Shown here piece after piece: positions 1-64,000 of a DNA stretch of 64,000 nt. The stretch covers positions 434,001-498,000 of the forward strand of contig BTRK01000004.1 in the NCBI GenBank assembly GCA_036245805.1, in the 5' to 3' direction. Position numbers and translations under genes: made by a program. The stretch is from Pristionchus mayeri. Its lineage: Eukaryota > Nematoda > Chromadorea > Rhabditida > Neodiplogasteridae. Position 1 is the first letter of the stretch. Every line of letters starts with the position of its first letter. The notes below the pieces were generated by a model. The model was not told where the DNA came from. It did no database searches and saw only the letters and a program-made list of their open reading frames with translations.

Positions 1-1
1 T

Positions 2-136
2 AAAATTTACTACACTCGAAACGGCGTGAACTTCAACAACCCTGGATCGAACTTTAACTATAGACATAATAGTTTCTTTCCAAGAGCGGCAAGGCTTTTA
101 GTGAACAATGAGAATCAAACCAGTTCCCCTGAGTAG
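2..136 (+). CDS. Possible 3' coding exon of a gene entering from the left edge
   Basis: An open frame runs from the window edge to a TAG at 134-136. It encodes about 44 residues rich in Asn and aromatic residues (YYTRNGVNFNNPGSNF near the start). No known domain is recognisable. It may be the end of a gene starting outside the window. Alternatively, an upstream exon may use the GTGAAC at 101 as donor and join the membrane-protein exons at 1390-1950, with the transposon at 251-1332 in the intron. Neither reading can be proven from this sequence. Confidence 0.25.
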   Translation, partial: KIYYTRNGVNFNNPGSNFNYRHNSFFPRAARLLVNNENQTSSPE

Positions 137-250
137 TTTACCCTCCCGTATTATCTAGTTATTCATCATTTTAATCGTAATTAAACGATGTTCCATTTTT
201 CATTTTGTATCACGTTATTTCGCAAAAGAAATAGCATAAATATATATATA

Positions 251-1332
251 CAGGGTGCGAGAAAAGTATTGTGACACAATTCAATTAAGCCCCACTTGGT
301 GCGCAGTGTTTTAATTTATCCCAATTTTTTGCACCATGTACCTTAGCTATGTAGCTATTTAGCGCTCATGTATCAAACAAATATTTCTTTTAGATTACGA
401 GATTTAATTTATTAAAAATTTAGTGAAGAAAAACGATCATGTTTCTCTCACTGCATGAGTCGTATTATTTAATGCCGCATTACAACAATGTAATAGGTGG
501 CGCATTCCATTATTTTTTCTTAAGAAGGGCACTTGTGCCCGAGTCTAAATATGTGTCCATTTAATTTGGAGATTTGGTTATACAGCTTAAAAATATTTAA
601 AAGTAAGCTGTGACGAACGGCCCTCGAAAAAATTTTCTCGAATAAAGATGTCGCGTCCATCAAATAAGAATGATAGAAAAATATAAACGTATGTATTATG
701 GTACACGCCCGTTCAGTAGTGCAAATATGCTTTCAGTTTAAATTGGGAAAGCGAATCTGCTTCTGTACCTTTTTCGAATCGGTCCCAAGTGTCGTTTTCA
801 GCCATATTTTATCATGTATGGTTCAGTAGTTTAAACCATGTTTTCATTCAGTTTGACGCTACTAAAATTCATAATTCGGTCCTTGCATATAACATACAAG
901 TTTATATCTCAATATATGGATGCTGAGAAAGAAATTCGAAAATGTGATTTTTCAAAAAGATAATTCCGTATCAAAGTGTGATGCAGTTATTTTCATATTT
1001 CTCCGTTTCCTGATATCGTATTTCCGCCTAAACAAGTATACTTTAAAGAGGAATGGTTGCTCTCCATACTCAAGTTGAGAAAGCGGGGTATTATTATCCG
1101 AAGATTTTTTATTATTAATTAAAGAGAAAAATGAGCTGCGGGCCAAGGGCCCATTTTTTCGAACTTGAAAATCGAAAAGCTCTGAAAGACAAAATCGATA
1201 GATGGGGAACTGTGATAAAATTGTTGGAGGTACTGTTCGCAGGCATACAATGGCGAAAGCAGACATCTATGCTATCATTACTTCGCGAGATATTACATAA
1301 AAGACTTGTCACCATACTTTTCTCGCACCCTG
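251..1332. mobile_element. Non-autonomous Tc1/mariner-like element, 1.08 kb, TA-flanked
   Basis: Both ends carry the same inverted sequence, beginning CAGGGTGCGAGAAAAGTAT and continuing with one mismatch for about 25 bp. The element is flanked by TA inside a TA microsatellite (241-250 and 1333-1338). The interior encodes no recognisable transposase; the frames at 952-1348 give no DDE motif. A second element of almost the same length (1080 bp) with related ends lies at 18522-19601, which supports one family. Confidence 0.8.
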
Positions 1333-1389
1333 TATATATATTTATCATATTCCTCAGACAGAATCAGTGTCCAGCACACATTCTAAGCA

Positions 1390-1950
1390 ACACGTCAAAT
1401 AACAGTTGCACACTTGAGGCTCGTGGAGAATTCTCCACTACTCATTCTACATCTGCGATACGAGCATGTGTAACGCGATCGCGGTTAGTTTGCGTTCGAT
1501 ATCGATGCAAAGCAGACTGTTGCAAGAAAGTAGTACACGAAGTATACAAGGTATATTTTTTCTCAGAAAAGGCACCCTCTATTTAGCAGCGGAAATCAAT
1601 GTTTTCTAGCATTCAATTTGTTGTTGCAGAATCCGGACTTCGCGGTATTCGGAGACTATTTCGATCCAAACAATGGAACTTGCAACTGCTTGGCTCTCCT
1701 GGGATCGTCCATGAACGATAGTCGCGAAGTGCATCAAGCCGTTGGCAATGTATCTCTCGTTCTGGGTATCTCCGTCCCTATAGCATTCTTGGTCCTCGTA
1801 GCAACGATTGCAATTGGCTATCGGGCGTGGAGGAAGCAGTGGCCATTACCGATCCAATTTATCAGCGAGAAATCACGAGGAAGAAGGCACGTAAAGCCGG
1901 TTGTTATCAATGTAGTGTCCCCTGAAGGCGCCCATGTCAAAAAGAAGTGA
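1390..1950 (+). CDS. 3' end of a Cys-rich type I membrane protein
   Basis: The last exon starts after the acceptor TTGTTGCAG at about 1627 and ends at TGA 1948-1950. It encodes a short ectodomain with closely spaced cysteines (NGTCNC), one hydrophobic segment (VSLVLGISVPIAFLVLVA, a clear transmembrane helix) and a basic cytoplasmic tail ending in KKK. A likely preceding exon (about 1410-1551, donor AAG|GTATAT, phase 0) adds more cysteines (spacing C-x8-C-x4-C-x3-CC). The overall shape resembles small nematode surface proteins with one Cys-rich module, but I do not recognise the family. The 5' part is not identified and may lie left of the transposon at 251-1332. Confidence 0.5.
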
Positions 1951-2177
1951 AGCGATTATAACGTGATTAAAGAAATTTTTATTATTCAAAATTTGAATTG
2001 TACACGTGTCCTCAAGAAAACAAAGGTAAAGCAATTCAACACAGCTGATAAGTGGCTTGAAGTGATGTGAACCATCATGGGAATTAGCGTGTTTTCATCT
2101 CAGATTAATCAGAAACCAACACGTATACACCTGCATCTAGGCTCATTCTAATATGCTCGCGACTTGAATCTCCCTTA

Positions 2178-4347
2178 ATGTCATTCGTCAACTATTCCAT
2201 ACATATCGACAAGCATTTCGAAGAAGCGTTCATCATTGTCCACTCAATTCTTGGTATTTTTCCCTATTTACATTTCAAATGCTGAAATTTCAGGTGTAAC
2301 TTCAATTGTTCTGCTACTAATTACGATAATTTCCACTCATCTGAAGAGCGGCTCGGTATCGAGACACTACGCAAGATGCCTTACTGTTTTGCAGGTTGGC
2401 ATTATTATACTATCCTTTTAGTTTATTAGTGCATTCCTTTTTTCCAGACCGTTCTCATGCTCTATTCGGCAAATTGTACAATAGTATCTATTCCATTCGT
2501 GCTGTTTCCCTGCAAGGGTCTCTACGTCCGAGGATTGGGCGTTTATCTCGGACTGAGTGCACATGGAGGACTAGTAATCTTCCGATTTTTTTGACAGCGA
2601 GAAGGCGTTTCCAGCTGCCACTCGTTCTCACAAAATCAATATTTGCCGAACAGGTGATCTACATGCTTCTACTTTCCGGCGCCTGCGCCTGGTTCAACTG
2701 TTGCATGTTCTATCGGCACCAGGTTATTCTGCCTTGGGAACACCGCTTCAAGGTAGCAATATCCATTTATGGAAATTTATCAGATGCATTCAGCTCAAGA
2801 ATAAAGGCATATTCTTGGCATATTTTATTATGAACGCGGTTATGTTCGTGAATCCGATCATATTGATTTCCTCGTCCGCTGATGATCGCGCTGTTCAACG
2901 CACTGATATAGAAAGATTTAGAAATCTAAAAATATCTTTTAAACTTCTTTATTTTCAAGTCTCCGATGTCCTGGCTCCTCTCCGTGCCATCGTTCAAAAT
3001 CTACACTTCTGAGAACACACCCCTCATGATGGCCTATCATCTCCCCTACGCATTAGTGAGGAGTCTCCTATTATTAGAAATTTATTGAACACTTGATCAA
3101 ATAGTTAATATAAGGCAAAATTAACATAGAACTTATAGATGACAGCTACTTTATGCACTGCAACAACGACTTGTTTGACTTTCCACGCATCTCATGTGAT
3201 GAATCAGAGGTCTTATCAAGTGTTTTCAAAACGTAACATTCAGAATTCTAAGGAAGTCGCAGGCAAGTCACGCTACTATCGACGCCCAGAAGAAGCTCAT
3301 TCGCAATATCCAATTTCAAGTGCGTTCTGAAGTGCTAAAGTCAAAAATTTGCAATATGTTTTACGATTTACTTCAATAATGTTGTTCAATAGGGGATACT
3401 CGGTAATCCTTGCCATGGTAGAAGTACTGGTTGTATTCTTCGTAAAGCCGAGGGGGGACAAGGGTGGTGATCTTCAGTCTTTATCGAAGTGAGACGTTTT
3501 GGGCTGTCCGCCCATCATCAGTCATGCAAGAGAACAGATTAGGAGGGGACAGGCAATCAATATAACACGAGAACGAAGCGAAGCGAATGAGGGTGCAAAA
3601 TAAGTGAAACATGGTGCGAGGCAATGAGTGAAAGAGGGAGGAAAGTAAGGGAAGAGATGAGGCGAGAGAGTGAGTGAGAACAGGAGGGAGAAGGAAGGGA
3701 GAGGAAGAAGCGAGAGATAAGGTGAAATGGAGAGAGCAATGAGAGAGGGGAGGAGAGAGAGAAGGGAAGTGCTAGATGTTGAGAGTTTGAAGTGTAATGG
3801 GAGCATTCTCCTTAGACAATTCTGCCCTGTTATTCAAGACGGGATCTAACTTGATAATATACATAGCCTCGGCAATCTTACGACGACAAGTGTTGGGTTC
3901 ACGATGGAGAATGGAGCCAGTCAGAGGAATGGGGGCACTATTGTGATCACTCTTAGAGTGGATAGCAAATGCGGGAATAATGTTGTTAAGATGAACATCA
4001 CAACTTTCGGAACGATGTTTCCCACGTGCTATTGGATGGTTGCACTATTTTTCGAAGTTATTATTCCCGGTTAATCTTTTAATATTGACAGAATCTAAGA
4101 ATGAAATAACAGAAATTACTGTGGCCATGCACGTTTTCATTCCGCTGGCAATCATGGGAAATTCTATCTACGCAATAATAAGCTCAAACGTGAGTTATAA
4201 TGTACTTGTTCGAGCGTAAAGTGAAGAATTTAAGTGATAATGTTCTTTCAGGCGCTTTCTTGCAAGTCCTTCTTCAATCGAGCTGCGGGAAGTACGATAA
4301 CACCAACGAGAACGCGCATCGATATTTCCACTGTTAACAGATACTAA
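2178..4347 (+). CDS. Nematode seven-TM chemoreceptor, subfamily uncertain
   Basis: Putative sensory G-protein-coupled receptor in the plasma membrane of chemosensory neurons. The start ATG at 2178 opens an exon that joins in phase across a 42 bp intron (2259-2300) to give TM1 (VTSIVLLLITIISTHL). TM2 follows from about 2448 (TVLMLYSANCTIVSIPFVLF). Later exons give VIYMLLLSGACAWFNCCMF with an FYRHQ motif, then MNAVMFVNPIILIS, and SWLLSVPSFKIYTSEN near 2970. Final exons at about 4016-4347 encode a TM7-like helix (HVFIPLAIMGNSIYAI) and a Ser/Thr/Arg tail ending at TAA 4345-4347. A T-run near 2590 leaves a frame break between the TM2 and TM3 exons, so the gene may be damaged. A Penelope-like fragment lies between the last two exon groups. 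Confidence 0.55.
3492..3524 (-). ncRNA. Degenerate hammerhead-ribozyme-like motif
   Basis: Read on the minus strand the segment contains CTGATGA, a stem GGGC-loop-GCCC, then AAAAC and GTC. This is the order of a hammerhead core (CUGAUGA, stem II, GAAA, stem III), but the invariant G of GAAA is A here, so self-cleavage is doubtful. Penelope-like elements are known to carry hammerhead motifs in their terminal repeats, and this one lies just downstream of a Penelope-like coding fragment. Stem I was not delineated. Confidence 0.35.
3545..3785. repeat. Purine-rich low-complexity tract
   Basis: The plus strand is nearly all A and G with GAGAGAG, GAGTGAGTGAG and GAAGGGAGAGG runs. Read on the minus strand it gives Ser/Leu/Pro-rich open frames that are compositional artefacts. 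It forms the tail of the Penelope-like fragment. Confidence 0.8.
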
Positions 4348-4812
4348 TAGTGTTTTCTATAAATCAAAATATTCCTTCCATGATGTACCAGAAATAGAAA
4401 CGCAATCATACCGGCTGAAAATGGATTTATCGGTTGTACTTGAATTGTCCTTAGAAATGCAAATTTACTATGTTGATTCTATTCCAAAAATGCGGAAGGT
4501 TAACGGAAAGGGAGGGGGGAATACATTAATTTTTTTTTCTAATATTTCCATTGAATCTACTGCTTCGGGTTGAGAACATCATCGAATTCGTTCATCGATG
4601 CCTGCATAAAAAAGATCATTTCGATGATAATGAAATTACTTTTTTCATTACATTTGAAAAACTGATTTTTACAATCTTCTTGATAAATCATATCAGAAAA
4701 CTTACAATCGACTTCTTTGGCGACTGGTCGTCGTCAAGAGACGGTTTGTCCGCCTGGATGGTGTATGTAAACGGTAATGTAAAATAATTATTTAAAAAAT
4801 TAAAAATGCACG

Positions 4813-7800
4813 TTATAAAATATTGACAATTGATTGCTTGGGTGTGAGTCCCTCCTCCCACTCCTCCTCATCGCCCACACTCTTCCTCTTGAAGATGAGA
4901 TTGTGCAGACAGAACACGAGCAGGCTGACAATCTCCACCATTGTCACCACTGAATTGCATTATTTATTAATATTAATTAATAATTAATTGGATGGAAACA
5001 ATGGGGTGTGATTGAATTTGTTTACCTGAGACCCCCAACCACAGTCCGGCATGCCCGCTCACATCAGAGAGGAGAGAGACGAACTGAATTAACTTGATTT
5101 GTAAGATTGCCAGAGAAGTGCCAACAGGGAGCTGCTTAGAACATTTCCAGTCACAAAAATTACACCGTATTTAAAATTGTATATTAGCATTTTCTCACGG
5201 GGTACGTCGCTCCCTGCGTGTAGGTGCTCACGCGCAGCTTCTCGAAGTGCACTTTGAGCACGAGCGCGTTGCGGCGGTACCTCAACGCTTTTTTTCAACA
5301 AATCGAAAGCCAGTAAGCTTTTCGAAATTTCCGAGATAAAAAATCCCATTACTTATATGCAGAAACTGACCACTCGTTGCACTCTCCTGCTCCTTGGAAG
5401 TTCTTGTTCTTGTACTCGCAGCTGCCGAACTGAATGAGGAAGTCAGAATGCATTTGCTTGCTCTACTACTAGCAGCCCGCGTAGATACTTACTCCTGGCA
5501 GGTCTACTGTCGTCGAGGCTCCCGCCAACGCCGATCGCTTCTTGCGTCCACTGCTTCCCTGAATAATAATGCGCTATTTTTACTGCAAAATCTGCAATGT
5601 GATGAGAAAGGATTTTGTAAAGTCTGCGCCGCAGCTATCTACTCATCTTCAAGAGAGGTTGTGCTTACAGGCGTCGTCGTCGAAGTGCTTCCCGTCGTCG
5701 TCGTAGTCGTAGTTGTGGACGTCGTCGTCGTCGCCTCATACTCGTCCGCCTTGTCGTCTCCCTTTCCCGTTCGTCCTCCTCCCTGCTCTGCCAGCAGTTT
5801 CTGGCGTTGAGCCATCGTCCCCGCGGCCACGTTGTACTGTGATTTGGGATATTACAACTTCCGAATTAAACTTACCTATAATTACACATGTTGATACATG
5901 AAACTCATTTTGAGTATATATACCTATAGGGAACAAAGTAATCGAAGTGGGATCTATTATCTAATCTCTGTTGTAACGAAAATTTGTTTCACTCTAATGT
6001 CACTGACCAAGTGGGATGATGGGGCACAAAAAAAACAAAGTATGCACACCCCGACGGAGGGGAAGGCGGTGTAGGAGACGACCTTCTCCAGCACGACTTC
6101 CTCGCAGGCGGGCGAACACTCGCACTGCGTACGACCCTCCGTGCTGTTAGGGCGACTGGTCTCCCGCGCGAGTGTGAGCAAGCACTCCACTGCAATGCTG
6201 GATTCATAGTCGAAAAAGCTGAGGGCTCACTCTCTTCATATCCTGACACTCTCTCGACCGGTCGACCGGTGAGAGAGTTCGGGAAAGGAAGAGAGTGAGC
6301 CCTCAGCTTCTGTCGGCTATGAATGGGCCATAAGGTGATCATTGGTTTGCTGCATCGGAGAAGGATGCTCTAGTGGTTAAGATGGCTTGCAGGTGAGACT
6401 CGGGCTGAAGACTCGGGCCAGATTCCCTGACCGAATGAGCGTAATGTTTCACAATGATTAGTATTTTTCTGTATTGTGCAAGGGCTAGATCAAGGAGATC
6501 CTGATAGGCATGATGTCAATGTTGGGAATCTTTGAGATTTTTATCCTAGCACCGAAAATTGGTCTGATCCTCTATTTCAGAGATCCTTCCTCCAGGCTAT
6601 TTCAGAGCTCCTCCACTCAAAAAGGGTTGCTAAGAAGACTCTTGACTTCCTCTTGACGTAGTGTTAAGTTATTACTTTCAGCTTGAGAGGCACAGGTCTT
6701 GTGCTCGGGTGCTTTCAGGAAGAGAGGGTCAGCGCAGCTGCAGCGGTCGTGTGCGTGCCGCTGCAGGCAGGACTGCTGACACGCTTGCGACGTGTACGTC
6801 CAGTTCTGAAACAGAAGAATATCAAAATGTCAGTGAAATGGCCTTTTACTTTAGGTAACCGTAAATTGTCTGTATCCTTTTCGCAAAAAAAATGCAAGTC
6901 CAATCGCATAGTAGTTGTCCTGGTCCTTGCCCTGCTCGATGCATACGTCATAGGGCTCACCGAGACGATGATGGTCAGTCTAGAAATCTCGCTCTCTCTC
7001 ACTCCCTGTATACCGCATTTCGTCTCAACGACTCACTCGACTCATCGACACGACAGCTTGCGTGCCCACGCCGATCCGAATGCCGTTCCTATAGTCCGGG
7101 AACTCCTCTGCCTCGTGGATGACTGCCCAGCTGCAATACTCAGATAAGCACTCATCAAGATCGCTTAAACCAATTGAAATCGAGGGGACTGAGCGCCATC
7201 TTATCGATGCAATGTAGAGAAATCAATGAGGCGAATCTCTACTAACATCGCTGCGCTGTCCGTCGTGGGCAAGAAGTCAAAGCGGCTCTGCGTTCGCTTG
7301 TTGTTCGGCCAGTCTTGCTGCAAAGAGTGATGAATGGCAAATGATGAACGAAATGAGTAACTAGCCGTCTTGAGGCCTCCTAGAGGCGACTAGGAGGTGA
7401 CATGTGATTTTATCTCCCCGGGAAAAAGGGAAAAAAGGCGCACATTGACGGTGAACATCATGCGGAACTGCTGCTGCGTGCCGGGTCGGGTGATGTGCGC
7501 CTCGGTGAGGAAGGAGTAGCACAGCCCGTACTGCGGGTGCACGAACGACTCGAAGTTCGCACTGAATCAGTACCAGCTACATTCTCTCGTTCCAGTGTAG
7601 CATACATACTACCAGCTTGAATTCAATTGAAAAGCATGATGCTTTTCACTAGGGTTGGCTATACAATTAGCTACGTTGCAATGTCCTCGCGCACTCCAAG
7701 GATACGGGGCCGTTGCAACGTTGCAACGTGACCTCAATAGCCAGTCCTAATGCTCACTATGTAATAATTCCTGATCAACGAGAACTTACGAGCTGCAGGT

Positions 7801-9211
7801 TTCTCCTGCGAATGAGCACTCGGTCACGAGGTCGACGTAGTTGTAGCCCGCTCGCCTTCGATCCGCCTCGCTCAGCTGAGCCATCAGCAGTCTACAAGGG
7901 AGTCTTTGATTGACCCATTGAAATTCAGGATTCCATTACGCGTTTAATTCTTTAATGTGTGTATTTTATTGCGTGTTTCAGCAGCATGGAAGGAACATGA
8001 CGATCGATATTATCGGAATGGGTGATGCGAGTGTGAACCAGCGATGGTAGAGTATATAGCAGAGTTCGAGAAACGATACCGCGCTCTCTTCATTCTACAC
8101 ACTCTCTCGCCGATCGACCGGTCTAGAGAGTGTGCAGAATTAAGAGATCGTGGTTTCGTTTCTCGAACTCTACTATATAGTAGGCGTGCGCGCCTCACCT
8201 CAGCGTCACCTGTGCCCGTCTCATTCGATGCAGTTTGGCGGCTGACTTGCTGATGCCGTAGCTGTCACTGGCAGTGCTATTCGACGTCTCCACCGTCTCG
8301 AACTCGGCCAGCATTTGTGAGATCTCGGCGAACGCCGGATCCGAACTGAACATAACATAGATTGAAAGAGCAGCCGCACACTATATTTTACAGTAGATAA
8401 GGCATGCAGGTTCCCTGCATTTCAGGGGTCACAGGTCCCCTGAAATGGAGCGATCATGATTTGAAAATATCATTCGCCACCGCTAAGCGACTATAGTCGC
8501 TCCCATCACTCGGTTCACTTGGAGATGCGTGCGTCAGAAGCAGGTGGGGATATGCCAAACAATTAGTTTTCTTTCTTGGCAAAAACAAGGGGGGAATCGC
8601 GAGCTCCTTGTTCATTCGTAAAGAAACACGAGCATAGTTGTGCACGATAATACGAGCTTGAACTCACTCAACGATGCTCCTCTTCAGCGGGTTCTCACTG
8701 CAGAAGCTGATACGAGGAAATTTCTCAATTTGTGCAATCACTGAAGCTTCGAGAGTTGATACACATACCAGTTCCTGGATATCGAGTGCGAGATCGGTTG
8801 ACGAGGGAAATTTGGCGTATTTGATGATGCAGTTGGTGGCAGTGTAGACGAAAGCGACAGTCCTGGACGGTTTTTTAAAAATTTCGGTCGAATGAGAACT
8901 ATCGCGCCTTGAAACCTTTAATAAAACAAATGACATAGTTCTCATCCGAAATAATGCTTTAGCGACGTCTGTACCCCTAAATTGTCTGTCTTTTGTGATA
9001 AAAACACATTCTGCTCGGGACTCTTCAAAGAAAATGGCATCGATTGGCGAAACCGTAAAACGATAGCTTCTGACATTGCGATGAGGATGAGCGTGAAGAT
9101 GACGGCGATCACTCGGCCGCCGTCCACGATTCGCCCCACGCACGCGACCGTCGACCATCGACAGAAGTCGACGACCAGACGAGAAGCGGAGATGCGCTTC
9201 CCCGCGTTGTC
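4813..9211 (-). CDS. DEG/ENaC-family sodium channel subunit (degenerin)
   Basis: Amiloride-type cation channel subunit of the plasma membrane. About 16 exons are readable from high to low coordinates. 9063-9211 gives the N-terminal FCRW motif and M1 (VIAVIFTLILIAMS). 8671-8860 gives the post-M1 segment ending in CSENPLKRSIVE. 8200-8340 and 7789-7890 give the finger domain (CSFAGETC). 7440-7560 gives YGLCYSF. 7050-7130 gives FPDYRNGIRIGVGT. 6695-6800 gives YTSQACQQSCLQ and CSCADP. 6053-6190 gives CECSPACEE and YTAFPSV. Then a Thr-rich linker (5650-5840), and 4813-5095 gives GLWLGVS, the G-x-S filter at the start of M2, and a charged tail. Two deviations: the family His-Gly gating motif after FCxx(S/T) reads Ala-Cys here, and the ectodomain carries a long poly-Thr insert. 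The first exon is not certain; a candidate ATG exon lies at about 10767-10866, on the far side of a mariner, but its phase does not match. Confidence 0.85.
5650..5760 (-). repeat. GTC/GAC trinucleotide repeat coding for a poly-Thr run in the channel
   Basis: The plus strand is a run of GTC, GTA and GTT triplets. On the coding minus strand it gives ACG/ACT codons, that is a Thr/Ser run within the extracellular part of the DEG/ENaC protein. Being a triplet repeat in a coding exon it can change length without breaking the frame. Confidence 0.7.
6200..6330. repeat. Small hairpin element (shared core, own arms)
   Basis: The arms GAGGGCTCACTCTCTTC and GAAGAGAGTGAGCCCTC pair, extended outward by related sequence around CATAG/CTATG. 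They enclose a core with CACTCTCTCGACCGGTCG and GAGAGAG. It lies in an intron of the channel gene. The core is shared with hairpins at 8048, 43871, 60478 and 63424. Confidence 0.75.
6362..6432 (+). repeat. tRNA-like sequence, probable SINE remnant
   Basis: It contains an A-box-like TGCTCTAGTGGTTA, and about 50 bp later a weak B-box-like GGCCAGATTCC. No paired acceptor stem or convincing anticodon arm is seen, so I do not call a tRNA gene. It lies in an intron of the channel gene. Confidence 0.3.
7650..7749. repeat. Small hairpin element with TAGGGTTGG-type end
   Basis: The left end TAGGGTTGGCTAT matches the inverted right end ATAGCCAGTCCTA with one mismatch. The inner part has further pairing (GCTACGTTGCAA with TTGCAACGT). 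It sits in an intron of the DEG/ENaC gene. Similar ends occur at 18437, 20582, 49118, 60478 and 61374. Confidence 0.65.
8048..8184. repeat. Small hairpin element with GTTCGAGAAACG arms
   Basis: The left arm AGAGTTCGAGAAACGATACC pairs with the right arm GTTTCGTTTCTCGAACTCT. The core ACACACTCTCTCGCCGATCG / CCGGTCTAGAGAGTGT is closely shared with copies at 43871 and 63424. It lies in a DEG/ENaC intron. Confidence 0.8.
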
Positions 9212-9481
9212 CTGCACGAATATTTTATCAGATTGTGACCAAAAAATGACATTCAATGAAGGGATGGCTTGGCAAAACAATGTTCATTTATTCTGCGAGG
9301 ACTATGTGAGCGAGCAGGCAAAATGAAGATAATTATTTTTAATGAAGCCTACTTCATTTGTATTGAAATTTGAAGCGAAAAGTGGCTAAAATTAAAACTT
9401 TTCACGCACCTGAAGTCTGGTTAACTATACAATTAAGGCATATAAATTTGAAACGGAAAACTCAAGTAAATAGAGTAATTA

Positions 9482-10745
9482 TTAGGTTGGTGCATAAGTT
9501 TTGTCGCATTTGGGAAGCTTATAATTTTTCCATCGTTTTTGCTTCTCAATTATTTTTGCCGCCTGACCTCCTAGCGTATGTTAGGGGTATGCATGTATAT
9601 TGCAACCATAGGGTGTAGCTGAATTATCCACTCCGCACATTGAGAAAATATCAATATGAACTGATTTGACTTTCGAGCTAATTTTTTAATTTGTTTTACC
9701 GAGTGCTAGTTCGCTGAGACAGACAATGCACCAATATCCAGCACATAGGTAACAAGAAACGTGGGTGCTCTTTCTAAATATATGCTAGATGTGGTGTTCT
9801 GATGAGCGTATTCAAAGATATAGTTAACAGAATCTAAGCAAAGCCATTGATTTACAGACAATTTGGCCAAATCTCATGAATCCAACAATAGAGCAACTGA
9901 GCTCAACATAAGTGCTTTCCAATTGTTACTTATGGGCCTCTAATTTCGCACGAAATATGTTAGGCACATGATGCTCGTATTGCTGAAAATTTGAAATTTC
10001 AGAAAATTCAATTTAGGTACAATTTAGACAAAAATTCAATTTTATGAGTTTTGAATTCCAGTTCGCCATCCAAATACATGGGTATCTGAAAGTAACCAAA
10101 ATAGGTGATCACAAGGGAAGGGTTGTTGGTTCAGATGAGCACGATAAATCTGATATTATAATTGTGAGCGAGGCAGGAATTTGAATAAAGTGCTAATTTT
10201 GGCAGCCTGATTGCCATACAAACGTTCTTTACGAAGCAGCTTATCTCGGCAGAAATCAATCGAACCCAAAATATATATGTAGACTGAACAGCTTTAGTGA
10301 ATTATATTAATCTACTATTTGAACCTTAATGTTCATCTCAAAGAAATTTCGGCGTGCAAAACCGTGTTTGACCGTTACTGCTTCTCCACATCGCATTAAC
10401 ACAGCTACATTTCTTGAACGCAGTTTGTTTCTCATTGACCAAAAGTGGTTTAAAATTATGCCCATGCATCACCCTTTATGCCTATTACATTAGATCGGCA
10501 TAATTCTTGCTCTTCAGTTTGCGCAGATGCGTGAAATGAATAACTAATCCTGATGCCGCTACAACTTTGGCTGATTACTGTTCCACCCTGAGTGACTTGA
10601 CAGGACTGAAGTAAAGTGTTTAAGAAAGTGTAGGAAGGCACTCATTGAATAATAATTACGATACGGTGCAGAAATTAATACAACGAATTTTGAACATCAG
10701 AATGCGTAAGACATAGGAAGCGACAAAACTTATGCACCAGCCTGA
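9482..10745. mobile_element. Decayed mariner-like element, 1264 bp
   Basis: The left end TTAGGTTGGTGCATAAGTTT matches the inverted right end (AAACTTATGCACCAGCCTGA read inward), and TA flanks both sides (9480-9481, 10746-10747). The TTAGGTTGGTGCA start is typical of mariner ends. The length fits a full mariner but no DD34D transposase frame survives. Two other elements in the window have the same unit length after removing nested inserts (49519-52021 and 55280-57491). Confidence 0.85.
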
Positions 10746-10766
10746 TAGATGGGGAAATTCCCTTAC

Positions 10767-11031
10767 CATTGTCTGCACTGCGTGATCGCTGGTAGTGAAA
10801 TGATGATTGAGAGGGCGGTTTCTTGCCGCTCATTTCCCTCCTCCTTCCACGAAAATACCTCATCCTCTTCCAGGAAAATTTGGCCCCAGTGAAAGGCGCA
10901 TCCATTGGCAACTGAGTGATCACTGGCATGAGCGAGATCGTAGACGCAAGAGGACCAGCCAGAGGATCACTGGAACTCAATGCACAAAATACACCGGTCT
11001 TTGAAACGCGGGCTGGGTGCCCCTGGCACAA
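10767..11031 (-). other. Open frame upstream of the channel gene, candidate first exon
   Basis: A minus-strand frame with ATGAGGTATTTTCGTGG encodes a basic Ser-rich stretch (SGKKPPSQSSFHYQRSRS) and ends at a good donor, AATG|GTAAGG. It could be the first exon of the DEG/ENaC gene, with the mariner in the intron. However, its splice phase does not fit the next exon as I read it, so an intermediate exon would be needed. Confidence 0.25.
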
Positions 11032-11826
11032 TCAACATCGAAAAATTATGATTTTCCGATTCGTATCAAGAAAGGAAGATAACCCATTCCTTCTGAATAT
11101 CTCCATTCCTGTACTCTTTCGATTCCCTGTTCTTTGTTTCTTCCCATGAACAGGTGAATGTGAATAAATTGAGCAATCAGGTGGTTGATGAAGCATGTAA
11201 TATTTTGTTTTATTTATTTTTTGTTTCTTTGTTCCTTTATTTCTCCCATTACTCGTTCCTTCGATAAGTTTTGCTTCAGTATCACGGCCTTTCAATTCCG
11301 TAACTACAGCATCAATCTGCCCTTACCAATCAGTAAAACAGATAAATTTATCTGTTCACAGACCCAGGAGCGAGACGACTCTCTTTCTCTACTCGGGTAT
11401 CTCTGAGTTTTGTCTATTCATCTCGCTTTATCTTGTGTCCACACACTCTTTCTCCCTCCCTTCGCTCTATGCGAACAAACACTACTCGACTCTATTGCGC
11501 AATATCGCGTAATACCGGCGTTCTCTCTGTTTTCGCTCCCAAGTTTATTAGTCGGTCGAAAAAACACCTTACTTATTCGAATTTAATTCGAAAATTGTCT
11601 ACATTTTCAAAACTTCTTTGAGAAATTTAGTTTTTGGCGCCTCATAGTAGTCAATTGTTTTGTTTAGTTTGTCGAGCGCGATATTTATCTGGTGATTAAT
11701 CACGTACACTAATGCCCATCGACTCGATTTCGTTACAGACTTGCGCTTCTTTATTAATTATTTAGTTTTGCAGATACTCGTTTCTTTTGCTCGCAAAACG
11801 CGCAAAATATCGATATTTCTGAAGGA
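11032..11826. other. Intergenic stretch with no supported gene
   Basis: AT-rich sequence with short unconvincing frames lies between the channel gene and the NRF-6-type gene. It should contain the upstream region of the gene starting at 11827, but no specific motif stands out. Confidence 0.5.
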
Positions 11827-14800
11827 ATGCTATGTCTTTCATCATTGATTCTCTCGTATCTCTTCGTGCTGAGCGACGCGTTCGAGGGAATAGTAGCAGT
11901 ACAACAAGTGTTGGAGAAACATCGGATCCTCTCTGAAATTAGAGAGGTTTGAAAAAAATTAATGTTCATTAAACCGGCTTTTCAGAATCAAATCGATCAT
12001 TTTTCTTTTCTGACTGAGGAAACTTCAATATCTTTCTCACCTCGGCAACTTCTCTCGATAATTTCGCAATTCAATGCTGTTTCGGACCTTTCTCATGACT
12101 GTGATCAAGTAAGCTGAATGAACGAGATAAGGAACGGAATGACTAATAAGATTTCCCCCCAGGATCTCAAATTAATCCGTGATGCATTGTTACATCCGAC
12201 CTCCCATCTCGACTTCATTAAGAAAGCCCTTGCGCAAAGTTTGTTTACGATTATTTATCAGATTTGATTGGGACAAATCTGATAATTTAATGAAAACACA
12301 CTTTTCCGTGCTCGATTCCAACGGAAAGATCGGCCCCGCAATTCTAAAGGGTCACTACTTCTTCTCTGGACACTACTCGGAGTGCAGGGAGGTTGATTAC
12401 AAAGTCGAAGGAAGAGACCGACATTTCAGAGGGGAATACTTCAGGTGAATGCAATCAATATAAAGAAAAGTATAGAATGATTTCAGGTTCGATATTGATC
12501 CCTACCTTCGATCTAACAGCAGGAACGACTCGTGCTTGGTTAATTCACCAGGTAGTGATGAAACTTTGCGAAAAATATTCTTGTCTTTCTCCATAACCTC
12601 GCCGTTAGATGGGCAGAGGTCAAGGAGAAGTAATGATTCATTTATTGTGCAGCCCTGCTATCCACATGTTGTGCAGTGCAGTTGTCAAATAATTTAAGGG
12701 ATAAAGCACAATCAATACAAAATGAACAATTTAGAAATGCCACTCGGGGTGTACTGGGAGGTCGGCGTTTGTTTCCCATCATCTTGTTCAAGTGCCGAAC
12801 TGCAGAACCTATTCAGACCAGGTACTATTTCTTGATATGTGAATTTGATCTTCTGAACTTTAACATTACAGAGCAGCAGCAGTCTTACCAAGTGGGTCTA
12901 ATCAAATCCGCGTTAATTGATTGCAGAAAACGGGTCTTCAATCAGCAATCCAGTCTGTAATGTCACAATGCCTGGAGACAAGACGCCCGATGTTGGCGTG
13001 GGCTTCTATCTGACACTGTAAGTAGCAATAACAATTTCAGCTAGTGTCTACTGGGTCTATTCGGACCAAGGGAAAACGAGTCTGGGCCTATCAATGATAT
13101 TATTAGAACACTCATGGGAACGATCGTTACCACTTGCATTATTGCTGGGTTCGTCGAGTACAAGTTCAGCGAGAGAATTAAAGATGCGGAATTTACCCAA
13201 GGCGAGAATATCTTGAAATTACCATAGTTTCAAATATGCAATCTGTTCAGGACTGCTATGGCAGCTGTTCATGTCGTTCTCCATTTACACCAATGTCTCC
13301 TACATTTTCCATATATCGGACGCAAACAAGGTCTGCTGTACATTTCGAAATTCAACGTCACTATTGTATACTGTCTTTAGTCTCGTGAGACTATGAGGCA
13401 ATTTCACGAATTTCCCGTTCAAGTGTCTCCATTGTTTCAAATAATTTTATAAACGTATACAATGAAAATTGCGTCTTTCAACAATTGCAGGCTGGCCAAA
13501 TCGGTCCCATCCACTGCATTCGCTTCTTCTCGATGGTTTGGGTGCTGCTGGCACACTTATTAGCCTCCTGGCTCGCAGTTGTCGGTGAGTTATTGTTTTT
13601 TTAAATATTTTATTTAAAATTGTATTTTTGAAAACTAGAAACCCGGTGTTATCGAGAGGTATGATGATAATGTAATGAAGAGCCTTTACCGGCAATCCAA
13701 CAAAACAATAGTTTTGTAGCAAACGCACTCGATATCGTATCGCTATCACAAGATCTTTCTTCGGAAATAATCGTGAATGGATTCTTCTCCGTTGACTCCT
13801 TCTTCTTCATTTCCGGTGTTCTACTAGCGTTTCTGTGGTACGAAAACCTTGATAGTTGACTGTTTTTGCATTTCGTAGAAAAAATGTACATAAATTTGCA
13901 ATCGAATCTATCGAATTAATTTCGGGATCTTCCCAGGTTCAAGACGTTCCATCGCCGCCCTTCGGAAACCATGTCCGGGAAGGGCTGGGCAATGTTCTAT
14001 GTGCATCGATTCCTGAGGTTTTTCAAATTCAACATGACATTGTTTTGGTGAGAAAAAAACACCGCAGGCTCTCGCCCGCCTTCTATATTCTGGTGATTTT
14101 CTACACATTCGTCTTCAAACAACTCATCCGAGACACGCCACTGAGCATAAATGCGATTGTCGTAGCTGATGAATGCAGGTTAGTGCATTCAAATTCAAAG
14201 TTTAAAATAATGTTTTTTTATCATAGCGAATCCTGGTGGGTGGAACTGCTGTATCTGCACAATTTTGTAAACGACAAGATACCGGTGTGATATATTGTAC
14301 TATTTTTAATCGATGTCACACTTTTGACCATTATACTGTATAGGAAACAAGTAATTTTACAGTGTCTCGGCTACAGTTGGTATCTTGATGCTGATATGCA
14401 AATGTTCCTGTTCACTCCTCTTCTCCTCATCCCACTGGCGTTAAAGCCTCTTCTAGGCTTCATTGGTGCGATTTTCGAAATCACATCACAATTTCGAATA
14501 TTCCGAGCTATTTCCATCCTAATATATGACTAATCAAAGCATTTCAGTCGCCGCTGTAATCATCTCTATTAGCACAGCCACCAACATCTTCCTTGTCTAC
14601 TACTACCACTGGCCGGTAACGAAACCACTCTCTAAGATTAAACTACTTTTTTCGCAGGAGTCCCTCAACATATTGCACCCAGTCGATCCTGACCAAACGA
14701 ACATCGAGTACGGAATATTTTTTTATATTTTTAAAATTAACTGTTTTGCAGAAACTACCCAATGCTAATGTACGCCTCGCCGCTCATCCGATGTCAAGCA

Positions 14801-16003
14801 AGTGCTGCATTCTAACGTGTGTTAAACGATCACAATTTCAGGTTTACATAATCGGAATGTTAGTCGGCAGGTTCCTGCAGACTAGGAAGCAGTTGAAACT
14901 ACACCTGGTAACTTTTATTCGCAAATTACAGTTTTCAGAAATAATGCATGGTCTATGCAAAATTTGATTACAAATTAACCCTTTTGTACTTTATTCGAAA
15001 AAAATTTAGATCGTGTATTTCACTGCGTGGATTATCGCCATTTCTCTGATGCTGACAGTTCTCTTTGGGCTGCACAACCAAACGACAGGGACTCCACTTC
15101 ACATTTTTTGGAGGTTAGATTAAATTTCAAACCTCTATTTTATTTCTTGAAAGGAAAAAAGTGGAAAAAAACTATTATTGCTATATTACAGAGCGATGTA
15201 CTCAGCATTCAGTCGGCCTGCTTGGGCGCTTGGCCTTTCTGCCGTTGTCATTTTGTGCTACTATGGTTATGGAGGTAAATGTTAGCCCGGCGAGATTTGA
15301 GAAGTTTGCTTTCATAGTTCTGTTGAATATGTGTGCCCCAGACAGAATTCACCCAAATTTCTCGATCACAATCTCAAAGAAGGGATGTTCCTTATCCGGT
15401 ACCATTGAGGACCGACCAACACGTTCATGTCCTGGAACGTATGGGTGCCGCTTGGCCGTCTCTCCTACTCGGGATATCTTATCCACATTCCGGTAGGATG
15501 ATCCTGTGACACTAATATTGGATTTACAATATTGATTTATCATGTAATGAAATATCATCAGTAACATAAAAAATGCTATACAATCAAATTACGTATCTCT
15601 CAGGTCATCCACTTCATTCTCGCACAGACGACAGACGAAGTGTACTTTACGACCTTTCTTGAATTGGTAAGTGCACTTTCCTCATCAAAAACATCATCGC
15701 AATGCAGGTTATCGCCCGCTTAGTTCCAATTACGACAATCACGTATGTTCTGGCCATTTTCTGGAGTGCCTTCTTCGAGCTGAGTTTTGCAAGAGTGAGT
15801 TTCATTTTTAGAACAATTTTAGAACAAAAGTCTGTTGAAAAAATTATTATTAGATCGAGAGGCTTCTGCTGGTAGAAGTGCGATGCCCGAAGACTGAAGA
15901 TGAAGTGGACTTACTGGCAACTGAGGAGATGGAAGACCCAGGAAATGGGGAGGGTGATCCGGAAGAAGGCACAATTGTGACGCATCAGATTGAACATGAA
16001 TAA
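11827..16003 (+). CDS. NRF-6/NDG-4-type multi-pass membrane acyltransferase
   Basis: Member of the nematode nose-resistant-to-fluoxetine family: an extracellular NRF domain fused to an acyltransferase-3 membrane domain, thought to move lipids or acylate substrates at the surface of intestinal or epidermal cells. ATG 11827 opens a 40-residue exon with a signal peptide (LSSLILSYLFVLSDAFEG). The NRF domain follows (DSNGK, SGHYSECR, VCFPSSCSS, PVCNVTMPG to about 13015). TM1 is near 13110-13160. The acyltransferase helix with its conserved His is at 13495-13590 (CIRFFSMVWVLLAH). Next come VNGFFSVDSFFFISGVLLA, YVHRFLRLSPAFYILVIFY (spliced at 14015/14068), YSWYLDADMQMF, and WVPLGRLSYSGYLIHIP at about 15450. 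An acidic tail ends at TAA 16001-16003. About 20 exons splice in phase. One junction near 12247-12269 would need a 23 bp intron or a frame break, and the start of the TM1 exon (about 13040-13080) is unresolved. Confidence 0.85.
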
Positions 16004-16315
16004 TGAGGATGATACCGTTCCAAATTATCCAAAAACAAACCCCCTAATAGTTGTTACCCCTTCATGTCCAATCACAATGCATAATTATCAAATATCTGTG
16101 CCTCTCTCGTAGACGCTTGACGTAATGTATTGTCAGTTTTCATTGCCGCATGGGTAAGATGGCAATCGAGTTCTGAGTGCATGTTGCGATTCCTTCGGTT
16201 GTTCTGACGACTTACATGATTATTATGATGATTTGTCTATGAAGTTGATGGCATTTTAAATCATAATCAATCAAGTTTATCACGTCAGGCGATTAACACC
16301 AGATGAGGAATAGGT
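16004..16315. other. 3' flank, no gene seen
   Basis: Sequence between the acyltransferase stop and the retroelement fragment. I see no coding or structural signal beyond the presumed 3' untranslated region. Confidence 0.5.
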
Positions 16316-16600
16316 CTATTGTTCGGCAGTTGCATGCCACCAGTTCGCGCAAAGGGATCTTCTTAGGTCATCTTTCCATCGCGCTCTAGGCTGTCCTTGG
16401 GGACGGGTCTTGTTGTAAAGGACCCAATCTGTAGATGCGCGGCTCCACTGGTCAAGTCCCATGCGTCCCAGCTTCCGAGCCCACTTAGTCTTCCTTCTGA
16501 GCGCTTCTTCATTCCAGTCGCGCAGGTTGGTCGCTTTGCGGATGTTCTCGTTCCTCCATCGATCTCGTAAGCTGATTCTAAGCATTCCAAGCATTTTAAA
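16316..16600 (-). pseudogene. 3' fragment of an RTE/LINE-type reverse transcriptase ORF
   Basis: The minus strand encodes about 92 residues ending at 16316, with RKTKWARKLGRMGLDQW and PQGQPRARWKDDLRR. The pattern of a Trp-Ala-x-x-Leu-x-Arg block followed by RPxGxPxxRWxDD is the familiar C-terminal end of RTE-like non-LTR retrotransposon proteins. No reverse transcriptase core is present, so it is a 5'-truncated dead copy. Confidence 0.7.
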
Positions 16601-17030
16601 TCATAACGTAAGAGAAATATGTATTCAACTTTATTAAACAAATAGTAAGCGGAGGAAGGCGTGTGCTTTTGAATATTGATTTTTAGGAGTAAAGTTCATC
16701 TTTTCCAGAAGCACCTAAGTTTTGCTGTAATTGTCGAAAAGACCCTTTTTTCAGAATGCTATCTTCGTGGACACGGTTGTTGACAGTTGACTCCCTGCTT
16801 GCCTACAATAACTACATCAGCCTCGGTGTCTTTAAAGGTAATTTATTGGGCCCCAGAGGAATTCTCCCACAACCGGAAGTGCAACTGTTCCTGCCAATAC
16901 GTACCCTGTTGAATAATACACCAGCAAAACATAGGTTACGAACTCCAATTCTAATCAAACCGTCTTTCAGGAATGCGATTTGTAAATCGTTACGCTAGCA
17001 ATCTCAAGGGATTCCCTTAGTATTTACAAT
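16601..17030. other. Unresolved stretch with one weak exon-like frame
   Basis: A TTTTTTCAG acceptor at about 16745-16753 is followed by an 80-residue frame (LLTVDSLLAYNNYISLGVFK) with a possible donor at 16837. It resembles nothing I recognise, and no partner exon is apparent. Confidence 0.2.
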
Positions 17031-17190
17031 AATGGCTCAAGAGATCTTTAGTCCTTCCTAAGAATTCCTAAGAATACAAGGGACCCGAGTTCGATCCCCC
17101 GCCGAGGCAGACCAAGCCCTCCATCCCCCCGGGGTCGGTTAATTGGTAGTGACCCCGGTCGCGAAATCGTTCCCTAGAAGCACCTTGAAC
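17031..17190 (+). repeat. tRNA-derived SINE-like sequence
   Basis: It has an A-box-like TGGCTCAAGAG at about 17032 and a B-box GAGTTCGATCC at about 17088, followed by a GC-rich tail with a hairpin (CCCCGGGGTCGG ... GACCCCGG). The box spacing is tRNA-like but the acceptor stem does not close, so this is a SINE-type copy rather than a functional tRNA gene. Confidence 0.45.
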
Positions 17191-17804
17191 AGCAGGGATA
17201 CGTAGTCCAAACAGTAGTCGGCCTCACCGCACTACACCACCAAGCGTAATCGTCTCATGACGACTGTAAAATCGCTTGAAGTGTCTCCAAAAAAAAGAAT
17301 TATTCGACAAAATTGTCGATAATAAAAAATAAGTGCATTTACAAATTAAATTGCGTTGACACATTTCGAGAAGTAGTATCCAAAGTAAAGTATCAACTTC
17401 TTTTTTCAAAATTAATATTAAATTATTTTTAGTACTTGTTTATCCCGTAATTTTTATGGTTCATCCATCACCTATCTCAATCGATAGCCCGTGAAATTCA
17501 AATTCTGATGCGCTATTCCCAGAAACGTTGAAGTTTGTTTGAAGTGGGCAATGGCAATTCGAGTACCTCCATTGTCGAAATTTAGTTGGCCAAATGTTAC
17601 CCTCCTCCTGTTATATTGAAGCCTCTCCTTTAGACGCTTGTTTTTGCGACAATACTCGTTTGCATGCTATACCGAGTTTGGAAATTATTCACAATTATTT
17701 ATTATTAATGAATATATTTCGTCTACAAAAACACGTCGTTATTACTATGTTCTTATTTCTTTGAATATTTCACGAAGATTGCACAATTACTTCATCAGTG
17801 CATG
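17191..17804. other. AT-rich intergenic sequence, no supported gene
   Basis: Short frames only (for example 17224-17409 minus and 17638-17919 plus), none with a domain or convincing splice partners. The right part abuts the large palindromic element. Confidence 0.4.
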
Positions 17805-18436
17805 TACAGTCGCGCCGGAAAGTCACCGTACACTTTTTGAATTTGTTGTATCTTTTTGCCCAGGAAATTCATCTTTCTGGCACTCAGAAATGATGTACCA
17901 AATCCATCGGAGATTATGATCATGGTATTACGGTATGACGTCATCACATAGTTATTGCGTAGTCATGACGCAATCAATCTGCACTTTTCAAAACGGCATT
18001 ATTCTTACATCGATTTTTTCCGGTTCGCCAAACTTTATGGGGTTGGAGATATGACCGAGGACTACCCAGAATACATTTTTGAAGGTGCTGCTCGGTCGCA
18101 CATTTGCTGCAGCGAAGCTGCAAAAACAGGATCTGAAATTCGTAACTCGGCTTCTAGAGTAGCTAGAGACCCGTTCAAAGCATCAAAATGATCGCCATCA
18201 TGAATACACATAATCCTGAGGATATGAATACGATGTCTCATAATTTGCCCTCAGGGCATGAAATAACCACTTTTTTGCATGACCATTTTTTGGACATCCA
18301 TAACTTTTCGGAAAAGTTTAGTAAAAATGTGAGTTTTATCTGGTAATGTTCAAAATGTATTGAAGAACTTAATTCCAACTTTTTAGAGCGTTTGAATTTC
18401 TTTCCAGCCCGCGGCGTGCGTTTTTCGGAGGTATAC

Positions 18437-18521
18437 TAGGGTCGGAAAACACCTTGTTTACCCCCATGGGCGAGAGAGTGCAGACGACGAGAGTGCGTAA
18501 ACAGGGTGTTTTCCGACCCTA
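18437..18521. repeat. Small hairpin element at the centre of the palindrome
   Basis: TAGGGTCGGAAAACACC pairs with GGTGTTTTCCGACCCTA around a GAGAGAGTGC core. It belongs to the TAGGG-ended hairpin group. Its terminal TA is shared with the target of the next element. Confidence 0.75.
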
Positions 18522-19601
18522 CAGGGTGTCCCAAAAGTATTGATACACATGTTACCTCGAATATCTCATTTACTTCTATGAACGAGAATCTGTACTCTAG
18601 CCTGTATACTCCTCCATGCCATACCTGCATATTAGTTGCCTTGGATCCAAATCAATCCATACAAAATTCTGTAGCAGAGTCAAATGCATATCTGTTCGTC
18701 GTCACCGTGACCCGCTACTGATTTGCACGAAAAAGTCGTTGTAAAAGAAGACCAGATATGCAATCAATGGTTACTCAAGCATGTTATAGAGGGGAACCAT
18801 TCCACTTTAATGCACTTATGACGACATGGTTCCACGAATTCTAGATGCCGAGAAATAGTCATTTTGTGATGGTATACTTTTGGCGGAATAAAAATCACAA
18901 TTTTGGAATTTTGTTCAGCATGGTGATAATGGGATGCAAAATTCTACGGCTTTTAATAGTTTCGAGGTATGTATTTTAGGATCATAAAAATGGATGAAAC
19001 GATGATCGAATAGCTCAAATAAGCATCTGAAAAAATCGCAAAAAATCAGCAAAAGAGGCAATCGGAAACATTTGGACAATTATTCTGTTACACTATTAGT
19101 ATTCAGCTGGGCTCAAAGTACATATTTAAAACAATAACGGTAGCGTATCAGGACTTTAATTGAATGAATCGCGTAAGTTCATAGTTAAGAGTTTTGAATA
19201 TCATTTAATCAAAAACCGTACATTGGGTGCCGTTCATACAAAAATCATTCAAAAATTCAATGCGGACTTAAACCCGATCATCTGTATCAAATGATTGCCA
19301 TATTTATAACCAATGATATTTGCTCTATCCATCATAAATCGGACGACTATTAAATGACTACTCTTGTTGGAATGCGGATGACAAGAACCAAGTCGCATTT
19401 CTTGTGAAAACTAGCGAAATTTCCGTAAAAATATGTCTCAGAATGTAAAACTCTTGAAATGTTCGGACTAAACTTCTAATATTTAGCATGCAAGTTGGCA
19501 AGTATCTTATTTGCATAATGCTAAAATGTGGGACCGACTAGTCATATGTGTTTGAAGAGTCATCAAATTATAAAGTGTATCAATACTTTTGGGACACCCT
19601 G
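18522..19601. mobile_element. Non-autonomous Tc1/mariner-like element, 1080 bp
   Basis: The ends CAGGGTGTCCCAAAAGTAT and their exact inverted copy (about 27 bp, continuing TGATACAC) are flanked by TA at 18520-18521 and 19602-19603. No transposase is encoded. Size and ends match the element at 251-1332. Confidence 0.85.
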
Positions 19602-20465
19602 TAGTATACCTCCGAAAAACGCACGCCGCGGGCTGGAAAGATATCCAAACACTCTAAAAAGTTGGAATTCAGTTCTTCAATACATTTTGAACATTACCAG
19701 ATAAAAATCACATTTTTACTTAACTTTTCCGTAAAGTTATGGATGTCGTAAAAAATAATCATGCAAATAAGTGATTTATTCATGCTCTGACGGCAAAGTA
19801 TGAGATATCATATTCATATTCTCAGGATCATGTGTACTCATGATGGCGATCATTTTATTGCTTGAACGGGTCTCTAGCTACTCTAGAAGCCGAGTTACGA
19901 ATTTCAGATCCTGTGTTTGCAGCTTCGCTGCAGCAAATGTGCGACCGAGCAGCACCTTCAAAAATGTATTCTGGGTAGTCCTCGGTCATATCTCCAACCC
20001 CATAAAGTTTGGCGAACCGGAAAAAATCGATGTAAGAATAATGCCGTTTTAAAAAAGTGCAGATTTATTGCGTCATCACAACGCAATAACTAAGCGATGA
20101 CGTCATACCACAATGCCATGATGATAATCTCCGATGGATTTGGTACATCATACCTGAGTGCTAGAATGATGAATTTCCTGGGCAAAAAGATACAACAAAT
20201 TCAAAAAGTGTACGGTGACTTTCCGGCGCGACTGTATGTATGAAGCGTGGGTTCTATGGATGAATACTCAAGATTGATGTCGGTGTGTGGTTCGATATGC
20301 ACAATAATCGGTTCACAATCCTCTCAAGAAGACGTCGAACATCCGCCCGGATCGGCGAAGAGAAATAAAGAAGGAGGAAGGGCGGAAGACCCGAGTACAA
20401 ATCAGCGATAACAAAGTAGCCGACGTAACATTTTCCGAGATCCCACTACAATTATCGTTTAGTCA

Positions 20466-21417
20466 TCAATTATATTTGTACCACACCTCGAAATTTGCGT
20501 TCATTATGAATCCGTAGCAGTACATGGCATAGTAGATTAGCTGAAACTTATCTTATTGATTACAACGATACGATCGCATACTAAGGTTGGCAATTCGAAG
20601 CCGGATTTCGCACTATGCGAGGGGGAGGCCATTTCGAATTCGCAATCCGACTTCGAATTTCCAGCCCTATCGCATACCTCCATTGCGCAGACACAGATTG
20701 CCAAATGCGTCAGAGCTTGTGCATGGCGATTTACCATAGGATTCTCGCTGGACGTTTGACGAATCTGAAAGATATTTAGCCGGAAAGAACTGACTAGTAC
20801 GACGTTGCTTGCTGTTGTAATATTCCTGTGCATTTTCAGGTTGAGCAGTAGCAGTGCGTAGCAGGCAATTGTAAGCATGCTCACAATGCTCTGCGCGAAA
20901 ACGTAGCGAAAGAAGCGATGAGATGAGGGAGTTTCGTGAAACTGGGAAACGGTTTTGACAAGAATTACAAGCATTTTCTATTGAAAATCACCGCAAAAAA
21001 TTGAAGAACTTCCAACGAAGTCCATTTTGTTTGCTTCTCGGATATGTGTGAATCCTCTCAAAGAGTCTCTCATAACAGGATACCTGTATGAACCAGCTGC
21101 CTCCGGCAGTCTTACACCAGTAAACATCTCGAGAAGCTGCAAATACCCAGACGGAGAACCCAGCAGAGAACTGAACAAGGAAGCACATAGTGCGCACGTA
21201 CCGAAGCGACCAGATCTGAAACGAAAAACATTTGTGAATAGCTTTTGGCGGTGTGCCAATCACTACTGTTTAGCGTGTAATTTTGACAGAAGCAACACTT
21301 ATTGTCAACCTTTCTATGACGAAACGGCGCCAAAACAGCAGTCACTCGATTGAGAGCCATGAACAAGTTGGTGAAACCCTGACACGTGCGGGTCGACCAA
21401 GCAAAGAAGAGGAAAAC
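20466..21417 (-). CDS. Nematode chemoreceptor, SRV/SRX-like (partial)
   Basis: Seven-TM sensory receptor gene read on the minus strand. Exons from high to low: TM3 at about 21307-21417 (NLFMALNRVTAVLAPF, a typical TM3 end with MALNR), TM4 at about 21130-21225 (IWSLRYVRTMCFLVQF), an extracellular piece with YWCKTAGGSW, TM5 near 20850-20930 (SMLTIACYALLLLNLK), TM6 (ALTHLAICVCAME, donor GAG|GTATGC), and TM7 (LIYYAMYCYGFIMNAN) ending KYN at TGA 20466-20468. A 39 bp intron splits the third cytoplasmic loop. A small hairpin element (20582-20669) sits in the last intron. TM1-TM2 exons should lie above 21438 but I could not identify them, so the copy may be truncated. Confidence 0.65.
20582..20669. 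repeat. Small hairpin element in a chemoreceptor intron
   Basis: TAAGGTTGGCAATTCGAAG pairs with CTTCGAATTTCCAGCCCTA, with a second inner pairing of GCCGGATTTCG and CGCAATCCGAC. It is a member of the TAGGGTTGG-ended group. Confidence 0.7.
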
Positions 21418-21437
21418 CTGAAGTCACATTGATATTT

Positions 21438-22663
21438 TCCTTTACTGATTGTGAAATTCATGCCTCGTATATCATAGTAGATACTCTTTCCAAGGAAATA
21501 CTCTAGGCTGTTCTCATGTGATCGCACTCTTATTGACCGCAATCTAGCGCTTTTGAAAAACACACTCTTCCGGGAGCAGTTGAGGCGAGAAATACGTCGA
21601 GAAAGGGGCCATTCGAAGGAAGGAGAACGAGAAAATGAATGCTCGTCAGTGCGACTACGTCGATTATACCGCCGACCTACCATGGAATTAGTATTAGATT
21701 TTTCTTCAGTAACTTCGTATTTGTTTCGACAAAATCATTCTGTGAACATACAGGGAAAGTACATTAATTTGGAAAATTAAAAAAAAAAAGCGAAATACTA
21801 CCATGTAAATAACGTAGAAAGAGCGCGCTCGGTAGTCGGATGTTCGGCGAGACGAACTCTAATTGTTAGAGCTCTAACTGATGAAAGAGGATGAAAAGCA
21901 TGATTATAATGCTACATGACACACGCTGCAGGAACTGGTTTTGACGAGATATTATGTTGTAAATATTTCAGCACAGTTAGAACATTATGCAACAATGATT
22001 ATGCGATATTATTGCATCAGCAGTGAGAACCGGAAACCACAAATTTCGAGATATTGCCATCTGTGATGTGAAATTTCTAAAGTGAGCAGTCTTCCAAACC
22101 TTATAAACTGCCAATCAGGACGAGCTGTCACGATGATTACCGGTCTCCGATTCACAAACAAAGAAATCTGTGATTAATATCATATTTTACGAGTACAACT
22201 TACGCGCACGATACGATTCTTCATAATTTCAGGGTATTTCTCTTTTTCTAGGAACTCTTGGGTGGCGAAAGGCACTCGTGTCCTTTCTCGTTGTGTTTGA
22301 TCGGCTATCATATACGATCATATCACCTGTCGCACCACTATCAATACCTTATCACTCTACTTCTCTCCCTTTTCGTGCCTCATATAGATCGGTCAATGAA
22401 CGGTCAGAGGCTGATAACAAAAAGAGAAGAGAGAGGGGCATAAAGTGATGTTCCAAGTGGAACGGGATCGACGGTCTCTGTGCTTTGCAAGAGTGGGCAA
22501 AGGTGGAGCCACTCCCCAATGAACTCTGTTAGAGATACGCTGACTCATTTCGATATTCGACCTTGCAACTTTCGAGAGTAGTGCTTTACAGTTCCAATAA
22601 AAGCGCTTATCAATGCGTCTGTCTACCTCCAATGCGTTTATTGATTGGTATTGCTCCTACAGG
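21438..22663. other. Region between chemoreceptor and peroxidasin, no cert gene
   Basis: Several frames exist (for example 21342-21683 minus and 22258-22443 plus) but none shows membrane helices or a known domain. The missing TM1-TM2 of the minus-strand receptor and the promoter of the plus-strand peroxidasin gene would be expected here. I see no clear motif for either. Confidence 0.4.
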
Positions 22664-24923
22664 ATGACCTACTGGTTGTCGCTCGGGCTCCTGCTTGTCG
22701 CATTTGCAGCAGCTGCAGCAGACGGCCGCGAGCAGCACAGTTTACGGTACGGGCTGTGAATCTGCTGCGTCAATGCGATGTTGTGTGATGATTGCGGGTA
22801 TTGTGCAGGAAGCCTCGTCACATCGTCGATTCCTCGTCGCACCAAGGTTTCGCGCCCTCTTTCACCTTCAAATCCGCCGACAACACCTACCGAGAGGGAA
22901 CGCCAGCGAAATTGCACTGTGAAGTTGGCAATGTGTGATCTTTGATCTTGATCTTTGATCCTATGTCGACCCTTACTGAAACAAGTTCGGAACGCACTCA
23001 GGTATCGGGCAAGCCGCGACCAACGATCGAGTGGTTCTTCCGGAATGAGAGATTAACTCGCGCAAGCACGAAATCTCGCACGGAGGCCAGATTCTCAAGG
23101 TGTATCCGTTCCTGGACACCGATGTGGGAAGGTCAGTGTGCTCATGGCTGTACCCATTCTTTTGTACATATTTGTTTTTTTCAATTATGGAAAACAAATA
23201 GGCCGATATTTATCTCCTTCTAGTTACGTCTGTCGCGCTGCTAACGCTCATGGGAGAATTGAGCACACCATTCGGGTTGACCTACTGAGCAGGTAAGATA
23301 TCAACGTTGTTTTACCCCTTCTGTTGCCGTACAGAAAAGGCGTGAAATGGAATTGAGAGACTATCGACACTAGATCGAATGGTGTACTTGTTCATATATC
23401 AAAGATGTTATGACGTTATTGTTCTCATCCGAACTATCACAGTGTGCCTCCTACCATCTTCGACGCACCCTCTTCTTCTTCGGTGAATCCGGGCGAGCAG
23501 TTGACTCTTCGCTGTCGTGCCAATGACGTGCCCCGACCATCGGTCTCGTGGTTCTTCGAGGGCGCTGAAATACCGCGCGCAAGAGGACGATTCGCCGTGA
23601 GCTTTCAGCATCATTGAGCGCATTTATTGACACGTGTGTTGATTGAGCATGCATAGATTTCCGCGGACGGTACCGAGCTCACCATTTCGCGCGTCTCGCG
23701 ACAGGATGACGGCGTTTTCGCGTGCATGGCAGGTGCGATATACTGACTGTTCAATTTGATAGTTGTGTTGTTAACGTTTTTGTTTCTTTCCTTTGCACAC
23801 CCTCCATCGATCGAGTGGAGAGTGAGTGCAGGGAATGAGGAGACAATGGAATCATTTCTCCAACTTCGATGTCATCCTTCCAGCGAACAGCGTCGGGTCG
23901 ATGATGGCGGACGCGCGAGTGACAGTGAAGGGAGTGCAGGCGATCGATGCTTCCTTCGACGATGCCACCCTCAGGAGCATCGTCGATAGGGCGAGAGCGA
24001 ATGTGAACAAGTAAGCATTTGAGTCAAGATATTGTACGGTTTTGCTAGATTTCATGAGTATGCAGCGTAGAAAATTATGATTTGATTCCTGCAGAGGTAA
24101 CTTAATGGAGGTCATAGTAAGAGTAGAGAGTGTGGCACGTGGACAGGGACACTCTTCGTTGTTCGCAATCTCTAAATATGATTTATGTTTAGTGCATATT
24201 GAGAAGAACGATACGATCTGCTTTCCAGCGCGATCAACACGACGAAGGCGGATCTCACGCAGAGCGGAGTGAGATCTGTGGCTGATCTGCGCAAACTCTT
24301 CCGCTTCGCCATACCATCGGAGGCCGCCGATCTCTCAAAGGTCAAAACAACAACAAGCAGTGGCAAAAAAAAAAAAAATAAACATGTAAGTCTACGTTAT
24401 AGGCCCGAGAGATCTACGAGGAGTCCTTCCGCCTTGTAAATGCTCATGTGGAAAAGGGTGAGCTCTGTTTAAATCTACAGACTTTTCCTGGAAATTCTTC
24501 CCCCAAATTTAACACTCTTTCCTTTTACGAAGTGTTTTTTACTCAGAAAATGAAGAGATGAAGAGGTTTGAAAATGAAGAGGTTTAGGTCTGAATCTCAA
24601 CGGCGTGGACATCTCCGGGAAGAACGTCTCCTTCGAGCTGCTCCTGGCGCCAGCGCACGTCCAGACGATCATGGAACTCACTGGGTGTCAGGTCCAGAAT
24701 CCTAAACAATGATGGACAATAAGTCAAAATGAAAAATTGCTCTAGTCTCTCTAATGCTTATCGTTTAATTAACAGGTTAGAAAGAGTTTTGTGATGTTTG
24801 CAAAACTCAAAATGAAGGAAAGCACGTTAGACTCCGAGATTTAGATCCTACGACGGTCAGTGTAACAACATCGATCGTCCCCAGTGGGGTGCTGCGCAGA
24901 CTCAACTGAGGTATCTAAATTAA

Positions 24924-26203
24924 GAGACCGGATCGGTAATTCTCGACCACCCCGCGGCCACGACCCATCTCACGCCCCTACTGAGAACCTCACGCCCCTA
25001 CTTTGTGCATGGACACCCCTTGGCCCCACGTTGCACATAATACCCGTGATTTCTCAATTTCGCTTCTGCGCACGAAAATATATAATCTCAAACTCGAAAA
25101 ATCGAAATTTCATATTTTCTGAACGGGAAGAGATAGATTCGTAATCTCTTTTTCGCTGATCTAGGTATGTCCAAAAACCAAAAATGAGCCATTCTGATTG
25201 AATCCCAGTCGATCGTAATGATGAGTTTATATACTCAAATTTCACATTTTGACCCTTTTCTCCAGCATATGAAAAAACCTCACGGGCTTTCTATGATTAA
25301 AATGAACCCGGATGAAAACTGAACAAAATGCGCCATTCAAAAATCCGATTCGTTTTCTGCGCTGTCGTTCCTCAAGCCGAAAATTAGTTAGCTTTCAGGT
25401 TTTCCGATGCATTCTCCATATCAACTATGTAGCGGCGCAATGGATGAAAAAAGCACTCTTACCAACCGACAACGCAAAAACTTATTGAAAATTCGAAGTT
25501 TGACTCGTTCGAAAAAAGTCAATTTTTGGATTCCCGATTTTGCTCACATTTGGGCACCTCTATATGCGGAATTTCAAATATTTAGAGGTTCACATGCATT
25601 CTAATATGAAGTATGTTTCCATGTGAATAACTAGATACGCATAAGAGCCTCTGTGCTTGCATGAATCTCCGAATATTTTTCGTCCAATTGTGCACCAGCG
25701 AGTGGATCGAGCAAATATTTTCACCTGAAATTGTATGAAATCGAGTTGATTTAATGGTATCATATCATAATTGAACCATAAATGCAGAAATAATACTGAA
25801 AATATGGCGTACTCCTAATTTTCAAAAATACGATTCTCAAATGTTCGATTTTTCATATGCTGGAGAAAAGGGTCAAAATGTGAAATTTGGGTATATCAAA
25901 TCATCATTATGATCGACTGGGATTCAATCAGAATGGCTCATTTTTGGTTTTTGGACATACCTAGATCAGCGAAAAAGAGATTACGAATCTATCTCTTCCC
26001 GTTCAGAAAATATGAAATTTCGATTTTTCGAGTTTGAGATTATATATTTTCGTGCGCAGAAGCGAAATTGAGAAATCACGGGTATTATGTGCAACGTGGG
26101 GCCAAGGGGTGTCCATGCACAAAGTAGGGGCGTGAGGTTCTCATTATGATGGGTCGTGGCCGCGGGGGTGGCGATTATGGTCGAGTCTTACCGATCCGGT
26201 CTC
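24924..26203. mobile_element. Palindromic TTAA-flanked element, 1.28 kb
   Basis: It starts GAGACCGGATCGGTAA and ends with the inverted match, with TTAA at 24920-24923 and 26204-26207. The arms of about 360 bp pair closely (for example GCCGCGGCCACGACCC blocks and the stretch around CACGCCCCTACTTTGTGCAT); the middle is less paired. No transposase is present. It lies in the large peroxidasin intron and its right TTAA is also the left TTAA of the 6.4 kb element. A partial copy is at 63072. Confidence 0.85.
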
Positions 26204-26325
26204 TTAAAGGGACCTGGCACTCTTAGAACAGTGCCGCCCATATGAAATGTATCACCTTTCCGTTCATCTTTGTCAAAAAATAAAAAAATAAAAATCAATA
26301 ATTAAGCTAAGAATGAATATCAAAG

Positions 26326-26390
26326 TTCAAGACCGGAGCCGGAATTAATACTCGGGTTGAAAAGGTATTAATTCCGGCTCCGGTCTTGAA
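26326..26390. repeat. Perfect 26 bp hairpin upstream of the transposase
   Basis: CAAGACCGGAGCCGGAATTA at about 26328 is repeated in inverted form after a 13 bp loop, ending at 26390. The stem is perfect over about 26 bp. It lies about 110 bp before the transposase ATG and could act in transposase binding or be a separate mini-element. Confidence 0.75.
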
Positions 26391-26502
26391 GTTTTATTTT
26401 CAAGTCTTACTGTGCTTTTTGTCTTATAGATCTTTTATATTTTTTTGTAATTTTACTTATTTCCATTTTTGTTTGATTATGCTCGCCGAGACCCAATTCA
26501 GC

Positions 26503-29500
26503 ATGGCTAGCGTTAGGAAGAGACGTTGCTTCCTCTGTGGGGAGGAGGCGGAGAGTACAAGGAACTTCCCTCATCGGTCGAGACCTCTGCTTCAAAGGGA
26601 GTGGCTGCTCAGACAGGGGCTAGATGAACAGGGAACAGCTCGTCTAAGGGATAGACACTCTTCGGTGAAAGAGCCTAGATGGTGTTTGCGCCACTTCGAC
26701 TCCCCCTCCGATGAACTACCCAAGGACGTGAGTTCTATAAATTGTTTTACTAAAATGAACCTCTTCTGCCCGCGTGACGAATACACCTGCCCATTGCTTC
26801 AGCGCCGAAGTGTCGTTGTCCGCCCTGTTTGCATCCCTACTGTCCCCCTACGCACGACTAGACCAGCGGATCTCGTTCCGCCATCCCAATTCGCTGCCAC
26901 ACAACCAGTTTACCATCAACCCCCACGAAGACAAGTGAGTTCAGCTGCAGCCTAACGATATCTGAATGAACATCAATGGGAGATTTATATCTACGATAAA
27001 CTGCAGTAAAACTATAAGGCACACAACATCAAACTATTGATCGATCTTGACACAGTAGAATCATCGACCTACAATCCTCAATTAGACATACTAAATCGAC
27101 TGATCATGGAGCACATGCCCGTTCCAGGCAGGACCAGGTTCGGTTCGTCGCTCCCGATCACTTTCTCCAAGCGCTTCGCATACAGATGTAAGTGGAAAGT
27201 ATATTATTCAGAACTCAAAGAATACATAATCAATGATTTTACATAAATGTCATCATGAAAATTTTGAACAATAAACTTTACATAAATGTAATCATGAAAA
27301 TTTTGAACAATAAATATCGGGACAACTAAGCATGCAATAATGATACGAAACAATTGATGAAATCTAAAAAAAACAAAAGGTTCCTCGATGGCGCCTCCCC
27401 CCTCGATTCCGACGACGATCCAGACGACGTCGGTTCCTGGAATCAAATGGATGAGGTCATACCAAAGAGGTTCAAAAGTGATCGCTCTACTGCAACAATG
27501 GCTACTATCCAGTCACAGGTGAGTCATTTCGGGGTAATTTTGCCAGTTACTAGTTGTAGCACTCGGAGTACCGGTACTCTCAAAATTCTAACCAAGGGGA
27601 AGAGGATGAGGAAATGGAGGAGGAAGAAGAGATTGTGAAAGAGTTGGGCCGATATGCCGTGATAGAAGATGCTTGCCTGAAGCGGCTGCTAAAGCGGTGT
27701 GAAGAGTGTGGGGAGGTACTCGACCAGAGTCTGATCGATATGAGGAGAGAGGGAAGTGCATGGGTTGTCCCCTATCACTGTCTGAACCACAAATGCAATG
27801 CCGTTGTGACCATTGAGACCCAACAGAAAGTGGGAAAAGGGAGAGGACAAGTATTCTCGTTCAATCATTCTCTCGCCATTGCTGCATTTATAACTGGAAC
27901 CCCTACTCCGGTAAGAAGCAGTATCTGTGGCTAGGAGGTTTCCTGTTTTACAGAGGTTGTGTGACCTTGGATTTCTTCTCAAACTCGATTTGCCATCTGA
28001 CCGCCGCAAGACAGTTCGTGAAATTGGGAGCGTATCTATCGAACGAGTATACGATTCCTGGCAAGAAATGGCAAGAGAAATCGCGGTTGATGCATCTTTG
28101 GTATCCTCATGTATTTTTGAAAATCTATGATATTTCTATAATAGGGTAATGGACTAGAAGTATCTATCGATGGACAGTTTGATGCTCCCGGCCACACGGC
28201 AACTAACAATAAAAACACGGTCATCGATTGCCATACGAAACTTGCAATCGCGTCGGCCGTATTACACAAGGGATTACCAGGAATAGGTACAATTGCCGCA
28301 CTAAAACGAATAATCTGCAATCTCAGACGGAGATTCCTGTCGTATGGAATCAGTGGGCACCCACCAAGCGCTTGTCGAATTAATCGATAACGGCATAGAA
28401 ATAAGGTGATGACGTTTATAAATAGTAAAGCCATTCATCCACGTATTCTAGACGGAGAGTAGGTGATCAGAATATGATGGTTAACAAGATATTGCGCGAG
28501 GATCCAAAGACAGCGAATATAGAGATGACGCTAGACTGGTGGCACGTTCAGAAGTCCCTGAGAAAGGAATGGTGGCAGGTCGGGTGTACACGAAAATCTA
28601 ATAAATTTCGTAATCATACACCATTCAAGATGGTGAAAGCAAATCCCGCCCTCGCACCCTTCTACCGAATGTTTTTCAACCACCTGTTCCATGTGCACAA
28701 GACATATCCCAAGAAAGAAGATCGCCCTCGCGCCCTCGAAGTTGTTCAGTCGTTTGTTATGCATATCCTGGGCAAACACAAGTGGGCTAAGGTGATACTA
28801 ATGCAGTAGAGTGTCATCGGTAGGTTATGTTTATAGAGTGATGAGTTCAAATTGATCACGAAGTGCGAACATGGGAAACTGAAGAGGATGAAAAGGGGAG
28901 AAAAGCGACTGACATTGAAGGTTTGAATAGGGGAAAGCTAAACTATTTCGAGCGTGTCACTAATTGTAGGCTGGCAGCAAAGAATTAGAAACGGTTAGAG
29001 AGATGCTGTTCGCCCCCAAGTTTGTAAAGGCTTTCCTCTCTGCTGCCTCGCTCATCGACACTTCAATCAATGAATCTTTTCACTCGCTCAGTCTTATGTA
29101 TTCGCCGAAAAGATTCGCTTGGTCAGTGAATGATCGAAAGGAAATAATATTCGATTGCAGCGCTCCCCACTATTACTCGTTGAAGACCAAAGTGTCCATT
29201 CTTCACTATAATAGTCTCGCTTTTGATGACATATTAGGGACGAGAGGAGAGATTGGAAATGCGCTCGTTTCTAGGAAGGGAAGATTAGTAGCAGCGATTA
29301 AGAGAAAGAGAGGAAAAGGCACCCATTGTTGGAGGGATGAGGTAAGAAAGACTGTTTTCGGAATTATATGTATGAGCAATTACAGATTATGGAAGAAAGT
29401 CTACGCGTGAGAGACGAGTTGAGCGAGCAACGGGTGATGCGAAGAATGGGTGTTCCCCGAGATGATGTCTACGATGAGCTCATTAGTTGGTGGGAGGAGA

Positions 29501-29628
29501 AGGAGAAGGCTCAGCTGGAGTCGGGTTATGAGGATTATGAGAAAGAGGGTTTCGATTTCGGGGACTCTAGTGAGGAAGAGATGGGACCTCAGGAGAATGC
29601 GGGAGAGGACAAATCCCAAGAATTCTAG
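26503..29628 (+). CDS. THAP-domain transposase, Kolobok-like
   Basis: Transposase gene in about ten exons. The N-terminal C2CH THAP-like zinc finger is visible in the first exon (CFLCGEEAE, then WCLRHFDSP: C-x2-C and C-x2-H). Then come a Ser/Asp-rich linker (27354-27520), a CxxC module (CEECGEV, 27697), a DNA-binding-like block (27955-28110), and the catalytic region. This starts with VSIDGQFDAPGHTATNN (28160) and continues GDSCRMESVGTHQALVELI (28328), TLDWWHVQKSLRKEWW (28531) and SINESFHSLSLMYSPKRFAW (29063). The order DGxxDxPG, DxWHVxKSL, NESFH with a KR block is that of a widespread metazoan transposase family with THAP fingers. It ends at TAG 29626-29628 after a Glu-rich tail. I saw no stop inside the exons, so it may be intact. 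A second ATG exists at 26479 in the same frame. Confidence 0.7.
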
Positions 29629-29749
29629 TACTTGTGATTCTCGCTTATATGTTGATAAAAAATACAAAGCAATCATCCATCGGACACCTAATTTTAGAAA
29701 TTGTCAAGGGATATTGAGAGGAAAGGATACGTGTTTTCATATAAGCGAA

Positions 29750-30460
29750 AGTAACCCACTCTCGGGGTAGATCTCCTCGAGGGTGGTGGTCTTCCTGTCC
29801 TTGACGAGACGTCCGAGCTTGCTCGCGGGCATCCGTTCCTTGTCTCTTTCCTTTCCTCTGCATCCACAGCTGCAATATGAATAAGAATATTTTTACATGG
29901 CACATTGAGATAAACAATATTTACGTGATCGGGTACCACGTGGTACGGTCCCGGCATCATGTGATTGATTCCTGGTACCACGTGATATGTTCCCAGTACC
30001 TCGTGGTACCGTCCCGGGGCGGTCGGGTTCCGAAATGGTACCGTGAGATACGGACCTGGTACCGACTTGGTCACACATGATACTTATCAAGGACTGATAT
30101 GCTAGAGACATGAAGCCGAGTCCCCACTCACGGATGGCGGTGGCCCCAGTCCGACGTGACCGTTGTAGTCTCCGATAGCGGCGAAGGCCTTGAAGCGGGT
30201 TCGCTGTCCGGCTCTGTAATGAACATATTTACATAAAAATAGACTATGTCGGCAATGCTCGAAGTAAACAAGTACAACAAACGACCTTGTACACATACTT
30301 CCTATGTCAACGATTTGTCGGCCCAGGTGAGGAAAGTTTTCACCGATCAGCAATATCACAAACCTGGTCTGCTTGTGGATGGGGATGATCTTGAGGACCT
30401 CATCCTTCAGGTTGTAGCAGAGATAGTCGATGAGCTCGAACTCCTGAAGTGTTGTAGAAA
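29750..30460 (-). pseudogene. rps-2: Scrambled fragment of ribosomal protein S2 (uS5) gene
   Basis: The minus strand encodes two pieces of ribosomal protein uS5. At 30375-30460 the peptide is EFELIDYLCYNLKDEVLKII, and after an intron at about 30160-30215 it continues AGQRTRFKAFAAIGDYNGHV. The frame then breaks: seven residues expected before ATAIR are missing and ATAIR is in another frame. A second piece, ASKLGRLVKDRKTTTLEEIY (29770-29850), belongs upstream of the first in the protein but lies downstream of it on the strand. The gene is therefore rearranged and cannot give uS5. Introns are kept, so it was copied as genomic DNA, not as a retrocopy. Confidence 0.8.
29920..30080. repeat. Imperfect minisatellite of GGTACCACGTGG-type units
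   Basis: Repeated short units of roughly 20-22 bp carry palindromic cores such as GGTACCACGTGGTAC, GGTACCACGTGAT and CTCGTGGTACCGTCCC. It lies between the two misordered rps-2 pieces inside the 6.4 kb element, and could mark the join where they were rearranged. Confidence 0.7.
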
Positions 30461-30474
30461 CTGGTAATGCTCAC

Positions 30475-31190
30475 ATAAAAAAGTTTTTTTACTCGCAAGC
30501 ACATTGGTGCGGGGAAGTGTGTCTAAGCCTAGCCTTTCCCTATGAGGCCATTTTTCTCTCCTAAAAAGCCAAACTCAATTCCACGATATAATCAAACATG
30601 TTGTCAGTATAAAGTCAAAGCGTATTATCCTATCGATTTTATGTTTATGCCACCTTAGCAAGTTTTAGAACGAAAATGAAACATAGAAAAAACATGAAAA
30701 ATCATGTGGTATTTTTTCTTAAAATCAAGTAGGTAGGTGTCAATTTCGATATTTTTCATGCTATGTTACGCACAGCACCATTTTCGAACCGCAAAAATAC
30801 GGAGAACATTTTAGTAAAGTCGAAAACCATAAGGACGCTGAATCCAAAAAAAAACGATAATCGGAAAACTGTTTTCGAGCTGTAACATTTTTTAACTTGA
30901 AAATTTAAATTCTATAAATAAATATAAATATTAATGGCATAGTAAAGGTAATAAATAACCTATTAGTGAGCTATGAACGCAACTTTGCAAGGTGTAAAAT
31001 GAAAACACATGAATGCACTACGCTGCGATTGACATCCGAAGATATATTCCCGTCAAAGAATAAAATGGAGCCCGCTTATCCTCAATCTCTACCAAACTAA
31101 ATAACTCATGCAAGATTCGGGGGCAATACATGCTATGGTATACTTAGAAATTAGAATATGGAACGTAATTTTAATAAATAAACGTAAACT
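30475..31190. other. AT-rich filler inside the 6.4 kb element
   Basis: No coding signal on either strand. Here one would expect the missing 3' exons of rps-18, and they are absent. Confidence 0.5.
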
Positions 31191-31199
31191 AGCCTTTGT

Positions 31200-31765
31200 T
31201 GAAGCAGATCTTCTTGAGACGCTCGAGTTCCTCACGCCACTTGTTGTCCATTCCGGTGGAGAGAACCTAAAGCATATCCATGGTAACCTCTACAGGAACA
31301 ACATGTTTTGCAATCGCCAAATGTGAAGATATAAACAAATGAAATATGGTTCTAAGAATATTACACTGGGCAGTCTTTCCGCCCTTGTAGTCTTTCTTTA
31401 TGTTGAGGAACCAGTCGGGGATCTTGTACTGGGTAGGGTTCAGCATGGCGGTGGTGATCTTCTCGATCTCCTCATCGGAGAGCTCTTCAGCTCGTCCGGT
31501 CAAGTCCCTGAAAAACAGCAGTACATAGCAACCAGCGTTATCACGAACTTGATTAGCCTGACCCTGACTCTAAGCATTCTAATCATGTAAATAAGTACTC
31601 GAACAAACAGAGTCTAATGTGAAGTTCAGGGACCAATAACCGAAATTAAATAGGAGCAAACCTTGACGGGCGCCAGAGCGAAGGGGTCATCTTGTTTCCA
31701 TCGGTGTTGCTGTTCATCACGCGATGAATGTGCTGGAACTTCTCGGGCATGATGAGGGACGACAT
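31200..31765 (-). pseudogene. rps-18: Broken copy of ribosomal protein S18 (uS13) gene
   Basis: ATG at 31763-31765 begins SLIMPEKFQHIHRVMNSNTD, the N-terminus of uS13, followed by a frame change (the expected PFALAPVK is in another frame) and a donor AAG|GTTTGC. The next exon (31355-31508) has [20 protein letters not shown] and [14 protein letters not shown] third (31205-31270) has VLSTGMDNKWREELERLKKI. Missing are about 15-20 residues after the first exon (the GVGRR region) and the whole C-terminal third with the RGQ/KTT rRNA-binding part. The donor after GGKTAQ is also displaced by one base. It is not a functional ribosomal gene. Confidence 0.8.
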
Positions 31766-31779
31766 GGCTGTCGTGCCTT

Positions 31780-32570
31780 AACTGAAATGGCTCGAGTTAA
31801 AGCGAATTCTCACGTAAAAGAGCGAAAACTGAATAAAACATTGGCGTCAGAGGGATGTTGTGTATTCCCTAGTGTGGTACAGAGAGGGGCCGCAGCGTAT
31901 AAGTGACTAGTTTATACAGAGACGAAAAATAGACATGGAAAGACCGGGCGACTAGATTGCTCGAGAGCTAAAATAGCAATTGACGAGGGGAGAGAAGGAT
32001 GCACTTCGCGGGAACGCGCGGGAGAATGAGAGTGCGAGAGAACGAGCGGGCGCACGTGCATTCTAGTCAACAACTTGCAAATGGAGCGTAAACAACTGGG
32101 GGAATGAGTAAACATGCGACATGTGAGTGTCTGTGTACCGGAATAAGGGTAAATCGATATTAGCATGATCCCTATACAACACGGGCATTAATTGAAGCCA
32201 AATAGTATGTATGCCGTTAATTAAGGTGTTTACCGGTCTCGGTAAAAGAAGAACGGAAATAATGCACGAAATACGAGTGAAAAACAGGAAAACATCAGCC
32301 AAATACGGGCAAACTTGACGCAGAGTCGAGGGCACAGTCGCGTCCTCCCAACCCTGACTGCCGATCAGCGGGTCAGCATGGCCGGATCCAAGCAGCCAAC
32401 TGACCCGAGCATAACTATGTTTATCGTAAACGGGGCGAACACGCGGAACAATTAATTCGAACCGTATTTTTAAAATCACGAATTAAATTTAATTATTTTT
32501 TAAAAATTTTTTTATTATTTTTAGTGATGTTTTTGGATCATTCTACGCGCACAGGGATAATATGGTTTTA
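31780..32570. other. Right part of the 6.4 kb element, no recognisable gene
   Basis: Open frames such as 32063-32479 on the minus strand show no known domain. The part next to 31765 may derive from the upstream region of the captured rps-18. The final 100 bp are AT-rich up to the inverted end. Confidence 0.4.
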
Positions 32571-35500
32571 CGTTTCCAGGTCCCTTTAATATCAAAATAT
32601 GTACCTGCTAGGCTATTTTTCACATGCGCGTTCAATTATGCGAATTCTAAAAAATAGAAGGTGTAAAAACAGACGTCTGCTTCCTGCCCGATACGAGAAC
32701 GGATTCAACACGCCCGTAGGTTGGAACAGCGGTCGACTATACAACGGATACCCGCTGCCCAACGTGCGATTGGTGAGCCCATCAGACCATTCATTTTCGT
32801 TATCCTATTTTTTGCGAACAGTTCTGAAATTCAATTAATTAGTCATTAGCTGCAGGAGTATGGCCCAGTTCAAACGATGCCATCGAACACTATTTACCAC
32901 AGTAATCACACTGTCTTTGAGAGAGTACTGGAAATGAAGAGTCGAAGGACTGTTTATCGAACACTATTTTTCCGGTTTCCCGTCAGCTTGTAGCCACGCG
33001 CGAGATCACCCCGCACACCTCGCTCTCCTCCTTCGTGATGCAGTGGGGACAGGTCGTCGGTGAGTCCACCGTATCCATCACACGCAGGTATGCGATCACT
33101 AACTGATTGTTAATGACATGTGCGAAAATGTACAGACGGTTAGTTTACCGTATCCATCTCACTCATTCATGTAATCGCTAACTGATTTTAATAATCTAAA
33201 ACAATGCAGACCACGACATCACGCACACGCTCTTCGCTCTGTCTCGCACCGCGTACACCAGTGGTGCGGTGTGCAATCGCACTTGCGACAACGTGGATCC
33301 GTGCTTCAACATCCAGCTGCTGCCCGACGACCCGAAGATCAACCCGGCCAAGTGCATTTCACACTAATTTAATAGAGTAAAAACAAGATAAATTGATAAA
33401 CGCCAAGCTGCGGTTTTGCAAAATATTCTCCATGATATATGTTACGCTTTTAAGCACCAACGAACACTGTTTCAGCGCTGAAATCTACAAGAAGTTCCCG
33501 TGCATGGAATTCGAGAGGTCGGGAGCGATCTGCGGCAGTGGAGAGACGTCTCTTCTCTTCGAGCGAGTGACCCAACGAGAGCAAATGAACATTGTATGCA
33601 GCGATTTAGATATTCTGAATCCTTGAGCATTAGGCATTTTCACCAAGACTTCCGTCCCAGATCACCTCCTACCTCGACGGTTCCTTCCTCTACGGTAGCA
33701 CTGAAGTGCAGGCGGAACTTCTCCAGCGAGAACCCCATGAGATGCTTCATCGCAGGAGATGTGCGCGCGAATGAACAGGTATGCATTGCATTCTTAGGGA
33801 GAAATCAATGGACTCTTGGAAGTGCGATTAAGAAATACCTGTATACGAACAATGAAGTTAAAGATCAATGAATGTGGAGCATCTGAATCGTGAATGATGT
33901 GAGAACTCAATCAGGTTGGCCTAACCGCCATGCATACGCTCTTCCTCCGAGAGCACAATCGTCTTGCCGCGAAGTTGCTCACGCTGAATCCACTCTGGGA
34001 TGGAGAGAAAATCTTCCAGGAAGTGAGCTATTGTCGAAAAATTACCTCTCTTTTCACTCTCACTGTGAATGTTCTCAACGATCACGAAAGTGAAGTTTCG
34101 AGAAATTATACGTATTTATTCAAGACTCGTAAAATCATCGGCGCCGTAATGTAGCACATAACCTACACCGCATGGCTGCCCATCGTCCTGGGAAAGGTTT
34201 CGAAATTTTCCTTATTGAACAACATAACTTGCAATCGCAGACGGCCTACGCAGAGCTACTGGGCGACTACACAGGATACAACCCGAATGTAAGGAATCAG
34301 TAAATTTCGTATTTTCGAAAAATATTTTCGCATTTTGCAAACCGAAGCGGGCATTTCGAACGTGTTCGCCACTGCGGCCTTCCGCTTTGCGCACACATTG
34401 ATCAACCCGAAACTCAAAAGACTGGACAAGAATTTCAAGACGATCCGGCAAGGCGATCTGCCACTGCATAAGGTGTGTGGACTATGTTGTTATTTATTCC
34501 CGACACAATAAATATCCTAAGAGAATGCCCCCCTCCAGGAACGTAGTTTGGAGATAGATTTTTTTGAAACATAAATTAATCTGATACAATTCAATAAAGA
34601 GTGCTTCTAATGCCATTTTCGATAATAGTGTGATAATCTGAGCTATTTCAGGCTCTTTTCGCACCGGAAATCCTGTTGTCCGAGGGTGGTCTCGATCCTC
34701 TCCTTCGTGGTCTCTTCGCTTCGCCGCTGAAGATGCCCAAGCCAAGCCAGCTGCTAAACACCGAGTTGACGGAGAAGCTATTCAACAGAAATGTTGATGT
34801 GAGTGCACAATATTTTATCGTAACAGCGATATAAATTACAGATTGCGCTAGACCTGGCCAGCTTGAATATCCAACGATCAAGAGACCACGGACTGCCCGC
34901 GTAAGCTGATGCTTGAATATGAATATTTAGAATAAGTAGCAAGAAATAATAAGGCAATAAAGGACATAGTTGGTCCCTCTGAATATGTGTTCCATGAGTT
35001 TTTAGAAAATGATTGGTTTTCAGTGAATTTCGTATTTTGTTGCGTATTCTTTAGTCCACTCACTTTTCAAAAATTCTTCAGGTACGTCGAGTACCGTGGC
35101 TTCTGTAACCTCTCGGTGCCCACTACGTGGACGGAGATGGAGGACATCGTCAAGGACGCCGACGTCGTCAGCAAGATGAGAAACGTCTACGGGCATCCAG
35201 GTGAGCAGATTGGGAAATCACTGAAAATTTCAATTTAAAAAATATTATATTGTCCTCGATGCTCAAGGGCAGTACATGACATTGCACTCGTTGATTCTTG
35301 TGAATGCGTTCCAGCGAACATCGACATCTGGGTGGGCGGGATCACAGAGCGGCGGCATTCGGAAGGACTCGTCGGGCCGACGTTCGCTTGCATTATCGCC
35401 GAGCAGTTCAAGAGGATCAGAGACGGCGACAGATTCTGGTAAGAGACAACCTCATTTGGTGAAATTTGGAAAACATAGCATGTGTATTTTTTTCCAAACA

Positions 35501-36792
35501 ACTTGCCAAGTCCCTTTTCAGGTACGAGAATCCGGGCGTTTTCACTGCCCTGCAGCTGCAGCAGATCCGGAAGACGTCGCTGTCGCGACTCCTTTACGAC
35601 AACGGTGACGACATCACTCGGGTGCAGGTAAGTGCTTTTTTCGCCATCCACTTCCCTTCCTCCAACTGTCACTTTGTTTTGTTCATCGTAGCATTTCATA
35701 GGAACGTAAGAGTAGTTGGAAAACAAGCTAGACGTAATCTTTACAGCGAAACGCCTTCATGTTCCCAGGCAACTCGACGCAGCTCTACGAAAAGTGAGGA
35801 ATTCGCAGATAAAATATATCTTCTAAAAATTCATTAAAATTTGATCATTTTCAGGTGCGAAAATATACCCGAGATGAATCTGGCAGTATTCTCTTCCTGC
35901 TGTGACTCTGGCTGTGATGGTTCGAGCGGAGCTGACGAACTGCCAGTTCGGTGAGTCATTTTCAACCGGCGTATTGCTAAACGTACGTCATCGGATGCTT
36001 GTGTGGACGGCATGGTGAGGAATCGCGAGCCACGCAGCGAATAATAAGGAAATGAAAAAACAAACAAAGAGCCGCTGCACTGAGCGTGATTTTCGGCCTA
36101 ATCCTGCAAGGAATCATCAGCTAGGTTTTCCGCTTCTCTGAAATCGCTAATTTTTGTTTATTTTTATCAATATGCAGACGTCGCCGAACTCCTTCGGGTT
36201 GCGAAGTAGATGGAGTCAGACATGCAGACAGCGCGCACTGGCAGAAGGACGAGTGCACAAAGTGCAAGTGCGAGGTATATGAATAGTATCTACACACATA
36301 CCATAACCCCGACACCAACATCTTCAGACTGGCACTGTCTGGTGTACAGCAACGAACAAGTAATCGACCTCTGGTATCACTAATGATAGATTACTCATAA
36401 TCAGAACACATCATATAATGATCTTCCAATTTTCGTTTTTTTAAAAATCTTCATCCGATCACTGTTTATTATTTTCACGAATACGGTTCTTGTGCAATTT
36501 CAATTACGTTTTCAAATAATATTTCTCACATGAATTTGTTATCCTTGCGATACAGTTGAAGTAAAGAGATACGGATTTAGATTTATAATGACATTTTTTC
36601 CCACCTGAGTATTTCTAGGAAAAATTCTAGCTCCACTGCCTCTGAAGCATTCTTCTGTACAAGTCTCCATCGCTGACAGTTGTCTCGACTTTCTTCTTCG
36701 TCCTAAATCGCAATTACTGTTCGAAAGCCAGGCCCTCTCTCTAATTCCACGTTCGACCAAGGTGCGATAGTGAATAGGATGCAGAGATCGTG

Positions 36793-38250
36793 TCATCGTA
36801 TATCTAGCTCTAACCTCAACAACTGCCTGCTTCCCATAACTGAACTCGAGAGCAAGAAGATTGTAGCCGTTAGGGAGTAACATTCAGTGCTCTAAAAAAA
36901 ACCGCTAAAATTTGGTAGAAGCAGGAGACCATACGATAACGTATGCGTGCCCGGCTACTATGGCAGCTTGAGAGGTGAAGATCGGGTAGGCGACGAAAAT
37001 GAGAAAGGTGCACGTCAGCTGCCAAATCACACTAATTGCTGCGATTAGTGAGAACACACGTAGAATCTGACAGCGAAGGCACGATTTTTAATAAGGTCAG
37101 AACATCATTCGGAACTTGTAATTTTAGAACCAAAACTTCCGAATTTATAACTAACATAGAATAACAAGCAACGAACCTTGAGATTTTCTCGGATTTGGTA
37201 TCTCACACTGAGACATCTCTCTATTTTATCCTCTTTCTTGTTGACTCGCAATAGAAAGAGGGACACCTTGAAAAATGGGCAATTTAGAAGAAAAACCGCA
37301 TACAATACTCACTGAGAGATTGATTGAGCTGTAGAAAATCATGAAGAATATCATGTAATAAGGACCAACCACTGAAATACAATTACTAATGATGATAAGC
37401 ATTATCAACGTACAGTTTAGAGCTATTTGAAGAACATTTATGAATAGCTGAAATTTGGAAACAATTTCACGATTTACTCATTTTTTACTAACAAAAATGC
37501 TGATGAACAACGCTAGTGCCTTTGCGTTTCGAAATCGATCTTGATAACTGCTCAGATAGCGAGTAGATACGGCTCTTTCAAGAACAGAGCACGTTTGAGA
37601 CAACCACATTGTGTAGCTGCAAAAGGAAGTTTTCAAAAGATCCCTGGTATTTCTTTGGTTTCTTGTCCAGATCTTGGAGGCTACTTTTAATGTTAAAAAC
37701 CTGTCATTCTCGACTCATTTCTAGGTATGTCTCGTGTTTATCGGTCATGCACACCCTCGGTGGATAGAAGTTGTGGTTAACAAAATTAGGTCTCGAGGAT
37801 CTGGGCCAGAAACCGCAATGGATGGCTTCGAAAGAAATGAGCCTCGTCAGAATGCAGAGATATCACCGGAAACAAAAAAAACATTTACGTCGAGACTGCA
37901 CAAATTATGTAGACAATGACGTTCGCCAATTCCAGCGGTGATAATGAGCTTGATAATTGAGGGAAAACGCGTTCAGAAACGCCTGGAAAATTCCACTACT
38001 CCGTGAGTTTTGATATAAAAATTAACCTAGTGCAAACGTCACGATTGCTTGAGCCGAATGAGTGATTGAGAAGAGAATGGACGAAAACTCGAATGTGAAC
38101 AGGCATAGTCTGCAGTGTGAGTAAAGTATGAGAAATGCAACCATAATTTCATCGTTCATTATACTCTCGCACAACTTGGCGGAGAGATTGGAATAGAAAT
38201 AACGACGATGGTCCGAATTTCGAACTCTACGTTAGAGAGAAAGGGAATAC
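36793..38250 (-). CDS. Chemoreceptor of the SRA/SRAB/SRE clan
   Basis: Seven-TM sensory receptor on the minus strand. Exons from high to low: 38020-38250 (RRYFYSNLSAKLCES, then MVAFLILYSHCRLCLFTFEF, TM1-TM2 region), 37530-37620 (TCSVLERAVSTRYLSSYQ, the ER-x-x-(A/S)T motif at the end of TM3 that marks this clan), 37310-37440 (INVLQIALNCTLIMLIIISN, TM4-TM5), 37180-37270 (ERCLSVRYQIRENLK, the clan motif LSxRYQxxEN), and 36920-37075 (VFSLIAAISVIWQLTCTFLI, TM6). The last exon (YSLTATIFLLSSSVMG, TM7) ends at TGA 36793-36795. No stop was seen in the exons. The true start may lie further upstream, towards 38400. Confidence 0.65.
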
Positions 38251-38571
38251 GATTCATTACCTGAGAATCGGATGGAAGATGGTGGTACAGGAAAGTCTCC
38301 AGAGAAGCAACGAGTGAAGAGAGCAACTGATGACCGTCATGAGGACCTCGAGCGAGCGAAGAGCGTAGATGGAGGCGTCCCACATCGGGAGAAGGCTGGC
38401 TTCCTCCTAATTTCGAGACCGAGTAAGACCCACACTATCCACCTGCCTCGAAAGCCACGCGCGGATCAAACTATTAGTTAAAGTTTCCCAATTTTGGCTA
38501 AGCTCTTTCAAAGAACTCGTTTATTGTGAATGACTTGAGTTGTTTGAAAATGCCTTGATTATGATATTCGG

Positions 38572-39110
38572 GGGGGGGGGGGGTGACAAAAGCCCAACCG
38601 ACAAAAGCCCAACAGATCACCATTCGCTGGCTAACTGAGCTAGCATCTGGGGAGTTGTGCCATTGCTACTAGTATGCGCTACACTACATCACCCTGATTA
38701 GATCCTCTAACAATTCGGTCTTGAGTTTAGCTCTCAATCACCGTATTTCTGGTCCAAATTTGTTCATGGTCCAAATTTGAGAATTTCGTCAGAAAATCGT
38801 GGTTATATAAGCACCAAATACCGTAACCAATCGATCTTCGAGAACTCCAGAAACTACTATATCCAAGTAATATGGGAATCGATTTGTTACGGTATTTGGT
38901 GTTATCTAACCATGATTTTTCACGTAAATTTTCATTTTTAGACCATAGATATGGAGTGAAACTCAAGATCGCCTAGCTAGAGGATCTAATCAGAGTGATG
39001 TAGTGTAGCACATACTAGTAACAATGAATCAACTCCCAAGATGCAATCTCAAATATCCAGCGAATGGTGATCCGTTGGGCTTTTGTCGGTTGGGCTTTTG
39101 TCACCCCCCC
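38572..39110. mobile_element. Palindromic element with G-run ends and 9 bp target duplication
   Basis: The two halves of about 250 bp are inverted copies. Each end has a run of G (or C inward), then GACAAAAGCCCAACC twice in tandem. The sequence TGATATTCG stands on both sides (38563-38571 and 39111-39119), a 9 bp (or 8 plus shared G) target duplication, which suggests a MULE- or hAT-type relative. No coding capacity. Confidence 0.85.
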
Positions 39111-39548
39111 TGATATTCGATTGTTGTTTTCTTTGTCAATGATTCTCAGCAAAATCAATTAATTTACTCAATTCATTTTCGCCATCTATCGATATTTTAC
39201 ATTATGAACTGGTTTGAGTGAATCAGAGAGCGAAAGATAAGAGGAGTGAAGAATTTCTCCGGAAGTGGTTAATAGTAGTAAACATCAAGTGCCTCTTTCT
39301 CGACAGGCGCGTGGAAAGACAGGCGGAGTAAACAAGAATCGGGTCAGCTAGATAGCAAATTCAGGAAATTAACCCTGTGATTCATTCGAAATTGACTACT
39401 AAGATGAACAAAGGTTTCACGTTCTATCTTAATTTGGTTTTCATGAATGATGATGAGGAAGTTTCTAGAAATATATCGAGTTCAACGACGCCTTGTGAAC
39501 TTCACTTCGTATTCTCAATCTGAATTCCAAAAACAATACCAGGATCTC

Positions 39549-39640
39549 ATAATTCTACACACCCTCATCGTTCAACCGGTTTAAACAGTGTGTAACATAT
39601 AGAAACTGTGGTAACGTTTCTCGAAATGTAATCTGGATGC
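39549..39640. repeat. Diverged small hairpin element
   Basis: It contains CATAATTCTACACACCCTC, an ACCGGT-like centre and GTAACGTTTCTCG. These match, in diverged form, the core and right arm of the hairpin at 8048. The left arm is largely lost. Confidence 0.4.
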
Positions 39641-39766
39641 ACAAATATTGTATACCACGCAGTATCTCATGTCAAGTTACCAAGAATCCACTTCTGCGTT
39701 TAAAAAGGAGCACATACAACTAGCTTTTGACAAGCCTATTTGTGTTGCATTACTCAAAACAAAGGC

Positions 39767-40451
39767 TTAGAATACGTTTATCAACTGGGACAACTTCTTC
39801 GAGTTCGAATGTGCTTTCACAATCGGATGATCTTTCGACATGAACGTCATCTGCATCGAGGAGGGCGAAATCGCCTCGTCCCTGCAAAAAATTTCATGTT
39901 TTTTTAAAATTTAAAACATTTAATTAAAATATTATGGGAAATTTATCAATGTTTTCAATTGTGTTGTTATATTTTTTAGATCGTACAACAATTTTTTTAA
40001 GGAAATTGGTTTGATAACTCACGGAGTCCATCCTACGAGGTTGTCGGTTTTATCGAGATCGGACTTCCAAGGCTGAAAATTTAAACAATTAAAAAAAATA
40101 TAAGCTCAACTTCCTACTAACAATGGTAGATTCCTCTGAAGTACCTTCGTGTTGTTCCAGGTCAGTTGTGATTCCGGATTGTATATGCTTGCCAGTCTGC
40201 CTCGCTCGAGTTCTTCTGATGTTTTCGACTTCCGCTCTTCGTAGATATCTTCGGCAGCCTCAAATCAGACGACTTAGGAGAGAAGGATAATTAATGTGGT
40301 GAACATGAAAAGTTTTAAAGTATCTTTGGCGACGAACTTTGGGAAGTGCTGCCTTTGAGGGATGACCGCTGATCGGGTCGGATCTCGTCGCGAATGGCGT
40401 GCTGAATACTCGGTTGGTCAGAGTCCGCAGCACTTGCTTCGATGCGATCAT
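39767..40451 (-). CDS. Unrecognised 130-residue protein, copy A
   Basis: Four exons splice cleanly: 40338-40451 (ATG, donor AAA|GTTCGT), 40145-40258, 40023-40072 and 39767-39881 (stop TAA at 39767-39769). The protein begins MIASKQVLRTLTNRVFSTPF, a basic, hydroxylated N-terminus that could be a mitochondrial targeting sequence, then has an acidic helix (AAEDIYEERKSKTSEELERG), a Trp-rich middle (QLTWNNTKPW, VGWTP) and a Ser/Lys tail. I do not recognise a family. Exon sizes (114, 114, 50, 115) are identical to those of copy B at 54243-54932, and the proteins are about 75% identical by eye, so the gene is real and under selection. Confidence 0.75.
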
Positions 40452-40699
40452 CACACGCTGTGCTGCAACGATGGGTTTTATGAATTGCACCAGACAGTTA
40501 CACGAAATAATATGAGTGTGAATATAGAAGCGTGGCTGTGTACGAGAAAAATTGAACAATTCTCAACTTACAATTTACATTTAAAATAAGGTTAACGAGA
40601 CTATATTTTGAAGCGAGCGGAATGAAATAGCGAGATAGAATCAACCTTTGATGCAATTTATCACAGCAGCGAAAATGAATCGGAGATCCTACTCTTGCG

Positions 40700-40832
40700 A
40701 TAACTTATATATGCGAAAGAAAGAAAACAGAGAGGCACGAGATTTTCCGGCACCTCTGTTCCACTCAGCTGGTTCGATCTCTTGCAGGTCGCCTCGAGGG
40801 GACAAAGGCGTAAACAGGGCCGAAGGCGTCAA
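40700..40832 (-). promoter_or_regulatory. Conserved upstream block of copy A
   Basis: On the minus strand 40832-40776 reads GTTGACGCCTTCGGCC, then GTTTACGCCTTTGTCC and CCTCGAGGCGACC. It is 55/57 identical to 53853-53909 upstream of copy B. Further matches (CAGCTGAGTGGAAC, CTCGTGCCTCTCT) extend the block to about 120 bp. It lies about 260-380 bp before the ATG in both copies. Conservation here exceeds that of the coding exons, so a promoter or enhancer role is inferred. Confidence 0.6.
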
Positions 40833-40869
40833 CACGCCGACGTACGAGATGAACGAACATCCATAATTC

Positions 40870-41205
40870 TTGAGAAATCCTTAAACTGACATAACTTTTT
40901 TTAAATTTTTTTGTTCAAAATGGCATGTACAACTCCATAATTTAATTGTGTACTATGGAAACGTGCACAATAAATATTGGAGCGGCTCCTTCTCTTCCCT
41001 GAATTCCATTGTATATCGTGGTGACGAAGCGATAAATGGAGAACATTTTTCGGAAGTAGCATGATTTTGGCACATTTTTTCATTCCTCATTTACGCTATG
41101 CGATCTCTAGACACCGCAACACTTTTTCGAATACGTGACTCTCTCAGTCCCCGATTAAACGAAAAAAAAGCAGTACTCATGGGAAATAATCATCATTGGA
41201 TATCA
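40870..41205. other. Spacer with no supported gene
   Basis: AT-rich sequence between copy A and the truncated chemoreceptor. No motif noted. Confidence 0.4.
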
Positions 41206-41208
41206 AAA

Positions 41209-42376
41209 TTATGAGACCGTCGATCTGATGGAGAGAGCACACCCTATTCGAGTTATATTATTGGAAATGAGAATGGCATTAGACACTCCACACACATTCC
41301 TAATTTTGCACTTTCTTTTTTTCGCACGGCTTATGATTTCCATATGACCAGTTTTTTTAAATCCTATTATTGCCTAAAAGAAAACATTTGCGATTTGCAC
41401 AGCTGATATTTCAACTCACTCGAAAAATTCGAAAGTTCTCAGTCAGCTGAAATTTTGCGGAGAGAGAATACATGTGCGCAGTTTCTGCCAGCTTCAGCAG
41501 CCTGTTATTTCTCCGGTAAATATATATCGATGTCTGAAATATAATTTCAAAACAGTATAATAGTTCTCTTAACTTACCAGTACTCCCGCTGATACAATTA
41601 TTGTAATTGGAATAGCTGCGAACAGGAAAGTGTCCCAAACGTTGTTCACAGCACCTGCAAATTGTTCCAATTATCATACCTAATTATATTCTGCTTACCG
41701 ATAGATACTGATATCGCAGTGAGCAAACTGATTGAACAGACGCTTGCGATAATTGCCGTTGAAAGTTTAGTCGACTCCCACTTCTGTTAATTTAAATATT
41801 TTTGAAAATATATTTTGATCCAACCTCATAGTCCGCAATACGAATTGTCGCTACCAGCCTTTCGAATATCTAAAATGTACCAAATATTTGGTTTATAAAA
41901 ATCCCTTACAAATCCGATGAACAAGTACAACGTGAAAGCGGCCTCATGCATATGAGCAACTGAAGCCACGAATAGTAGCTCGAAATATCGCTCATCTTTA
42001 AACAACAAATCATCACTAAAGATAACAAAGACAATACCAAGGCAATGAAAATCCCAAAACCATACTCAACGTGCATACCTGTTGGGCTAATAATACCGCA
42101 CTCGAAGTGAATCAGAGCGATTCTGCTCAAGACAAGCACTTGAAAATGTGCAGAGAATACGATCGTCATCCGAGACAGATTAGGGTGCAGGGAAGACCTC
42201 TGAAACACCACTTTTCCCCCAATTATTTGGCATTGTCCAATCCTCACTTGACTGAAAACATAGATCGACGCGGTAGTAATGATTACTCCTACAATCATGC
42301 CAACGAATTCAAGGAATGTCATTATTTGAATTAGCGTTATGCTCCACCCAGTGTTGCGCAGTTTACTCGGGTCCAT
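41209..42376 (-). pseudogene. SRE/SRAB-type chemoreceptor, C-terminally truncated paralogue
   Basis: ATG 42376 begins MDPSKLRNTG, then TM1 (MTFLEFVGMIVGVIITTASI), LHPNLSRMTIVF (TM2), LFVASVAHMHEAAFTLYLFI (TM3), IFERLVATIRIADYEKWES (the ERxxAT-x4-DYE clan motif), TM4, TM5 (FAAIPITIIVSAGVL) and a loop with YSLSAKFQLTENFRIFR. All exons align one to one with the intact gene at 44471-45951. After the acceptor at about 41395, where the paralogue continues with TM6-TM7, this copy runs into a Lys-rich frame (FKKTGHMEIISRAKKRK) ending at TAA 41209-41211, so TM6 and TM7 are missing. It is probably a pseudogene. Confidence 0.6.
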
Positions 42377-42959
42377 TGGAATTACGATATAACTGCGACA
42401 GCGTATAATTCAAAGCCATCATGGGTTTACCGGCATTCAGCATTAGACATATCGTCATTGCAGTTGAAAAACATGATTGTGTCGATGTTCGTTGAGAGCG
42501 GAGCTTGTGAGGAGAAAGAAGGAAATGGGCTGAATACAAAACGAGAAAACAATTATCGGGAGAATATGATCAAGCGAGCGAATACGATCGTTATGATACA
42601 GCAAATCACTGGAAATTGTTGATATCCTGTCGAATACTTCGCGTCGAGTGCACAAAAAAAGGTCAATATAATAAATGAAAAAAACGACTAATAGCAGAAA
42701 GGATCGCAAAAGATATGGTGTGCATATATTATAAAAAATACGGGCGACTTGTGTTATACACATCAATTGATAGCAGCCTGACTATCACCGTACTGGCGTT
42801 CAAGGAGGAACAAAGGAAAACTACAAAATTTATTTTTTATTACCATTTACCACTCTTTTATTATATTCCCTAACGATAAGCGATTCTGAAATTTTCACGT
42901 TATCATCTCTGCTTTGGACTGAGTTATCGCAACTTGGTTGATTGACAGCCATGGACATC

Positions 42960-43520
42960 GTGTGAAAGAGCTCAGGGAACGAACGAGAGAGAGCGCGAGG
43001 GGAGTCTGGTTTCTGCCACCCAGTGGTTGACCTGTTAGAAGGGGCGGAGTTTCGCCCAACCAGTGGTTGACCAGTTCCCTGACCAGTGGTTAACCAGTGG
43101 CGTGCTGGCCAGTGGTCAACCACTGCCCTGCACTGGTTGACCACTGGTTGAGAGCGACCTGCTCTACCCCGGCGCGAGTAGAGAGCACTCTGCCTACGAG
43201 AGGCCCCCGAAACAGCGATAACAGCCTGGCTAACAGTAAGCCATGGCTGGCTCTACGATCCATAGGATCGTATTTTGAATGTAGCTACTCCCGAAACACG
43301 GAAGTTCCGTGTGAGAGTTGACTACCGTAAGGTGCGCTCCTCTTCCATAAGAGTGAATTATTTATCTGACCCTCTGAACTTGCGTACCAGTGGTCAACCA
43401 GTCCCTTGACCAGTTGGTGGGCAACTCCCCACCCACTGGTCAGGGCAATGGTTAGCCACTGGTTGGGAGAAACCAGAGGAGAGAGCGGCGCTATCGTTTC
43501 TCTAACGGCGCGCGGTTGCT
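42960..43520. repeat. Cluster of CCAGTGGTTGACCAGTGG-type palindromic repeats
   Basis: About ten near-palindromic copies of CAGTGGTTGACCAG, ACTGGTCAACCACTG and variants occur in two blocks (43018-43155 and 43388-43470) around a 210 bp centre. The flanks TCTGGTTTCTGCCACCCAG and its inverted match near 43455-43485 suggest that the whole is a fold-back element. It lies upstream of the truncated chemoreceptor. Confidence 0.75.
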
Positions 43521-43682
43521 GATACTTCCCCTTTAAAGGCGCACTTCCACATAACTCCGGAGCAATGAGGTTACTGGGATCGCTACAATATCACCTGCCT
43601 TTCTTCTCTCCGCAAACCACGTGTGCAAATAAATTCGTCGAGCGCGTCACGAATAAATTGCAGATTCTAAATGACAGACTAC

Positions 43683-43810
43683 GCCAACGCATTATTTCAA
43701 ATAAATTGTAGCCATTGGTTGCAAAGAATTGTATCACGCCAAACATCACTGACTCATGTCGCCTGGTGTTACAATTACTGTATCGTCGTCGGTAGGTCAT
43801 GATATTCCAA
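43683..43810. repeat. Segment duplicated at 46190-46270
   Basis: ATTGGTTGCAAAGA followed by ATTGTAxCACGCCAAAC at 43714-43745 recurs at 46234-46268, and TGATATTCCAA occurs next to both. The two copies lie upstream of the two related chemoreceptors, consistent with a tandem duplication of gene plus upstream region. Confidence 0.55.
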
Positions 43811-43870
43811 GTTACGAAAGAAAATGAATGAGTTCACACCAGTAAATGATCTCATGTCATCCCGAGCATT

Positions 43871-43970
43871 AGAGTTCGAGAAACGATACCACGGTCTCTT
43901 CATTCTATGCACTCTCTCACCGATCGATCGGTCTAGAGAGTGTGAGAAATGAGGATACGAAGGCCCGAAT
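43871..43970. repeat. Small hairpin element lacking most of its right arm
   Basis: It carries AGAGTTCGAGAAACGATACC, then GTCTCTTCATTCTATGCACT and the GATCGATCGGTCTAGAGAG core, all closely matching the element at 8048. After the core only a short match remains, so the right arm is deleted. Confidence 0.7.
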
Positions 43971-44470
43971 TACGAACAATTCCGAGCAATCAATGTCCTC
44001 AGAGGGGGATACAACAGGGATGTGGAAAGAACGAGCTAACTTTTTTCGCTCGTTGACCGTGACCTTTACCGTCACCGCCCCACCAAGTACTCATTTGGAA
44101 TGGGAAATTGATTGTCCTGACTAGATCACACCGGCAAATATGTACGAAGAAGAGATTAGACTCCCTGGACTGAACTAGCCTATCATAGACACTGGCGCCC
44201 CGCAGAACTTGTGTGCCTTGATACGTGAATACCTGTACTATTTTAAAATATTTTCTTTGTGATTTTTTCGCATGCTCTATGTTCGAAAGTTACAATCGAA
44301 TCTTTATTTACTGATCAATTTGGGTAAGAAAAATTATGATTATCCCAAGCTCTCTCTAGTTCGTTGAAATATTTGTCGGCATTTATTTCCTCGCTGAACA
44401 CTTTGTTGGGCGCTGGCATTGGGATCCATGAAATTCTGAAATATTTCTCTGATCAGCTTACTAATTTAGA

Positions 44471-45951
44471 TTATGTCCTAGATGTCCCAGTTTCCACAAA
44501 CTTTTTCCTCAGCCTCATTTGCAATTCTCTCCTCAGTGTTGGCTGTGACATAACGAATATCGCAATGATGGCGGGAACGGATCTGATGAATACTTTAGTA
44601 TGTTTTCCCTTAATGCAGCTCACATTGTATGCAATAAACTTAAGAATGATCCAAATAGCGCTGAGAGATTGGCATCCTGAAATAATTTTGAATATGATAA
44701 TAATCAGTATCGCTTCAACTTTTTCGGAGTAGAAAAAATGGCAGAAAACAGAAACATTCTCAAATAATAAATACGCCAATGTAGCGATCGCGATGTTGTA
44801 CATTGCCTGAAAGAAAACACGAATCTGATATTTGGTCTTCCAACTCTGGTCTCTGGTTTCTGGTCAACTCTTGGTCTTTCAACTCTTAAAAATTCGGAAA
44901 TTTTCCATTATCTGAAATTTATAAGAGAGAGAATACGTTAATGCATTCTCCACCGTCTTTAGATGACTTCTATTTCTCCGATAAATATATATCGATATCT
45001 GCAACAATTAATCAATGTTAGGGTACTGAACTTGGCATACAATTATTCCTGCTGATCCAACAACAGTAATAATAATGCATGTGAGTAACACAGTAAGCAG
45101 AACGTTGATCACAGCACCTGAAGATTCTTGTCATTCTCATTTTTATTATTCTACTCACCCGTTGATACTGAGATAGCAGTGATAGCTGAGATTACAATCG
45201 CTGTAATTGATGTAGCAAGTCTGGTTGACTCCCATTTCTGATCATGTTGATTTTACGAAATACAATTACTTTTCCAACCTCGTAGTCCGCAATGTAAATT
45301 GTGGCGAAAAACCTTTCGATTATCTACAATTATTGGAAATATGAATTGAATGAATGCAACCCCCACAAATCCGACGAACAAGTACACCCCGCAAATGGTC
45401 TCGAAAAGATGAGCGATTGACGCCACGAACAGTAGCGCGAAGTACCCGTCATCTTAGATACATTCATACAAATATTAGTGTCCCTGTATGCTACCTGTTA
45501 TGCTAATGTTACCGCATTCGAACTGATAAAGCACGATTCTGCAACAGGCGAGGATGTAGAAATTAGTGCAGAATGCAATGGTAACTCGCGCGAGATTCGG
45601 GTACATCGAAGATCTCTGAGGTACGCGTGTTTTTATTTGGGTTATCAGATAATCATGAGATAATCTGAACTAGTCGGATTTCCTTTAACGACCTTTAACA
45701 AGCCTAAAAAACCATGTGCAGAAATCTTCAAAATTTAGATGCTGTGAGATGACTTTTCAGTTTAACATTTTTGTCAACTCATTGTTCCGATTTTCTGTCG
45801 AGATATATGATAGGTATCTCCTTACTTGAATACATGCATAGATATACGCGGTAGCAATGACCAATCCGATAATGATAACAACGAATTCAAAGAATGTCAT
45901 GATGTGAATTAGAATGACGCTCACATCCGATTTCAGTTTACTTGGGTCCAT
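44471..45951 (-). CDS. SRE/SRAB-type chemoreceptor, intact
   Basis: Sensory seven-TM receptor. ATG 45951 (MDPSKLKSDV) is homologous to the start of the gene at 42376; an in-frame ATG also occurs upstream (MQNAGRPVLS). Segments: MTFFEFVVIIIGLVIATAYI (TM1), YPNLARVTIAFCTNFYILAC (TM2), LFVASIAHLFETICGVYLFV (TM3), IIERFFATIYIADYEKWES (clan motif), TSITAIVISAITAISVS (TM4), NVLLTVLLTCIIITVVGSAG (TM5), YSLSYKFQIMENFRIFK, IAIATLAYLLFENVSVFCHF (TM6), IWIILKFIAYNVSCIKGKH, and a TM7-tail VPAIIAIFVMSQPTLRREL. It ends at TAA 44471. No stops interrupt the exons. A tandem paralogue lies 2 kb away. Confidence 0.75.
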
Positions 45952-46039
45952 TGTAATTGCGATGTATCTGCGAGATTGATGAAGAAATATTAAGATAGAT
46001 AAAACTGGTCTACCGGCATTCTGCATTCGAGAGATCATT

Positions 46040-46770
46040 ATTGCAGTTGAGGAACATGCCGGTCTTTAAGGAGAGATCTTAGATCTTAGTGGCTGGAAGA
46101 AGGATTGAATATAAAGAACAGAAGATAATTCCATGGAGGCTCGCTTACGTGTGGCTGTTGAGGAAATAGCAATTATTGATGACTAATGGATGTAATACGT
46201 GATATTCCAACACATGATTTGTAATAAATGTATAGCATTGGTTGCAAAGATAATTGTAACACGCCAAACACCTTCGGGATTTTCCTGCTGATGACATTGC
46301 TGGAGATTCGCAACGATTCGTTTCCCGACGATAAATCGATGCGACAATAATTTGTTTTTTTCTCGTATTTTTGATAGATTTTGATCACGAAATGTCCATA
46401 AAAATATAATTGTATTCTTCTGAGCTCACGGCCGTAGATGCCCATACGCCATCACATCAAAGCCCCAGCCATCAGCGTTCTCTTAGGAATATAGTTCTGG
46501 TGAAACCATGCCGCGGCTGGTTGAGGTATTCAACGCCTCGTTTTCGTAGGCAAATTCCCGTCGCTCCGATACCGACCAGAATCATTGGGAGAGATTATTG
46601 ATAAAGCTCAGTGCACATTCCAACAAAGCATTCTAACATTGATGAGAACATTTCAAAGCACAATGGAGAGCAAATAAACACACGGCTAGCACTACCAACG
46701 TTTTCATACCATAATAATAATAATTGGGACTGGTGCAGAATCGCGACAGGCTAAGATCTAATGTAAGATC
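46040..46770. other. Spacer between chemoreceptor and secreted-protein gene
   Basis: It holds the duplicated upstream segment (46190-46270) and otherwise only weak frames such as 46410-46601 plus. No gene is supported. Confidence 0.4.
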
Positions 46771-46771
46771 T

Positions 46772-47600
46772 TTATCGAAGAAAAGGAGATGAATATGCAT
46801 ATTTGAGCTTTCTTCGCATCCTCCGCAGTGCGAGTCGCGTCCGTCTGCCTAGCTCGTTGTTGTTCTCCATCGCAGTTACTATTCTGAGATCACCCTCGAG
46901 TCTCGGAGAGTCGTGCAGCACCGAGTTCATCTGAAAGACGCTTGAGGAGTCGTCAAAAGCGGTTACAGCCAAAGTAAACGGTCTGCCAAAGCGTCCTCGC
47001 TCTCGAGACACAGAGAGAACGCATGGTTACGGGTTGTTTTTATATTTGTGTATATTTTCTTAGTTTATACTGCTGGAATTCACATGCAAAAACAATCCAA
47101 GGAAGCACTTACAAAATGAGCTGTGTATTTGCCGTCTCCAACGGGTAGTGTCTGCGTGTCTTGCTCGTATGCTCGCGAAAAGACGGGCCTGAATAACTGG
47201 TTTGAGGCTCAAACATTGAGTGGGAAATTCGGATTAGTATCGTCTCGTCTCCTATTCGTTCCCAAAAACTGAGATAAATCGAGAAAACGTCTAAACGACT
47301 TTCTAGCTTAGCTTCCACTCACTCTCCACCTATGACTGCAATCGGCAAGTGCGCCCGAAGAACCTCCATGTATGCCCTGAAGCTTGCTAGAATATGAGAG
47401 GTGCTACTACGTCATCGGTGTTCTACAAATTCTCTCGCTACGAGAGAATCTGTTTATTAAAGAGACATGAGCAGAATGTCGAAATGCACGGTAGGTACAC
47501 AGACGCCGATCAGTACCAACCTGTTGATGTCAAACATGTCTTTTGCTCTAATTAGCGATCCTGGCACAAGAATTAGAAGAACAGACAGAACCGCAAACAT
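46772..47600 (-). CDS. Small secreted protein, 145 residues, unrecognised
   Basis: Four exons join in phase: 47521-47600, 47323-47376, 47113-47188 and 46772-46999 (stop TAA 46772-46774). The first exon is a signal peptide (MFAVLSVLLILVPGSLIRA). The mature part has GGEPVFSRAYEQ, LPVGDGKYTAHF and GRPFTLAVTAFDDSSSVFQ, and a very basic C-terminus (RRTRLALRRMRRKLKYA) with several dibasic sites. No cysteines remain after the signal peptide. It resembles no family I know; a processed peptide precursor or surface-binding secreted protein are possibilities. The upstream in-frame ATG at 47681 is disfavoured because the TATA box lies downstream of it. Confidence 0.6.
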
Positions 47601-47632
47601 ATCAGCGGAATGAGCCGCTTGTCCGGCCGGGA

Positions 47633-47643
47633 AATTTATATAC
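47633..47643 (-). promoter_or_regulatory. TATA box of the 145-residue secreted protein gene
   Basis: On the minus strand the sequence GGGTATATAAATTTCCCGG is a near-consensus TATA box centred about 38 bp before the ATG at 47600. With initiation 25-32 bp downstream, the 5' leader would be only about 5-15 bases. Confidence 0.6.
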
Positions 47644-47699
47644 CCTAGCTCCTCCTTGGGAGGCGCACAAAAATCGCACACGCACCCAGCCTTGGTGAC

Positions 47700-48540
47700 G
47701 TAGTGCCCCCGCGTTCTCTATACACTAATGTAGAAAAAGAACACGCCCAAAAGCTTTCGTATTGGTTTGGAAATCCCTCTGGCTCAAAAAAAAAACCATC
47801 TCTTCATTTTTCTCTAGATTGGTTGACTAGCGAAATAGTGTCGAGAATGAACAAGCCTTGGTATTTATTTTGGACCTCTAGTAAGAGGCGATCGATTCCT
47901 CAGATCCAAGAGAACCAAAGGTTTAAAAAATTGAGAGTTTAAAAACAATAATTGAAATGCAAAACCACAACCACACGCAGTCTCGCGACAAGTCCTCTGG
48001 TGTATTCTCTGGACGATATTATACGGTAAAACAATTTGTTCATGCGTGTAAATTCCCGTTATTCTTGGGGTAAACCTGTAAAGAATGCCGTAAAAGTATG
48101 CATTGAGAGTATACGTTTTCAGATTTAAAAAAAATGGTCACTGCGCAAGGTAAAATTATGGAAAGTGACATATCTGGTGTTCATCTATGCCATGAGGACG
48201 TCCGAAAACCGTTTTCAAAAAATCCCCATTTTGATCTTTGAACACACATTCCATCCCTCCTTATCATCTATTGCAGGAAATTAACGATTCTTCGAAAACT
48301 GTCCTCGTTTGGAGCGTCAATTAGCACAAAAGCTGCGCCTATTTTGGCGTACGCAAATCACGTTATTGGCATTGATACCGCTGGTGCTCATTCAGAAAAG
48401 TGTTTGAATAACCATCACAAGTATGAATATCGTTTAAAATTAACAAAGTATATAGCATGTTATGAAATTAAAAGAGGGTGATCATTGTGACTAAATAGGG
48501 CGAAATTATACGATACATATGCTTGGTATTTTTCGAACTT
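47700..48540. other. No supported gene
   Basis: Plus-strand frames at 47703-47942 and about 48270-48478 have no splice partners or domains. The region separates the divergent promoter of the secreted-protein gene from the 3' end of the STR-type receptor. Confidence 0.35.
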
Positions 48541-48543
48541 CAC

Positions 48544-51500
48544 TTAGACAACGGTCGCATTTGCAGCAGTGGAAGAGGGCAGGACGGTCATGAAAACGGT
48601 CGTATCGTTGATCGCTTTCTTCTTTGGCCGGATCATCGACAGAACACCCTCTCGATAGTCCCGGATCACGCAGATGATGAGAAGGGCGTCCCATGCTGGG
48701 AAGCACGCCGTCAGCTGCATGCACGCCCTGGCATGATATTAGGAGGTTGGGTCGGCGATTCGAAATGTGCGGGGGTGAGGTGATTGTCATTATTGACATT
48801 TTAAAAAAATGATGACCAGAGTCGAGTGCCCAGGCACACTGCATTTCTGCGATCTGCAAAGCTAACCTGTCGATAGAGAAGGACGGCAGGTCCAGGAAGG
48901 CGAGGTGATTGACGCCCACGAACATGAGTGGCACGAATGTCTGAAGGCAATTGGACAGTAGCTATTAGCGCCTAGCGGTAGTAGATCGCGTGAGATCCAA
49001 AAATAATCAAATATTTTATCCTTATCCAGTATGTTCAAAGAATAAGTTTTCGTGGGTGAATCTATTGTGAAAATAATGGAGAAGGGAACTTGTTGGTTCT
49101 CATCCGGAGGATTTTATTAGGGTTGGCTATTCGGAGCAGAATTGAGCTATCGCAATCCTCCCCTCGTCAAATTTCGTAATATACCAGGGGGGATTGCGAT
49201 ATCGCAATTCTGCTCCGAATAGTAAATCCTAGTTCTCATCCGACCTAGTATCCGCGCAGTCTCACCTGTGCACACACAGCTATGAGCAGTTTGTACTGTA
49301 ACTTGATCGATGTCTCAGATGCCATCATCGCAGCTTCGGCTCTCACGATGAAATGGTATGTGAGGAGGGCGAGAGTGATCGCGATTGAGAAGGAACCAAT
49401 CATGATGATGTCGAAACCGATCATTGCGATAACCGAACGAGTGCGAATTCCGTCCTCTTCCTCAAGTGGAGAGATGTGCGCATTTGCGAACTGGTCATCT
49501 ACGATTTACGATGAAATATTAGGTTGAATCATAAGTTTTTTCCAATTTTGGAGGTGCAATTCAAAGTCACCTAAAAAGCCGCTCTCAAAATCCTATCAGT
49601 ACATAGGATAATGTAGGGGTATAGTTCACACTTATAATCATATGTTCGAATTGTGCCGTGCTTTTAAATCATTGAAGTAATCGTTCGTTAACCACGATCG
49701 AATTTTTTTACGAAAATTTTGAAAGAGTTGGGCTCGCTGTTTCTTTGCAGGGAAAATAGGCTGGATATCTTCACATACATTATTGAGAAGCCCCTTGAAT
49801 GCTCTTACAAAAAAGTGGTTGAAAGCGGTGCTGGTTTACTCAATCCCAGGATTAGAGAATAGCAAATGAGCCACGTAGAAAATAAATCACACTTGAGTTG
49901 ACACTTTTCCTGCCTTTTGTGTTATAGAGACTGGCTTTTGTATAGGAGCGCTTTAATCTTACCTTATGGAGTAACTTTACCATTCGTGAAATTTGGGACC
50001 TCGCGTCATCCCCTTTTCAAAAATGAGATTTATTGAAAATTCTTGATATTCGCCTCACCGATCAAAATTTTGACTTTTAGTTGTTATTTTTGGAGTACCA
50101 TTTCTGAATTCGCAGGAATCCCATGATGCGAAGCTAATGAGGGATAGTACAAGGGTAGCTGATGCTGATAAACACACAAATGTGGGACTTCCATCTATCA
50201 TCTAATAATGAAGCTTTGAAATACACTGATTTCGATGTGTAAATTTCATCATATAAGTGTTGATGACTGCAACTTGTGATTGTAATGATGAAAGCCCACC
50301 ATAAAGCAAATATAAGCCCCTCATGTAGGAAGCTTTACGATGAGATAGGTTTGATTTCGATAGGCCAGTGTGTGCGGGTGCGCAGTAAACGAAACACATT
50401 TTGGTCATGGCGAACTGAACACGACTCTGAAATTTGCACCTTATTTGACCAGGTCTTCTGTGCCAAATCCGAAGCACATGTATTATTGTGATGTACGTTC
50501 ATCACACTTCACGATAGTGTTTATTATTTTGCCCAATCACGACTCACTGGAAAGATCTAATCTGAGAAAGTCGCAGCTACATTCGTAGCTGCGGATACTT
50601 TGACTTCAAACTATTGGGGTGTCCGGAAAGTTCGTATAATTTTTTGTTTTTATTTTTTATTCAATGCTTTACAATTCTCAGTGACCAATGTATGCCCCCT
50701 TCTTTCTCGCTACCTCCCTCCAGCGATTGGGCAGGGTCTCGATTCCTCTCTTCCAGAATGCGGGTTTCTTCGAGACCGCCCAGTTCACGAAAGCCCTCAC
50801 AACTTCATCTCGATTCTTGAACTTCTTTCCTTTGCAGAAGTCAGAGAGAGAGCGGAAGCAGTGGTAGTCGCATGGGGAGAGATCCGGGGAATACGGTGGA
50901 TGGGGAATCCTCTCGATCTTCAGCTCGTCCATTTTCTTCTGGGTCATCTTCGCTCGATGTGGGCGAGCATTGTCCATCAGAAGAATAATTTTGCCCTGGT
51001 TCAGGAGTCTGGGAGGGACTCTGATCGCGACATCTTCCAGTTGTTCAGAGAAGAGGTCGGCATTGATGCTGGTGCCAGGGGCGAGGATCTCCCAGTAGAT
51101 GGGACCGAGCACTGAGAAGAAGAAGCAGAGGAGTTCCTTCTTTCCGTGCTCTTCCTTCTTCGGGACGGGCGTGGGCTTCTCATCTGCATCCACTCATTGC
51201 AGTCTCCTCACAGGGTTATCGTACGTGATCCACTTCTCATCTGTAGCGATGATGGAATTGACCCATCGAAGATTGGATCTACGATGGAGTAATTCCCGAC
51301 AGACTTGAACACGATTTTTCAGCTGTTCGGGGGAGAGGTCATGGGGAATCACTTGTGGGAGTTTCGGCTTCTTCCCAGATCGATGGAGGATATCGGACAC
51401 CGTTGATCTGGGAGTACCAGTATCCTTCTTCAACTCACGCACACTGGCCATGGGCTTGTGCTTCAGTGTGCGGAGAACGAGAGGCTGATCGAGGGAGGGA

Positions 51501-52900
51501 GGGCGTCCAGAGCGGGGTTGATCATCGAGACCAAACTCCCCTTTCTTGAAGCGGGAGAACCACTTATAGCAGAAGGGTATGGAGGGGGCGTCAGCTCCTT
51601 CCGACTGGGCCAGGGCAGAGTGGGCCTCCTTCACGGATCGGCCAAGACGGTAGTAATGAAGTAAAACTGCTCGGAGGTAGAGATGGGAGTCCATCACAAG
51701 AATCAATGAAGCAACTAGGAGACTGATTAAATCCTCTCACTGCTCAACGTCAGAATGATGCAATACATTGTTGACAAACAGATTGCGCAATCACTGCATT
51801 TGATCGCGAACTGACTTTTTTCCGAAGCATTATACGAACTTTCCGGACACCCCAATATGACCACTAGCCCCTCTCAAGAGGCCTGGACTAAAGTGCGCTA
51901 AAGAGAGCATCCATGCACTAATAATATGTAAATATCAAAATGATAATCAATTAGAACCAAAAACCAGAATATGCGAAACATTTAAAAGTAAAAATTGGAA
52001 AAAACTTATGATTCAACCTGATAGTTCGGAAGTCATCAAATTACTGCTACGAAAGCAAAGTGACGAGTTCGAGATTGCGTTTTTTTAACATCACAATGGA
52101 TAGCAGTGAAATCAGAATAACTAACGAACAGTACTGTGCAAGGGACTTACTGCGAAATTCACGACCTGCCATCCGTCTCTGAGCACTACTCCATATCTCC
52201 GTTCGTACTCCTCGCTTAATAGCATAGTAGTCAGATCATTCAGTCTCCCGCCATGAGAAGATAACAGAGCAGAAACCTAATGATTTTTTTACATTTTTTT
52301 TTGTTTTTTACATTTTTACGATGCGGATGACGAATTGCCCAGAAGCTGAATTGAAGATTAATCTTCACATGTATAGATCTCACCGGAAGAGGAAGTGAAT
52401 ATTCATAAGGGCGAAGGGGACCGTGACACAGGAAGCATAGAAGGCTGTGACGCGCTGCAATTGCTTTTATAAACGTAAAAACGAAAGTTGAGGCATCCAA
52501 GCAAAGAGGGCTTGTATATGGATGATTAGTAGTTGAATACAATGGAGATGCAACAAATGCCCACTCTATCCTCAAATTTGGTATCTGTGACGAGCCCGTA
52601 GCTTCGGTTGAGAATAACTGCATCCTTCAAAGATCACATAATCTATCTTTCTTGGTTAATTTTTAACAAAATAAATAAATAATATAAATAAATAAATAAA
52701 ATAAATAAATAAATAACGGTAAAAATCGCGCTTACAGGTCGAGTTCCGGCGTGCACAAGGCTTAGGAAAATATCAAATGCAGCGAAAGTTGCAAGTAGAT
52801 ATTTGTAAGTTCCGAGCGATTTACGCGAGAAACGACGAATTGCGTAGAGTAGAAGAGAATTTATATGTAATTCTCTTCTACTCTACTCCACCCGCTGCGC
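48544..52900 (-). CDS. STR-type seven-TM chemoreceptor, intron loaded with transposons
   Basis: Sensory receptor on the minus strand. Segments from high to low: 52735-52880 (NSLLLYAIRRFSRKSLGTYK and YLLATFAAFDIFLSLVHAG, the TM1-loop-TM2 pattern with LGxYKYLL typical of STR receptors), 52390-52460 (FYASCVTVPFALMNIHFLF, TM3), 52148-52240 (SEEYERRYG), and 49266-49498 (MIGFDIIMIGSFSIAITLAL, TM5, and SIKLQYKLLIAVCAQ). Then 48867-48940 (TFVPLMFVGVNHLAFLDLPS, TM6) and 48544-48727 (FPAWDALLIICVIRDYREG, TM7 and its hallmark end), with stop TAA at 48544-48546. The 2.6 kb intron 49499-52147 consists almost wholly of a mariner with another mariner inside. The splice phase across that intron does not fit as I read it, so the gene may be damaged there. 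The first coding exon is unclear. Confidence 0.75.
49118..49231. repeat. Small hairpin element in an STR intron
   Basis: TAGGGTTGGCTATTCGGAGC pairs with GCTCCGAATAGTAAATCCTA, and the inner arms GAATTGAGCTATCGCAAT and ATTGCGATATCGCAATTC also pair. It occupies the intron between the TM5 and TM6 exons. Confidence 0.75.
50614..51855 (-). mobile_element. Near-intact mariner transposon, 1242 bp
   Basis: Perfect-looking ends TTGGGGTGTCCGGAAAGTTC and inverted GAACTTTCCGGACACCCCAA are flanked by TA (50612-50613, 51856-51857). It encodes an almost full-length transposase (separate entry) on the minus strand. It is clearly younger than the element it sits in. Confidence 0.95.
50678..51694 (-). pseudogene. 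Mariner transposase with one premature stop
   Basis: The frame of about 338 codons starts at ATG 51692-51694 (MDSHLYLRAVLLHYY) and ends IGH-stop at 50678. The N-terminal helix-turn-helix part has YKWFSRFKKGEFGLDDQPRS (the WFxRFKxG-FxLxDxxRxGRP mariner motif). The catalytic triad is D,D34D: ATDEKWI, LLMDNARPHRA and PPYSPDLSPCDYH, with 34 residues between the second and third Asp. A single TGA at 51194-51196 (RRLQ-stop-VDADEK) stands where the family has Trp, so TGG to TGA explains it. No other lesion was seen. Confidence 0.9.
52665..52720. repeat. AAAT/AATAA microsatellite
   Basis: A run of AAATAAATAAATAA units with small interruptions lies in an intron of the STR-type receptor. Confidence 0.9.
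52847..52891. repeat. Short perfect hairpin at the first STR exon
   Basis: GTAGAGTAGAAGAGAATT pairs with AATTCTCTTCTACTCTAC across an 8-9 bp loop. One arm encodes part of the receptor (NSLLLYA), so half of the inverted repeat is exon and half intron or upstream sequence. Confidence 0.7.
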
Positions 52901-52904
52901 AGAG

Positions 52905-53850
52905 ATCATTTACAGCCGGTTTTCGAAAATAAAAGCGTACCCAGATTGATGTCAAGCATAATTGTAGATATGGACGGCATTGCTTCAGTTGAGAACGATC
53001 GTATATTGGGTTCTGAACAAAGCAAAAATACGATACGTGAGTAGCTCACAAGTATCGTATAGCTAAGCATTGCGTAAAGAACTCCTGTACTGATCAGATT
53101 ATGAAAATGTTAGCTTATTTTCCATATTATAGGAGATCTCGAGTCAATGAAGCTTTTAGGTCGTTCACCAAAGAACGTAGGTGGGAAATCGGATGGTCAA
53201 AATTCAAAAAAAAATTTAAATCTTTCTTTCCATTTTCATATGGTCTGTCGGGTATTTGGGAGTATCACTTCAGGAACAAATACATAATTATTTGAATTTT
53301 GACTAATGGCTTTCGCTTTCCAAGTTCGCATAAGAGTACGAAATTTGGGACATCGTTTCATCATTGTTCAATAATATCTTAATACCGTATCGAAGTAGTG
53401 TCTGGAATGAAGAGCATTTGGCGTCGTTGCTTGAATTATATTGTGTACACTGTCCGGATTACCAATATTCCATTTCAGACGTCTAAATGCTCGAACAAGA
53501 CTTATTCTCGCGTATTCGGTACCATTCGCTGCTTACATACTCGGATATGTATGACATTTTTTAATGTTTTTTAGGCCAGGAGTGCACAAGTCAAAACAAT
53601 TAATTCAATCTTAATGAATTTTCGATAAAATTGCTTAATAAATAAATCGTTAAATTAATTAATTAATTAATTATGCATTGTAATGAAATATTCAGAACAT
53701 TTTGTTTCAATATACCTTGGTTGAAACATGTACACTTTGTTCCCATTTCGATTTCTGAATTTGTTATGCAACTTTGCACAGTTTGAACAATGCGCCATGT
53801 GATCTCAGTCTGCGAATTTCGCAAGAAATGTTCGCGATCATTCCTCCCGC
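52905..53850. other. Spacer with no supported gene
   Basis: AT-rich, with a 64-residue plus-strand frame at 53101-53295 that has no recognisable feature and a run of TTAATTAATTAA at 53655-53672. Confidence 0.4.
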
Positions 53851-53852
53851 CT

Positions 53853-53975
53853 GTTGACGTCTTCGGCCCTGTTTACGCCTTTGTCCCCTCGAGGCGACTT
53901 GCAAGAGATGAAGCAGCTGAGTGGAACGCATGCGTCGAAAACCTCGTGCCTCTCTTTTTTTTTCTTTCGTTCGCG
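53853..53975 (+). promoter_or_regulatory. Conserved upstream block of copy B
   Basis: GTTGACGTCTTCGGCC through GCAAGAGAT (53853-53909) matches the block before copy A at 55 of 57 positions, followed by further islands (CAGCTGAGTGGAAC, CTCGTGCCTCTCT). It lies about 270-390 bp before the ATG at 54243. It can be read as protein in one frame in copy B, but the differences from copy A change residues, so non-coding regulation is more likely. Confidence 0.6.
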
Positions 53976-54242
53976 TCTCTCAGTTATTGAGAACGAGCAG
54001 AGTCATCAGATTCCATTTCGACACGATGTCGTTGATAACTTTTCAGTGATCAACTTGAAGCAGATTTCCAATTGCTCTTTCGGTTATCAGCTTGGATTTC
54101 AGTCTTCTTTCGCGAGTTTAAAAATTAACGAGGAGAGAAAAATCTCAACTGAGAATCAATTGTTGAAGCCACTTGCACATGCCGCGAATTTCGACAAACT
54201 TTCGTGTAAAGGTTCACTCCTAGCCATTCAGCCAAGCGCTTG

Positions 54243-54932
54243 ATGATAGTATCCAAGCAGATGATACGAACTCTCACCAATCGAGTGTGCAATTCCTCTT
54301 TCGTGCCGAGGTCCGACCAGATTAGCGTCCATTCTTCAAGAGCAGCACTTCCCAAGGTTTCCTCTCATAAATTTTCAAATTATTCCTCTGTACTAAGAGT
54401 CAGCGATTTATCGTAATTAATATAAATCGTAATTAATCTCGCTTGAGGCTGCCGAGGATATTTACGAAGAGCGGCAATTGAAAACGTCAGAAGAACTGGA
54501 GCGAGGAAGACTGGCCAGCATCTTTAATCCGGAATCACAACTGACCTGGAACAACACGAAGGTACCTCAGGATCTGTACAATACATTTTCGGGAGTTGAG
54601 CTATGAATTTCATAAAATTGGGTATTTTCAGCCTTGGAAGACTGATCTGGAGAAAACCGACAACCTCCTAGGATGGACTCCGTGATTTATCAAAGCATTT
54701 TTTAATATCATTTTGGACGATCTAAAAAATATGTAAAGACAATTGAAAAGATAAATTTTCCATATATTTTAATTAAATGTATGAAATTCAAAAAAAAATT
54801 AATTAAATCTTTTGCAGGGACAAGGCGATTTCGCCCTCCTCGATGCAGATGACATTCATGTCGAAAGATCATCCGATTGCGAAATCAAATTCGAAATCAA
54901 AGAAATTGTCTCCATTGATAAATGTTTTCTAA
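54243..54932 (+). CDS. Unrecognised 130-residue protein, copy B
   Basis: Exons 54243-54356, 54448-54561, 54632-54681 and 54818-54932 (TAA 54930-54932) splice in phase with donors AAG|GTTTCC, AAG|GTACCT and CC|GTGATT. The protein starts MIVSKQMIRTLTNRVCNSSF, then AAEDIYEERQLKTSEELERG, ASIFNPESQLTWNNTKPW and LLGWTP, and ends with a Lys/Ser-rich tail (KSNSKSKKLSPLINVF). It is the inverted paralogue of copy A. Exon lengths are identical and most nucleotide differences fall at third positions, which argues for selection on both proteins. Function unknown; a basic N-terminus makes a mitochondrial destination possible. Confidence 0.75.
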
Positions 54933-54934
54933 GT

Positions 54935-55278
54935 ATTTTGGTCATCAGAGAGAGGCCACAAAGTTGAATGTCGGTGCAAGGAATGTACCACGAGACTAGA
55001 CTACACTCCATTCTGATGCTTACCGAATGCATGTTTACGCCGTCCGTCTTTTCACGCGTTTGTTGCGAAACATGAACTCGTTGTTTACATTTTAAACAAC
55101 TTCCGGTTAATTTAGTCGTCTCTCTTCTCGCTCTCTGAATCATTTGATCCAGTTCGAAAACCTATTACAATGCGCAAAGCACCGAATGGTGAAAAAATAG
55201 TATTACGAAAATTAAGAAAAGTTTTTAGAATGGTTTTTGAAATTTTTTTGAAAATCTGTAAAAAGAAAAAAATGTTTT
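54935..55278. other. 3' flank of copy B, no gene
   Basis: No coding signal. No sequence matching the 3' flank of copy A was noticed, so the duplication appears to end near the stop codon. Confidence 0.4.
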
Positions 55279-55279
55279 A

Positions 55280-57491
55280 TCAGGTTGTCCAGAAAGTAAC
55301 GCTCGATTTTCAGATTTTCGATTCTAAGATGCCCAGCCTTTTGTTGCCACCTGACTAGTATATGAGGCCGTTTGCGTAAGAATAGAGCAGATCTGAAGAG
55401 GTTTGGCATAGCAAAATTTTTCAATTTTCTGATTTCATGTGATTTGGGGATATCAAAGGTGCTGAAGACGATGGGTATATTCATTTTGATCGAGGAGGCC
55501 CCGTTGGCTCCAGACGACGTTGCGTTGAAATCAGATTTCTTTACAAATCTCGCACACCATTTGTGCTAAAATTAACAGAATTTTTTCCTGGTGCAGAATA
55601 AGACACGCCTATCTAATTCATTTATCATAATTTTCAAAAATATTTTTTTATTAACTAAAAAATAAAACTTTGCGCGGAGTAGGAATAGAGTATCAAGAAA
55701 TACATCGATCTGACCGGCTTGGTGAGAGGAGTCCAAATCTAAATTTATAGCCAATTTCCGCATCAACATTTTGAGATAAAATTGATAAAGTGAAGGACTT
55801 TGACAGTAAAAGAGGCGATTTGCCCCTCTCGTGAGCTGCCTTCCCCCTGGCTGAGGAGAGAGATCACATGAAATGGAGAGAGTCGAGAGGGGAGAGGGAA
55901 AGACAGATGGGAAGAGGGTCAACAAGCGCTTTTCTCGCAAAAATGCTTCACTTTATCAATTTTATCTCAAAATGTTGATGCGGAAATTGGCTATAAATGT
56001 AGATTTTGACTCCTCTCACCACGCCGGTCAGATCGATGTATCTCTTGATAATCTATTCCTGCTTAGAAGTTTAATTTTCTAATAAAAACATATTTTTGAA
56101 AATTATGGTAAATGAATTAGATAGGCGTGTTCGCCATTTTATTCTGCACAAGAAAAAAAATTCTGTTATTTTTAGCACAACTGGTGTGCGAGATTTGTAA
56201 AGAAATCTGATTTCAACGCAACCTTTGATAACCCCAAAACACATGAAATCAGAAAATTGAATATTTTTGCTTTGCCAGCCTCTGTTCGATTCTTAGGCAA
56301 ACGACCTCATATTGTTATATATATATGTTCGTTAAATGCATGGATACTCTTTCCAACGCACATTAGTTCAAGCCTCTCCAATTGGTATTGATGCCACAGG
56401 ATGAAGTCAAAGGTACATCAACGAATGGTTGAACTGCTTACTTTTTGGCCCAACATTCCATGGATAGCTTTGATAAGGAAAATATTATGTTATAAGCGAA
56501 AAGTACTACATACGTATATTACAATGCAATATGTGAAGGTAGTCCGCTCCAAAAGAATTGCTAGAAAATAAAATCATTTGTCAACTTGACCCTACTTGAA
56601 CATCAACCGAAATACTTGTTCTTACCTCGTATCCGTCACAATAGATGTATCGATCTTAAATGTAGTAAAGCAAAAAGTACTTCCTATGTTTAACTTAAAA
56701 TTGAATTTATATGAACATACAATACATCTACCAAAACAAGCAACATTCATCAACTTGACAACGAATTTTGATCAGTGAAATTCGAATATTTGAAAACTTC
56801 CTGTTTCCAGCATTGATGAAAAACTTTTTTGTTTAATTGTTAAAGCAACTCTTTCTATATCCGTATTCGCCAGGACTAAGTCAGGGGATGCCTCCCTTTA
56901 GAGAGAAATTTGTTCATTCACCGAACACCAAAAGTCGAAATTTTGGCTATGTTGGCATTTATTCAGCAATAGTGAAAATCTATGTTTCCTAAAAGTAGAA
57001 AAGGCGTGAATTCAAATGTTTCTCTGTTATATGTAGCATAGTATATCATGGAAGCGCACCTCTCTAGAAATCAGTCTGAATGAACATCGATGCAGAAAAC
57101 GTTATCGCTTGAAACATCTTTCCTCGGCAAGAGCTGAATCGAAAGGTTTTTTACTCGGGCTATGTTGTGGCAGGGACGACATCAGACCTATTTTTTGAGA
57201 GAACTACCAACGGGCTTCTTACTCCGCTATGTGAGATTATACGGTTAATTGTCCCCTCAAAATATGAGACGCAGAAAATATTTTAAGATATGCGTAAAAA
57301 TATAACTTTTGATAAAACTTGGATTTTACCGGATATCCAAAAGTCATGATGCCATTCGAGCGCATGCATATATTGCCCAAGCAAACCCCTACTATGTGCT
57401 ACCGAGGTAGCTTGAAATCTTTAACGAAAAGGATTTTACGCGAACTCAAACATCGTGTTTCAAATGGAGCGTTACTTTCTGGACAACCTAA
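55280..57491. mobile_element. Mariner-size element interrupted by a palindrome
   Basis: The ends TCAGGTTGTCCAGAAAGTAA and inverted TTACTTTCTGGACAACCTAA are flanked by TA (55278-55279, 57492-57493). Without the palindrome at 55364-56308 and its 4 bp duplication the unit is about 1263 bp, again mariner length. No clear transposase remains in 56313-57491. Confidence 0.85.
55364..56308. mobile_element. Palindromic element with ATAT flanks, 945 bp
   Basis: Arms of about 370-430 bp pair (for example GATTTCATGTGATTTGGGG with its inverted copy near 56235, and CTTTATCAATTTTATCTCAA near 55950 with its match near 55775). The ends are GAGGCCGTTTGC and GCAAACGACCTC. ATAT is present on both sides (55360-55363, 56309-56312). 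No coding capacity. Confidence 0.8.
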
Positions 57492-58131
57492 TATTAATGT
57501 ATTTTTCACTTATTAGGTTGAGGTTAATGATCGATAATTTCCCCCACCATATTGTTTTCCGAAAGGGCGGAGATAATATATCACGCGTGTCACCGAAGAT
57601 TCGAATAAAAAGCGGGTGTGCTTGGCACAATATTTGACCCTTCCTTCACTGTACGTTTTTCGATAGTCCTTATGGTCCCTCACAAGATAGCGTCGAGCTT
57701 TGCTCCATATTTTCGATTTCAAAGACTGGGCACGTCCTCAAACTTTTTCTTCGCGGAAATCATCCAACTTTATAGCTATTTATCTCCTTACGGACTGATT
57801 TTTAAGAAAAGTTCATGGAGTAATAAATTGTTGCAAATTCTCGGGAGAAAAGGCTAGTATAGTTGAATTTGCAAAATTTTAATTTAGATTTTTGCTAATT
57901 AATAAAATTTAATATTTTTCTCCACAAATCAGAACCCAAAGTTTTGAATAGCTCAATCCCTGGCTCTTGATGAGACGATTCGAATGATATGCTGAATGCA
58001 CATGATATTTTAGTGTGCTTCTGAGATAATTCAATATTACATAATGCACTTCACTCTCAAAGAAAGGCTTTGGCACGCGATGGGCTCATTTGCTCTCTCT
58101 TGTACTCACTCAACACGCCCTCTTCCAGTTG

Positions 58132-58200
58132 GATCTGTGGTGTAGTGGTAACGCATCTGATCATTTTGCAAAAGATGGTGGTTCAATCCCCTCGATTTGA
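58132..58200 (+). repeat. tRNA-like module with A and B boxes, left arm
   Basis: The A-box TGGTGTAGTGG and B-box GGTTCAATCCC are intact and correctly spaced. The anticodon-arm region has ATTTTGCAAAA, but the acceptor stem does not pair. This is a Pol III promoter-bearing tRNA relic, not a clear tRNA gene. Confidence 0.5.
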
Positions 58201-58291
58201 CAACTTTTTTTCATTTTTTGGATGATTCGTCTGCCAAGAATTGATCATAATGTGATTTCTCAATGTTATTTATGCTTGCAAAACAAAAGAA

Positions 58292-58368
58292 ACTCATGGG
58301 CATTGAACCACCGTCTTTTGCAAACCAGTCGCGTTAGCCACTACACCACAGACCCAATTGGGAGGTGG
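58292..58368 (-). repeat. tRNA-like module with A and B boxes, right arm
   Basis: On the minus strand GGGTCTGTGGTGTAGTGG is followed by GACTGGTTTGCAAAAGAC and GGTGGTTCAATGCCC. It differs from the left-arm copy at several sites, so the arms have diverged since they formed. Confidence 0.5.
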
Positions 58369-58885
58369 CTTGTTGAGTGAGTACAAGAGAGAGCAAATGA
58401 GCCCATCGCGTGTCAAAGCCTTTATTTGAGAGTGAAGTGCATTATGTAATATTGAATTATCTCAGAAGCGCACTAAAATATCATTTGCATTCAGCATATC
58501 ATTCGAATCGTCTCATCAAGAGCCAGGGATTGAGCTATTCAAAACTTTGGGTTCTGATTTGTGGCGAAAAATATTAAATTTTTATTAATTATCACAAATC
58601 TAAATTAAAATTTTGCAAATTCAAATATACTATCCTATTCTCCTGAGAATTTTAAACGTTTTATTACTCCATGAACTTTTCCCAAAAATCAGTCCGTAAG
58701 GAGATAAATAACTCTAAAGTTGGATGATTTCGGCGAAGAAAAAGTTTGAGGACGTGCCCAGTCTTTGAAATCGAAAATATGGAACAAAGCTCGACGCTAT
58801 CTTGTGAGGGACCCTAAAGACTATCGAAAAATGCGAAAAGCTAATTTTTGAGTTTTCCAATGTGCCAGCGTTTATTCGATTCTTA

Positions 58886-59755
58886 GGTGACATGCGTGAT
58901 ATACAATGTGTTCCACGTATGCGGGTTCGGCATTTGGAAAATCATTGGCATAGTAATTTCATCGCACCTTATTGAAGATGTTCACGCAGCAAAAACAAGA
59001 GGAAAACCGGAGGCAGGAAGGATTTTTTTCCCGAACTTTGTTGACTCAAGCCTTTCCGCATCAACCTCTTAATCGAGCCGAATCCGTGTTGAATTCTTGA
59101 AAATGTGCACTATTTCAGTCAACAAACCTTTACGCTGTACAAGGAAGTGCGGATAACGTCCATATCGCCCTAACAAAAAATAAAATGAATACTAATCCGA
59201 AGTTGTCATCAATGAATGCGTGATTACTTTCCCGCTTACTATGCGCAAAACAGAAGCCCTGCTGTGGTGTGAGAAGATTAGCTGGTTTTCCGAGTAGCCG
59301 CACGGAAAACATGACTCGCGAAACAGTCTAATCACTAAAAGTGCAAGTAGTGTGTGGCTTATGTACGTTGTGACCATAATTGCAATAGTTTATTGCCCCG
59401 GTCCACGTTAAAAGTGCAAGCAGACACGTTTTGCATGCACTTTAAGTGATAAAATGGTTCCGCGAGTGAAAGTTGAGCAAAGAAAAACGGATAATCTTGT
59501 GCACCCCCACACCTCACCTATTGCTAAGGCTTCTGATATCACAGCAAATAAGTGAACTCACTGAGGGCGGTTTCCGCTTATTACGCCCATATAAATGAAT
59601 CGTGATTTTGGAATTATCTGCATTTGCCTTTCCTCTCGGATAACGGAACCATGATTTTAAGGCATAGTAGATGAGACCTCCATACTTCTTTCGGCACTAG
59701 TTAATCGCTCATTAGCGTTTTGAACATTTTAAATTGTGTTTTTTTCACAGATGAT
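58886..59755. other. Region before the neuropeptide receptor, no certain gene
   Basis: A minus-strand frame at 59192-59377 starts with a hydrophobic stretch (SHTLLALLVIRLF) that could be a signal peptide, but no following exon was found. The promoter and first exons of the receptor at 59763 should lie here. Confidence 0.3.
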
Positions 59756-59762
59756 TTGCTGA

Positions 59763-62076
59763 TTTTTTAATCGTATCTTTAGAATGTGCAGAAACAACTC
59801 TATGAAGGGCCATTATCCCCCGGAGAGACTGCCTTCGGATACAGTTCAGGTGGGAAAATCGGTCAAATTTCTTGGTCGAAAAAAAAGAAATTCTTACTTT
59901 TGCGCATGTTTCAGCTCGTTTTCCTCTTGTTCGTTCTGCTTGTTGCTCTTCCGTCTAACATCGTCGTATTCCGCCGCATTCTCTCAAAATACAAGGCTTC
60001 TTCGCGCAAGGAAAGTGCCAAAGTGAGGTTCTTCTCTTATTAGGCCCATTTTTGATACAATTGCTCGTATTGTGAGTGTGAATGATGCAATAATTTCAAA
60101 TTGTGCAAATTAATCTGCATCACGAAACAGAGACGCTGATGAAGTAAAAACCATGTGTTGAAGTATTGTTTGTTGATGGACGCAATGTCTAGTAGACATG
60201 TTCCGTCGAGCACATGATAAACAGTAGAAAGCTGCGGTCCGGGATTCTTCCAAAACAGAATTCGACGAAGAACTACGGTAGGCGCACAACGACCGCCTAT
60301 TGTAAATTGAAATCGACGTAGAGCTCGATTCGATACTACGTAATGTTCGCGTGGATCTCGGCTATTGGCTGGTCCCTCCCGCAACTTATCGTATTCCAAA
60401 CAGTTAACGTTCTACTGTACGCGGAAGTCGCTTGGATGCAGTGCTCTGACATCTGGACGATCAACCGGTAAATTCATTAGGGATGGCTTTGCAAGAAACG
60501 ACTCTCTTCCCCTCTACACACTCTCTCATCAATCATACCGGCAAGAGAGTGTGTAGTATGAAGAGACCGTTTCTTACCAAGCCATCCCTAAAATGCATCA
60601 AAAACTCGGCAACCGTTAATTAGACAATTCCAGATATGGATGTCCGGAAACGCTGGTTTCCGCGCCAGACTGGCTTCTGGCATCTTCGATCCAACACGCC
60701 TATGAAATAGCTCATTTGGTGCGTTCCACCTACATCAGAACATTCCGTACAATTTCAAACGACAGCGAATCACAAATAACATTTTCTAGTTTGGTATTCG
60801 GGTAACTCTATCTACAATTCTTACTCTCTATAGCCCGCTCAAGAGATGAGAGAGCGTTTTGAATGTAGAAGGGTGGGAACTTTGTTCAACTGCGTTTTTT
60901 ACAGCTGCTGGTCTTCTGGGGACCACTGGTGGCGCTCACAATCTGTTACGCGATCATCGCCATTCGACTTGTTCAATACACTATGAACAGACCGGTATGA
61001 GAACTTTACATGTTTTTTTGAAAAAAAATTCATTAAAATAAAAAAAAAACAACGTTCAAGTATGAAACGCTTGTTGATAAAGAAAGCAGCTCATATGAAC
61101 GGGCATACTCGGCAAAATAATCGTTTTCTTTCAGCAGTACAAACGATCGGGCGTAGACGTGCGCGGAGCTGATTGTGGGTTTAGTGAACATGATCTTTGA
61201 TCTCAGGTCCGTTTCAGTCCAGGGATTGTTCGCGCAGTCGATGAAGAGGATTGGCGATCTGCTAATTCTCACTGCTCACATCATTACGAAGAGTCGTCCG
61301 AGCAAGCAACTACTTCCGGGTAATAGTTTGCTGCTGGCATTCCGGTGGTCAATCGGTGGTTGGTGTTCCGGAGCAGGGTTGTGCAAAAAGTTTCACGCGC
61401 TCCTCATTTCCCGTGCTCTCTCGTCGCTCTGCCCGACGAGAGAGCATAGGAAAAAGAGTGCGGGAAACTTTTCGCACAACCCTGGTGGTCATTCGCTTTC
61501 GCATCGATCGTTGCAGTAAACTTTCCTTTTGAAGTCGGTGATGGATTTTGCGTTCATTATTTCTCAAACTCTAAACGTAGCTTTCGTAGTTATGGTCATA
61601 TTGATAGAGGAGTGCTATTTAAACTTGCGTTATTGAAAGTTAGAGTGAAATATATACCGCAATTTTATCAGGAAGCTCTCATGCTCCAATATAGTGAACA
61701 AATAGAAAACACCATCCCCATCCTAAAGACAAGTACATTCCGTATTTTTCAGTCTTGAACAAGCAGCCGACGTGGAGACGCCGCGTGCGGAGAAAACTCT
61801 TCAGGTTTTGCAACATTTGTGATCTTTGATCTCTGCGTCTTTCAGGTCGACTATAATGATGGTCGCAGCCCATTTCCTGTTGTGGTTTCCCTATAATTTT
61901 CTCTTCTTTCGTATATTGATGTCGACTTCAGAGAGTAAGTTCGGGGGTTGAACTAGAATAATAACAGTTTCTGCATGCTACGCTTCAGGCTTATCGCCAT
62001 ACACGCATACTTTCTCAACGACCTCCAGATTCTGATCACACTCGTCAATCCGATAATCTATGTCATCGTCCAGTGA
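59763..62076 (+). CDS. Rhodopsin-class neuropeptide receptor, GnRH/vasopressin-receptor-like
   Basis: G-protein-coupled receptor for a peptide ligand. Exons: about 59914-60021 (LVFLLFVLLVALPSNIVVFR, TM1), 60308-60467 (YYVMFAWISAIGWSLPQLIV, TM4, then VAWMQCSDIWTINR with the extracellular Cys), 60632-60719 (second loop), and 60902-60999 (VFWGPLVALTICYAIIAIRL, TM5). Then 61750-61795 (basic third loop, WRRRVRRKLF), 61843-61930 (TIMMVAAHFLLWFPYNFLFF, TM6) and 61989-62076 (NDLQILITLVNPIIYVIV, TM7 with NPIIY), stop TGA. The W-S-x-P-Q TM4 and QCxDxW loop are as in GnRH/AKH and vasopressin receptors. TM2-TM3 with the DRY region is missing between 60022 and 60307, and an exon before 61750 is needed for phase. 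Small hairpins sit at 60478 and 61374. The C-terminal tail is almost absent. Confidence 0.6.
60478..60590. repeat. Small hairpin element linking the two end types
   Basis: Its ends are TAGGGATGGCTTTGCAAG and CTTACCAAGCCATCCCTA, its inner arms GAAACGACTCTCTTC and GAAGAGACCGTTTC, and its core CACACTCTCTCATC. It joins a TAGGG-type end to the core of the GTTCGAG-type elements. It lies in an intron of the neuropeptide receptor. Confidence 0.8.
61374..61484. repeat. Small hairpin element, CAGGGTTGTGC ends
   Basis: CAGGGTTGTGCAAAAAGTTT pairs with AAACTTTTCGCACAACCCTG. The core GTGCTCTCTCGTCG / CGACGAGAGAGCA shows the CTCTC/GAGAG pattern of the group. Confidence 0.75.
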
Positions 62077-62119
62077 TGTAGATATTCCGACAAGCCAATC
62101 AATGCAGTACACCTCCACC

Positions 62120-62152
62120 CCCCCCCCCCACATTCCCCCCCTTTCCCTTTTC
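62120..62152 (+). repeat. Poly-C tract
   Basis: Runs of 14 and 6 C with CCACA between them lie just downstream of the receptor stop codon. Confidence 0.9.
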
Positions 62153-62199
62153 GTATTTCGTCCTCGGTGTGATGAGAGTCAATTATCTTGTATCATAAC

Positions 62200-62586
62200 T
62201 AGAGATGATAAAGGAAGAGTTCGGAGAATCATATATCTAACTGTAGAGTTGCCAAGAATAGCTAAAGTTGATTGCTTAGAGGAAGATTGTATTAAAGTGA
62301 CCTGAACACTTCTTTAGAATTGTATTTTGTAGGATTAGCACATCTCATTTGTATACTAGAAAAGATAATCTAAAAATTTCGGAAAAACGCTCAATCTTGC
62401 GGAAGAGTTTTTGAATATTAGGGAAGAATGTGAGTATTTTTGCCCGCCCAAAGCAGGAAAATGACCATGAATAGATTTCGGATCGATTAGAAGAAACTCT
62501 TCCTATGGTTTCCCGACTTGGTTTTAAGATACGACCGCTCAAAGTTTTCGAAAAATCGCAAAATTGCTCTTCCTTTATCATCTCTA
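62200..62586. mobile_element. Small inverted-repeat element, TA target
   Basis: TAGAGATGATAAAGGAAGAG and inverted CTCTTCCTTTATCATCTCTA bound a 387 bp segment. The internal parts also pair loosely. No coding capacity. Confidence 0.8.
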
Positions 62587-62670
62587 ATGATAACGCTTAA
62601 AGGAGGACTGTAGGCAAAGTTCAACTTTGGACCCTTTCATAACAATCATCAAGCTCCGCTTAACGATTAA

Positions 62671-63043
62671 AGAAGGAGTGTCAGCAAAGTTAAACGTTTG
62701 ACGCTATCATAACCATGACATAGCCCACCCTCCAAAGATCATAGCGCGAGCTAGGAGGGTAAACAAACATCGGTTGATAGCTCAGTGGTAGAGCAGCCGC
62801 CATGTGATGGGAAGGTTGCGGGTTCGACTCCCACCAGCTTTTGACAAATCTTCAAGATATTTGAATTCCCGCACGTCCCTGCCCTATCAAGGACTATCAG
62901 CGCCTATGGCACTCTGCCAACTAGTGATAACTCGGTTCAAAATACAGATATGAAAGTGAAATATTCGGAATCTCTTTTGGTTGTGCAAAGCTAGGCCATG
63001 GTCATGGCAGCGTCAAAAGTTCAACTTTGCTGACACTCCTTCT
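62671..63043. mobile_element. TTAA-flanked mini-element carrying a tRNA-like sequence
   Basis: AGAAGGAGTGTCAGCAAAGT and inverted ACTTTGCTGACACTCCTTCT are flanked by TTAA (62667-62670, 63044-63047). Inverted similarity extends through CATAACCATGACATAGCCC. A tRNA-like module lies inside at 62770-62840. A partial relative with similar sequence begins after the TTAA at 62597. Confidence 0.8.
62770..62840 (+). repeat. tRNA-like module inside a TTAA element
   Basis: A-box TAGCTCAGTGGTAGAGC and B-box GGTTCGACTCC match tRNA promoter consensus well. The anticodon arm (GCCGCCATGTGATGGG) does not form a 5 bp stem with a 7-base loop and the acceptor stem does not close, so I do not call it a functional tRNA. 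Confidence 0.45.
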
Positions 63044-63071
63044 TTAAAGGCTCCTACAAAAATTACATTAA

Positions 63072-63290
63072 GAGGCCGGATCGGTAAGAGTCGACCACCC
63101 CCCGGACATGCGGCCTCCCGGAATGGGAACTGGGCGTCCATGCTTCAACCATGGATACCCCTTGGCCCCATGATACACAACATATAGACTATTACTCGAT
63201 TTCGCTTTTCCATGAGTAATTATAAGGTACCAAACTTGAAAAATCGGATTTTCATATTTTTCGTACGCGATGAGATTGGATGACGTCTAA
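63072..63290. mobile_element. Half copy of the palindromic TTAA element at 24924
   Basis: After TTAA (63068-63071) the sequence GAGGCCGGATCGGTAAGAG and a further 200 bp (including ACCCCTTGGCCCCA and ATTTCGCTTTTCC) follow the left arm of the element at 24924. No right arm is present. Confidence 0.7.
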
Positions 63291-63423
63291 ATAAGCGTTC
63301 ATTATTATTAATTACCGTAATTACAGTAATTATCATTAATCACTCGATGAATTTATCATCCGCAGATAAAATTGCACCCTGATTAGACATGTGGTTCAAA
63401 AATAGGCCATAAATTATGGATGT

Positions 63424-63535
63424 ACCGTTCGAGAAATGAAACCACGCTCTATTCATTCTACAAGCCCGTCCAGTCGACCAATCGATCGGCGAGAGAGTAT
63501 GTAGAAAGAGGCCGTGGTATCGTTTCTCGGACTTG
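63424..63535. repeat. Small hairpin element with GTTCGAGAAA arms
   Basis: CGTTCGAGAAATGAAACCAC and GGTATCGTTTCTCGGAC pair. The core with CGATCGGCGAGAGAG matches the elements at 8048 and 43871. Confidence 0.75.
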
Positions 63536-63599
63536 TACCTAGCCCCCTTTCCTCCTCCCATACTAGACTTCACGGCTTGCATCCATTACTTACATCCAT

Positions 63600-64000
63600 T
63601 CCTCCTCTATTTGTCCCCCCTCCTCCACGAGATCTACTCGTCATTGGCAGTCGTCGTGGCAAGTATGGATTCATAAAAACAGTTATCAAATAATCAAGAG
63701 CGTTTCCATATGATTTCCATATTATGCTTTGCACTTTCTCTCACTGACAAACGGTGACAAAACAAATTGTTTGAAAATAGTTTGTTTGAAACAATGCATT
63801 TCATTATAGGAAGATGATTGACTTTTACCGAGCAGTTGATATCGTTTCTAAACCGTTGGCAGGTGCTTTCTGAAGATGGGTAGAAATAGGCTAGAATCCC
63901 CCGAGAGCGCGCACTCTAATCGTCTGGCGCTCTCTCCCCCTGACCTCCCTCTCCCTCCCCTCCAATTAGCGCTCTCCCGGGCGCCTCCGCGGCTATATCT
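63600..64000. other. Right edge, no gene recognised
   Basis: Short frames only. The last 100 bp are pyrimidine-rich and GC-rich (CTCTCCCCCTGACCTCCC) and could be a promoter-proximal or low-complexity region continuing outside the window. Confidence 0.3.

Follow-up and report, generated by a model that had tools for sequence, protein, structure and literature searches.

A TTAA-flanked transposon copy of 6,386 bp in the nematode Pristionchus mayeri most probably belongs to an autonomous, Kolobok-like cut-and-paste family whose ancestor captured genomic pieces of the host genes rps-18 and rps-2, now carried mainly as passengers (probability roughly 0.85, as judged from DNA sequence). The copy occupies positions 26204–32589 of the window, by which we mean the whole stretch of 64,000 nucleotides that was analyzed. 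Its features are collected in Table 1.

Table 1. Features of the transposon copy, in window coordinates
Feature	Position	Strand	Remarks
Left end	26204–26217	+	TTAA target-site copy and 10-bp terminal inverted repeat AGGGACCTGG
Left terminal region	26204–26342	+	about 139 bp, well conserved across diverged subfamilies
Transposase exon 1	26503–26727	+	THAP-like C-x2-C ... C-x2-H-F pattern (by eye)
Transposase exons 2 and 3	26803–27518	+	26803–26934, 27402–27518; exon 3 start tentative
Transposase core exons	27560–29628	+	27560–27910, 27954–28100, 28145–28286, 28327–28404, 28452–28791, 28837–28920, 28970–29341, 29386–29628
rps-2 block 2	29766–29872	-	partial exon; upstream of block 1 in the native gene (order permuted)
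rps-2 block 1	30145–30480	-	exon 2, native-homologous intron, part of exon 3; Ribosomal_S5, E 8.7e-10
Spacer	30481–31192	-	separates the rps-18 from the rps-2 blocks
rps-18 block 2	31193–31506	-	part of exon 2, intron, part of exon 3; Ribosomal_S13, E 1.1e-8
rps-18 block 1	31656–31779	-	first coding exon with 5' splice site; 1-nt deletion near the end shifts the frame
Right end	32576–32589	-	inverted 10-bp repeat and TTAA target-site copy

AGGGACCTGG is found exactly at 26208–26217 and its reverse complement exactly at 32576–32585, and TTAA lies immediately outside both repeats, which gives a perfect 14-bp inverted pair. This confirms an earlier note on the same DNA, according to which perfect 10-bp inverted ends beside TTAA bound a block of about 6.4 kb. 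Exact matches to the end motif in the window are limited to the two element ends; with up to one mismatch there are five, against 1.25 expected, and five was reached in one of 100 shuffles. Other copies with identical boundaries, whose absence the note had set against its own reading, are indicated by 222 occurrences of TTAAAGGGACCTGG genome-wide, against five for the reversed control. At the left end, identity over 26204–26303 is 86–92% to L022, L014, and L033, and identity over the 138–139 bp of terminal sequence is 86–88% to L010, L033, L035, and L038. The loci L001–L008, which are 3-kb cuts around ends, were compared and left out of the counts.

For ten copies picked by their cargo alone, 20 ends were sought and 17 located; 16 of these have TTAA. 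The related copy L022 has paralogous empty sites that contain one TTAA, with 98% and 96% identity over the whole 244-nt joined flank. At the level of the assembly, these ends and empty sites demonstrate that the family inserts into TTAA. For the window copy and for L009, a search with the flanks joined found no empty site. To the right of the element, animal-peroxidase matches start after about 80 bp (five hand-picked ORFs, two of which pass the Pfam cut-off).

Ribosomal pieces are present in 19 of 20 loci picked by end pairs alone, and rps-2 pieces in 18 of the 20; these loci are 20 of the 22 end pairs among the matches listed (100 of 222 motif places). Complete end pairs on C1 and C2, which were likewise counted from the matches listed for 100 of 222 places, contain cargo in 19 of 21 cases by genome searches, and L009 is a 20th. 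Together with the TTAA ends of the cargo-picked copies, the 19 end-picked loci substantiate the proposed link between ends, transposase, and cargo: the pieces sit between the element ends and are evidently mobilized with them. The note had proposed a test for copies both with and without ribosomal fragments; nearly all members read are of the first kind. In total, 27 full loci were read; six of them (L033–L038) were picked from cargo matches and so do not bear on how often cargo is present. The cargo DNA has at least 55 matches, of which 27, including the window, are nearly full length at 97–100% identity. A 31-mer from rps-18 exon 1, picked after the alignment was seen, occurs with up to three mismatches at 117 places, the native gene included (control: 0), and the first 100 of the 117 sites listed have zero mismatches, with two Y positions allowed. 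Cargo is present in at least five subfamilies; all five retain rps-18 exon 1, and other blocks were lost in some. The copy does not represent a recent one-off capture: its lineage is old and modular, comprises several subfamilies, and has cargo in nearly all members read.

The multi-exon transposase gene lies on the plus strand at about 26503–29628, in a model whose phase at the 28404/28452 junction is provisional. In the region of the exon 3 start, the window copy differs by 2 nt from 11 other aligned A copies. The transposase is evidently held by purifying selection, with an omega of 0.12–0.14 between subfamily A and subfamilies B and C. Putative catalytic residues were placed by eye in SIDGQFD, LDWWH, and INESFHS, and DWWH fits DxxH; the whole-protein model reaches a pLDDT of only 44. 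The gene had been described as a THAP-type transposase. Its identity as a transposase stands, given the exons, the omega values, and homologues that comprise 13 Pristionchus proteins. The THAP part is tentative: with E values up to 1, Pfam THAP gave no match in exon 1 of the window or in any of three Pristionchus homologues scanned whose sequence includes this end, and the C2CH pattern in exon 1 is recognized by eye only, with 48 residues between C-x2-C and C-x2-H and with W and P present.

This bears on the superfamily. Membership in another TTAA-inserting or Mutator-type superfamily would agree with the absence of a Pfam THAP match in exon 1 or the homologues and with PF20700, named Mutator-like transposase in Pfam, which was found in all five homologues scanned; we nevertheless consider it unlikely. 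Mutator (MULE) elements have a target-site duplication of about 8–11 bp. By target site, they are ruled out by the 4-bp TTAA and by the empty sites of L022, which join over a single TTAA. The element is instead likely a Kolobok, although of the earlier argument from TTAA plus THAP only the TTAA half is confirmed. Published Kolobok hallmarks, in excerpts of PMC9587614 and PMC6004289, are a TTAA target and 5'-AG (RR) ends, and Kolobok-type T2 MITEs end in AGGRR, which the AGGGA of this element fits. Its termini read 5'-AG...CT-3', in agreement with the 5'-RR / YY-3' rule in the excerpts of PMC9587614. According to the same two sources, Kolobok elements share the TTAA duplication and the RR...YY termini with this element, and some Kolobok lineages encode a second protein; a DDD/E transposase with DxxH would be a further point of likeness, as the motifs placed by eye suggest. 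The second proteins named there, KolX, RecQ helicase, His-Me nuclease, and DEDDh exonuclease, are complete proteins or domains, whereas the cargo here consists of broken host fragments.

On the minus strand, four blocks match native rps-18 (C4:29044532-29045440) and native rps-2 (C4:28630559-28631579), which lie about 413 kb apart, at 78–91% DNA identity. The ribosomal domains in Table 1 come from a Pfam profile search. Since the rps-2 intron of the element aligns with the native rps-2 intron, capture took place at the DNA level, and the pieces evidently derive from host genes as DNA, introns included. The blocks, domains, and intron alignment bear out the note's description of intron-bearing rps-2 and rps-18 fragments opposite the transposase strand. 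At least one cargo piece has already been predicted as a protein (P0014). The capture may have occurred during repair of an excision gap, through template switching to host genes, and a second template switch or a duplication could have produced the permuted rps-2 order.

The cargo is best read as mainly passenger DNA, because its frames are broken and omega is 0.38–1.05 in 16 of 21 comparisons. The reading frame of A-type exon 1 is shifted by a deletion, the first ATG is missing from E, and an in-frame stop in rps-18 exon 3 is common to B and C. Omega is 0.73–1.05 for A versus F, B, and C, values that rest on few sites, and 0.12–0.21 in five of the 21 comparisons, all of which involve the E lineage. 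Against a purely neutral passenger, divergence in the cargo exons is about half that in the intron: per-site differences of A versus F and E are 0.11–0.12 in cargo exons, 0.25–0.31 in the captured intron, and 0.27–0.28 in the spacer, in a data set that is biased towards low exon divergence since the omega and divergence counts used only exon pieces at least 80% identical to native, which removed several from E, B, C, and F. The slowness of exons relative to the adjacent intron or spacer has p values of 2e-4 and 3e-8 for A–F, and of 0.025 and 0.0035 for the weakest pair, F–L033. Synonymous sites are slow too in A–F (dS 0.155 versus intron K 0.30).

These slow exons could mean that the nucleotide sequence of the cargo serves the transposon. 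It might, for example, mimic abundant or licensed germline host mRNAs and so escape small-RNA silencing, which we hold to be improbable; equally improbable is a hostage version of the same reading, in which silencing of the element would hit host ribosomal mRNAs or genes. If true, a useful sequence would explain the slow exons, synonymous sites included, the retention of rps-18 exon 1 throughout the five subfamilies, some of which have lost other blocks, and the presence of cargo with distantly related transposases; the mismatch-free sites listed for the 31-mer point the same way. However, diversity within subfamilies is about equal in exons and flanks (0.0078 vs 0.0087, 0.0098 vs 0.0053, 0.035 vs 0.039, and 0.012 vs 0.020, from 96 of 104 element copies with 8 singletons excluded), and the 96 copies trace to only about four exon-1 lineages. 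The copy set was drawn from 108 records examined, of which 105 were entered (one is the native gene) and L009, L010, and L021 were excluded. Of 80 copies fetched, 76 came from the zero-mismatch exon-1 list and four from native-gene search results, so that exon 1 of the 76 was ascertained on part of itself. The 80% similarity cut and the post hoc choice of the 31-mer also weigh against a useful sequence, and the slow exons may be due to gene conversion or base composition.

The number of captures can be approached through the arrangement of the passenger pieces. The order rps-18, spacer, rps-2 is identical across subfamilies, with a homologous spacer in all; the spacer centre is common to all of them, and over 30704–31003 the window copy is 72–79% identical to L033. 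Shared order and shared spacer support one capture, which would predate the split of the known subfamilies. They also make it very improbable that these ribosomal genes were captured repeatedly and independently by different subfamilies, a reading to which the double occurrence of rps-2 exon 1 in subfamily C lends some support. Lineages A, F, and E have eight common differences from native and miss an identical 30 native bases, which fits one capture, but later changes in the native gene would give the same picture, so these shared differences do not separate one capture from several and may be no counter-evidence to independent ones. The subfamilies are not independent samples. In B and C, the cargo is 92–98% identical and the transposase core 45–75%. 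Such discordant divergence implies different histories for cargo and transposase, and subfamilies appear to have swapped the two modules by recombination after the capture.

That the cargo forms a working protein gene of the transposon, assembled from RPS-18 and RPS-2 parts, is extremely unlikely, even though the annotated partial P. mayeri protein P0014 is identical to A-type exons 2-3 and the comparisons with the E lineage give low omega, because the A frameshift, the missing first ATG of E, the in-frame stop of B and C, the high omega of A versus F, B, and C at few sites, and the variation of the retained pieces with subfamily all speak against it.

The closest precedent is Turmoil-1 of Caenorhabditis elegans, which, in excerpts of PMC2572040, is also a nematode DNA transposon with a transposase and pieces of two unrelated host genes, namely rsp-2 with an intron, and cpg-3; its authors report no coding selection on the rsp-2 piece. 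Turmoil-1 is a Harbinger element, has its pieces within 760-bp inverted repeats, and is present as one full copy and eight fragments (PMC2572040). The P. mayeri family, in contrast, is TTAA/Kolobok-like, has internal pieces on the strand opposite the transposase, and places its rps-18 exon at more than 100 sites in at least five subfamilies. Plant Pack-TYPE elements, including Pack-MULEs, are DNA transposons that likewise capture and spread host coding DNA, but they are described in excerpts of PMC8903248 as non-autonomous, whereas the P. mayeri cargo sits in elements that still encode a transposase. A Pack-TYPE identity is ruled out by this transposase. No earlier description of the element was found, by title and beginning of abstract, among the papers listed from open-licence PubMed Central literature, and the terms Kolobok, TTAA, Mutator, and ribosomal are absent from the searchable text of a P. 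pacificus repeat paper (PMC9297572).

DNA transposons commonly capture pieces of host genes in plants, but such capture is little known in animals; when Turmoil-1 was described, it was called unknown in animals (excerpts of PMC2572040). In P. mayeri, nearly all copies read of an animal transposon with several subfamilies contain captured pieces, and the exon-1 stretch is found at more than 100 places. Partial ribosomal protein genes in the P. mayeri genome can therefore be transposon cargo, which is a warning for annotation. The system also permits a direct test of whether cargo from highly expressed germline genes shields a transposon from small-RNA silencing.

The 10-bp end motif of the element, TTAAAGGGACCTGG, occurs 222 times in the P. 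mayeri assembly (290.8 Mb, 73 contigs), against 5 occurrences of the reversed control pattern. The earlier note had proposed a search for further copies with the same ends, and many full loci were recovered. A genome search with the cargo, that is, the exon-intron pieces of host rps-18 and rps-2 inside the element, gave at least 55 matches. At least 27 of them, counting the window copy, are nearly full length, with identities of 97-100%. Allowing up to 3 mismatches, 117 places in the genome match a 31-nt piece of rps-18 exon 1; this count includes the native gene, and the control gave 0. All 100 places listed of these 117 have zero mismatches. Full loci were read in 27 cases: the window, 20 picked by end pairs, and 6 picked from cargo hits. 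Ribosomal exon sequence is present in 19 of the 20 end-chosen loci and rps-2 sequence in 18 (missing from L010 and L025), and all 6 cargo-chosen loci carry both genes. L009 is without rps-18 exon 1 and retains rps-18 exon 3 and rps-2 exon 1. On contigs C1 and C2, genome searches placed cargo inside 19 of 21 complete end pairs, a count raised to 20 by L009.

By divergence, the full loci other than L010 and L025 fall into five groups: A (window-like; its full-length copies are 97.8-99.2% identical to the window copy), B (L009, L022, L037), C (L014, L016, L021, L027, L036), F (L013, L034), and E (L033, L035, L038). L034 has no TTAA after its far end, and a second perfect end was looked for and not seen in L033, L035, L036, and L038. 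Two A copies on C2, L018 and L019, lie about 1.2 kb apart with matching flanks in inverted order and are an inverted duplication that includes the element. L009 and L025 lie on separate contigs (C1 and C2) with matching flanks, L025 being a shorter version of 2.2 kb. The exception without cargo, L010, spans 4.4 kb and has a left-type end on each side. Ribosomal cargo was looked for in it and none was found; its flanks are reverse complements of one another across the 22 bases printed.

Locations of the element, its cargo, and related features (coordinates without a contig prefix are window positions)
Feature	Location	Strand	Remark
Window	C4:434001-498000
Element, window copy	TTAA 26204-26207 to TTAA 32586-32589		6,386 bp including both TTAAs; perfect 10-bp inverted ends
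rps-18 piece	31656-31779	-	91% identity to native
rps-18 piece	31193-31506	-	78% identity to native
rps-2 piece	30145-30480	-	79% identity to native
rps-2 piece	29766-29872	-	91% over 107 nt to native
Native rps-18	C4:29044532-29045440
Native rps-2	C4:28630559-28631579
Extra last rps-18 exon (L030)	C4:29052811-29052978
L022 joined-flank match	C2:27042971-27043214		about 2 kb from L022
L022 joined-flank match	C2:27043550-27043786		about 2 kb from L022
Adjoining TTAA element	24920-26207		one TTAA common to both elements
Hairpin	26314-26402		38-bp arms, 92% complementary
Degenerate repeats	29932-30068		21-bp spacing

The perfect inverted ends next to TTAA described earlier for the window copy were confirmed on both sides. 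To avoid selection on TTAA, ends were predicted for 10 A copies picked by cargo: 17 of 20 could be located, with TTAA at 16 of these 17, and of the 7 copies with both ends found, 6 have TTAA on both sides. Flanks are unlike between copies by eye, save the duplicated pairs (L018/L019, L009/L025) and repeats common to some. The joined flanks of L022 with a single TTAA gave two full-length matches (244 nt; 98% and 96%), which are paralogous empty sites; the same search for the window copy and for L009 found no empty site. About 80 bp right of the window copy, 5 of 5 hand-picked ORFs have animal-peroxidase matches (Pfam, E 0.0056 to 2.8e-17; 2 of the 5 above Pfam's cut-off), consistent with insertion in an intron of a peroxidasin-like gene. 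The ends of the distinct element adjoining the window copy are inverted, about 360 bp long and 93% identical (TTAAGAGACCGG...). A genome search with one end gave at least 38 more matches, one being the other end of that element. GAG stands next to TTAA in 6 of the 42 element flanks listed. The hairpin near the left end has miRNA-model hits, all below gathering scores.

Alignment to the native genes, which lie about 413 kb apart, bore out intron-bearing rps-2 and rps-18 fragments on the strand opposite the transposase. The rps-2 pieces are permuted relative to the native gene. Subfamily C has the rps-2 exon-1 piece twice and is without rps-2 block 1, which is longest in subfamily F (508 aligned columns, 78%, L034). 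The ancestral arrangement may have been exon1'-exon2-exon3-exon1, with different parts then lost per subfamily. The native rps-2 intron aligns to that of the element (25-27% differences in A and E, 18% in F), which shows that genomic DNA was captured, most simply that of this lineage. The degenerate repeats between the two rps-2 blocks form a short GGTACCACGTGGTACGGTCCC-like run. Some 7.4 kb downstream of the native rps-18 gene lies the extra copy of its last exon, which includes the C-terminal part missing from the transposon copies.

The order rps-18, spacer, rps-2 is common to the subfamilies, with homologous spacers. Over 257 sites, A, F, and E jointly carry 8 substitutions relative to native, where independent changes would be expected to give 0.15, and the same 30 native bases are missing from all three. 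This pattern fits one capture; later changes in the native genes would look identical. Cargo and transposase have diverged unequally: identity between B and C is 92-98% over 30604-31803 and 45-75% over the transposase core (27404 to 29503), dS between A and C is 1.9 for the transposase versus 0.11 for cargo exons, and between A and E it is saturated versus 0.21-0.25. From this we infer that element lineages recombined, swapping modules.

A hand-made 11-exon model gives a window transposase of 743 residues. It matches 13 database proteins, all from Pristionchus (P. mayeri, P. pacificus, P. entomophagus; best E 4.3e-278). PF20700 (Mutator-like transposase) was found in 5 of 5 homologues scanned (E 8.6e-11 to 3e-15) and was not reached in the scan of the window transposase itself. 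Transposase omega for the window is 0.12 and 0.14 against L022 and L037 (B) and 0.13, at dS 1.9, against L014 (C). Relative to the model, the reading frame of the window copy is undamaged. All 11 other A copies aligned have a 2-nt difference in exon 3, which is uncertain in the model; beyond it, 4 are undamaged and 7 have other damage.

Several features of the cargo count against a coding function: rps-18 exon 1 of A has a frame-shifting deletion, E has lost its initial ATG, and an in-frame stop is common to exon 3 of B and C. Of 21 comparisons of cargo omega, from few sites each, 16 give 0.38-1.05 and the other 5, every one involving E, give 0.12-0.21. When copies are compared within subfamilies, exon 1 is about as diverse as the flanks (0.0078/0.0087 in 34 copies, 0.0098/0.0053 in 28, 0.0347/0.0391 in 24, 0.0116/0.0197 in 10). 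Pointing to conservation, exons differ between lineages by 0.112 (A-F, 40/357), 0.120 (A-L033, 14/117), and 0.118 (A-L038, 18/153), versus 0.248, 0.300, and 0.307 for the captured intron and 0.27, 0.28, and 0.27 for the spacer (p from 5e-4 to 3e-8), where omission of exon pieces less than 80% identical to native (1 of 6 for A-F) biases exon divergence downward. Exons and intron likewise differ by 0.085 versus 0.243 for F-L038 (p 4e-4) and 0.128 versus 0.241 for F-L033 (p 0.025). Since synonymous exon sites are slow too (A-F dS 0.155 versus intron K 0.30), selection at the protein level is not the obvious explanation. The slow exon divergence may reflect gene conversion, either with host genes or between elements, or else nucleotide-level constraint or composition.

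Published descriptions of Kolobok give TTAA duplications and 5'-RR/YY-3' termini, with C/DxxH common to Kolobok, hAT, P, MuDR, and Dada (PMC9587614); AGGRR ends are given for T2 MITEs, a group attributed to Kolobok, and a THAP domain is usual in Kolobok transposases (PMC6004289). The element has the TTAA and the termini, its DWWH fits DxxH by eye, and its THAP domain is putative. Among the literature matches listed, none describes the present element. The closest case of cargo capture, going by the part of its description available, is Turmoil-1, a C. elegans Harbinger element holding rsp-2 and cpg-3 pieces (PMC2572040). On that account the present element differs in superfamily, copy number, and cargo position and, unlike Turmoil-1, has a cargo that persists across subfamilies and would have been exchanged between them.
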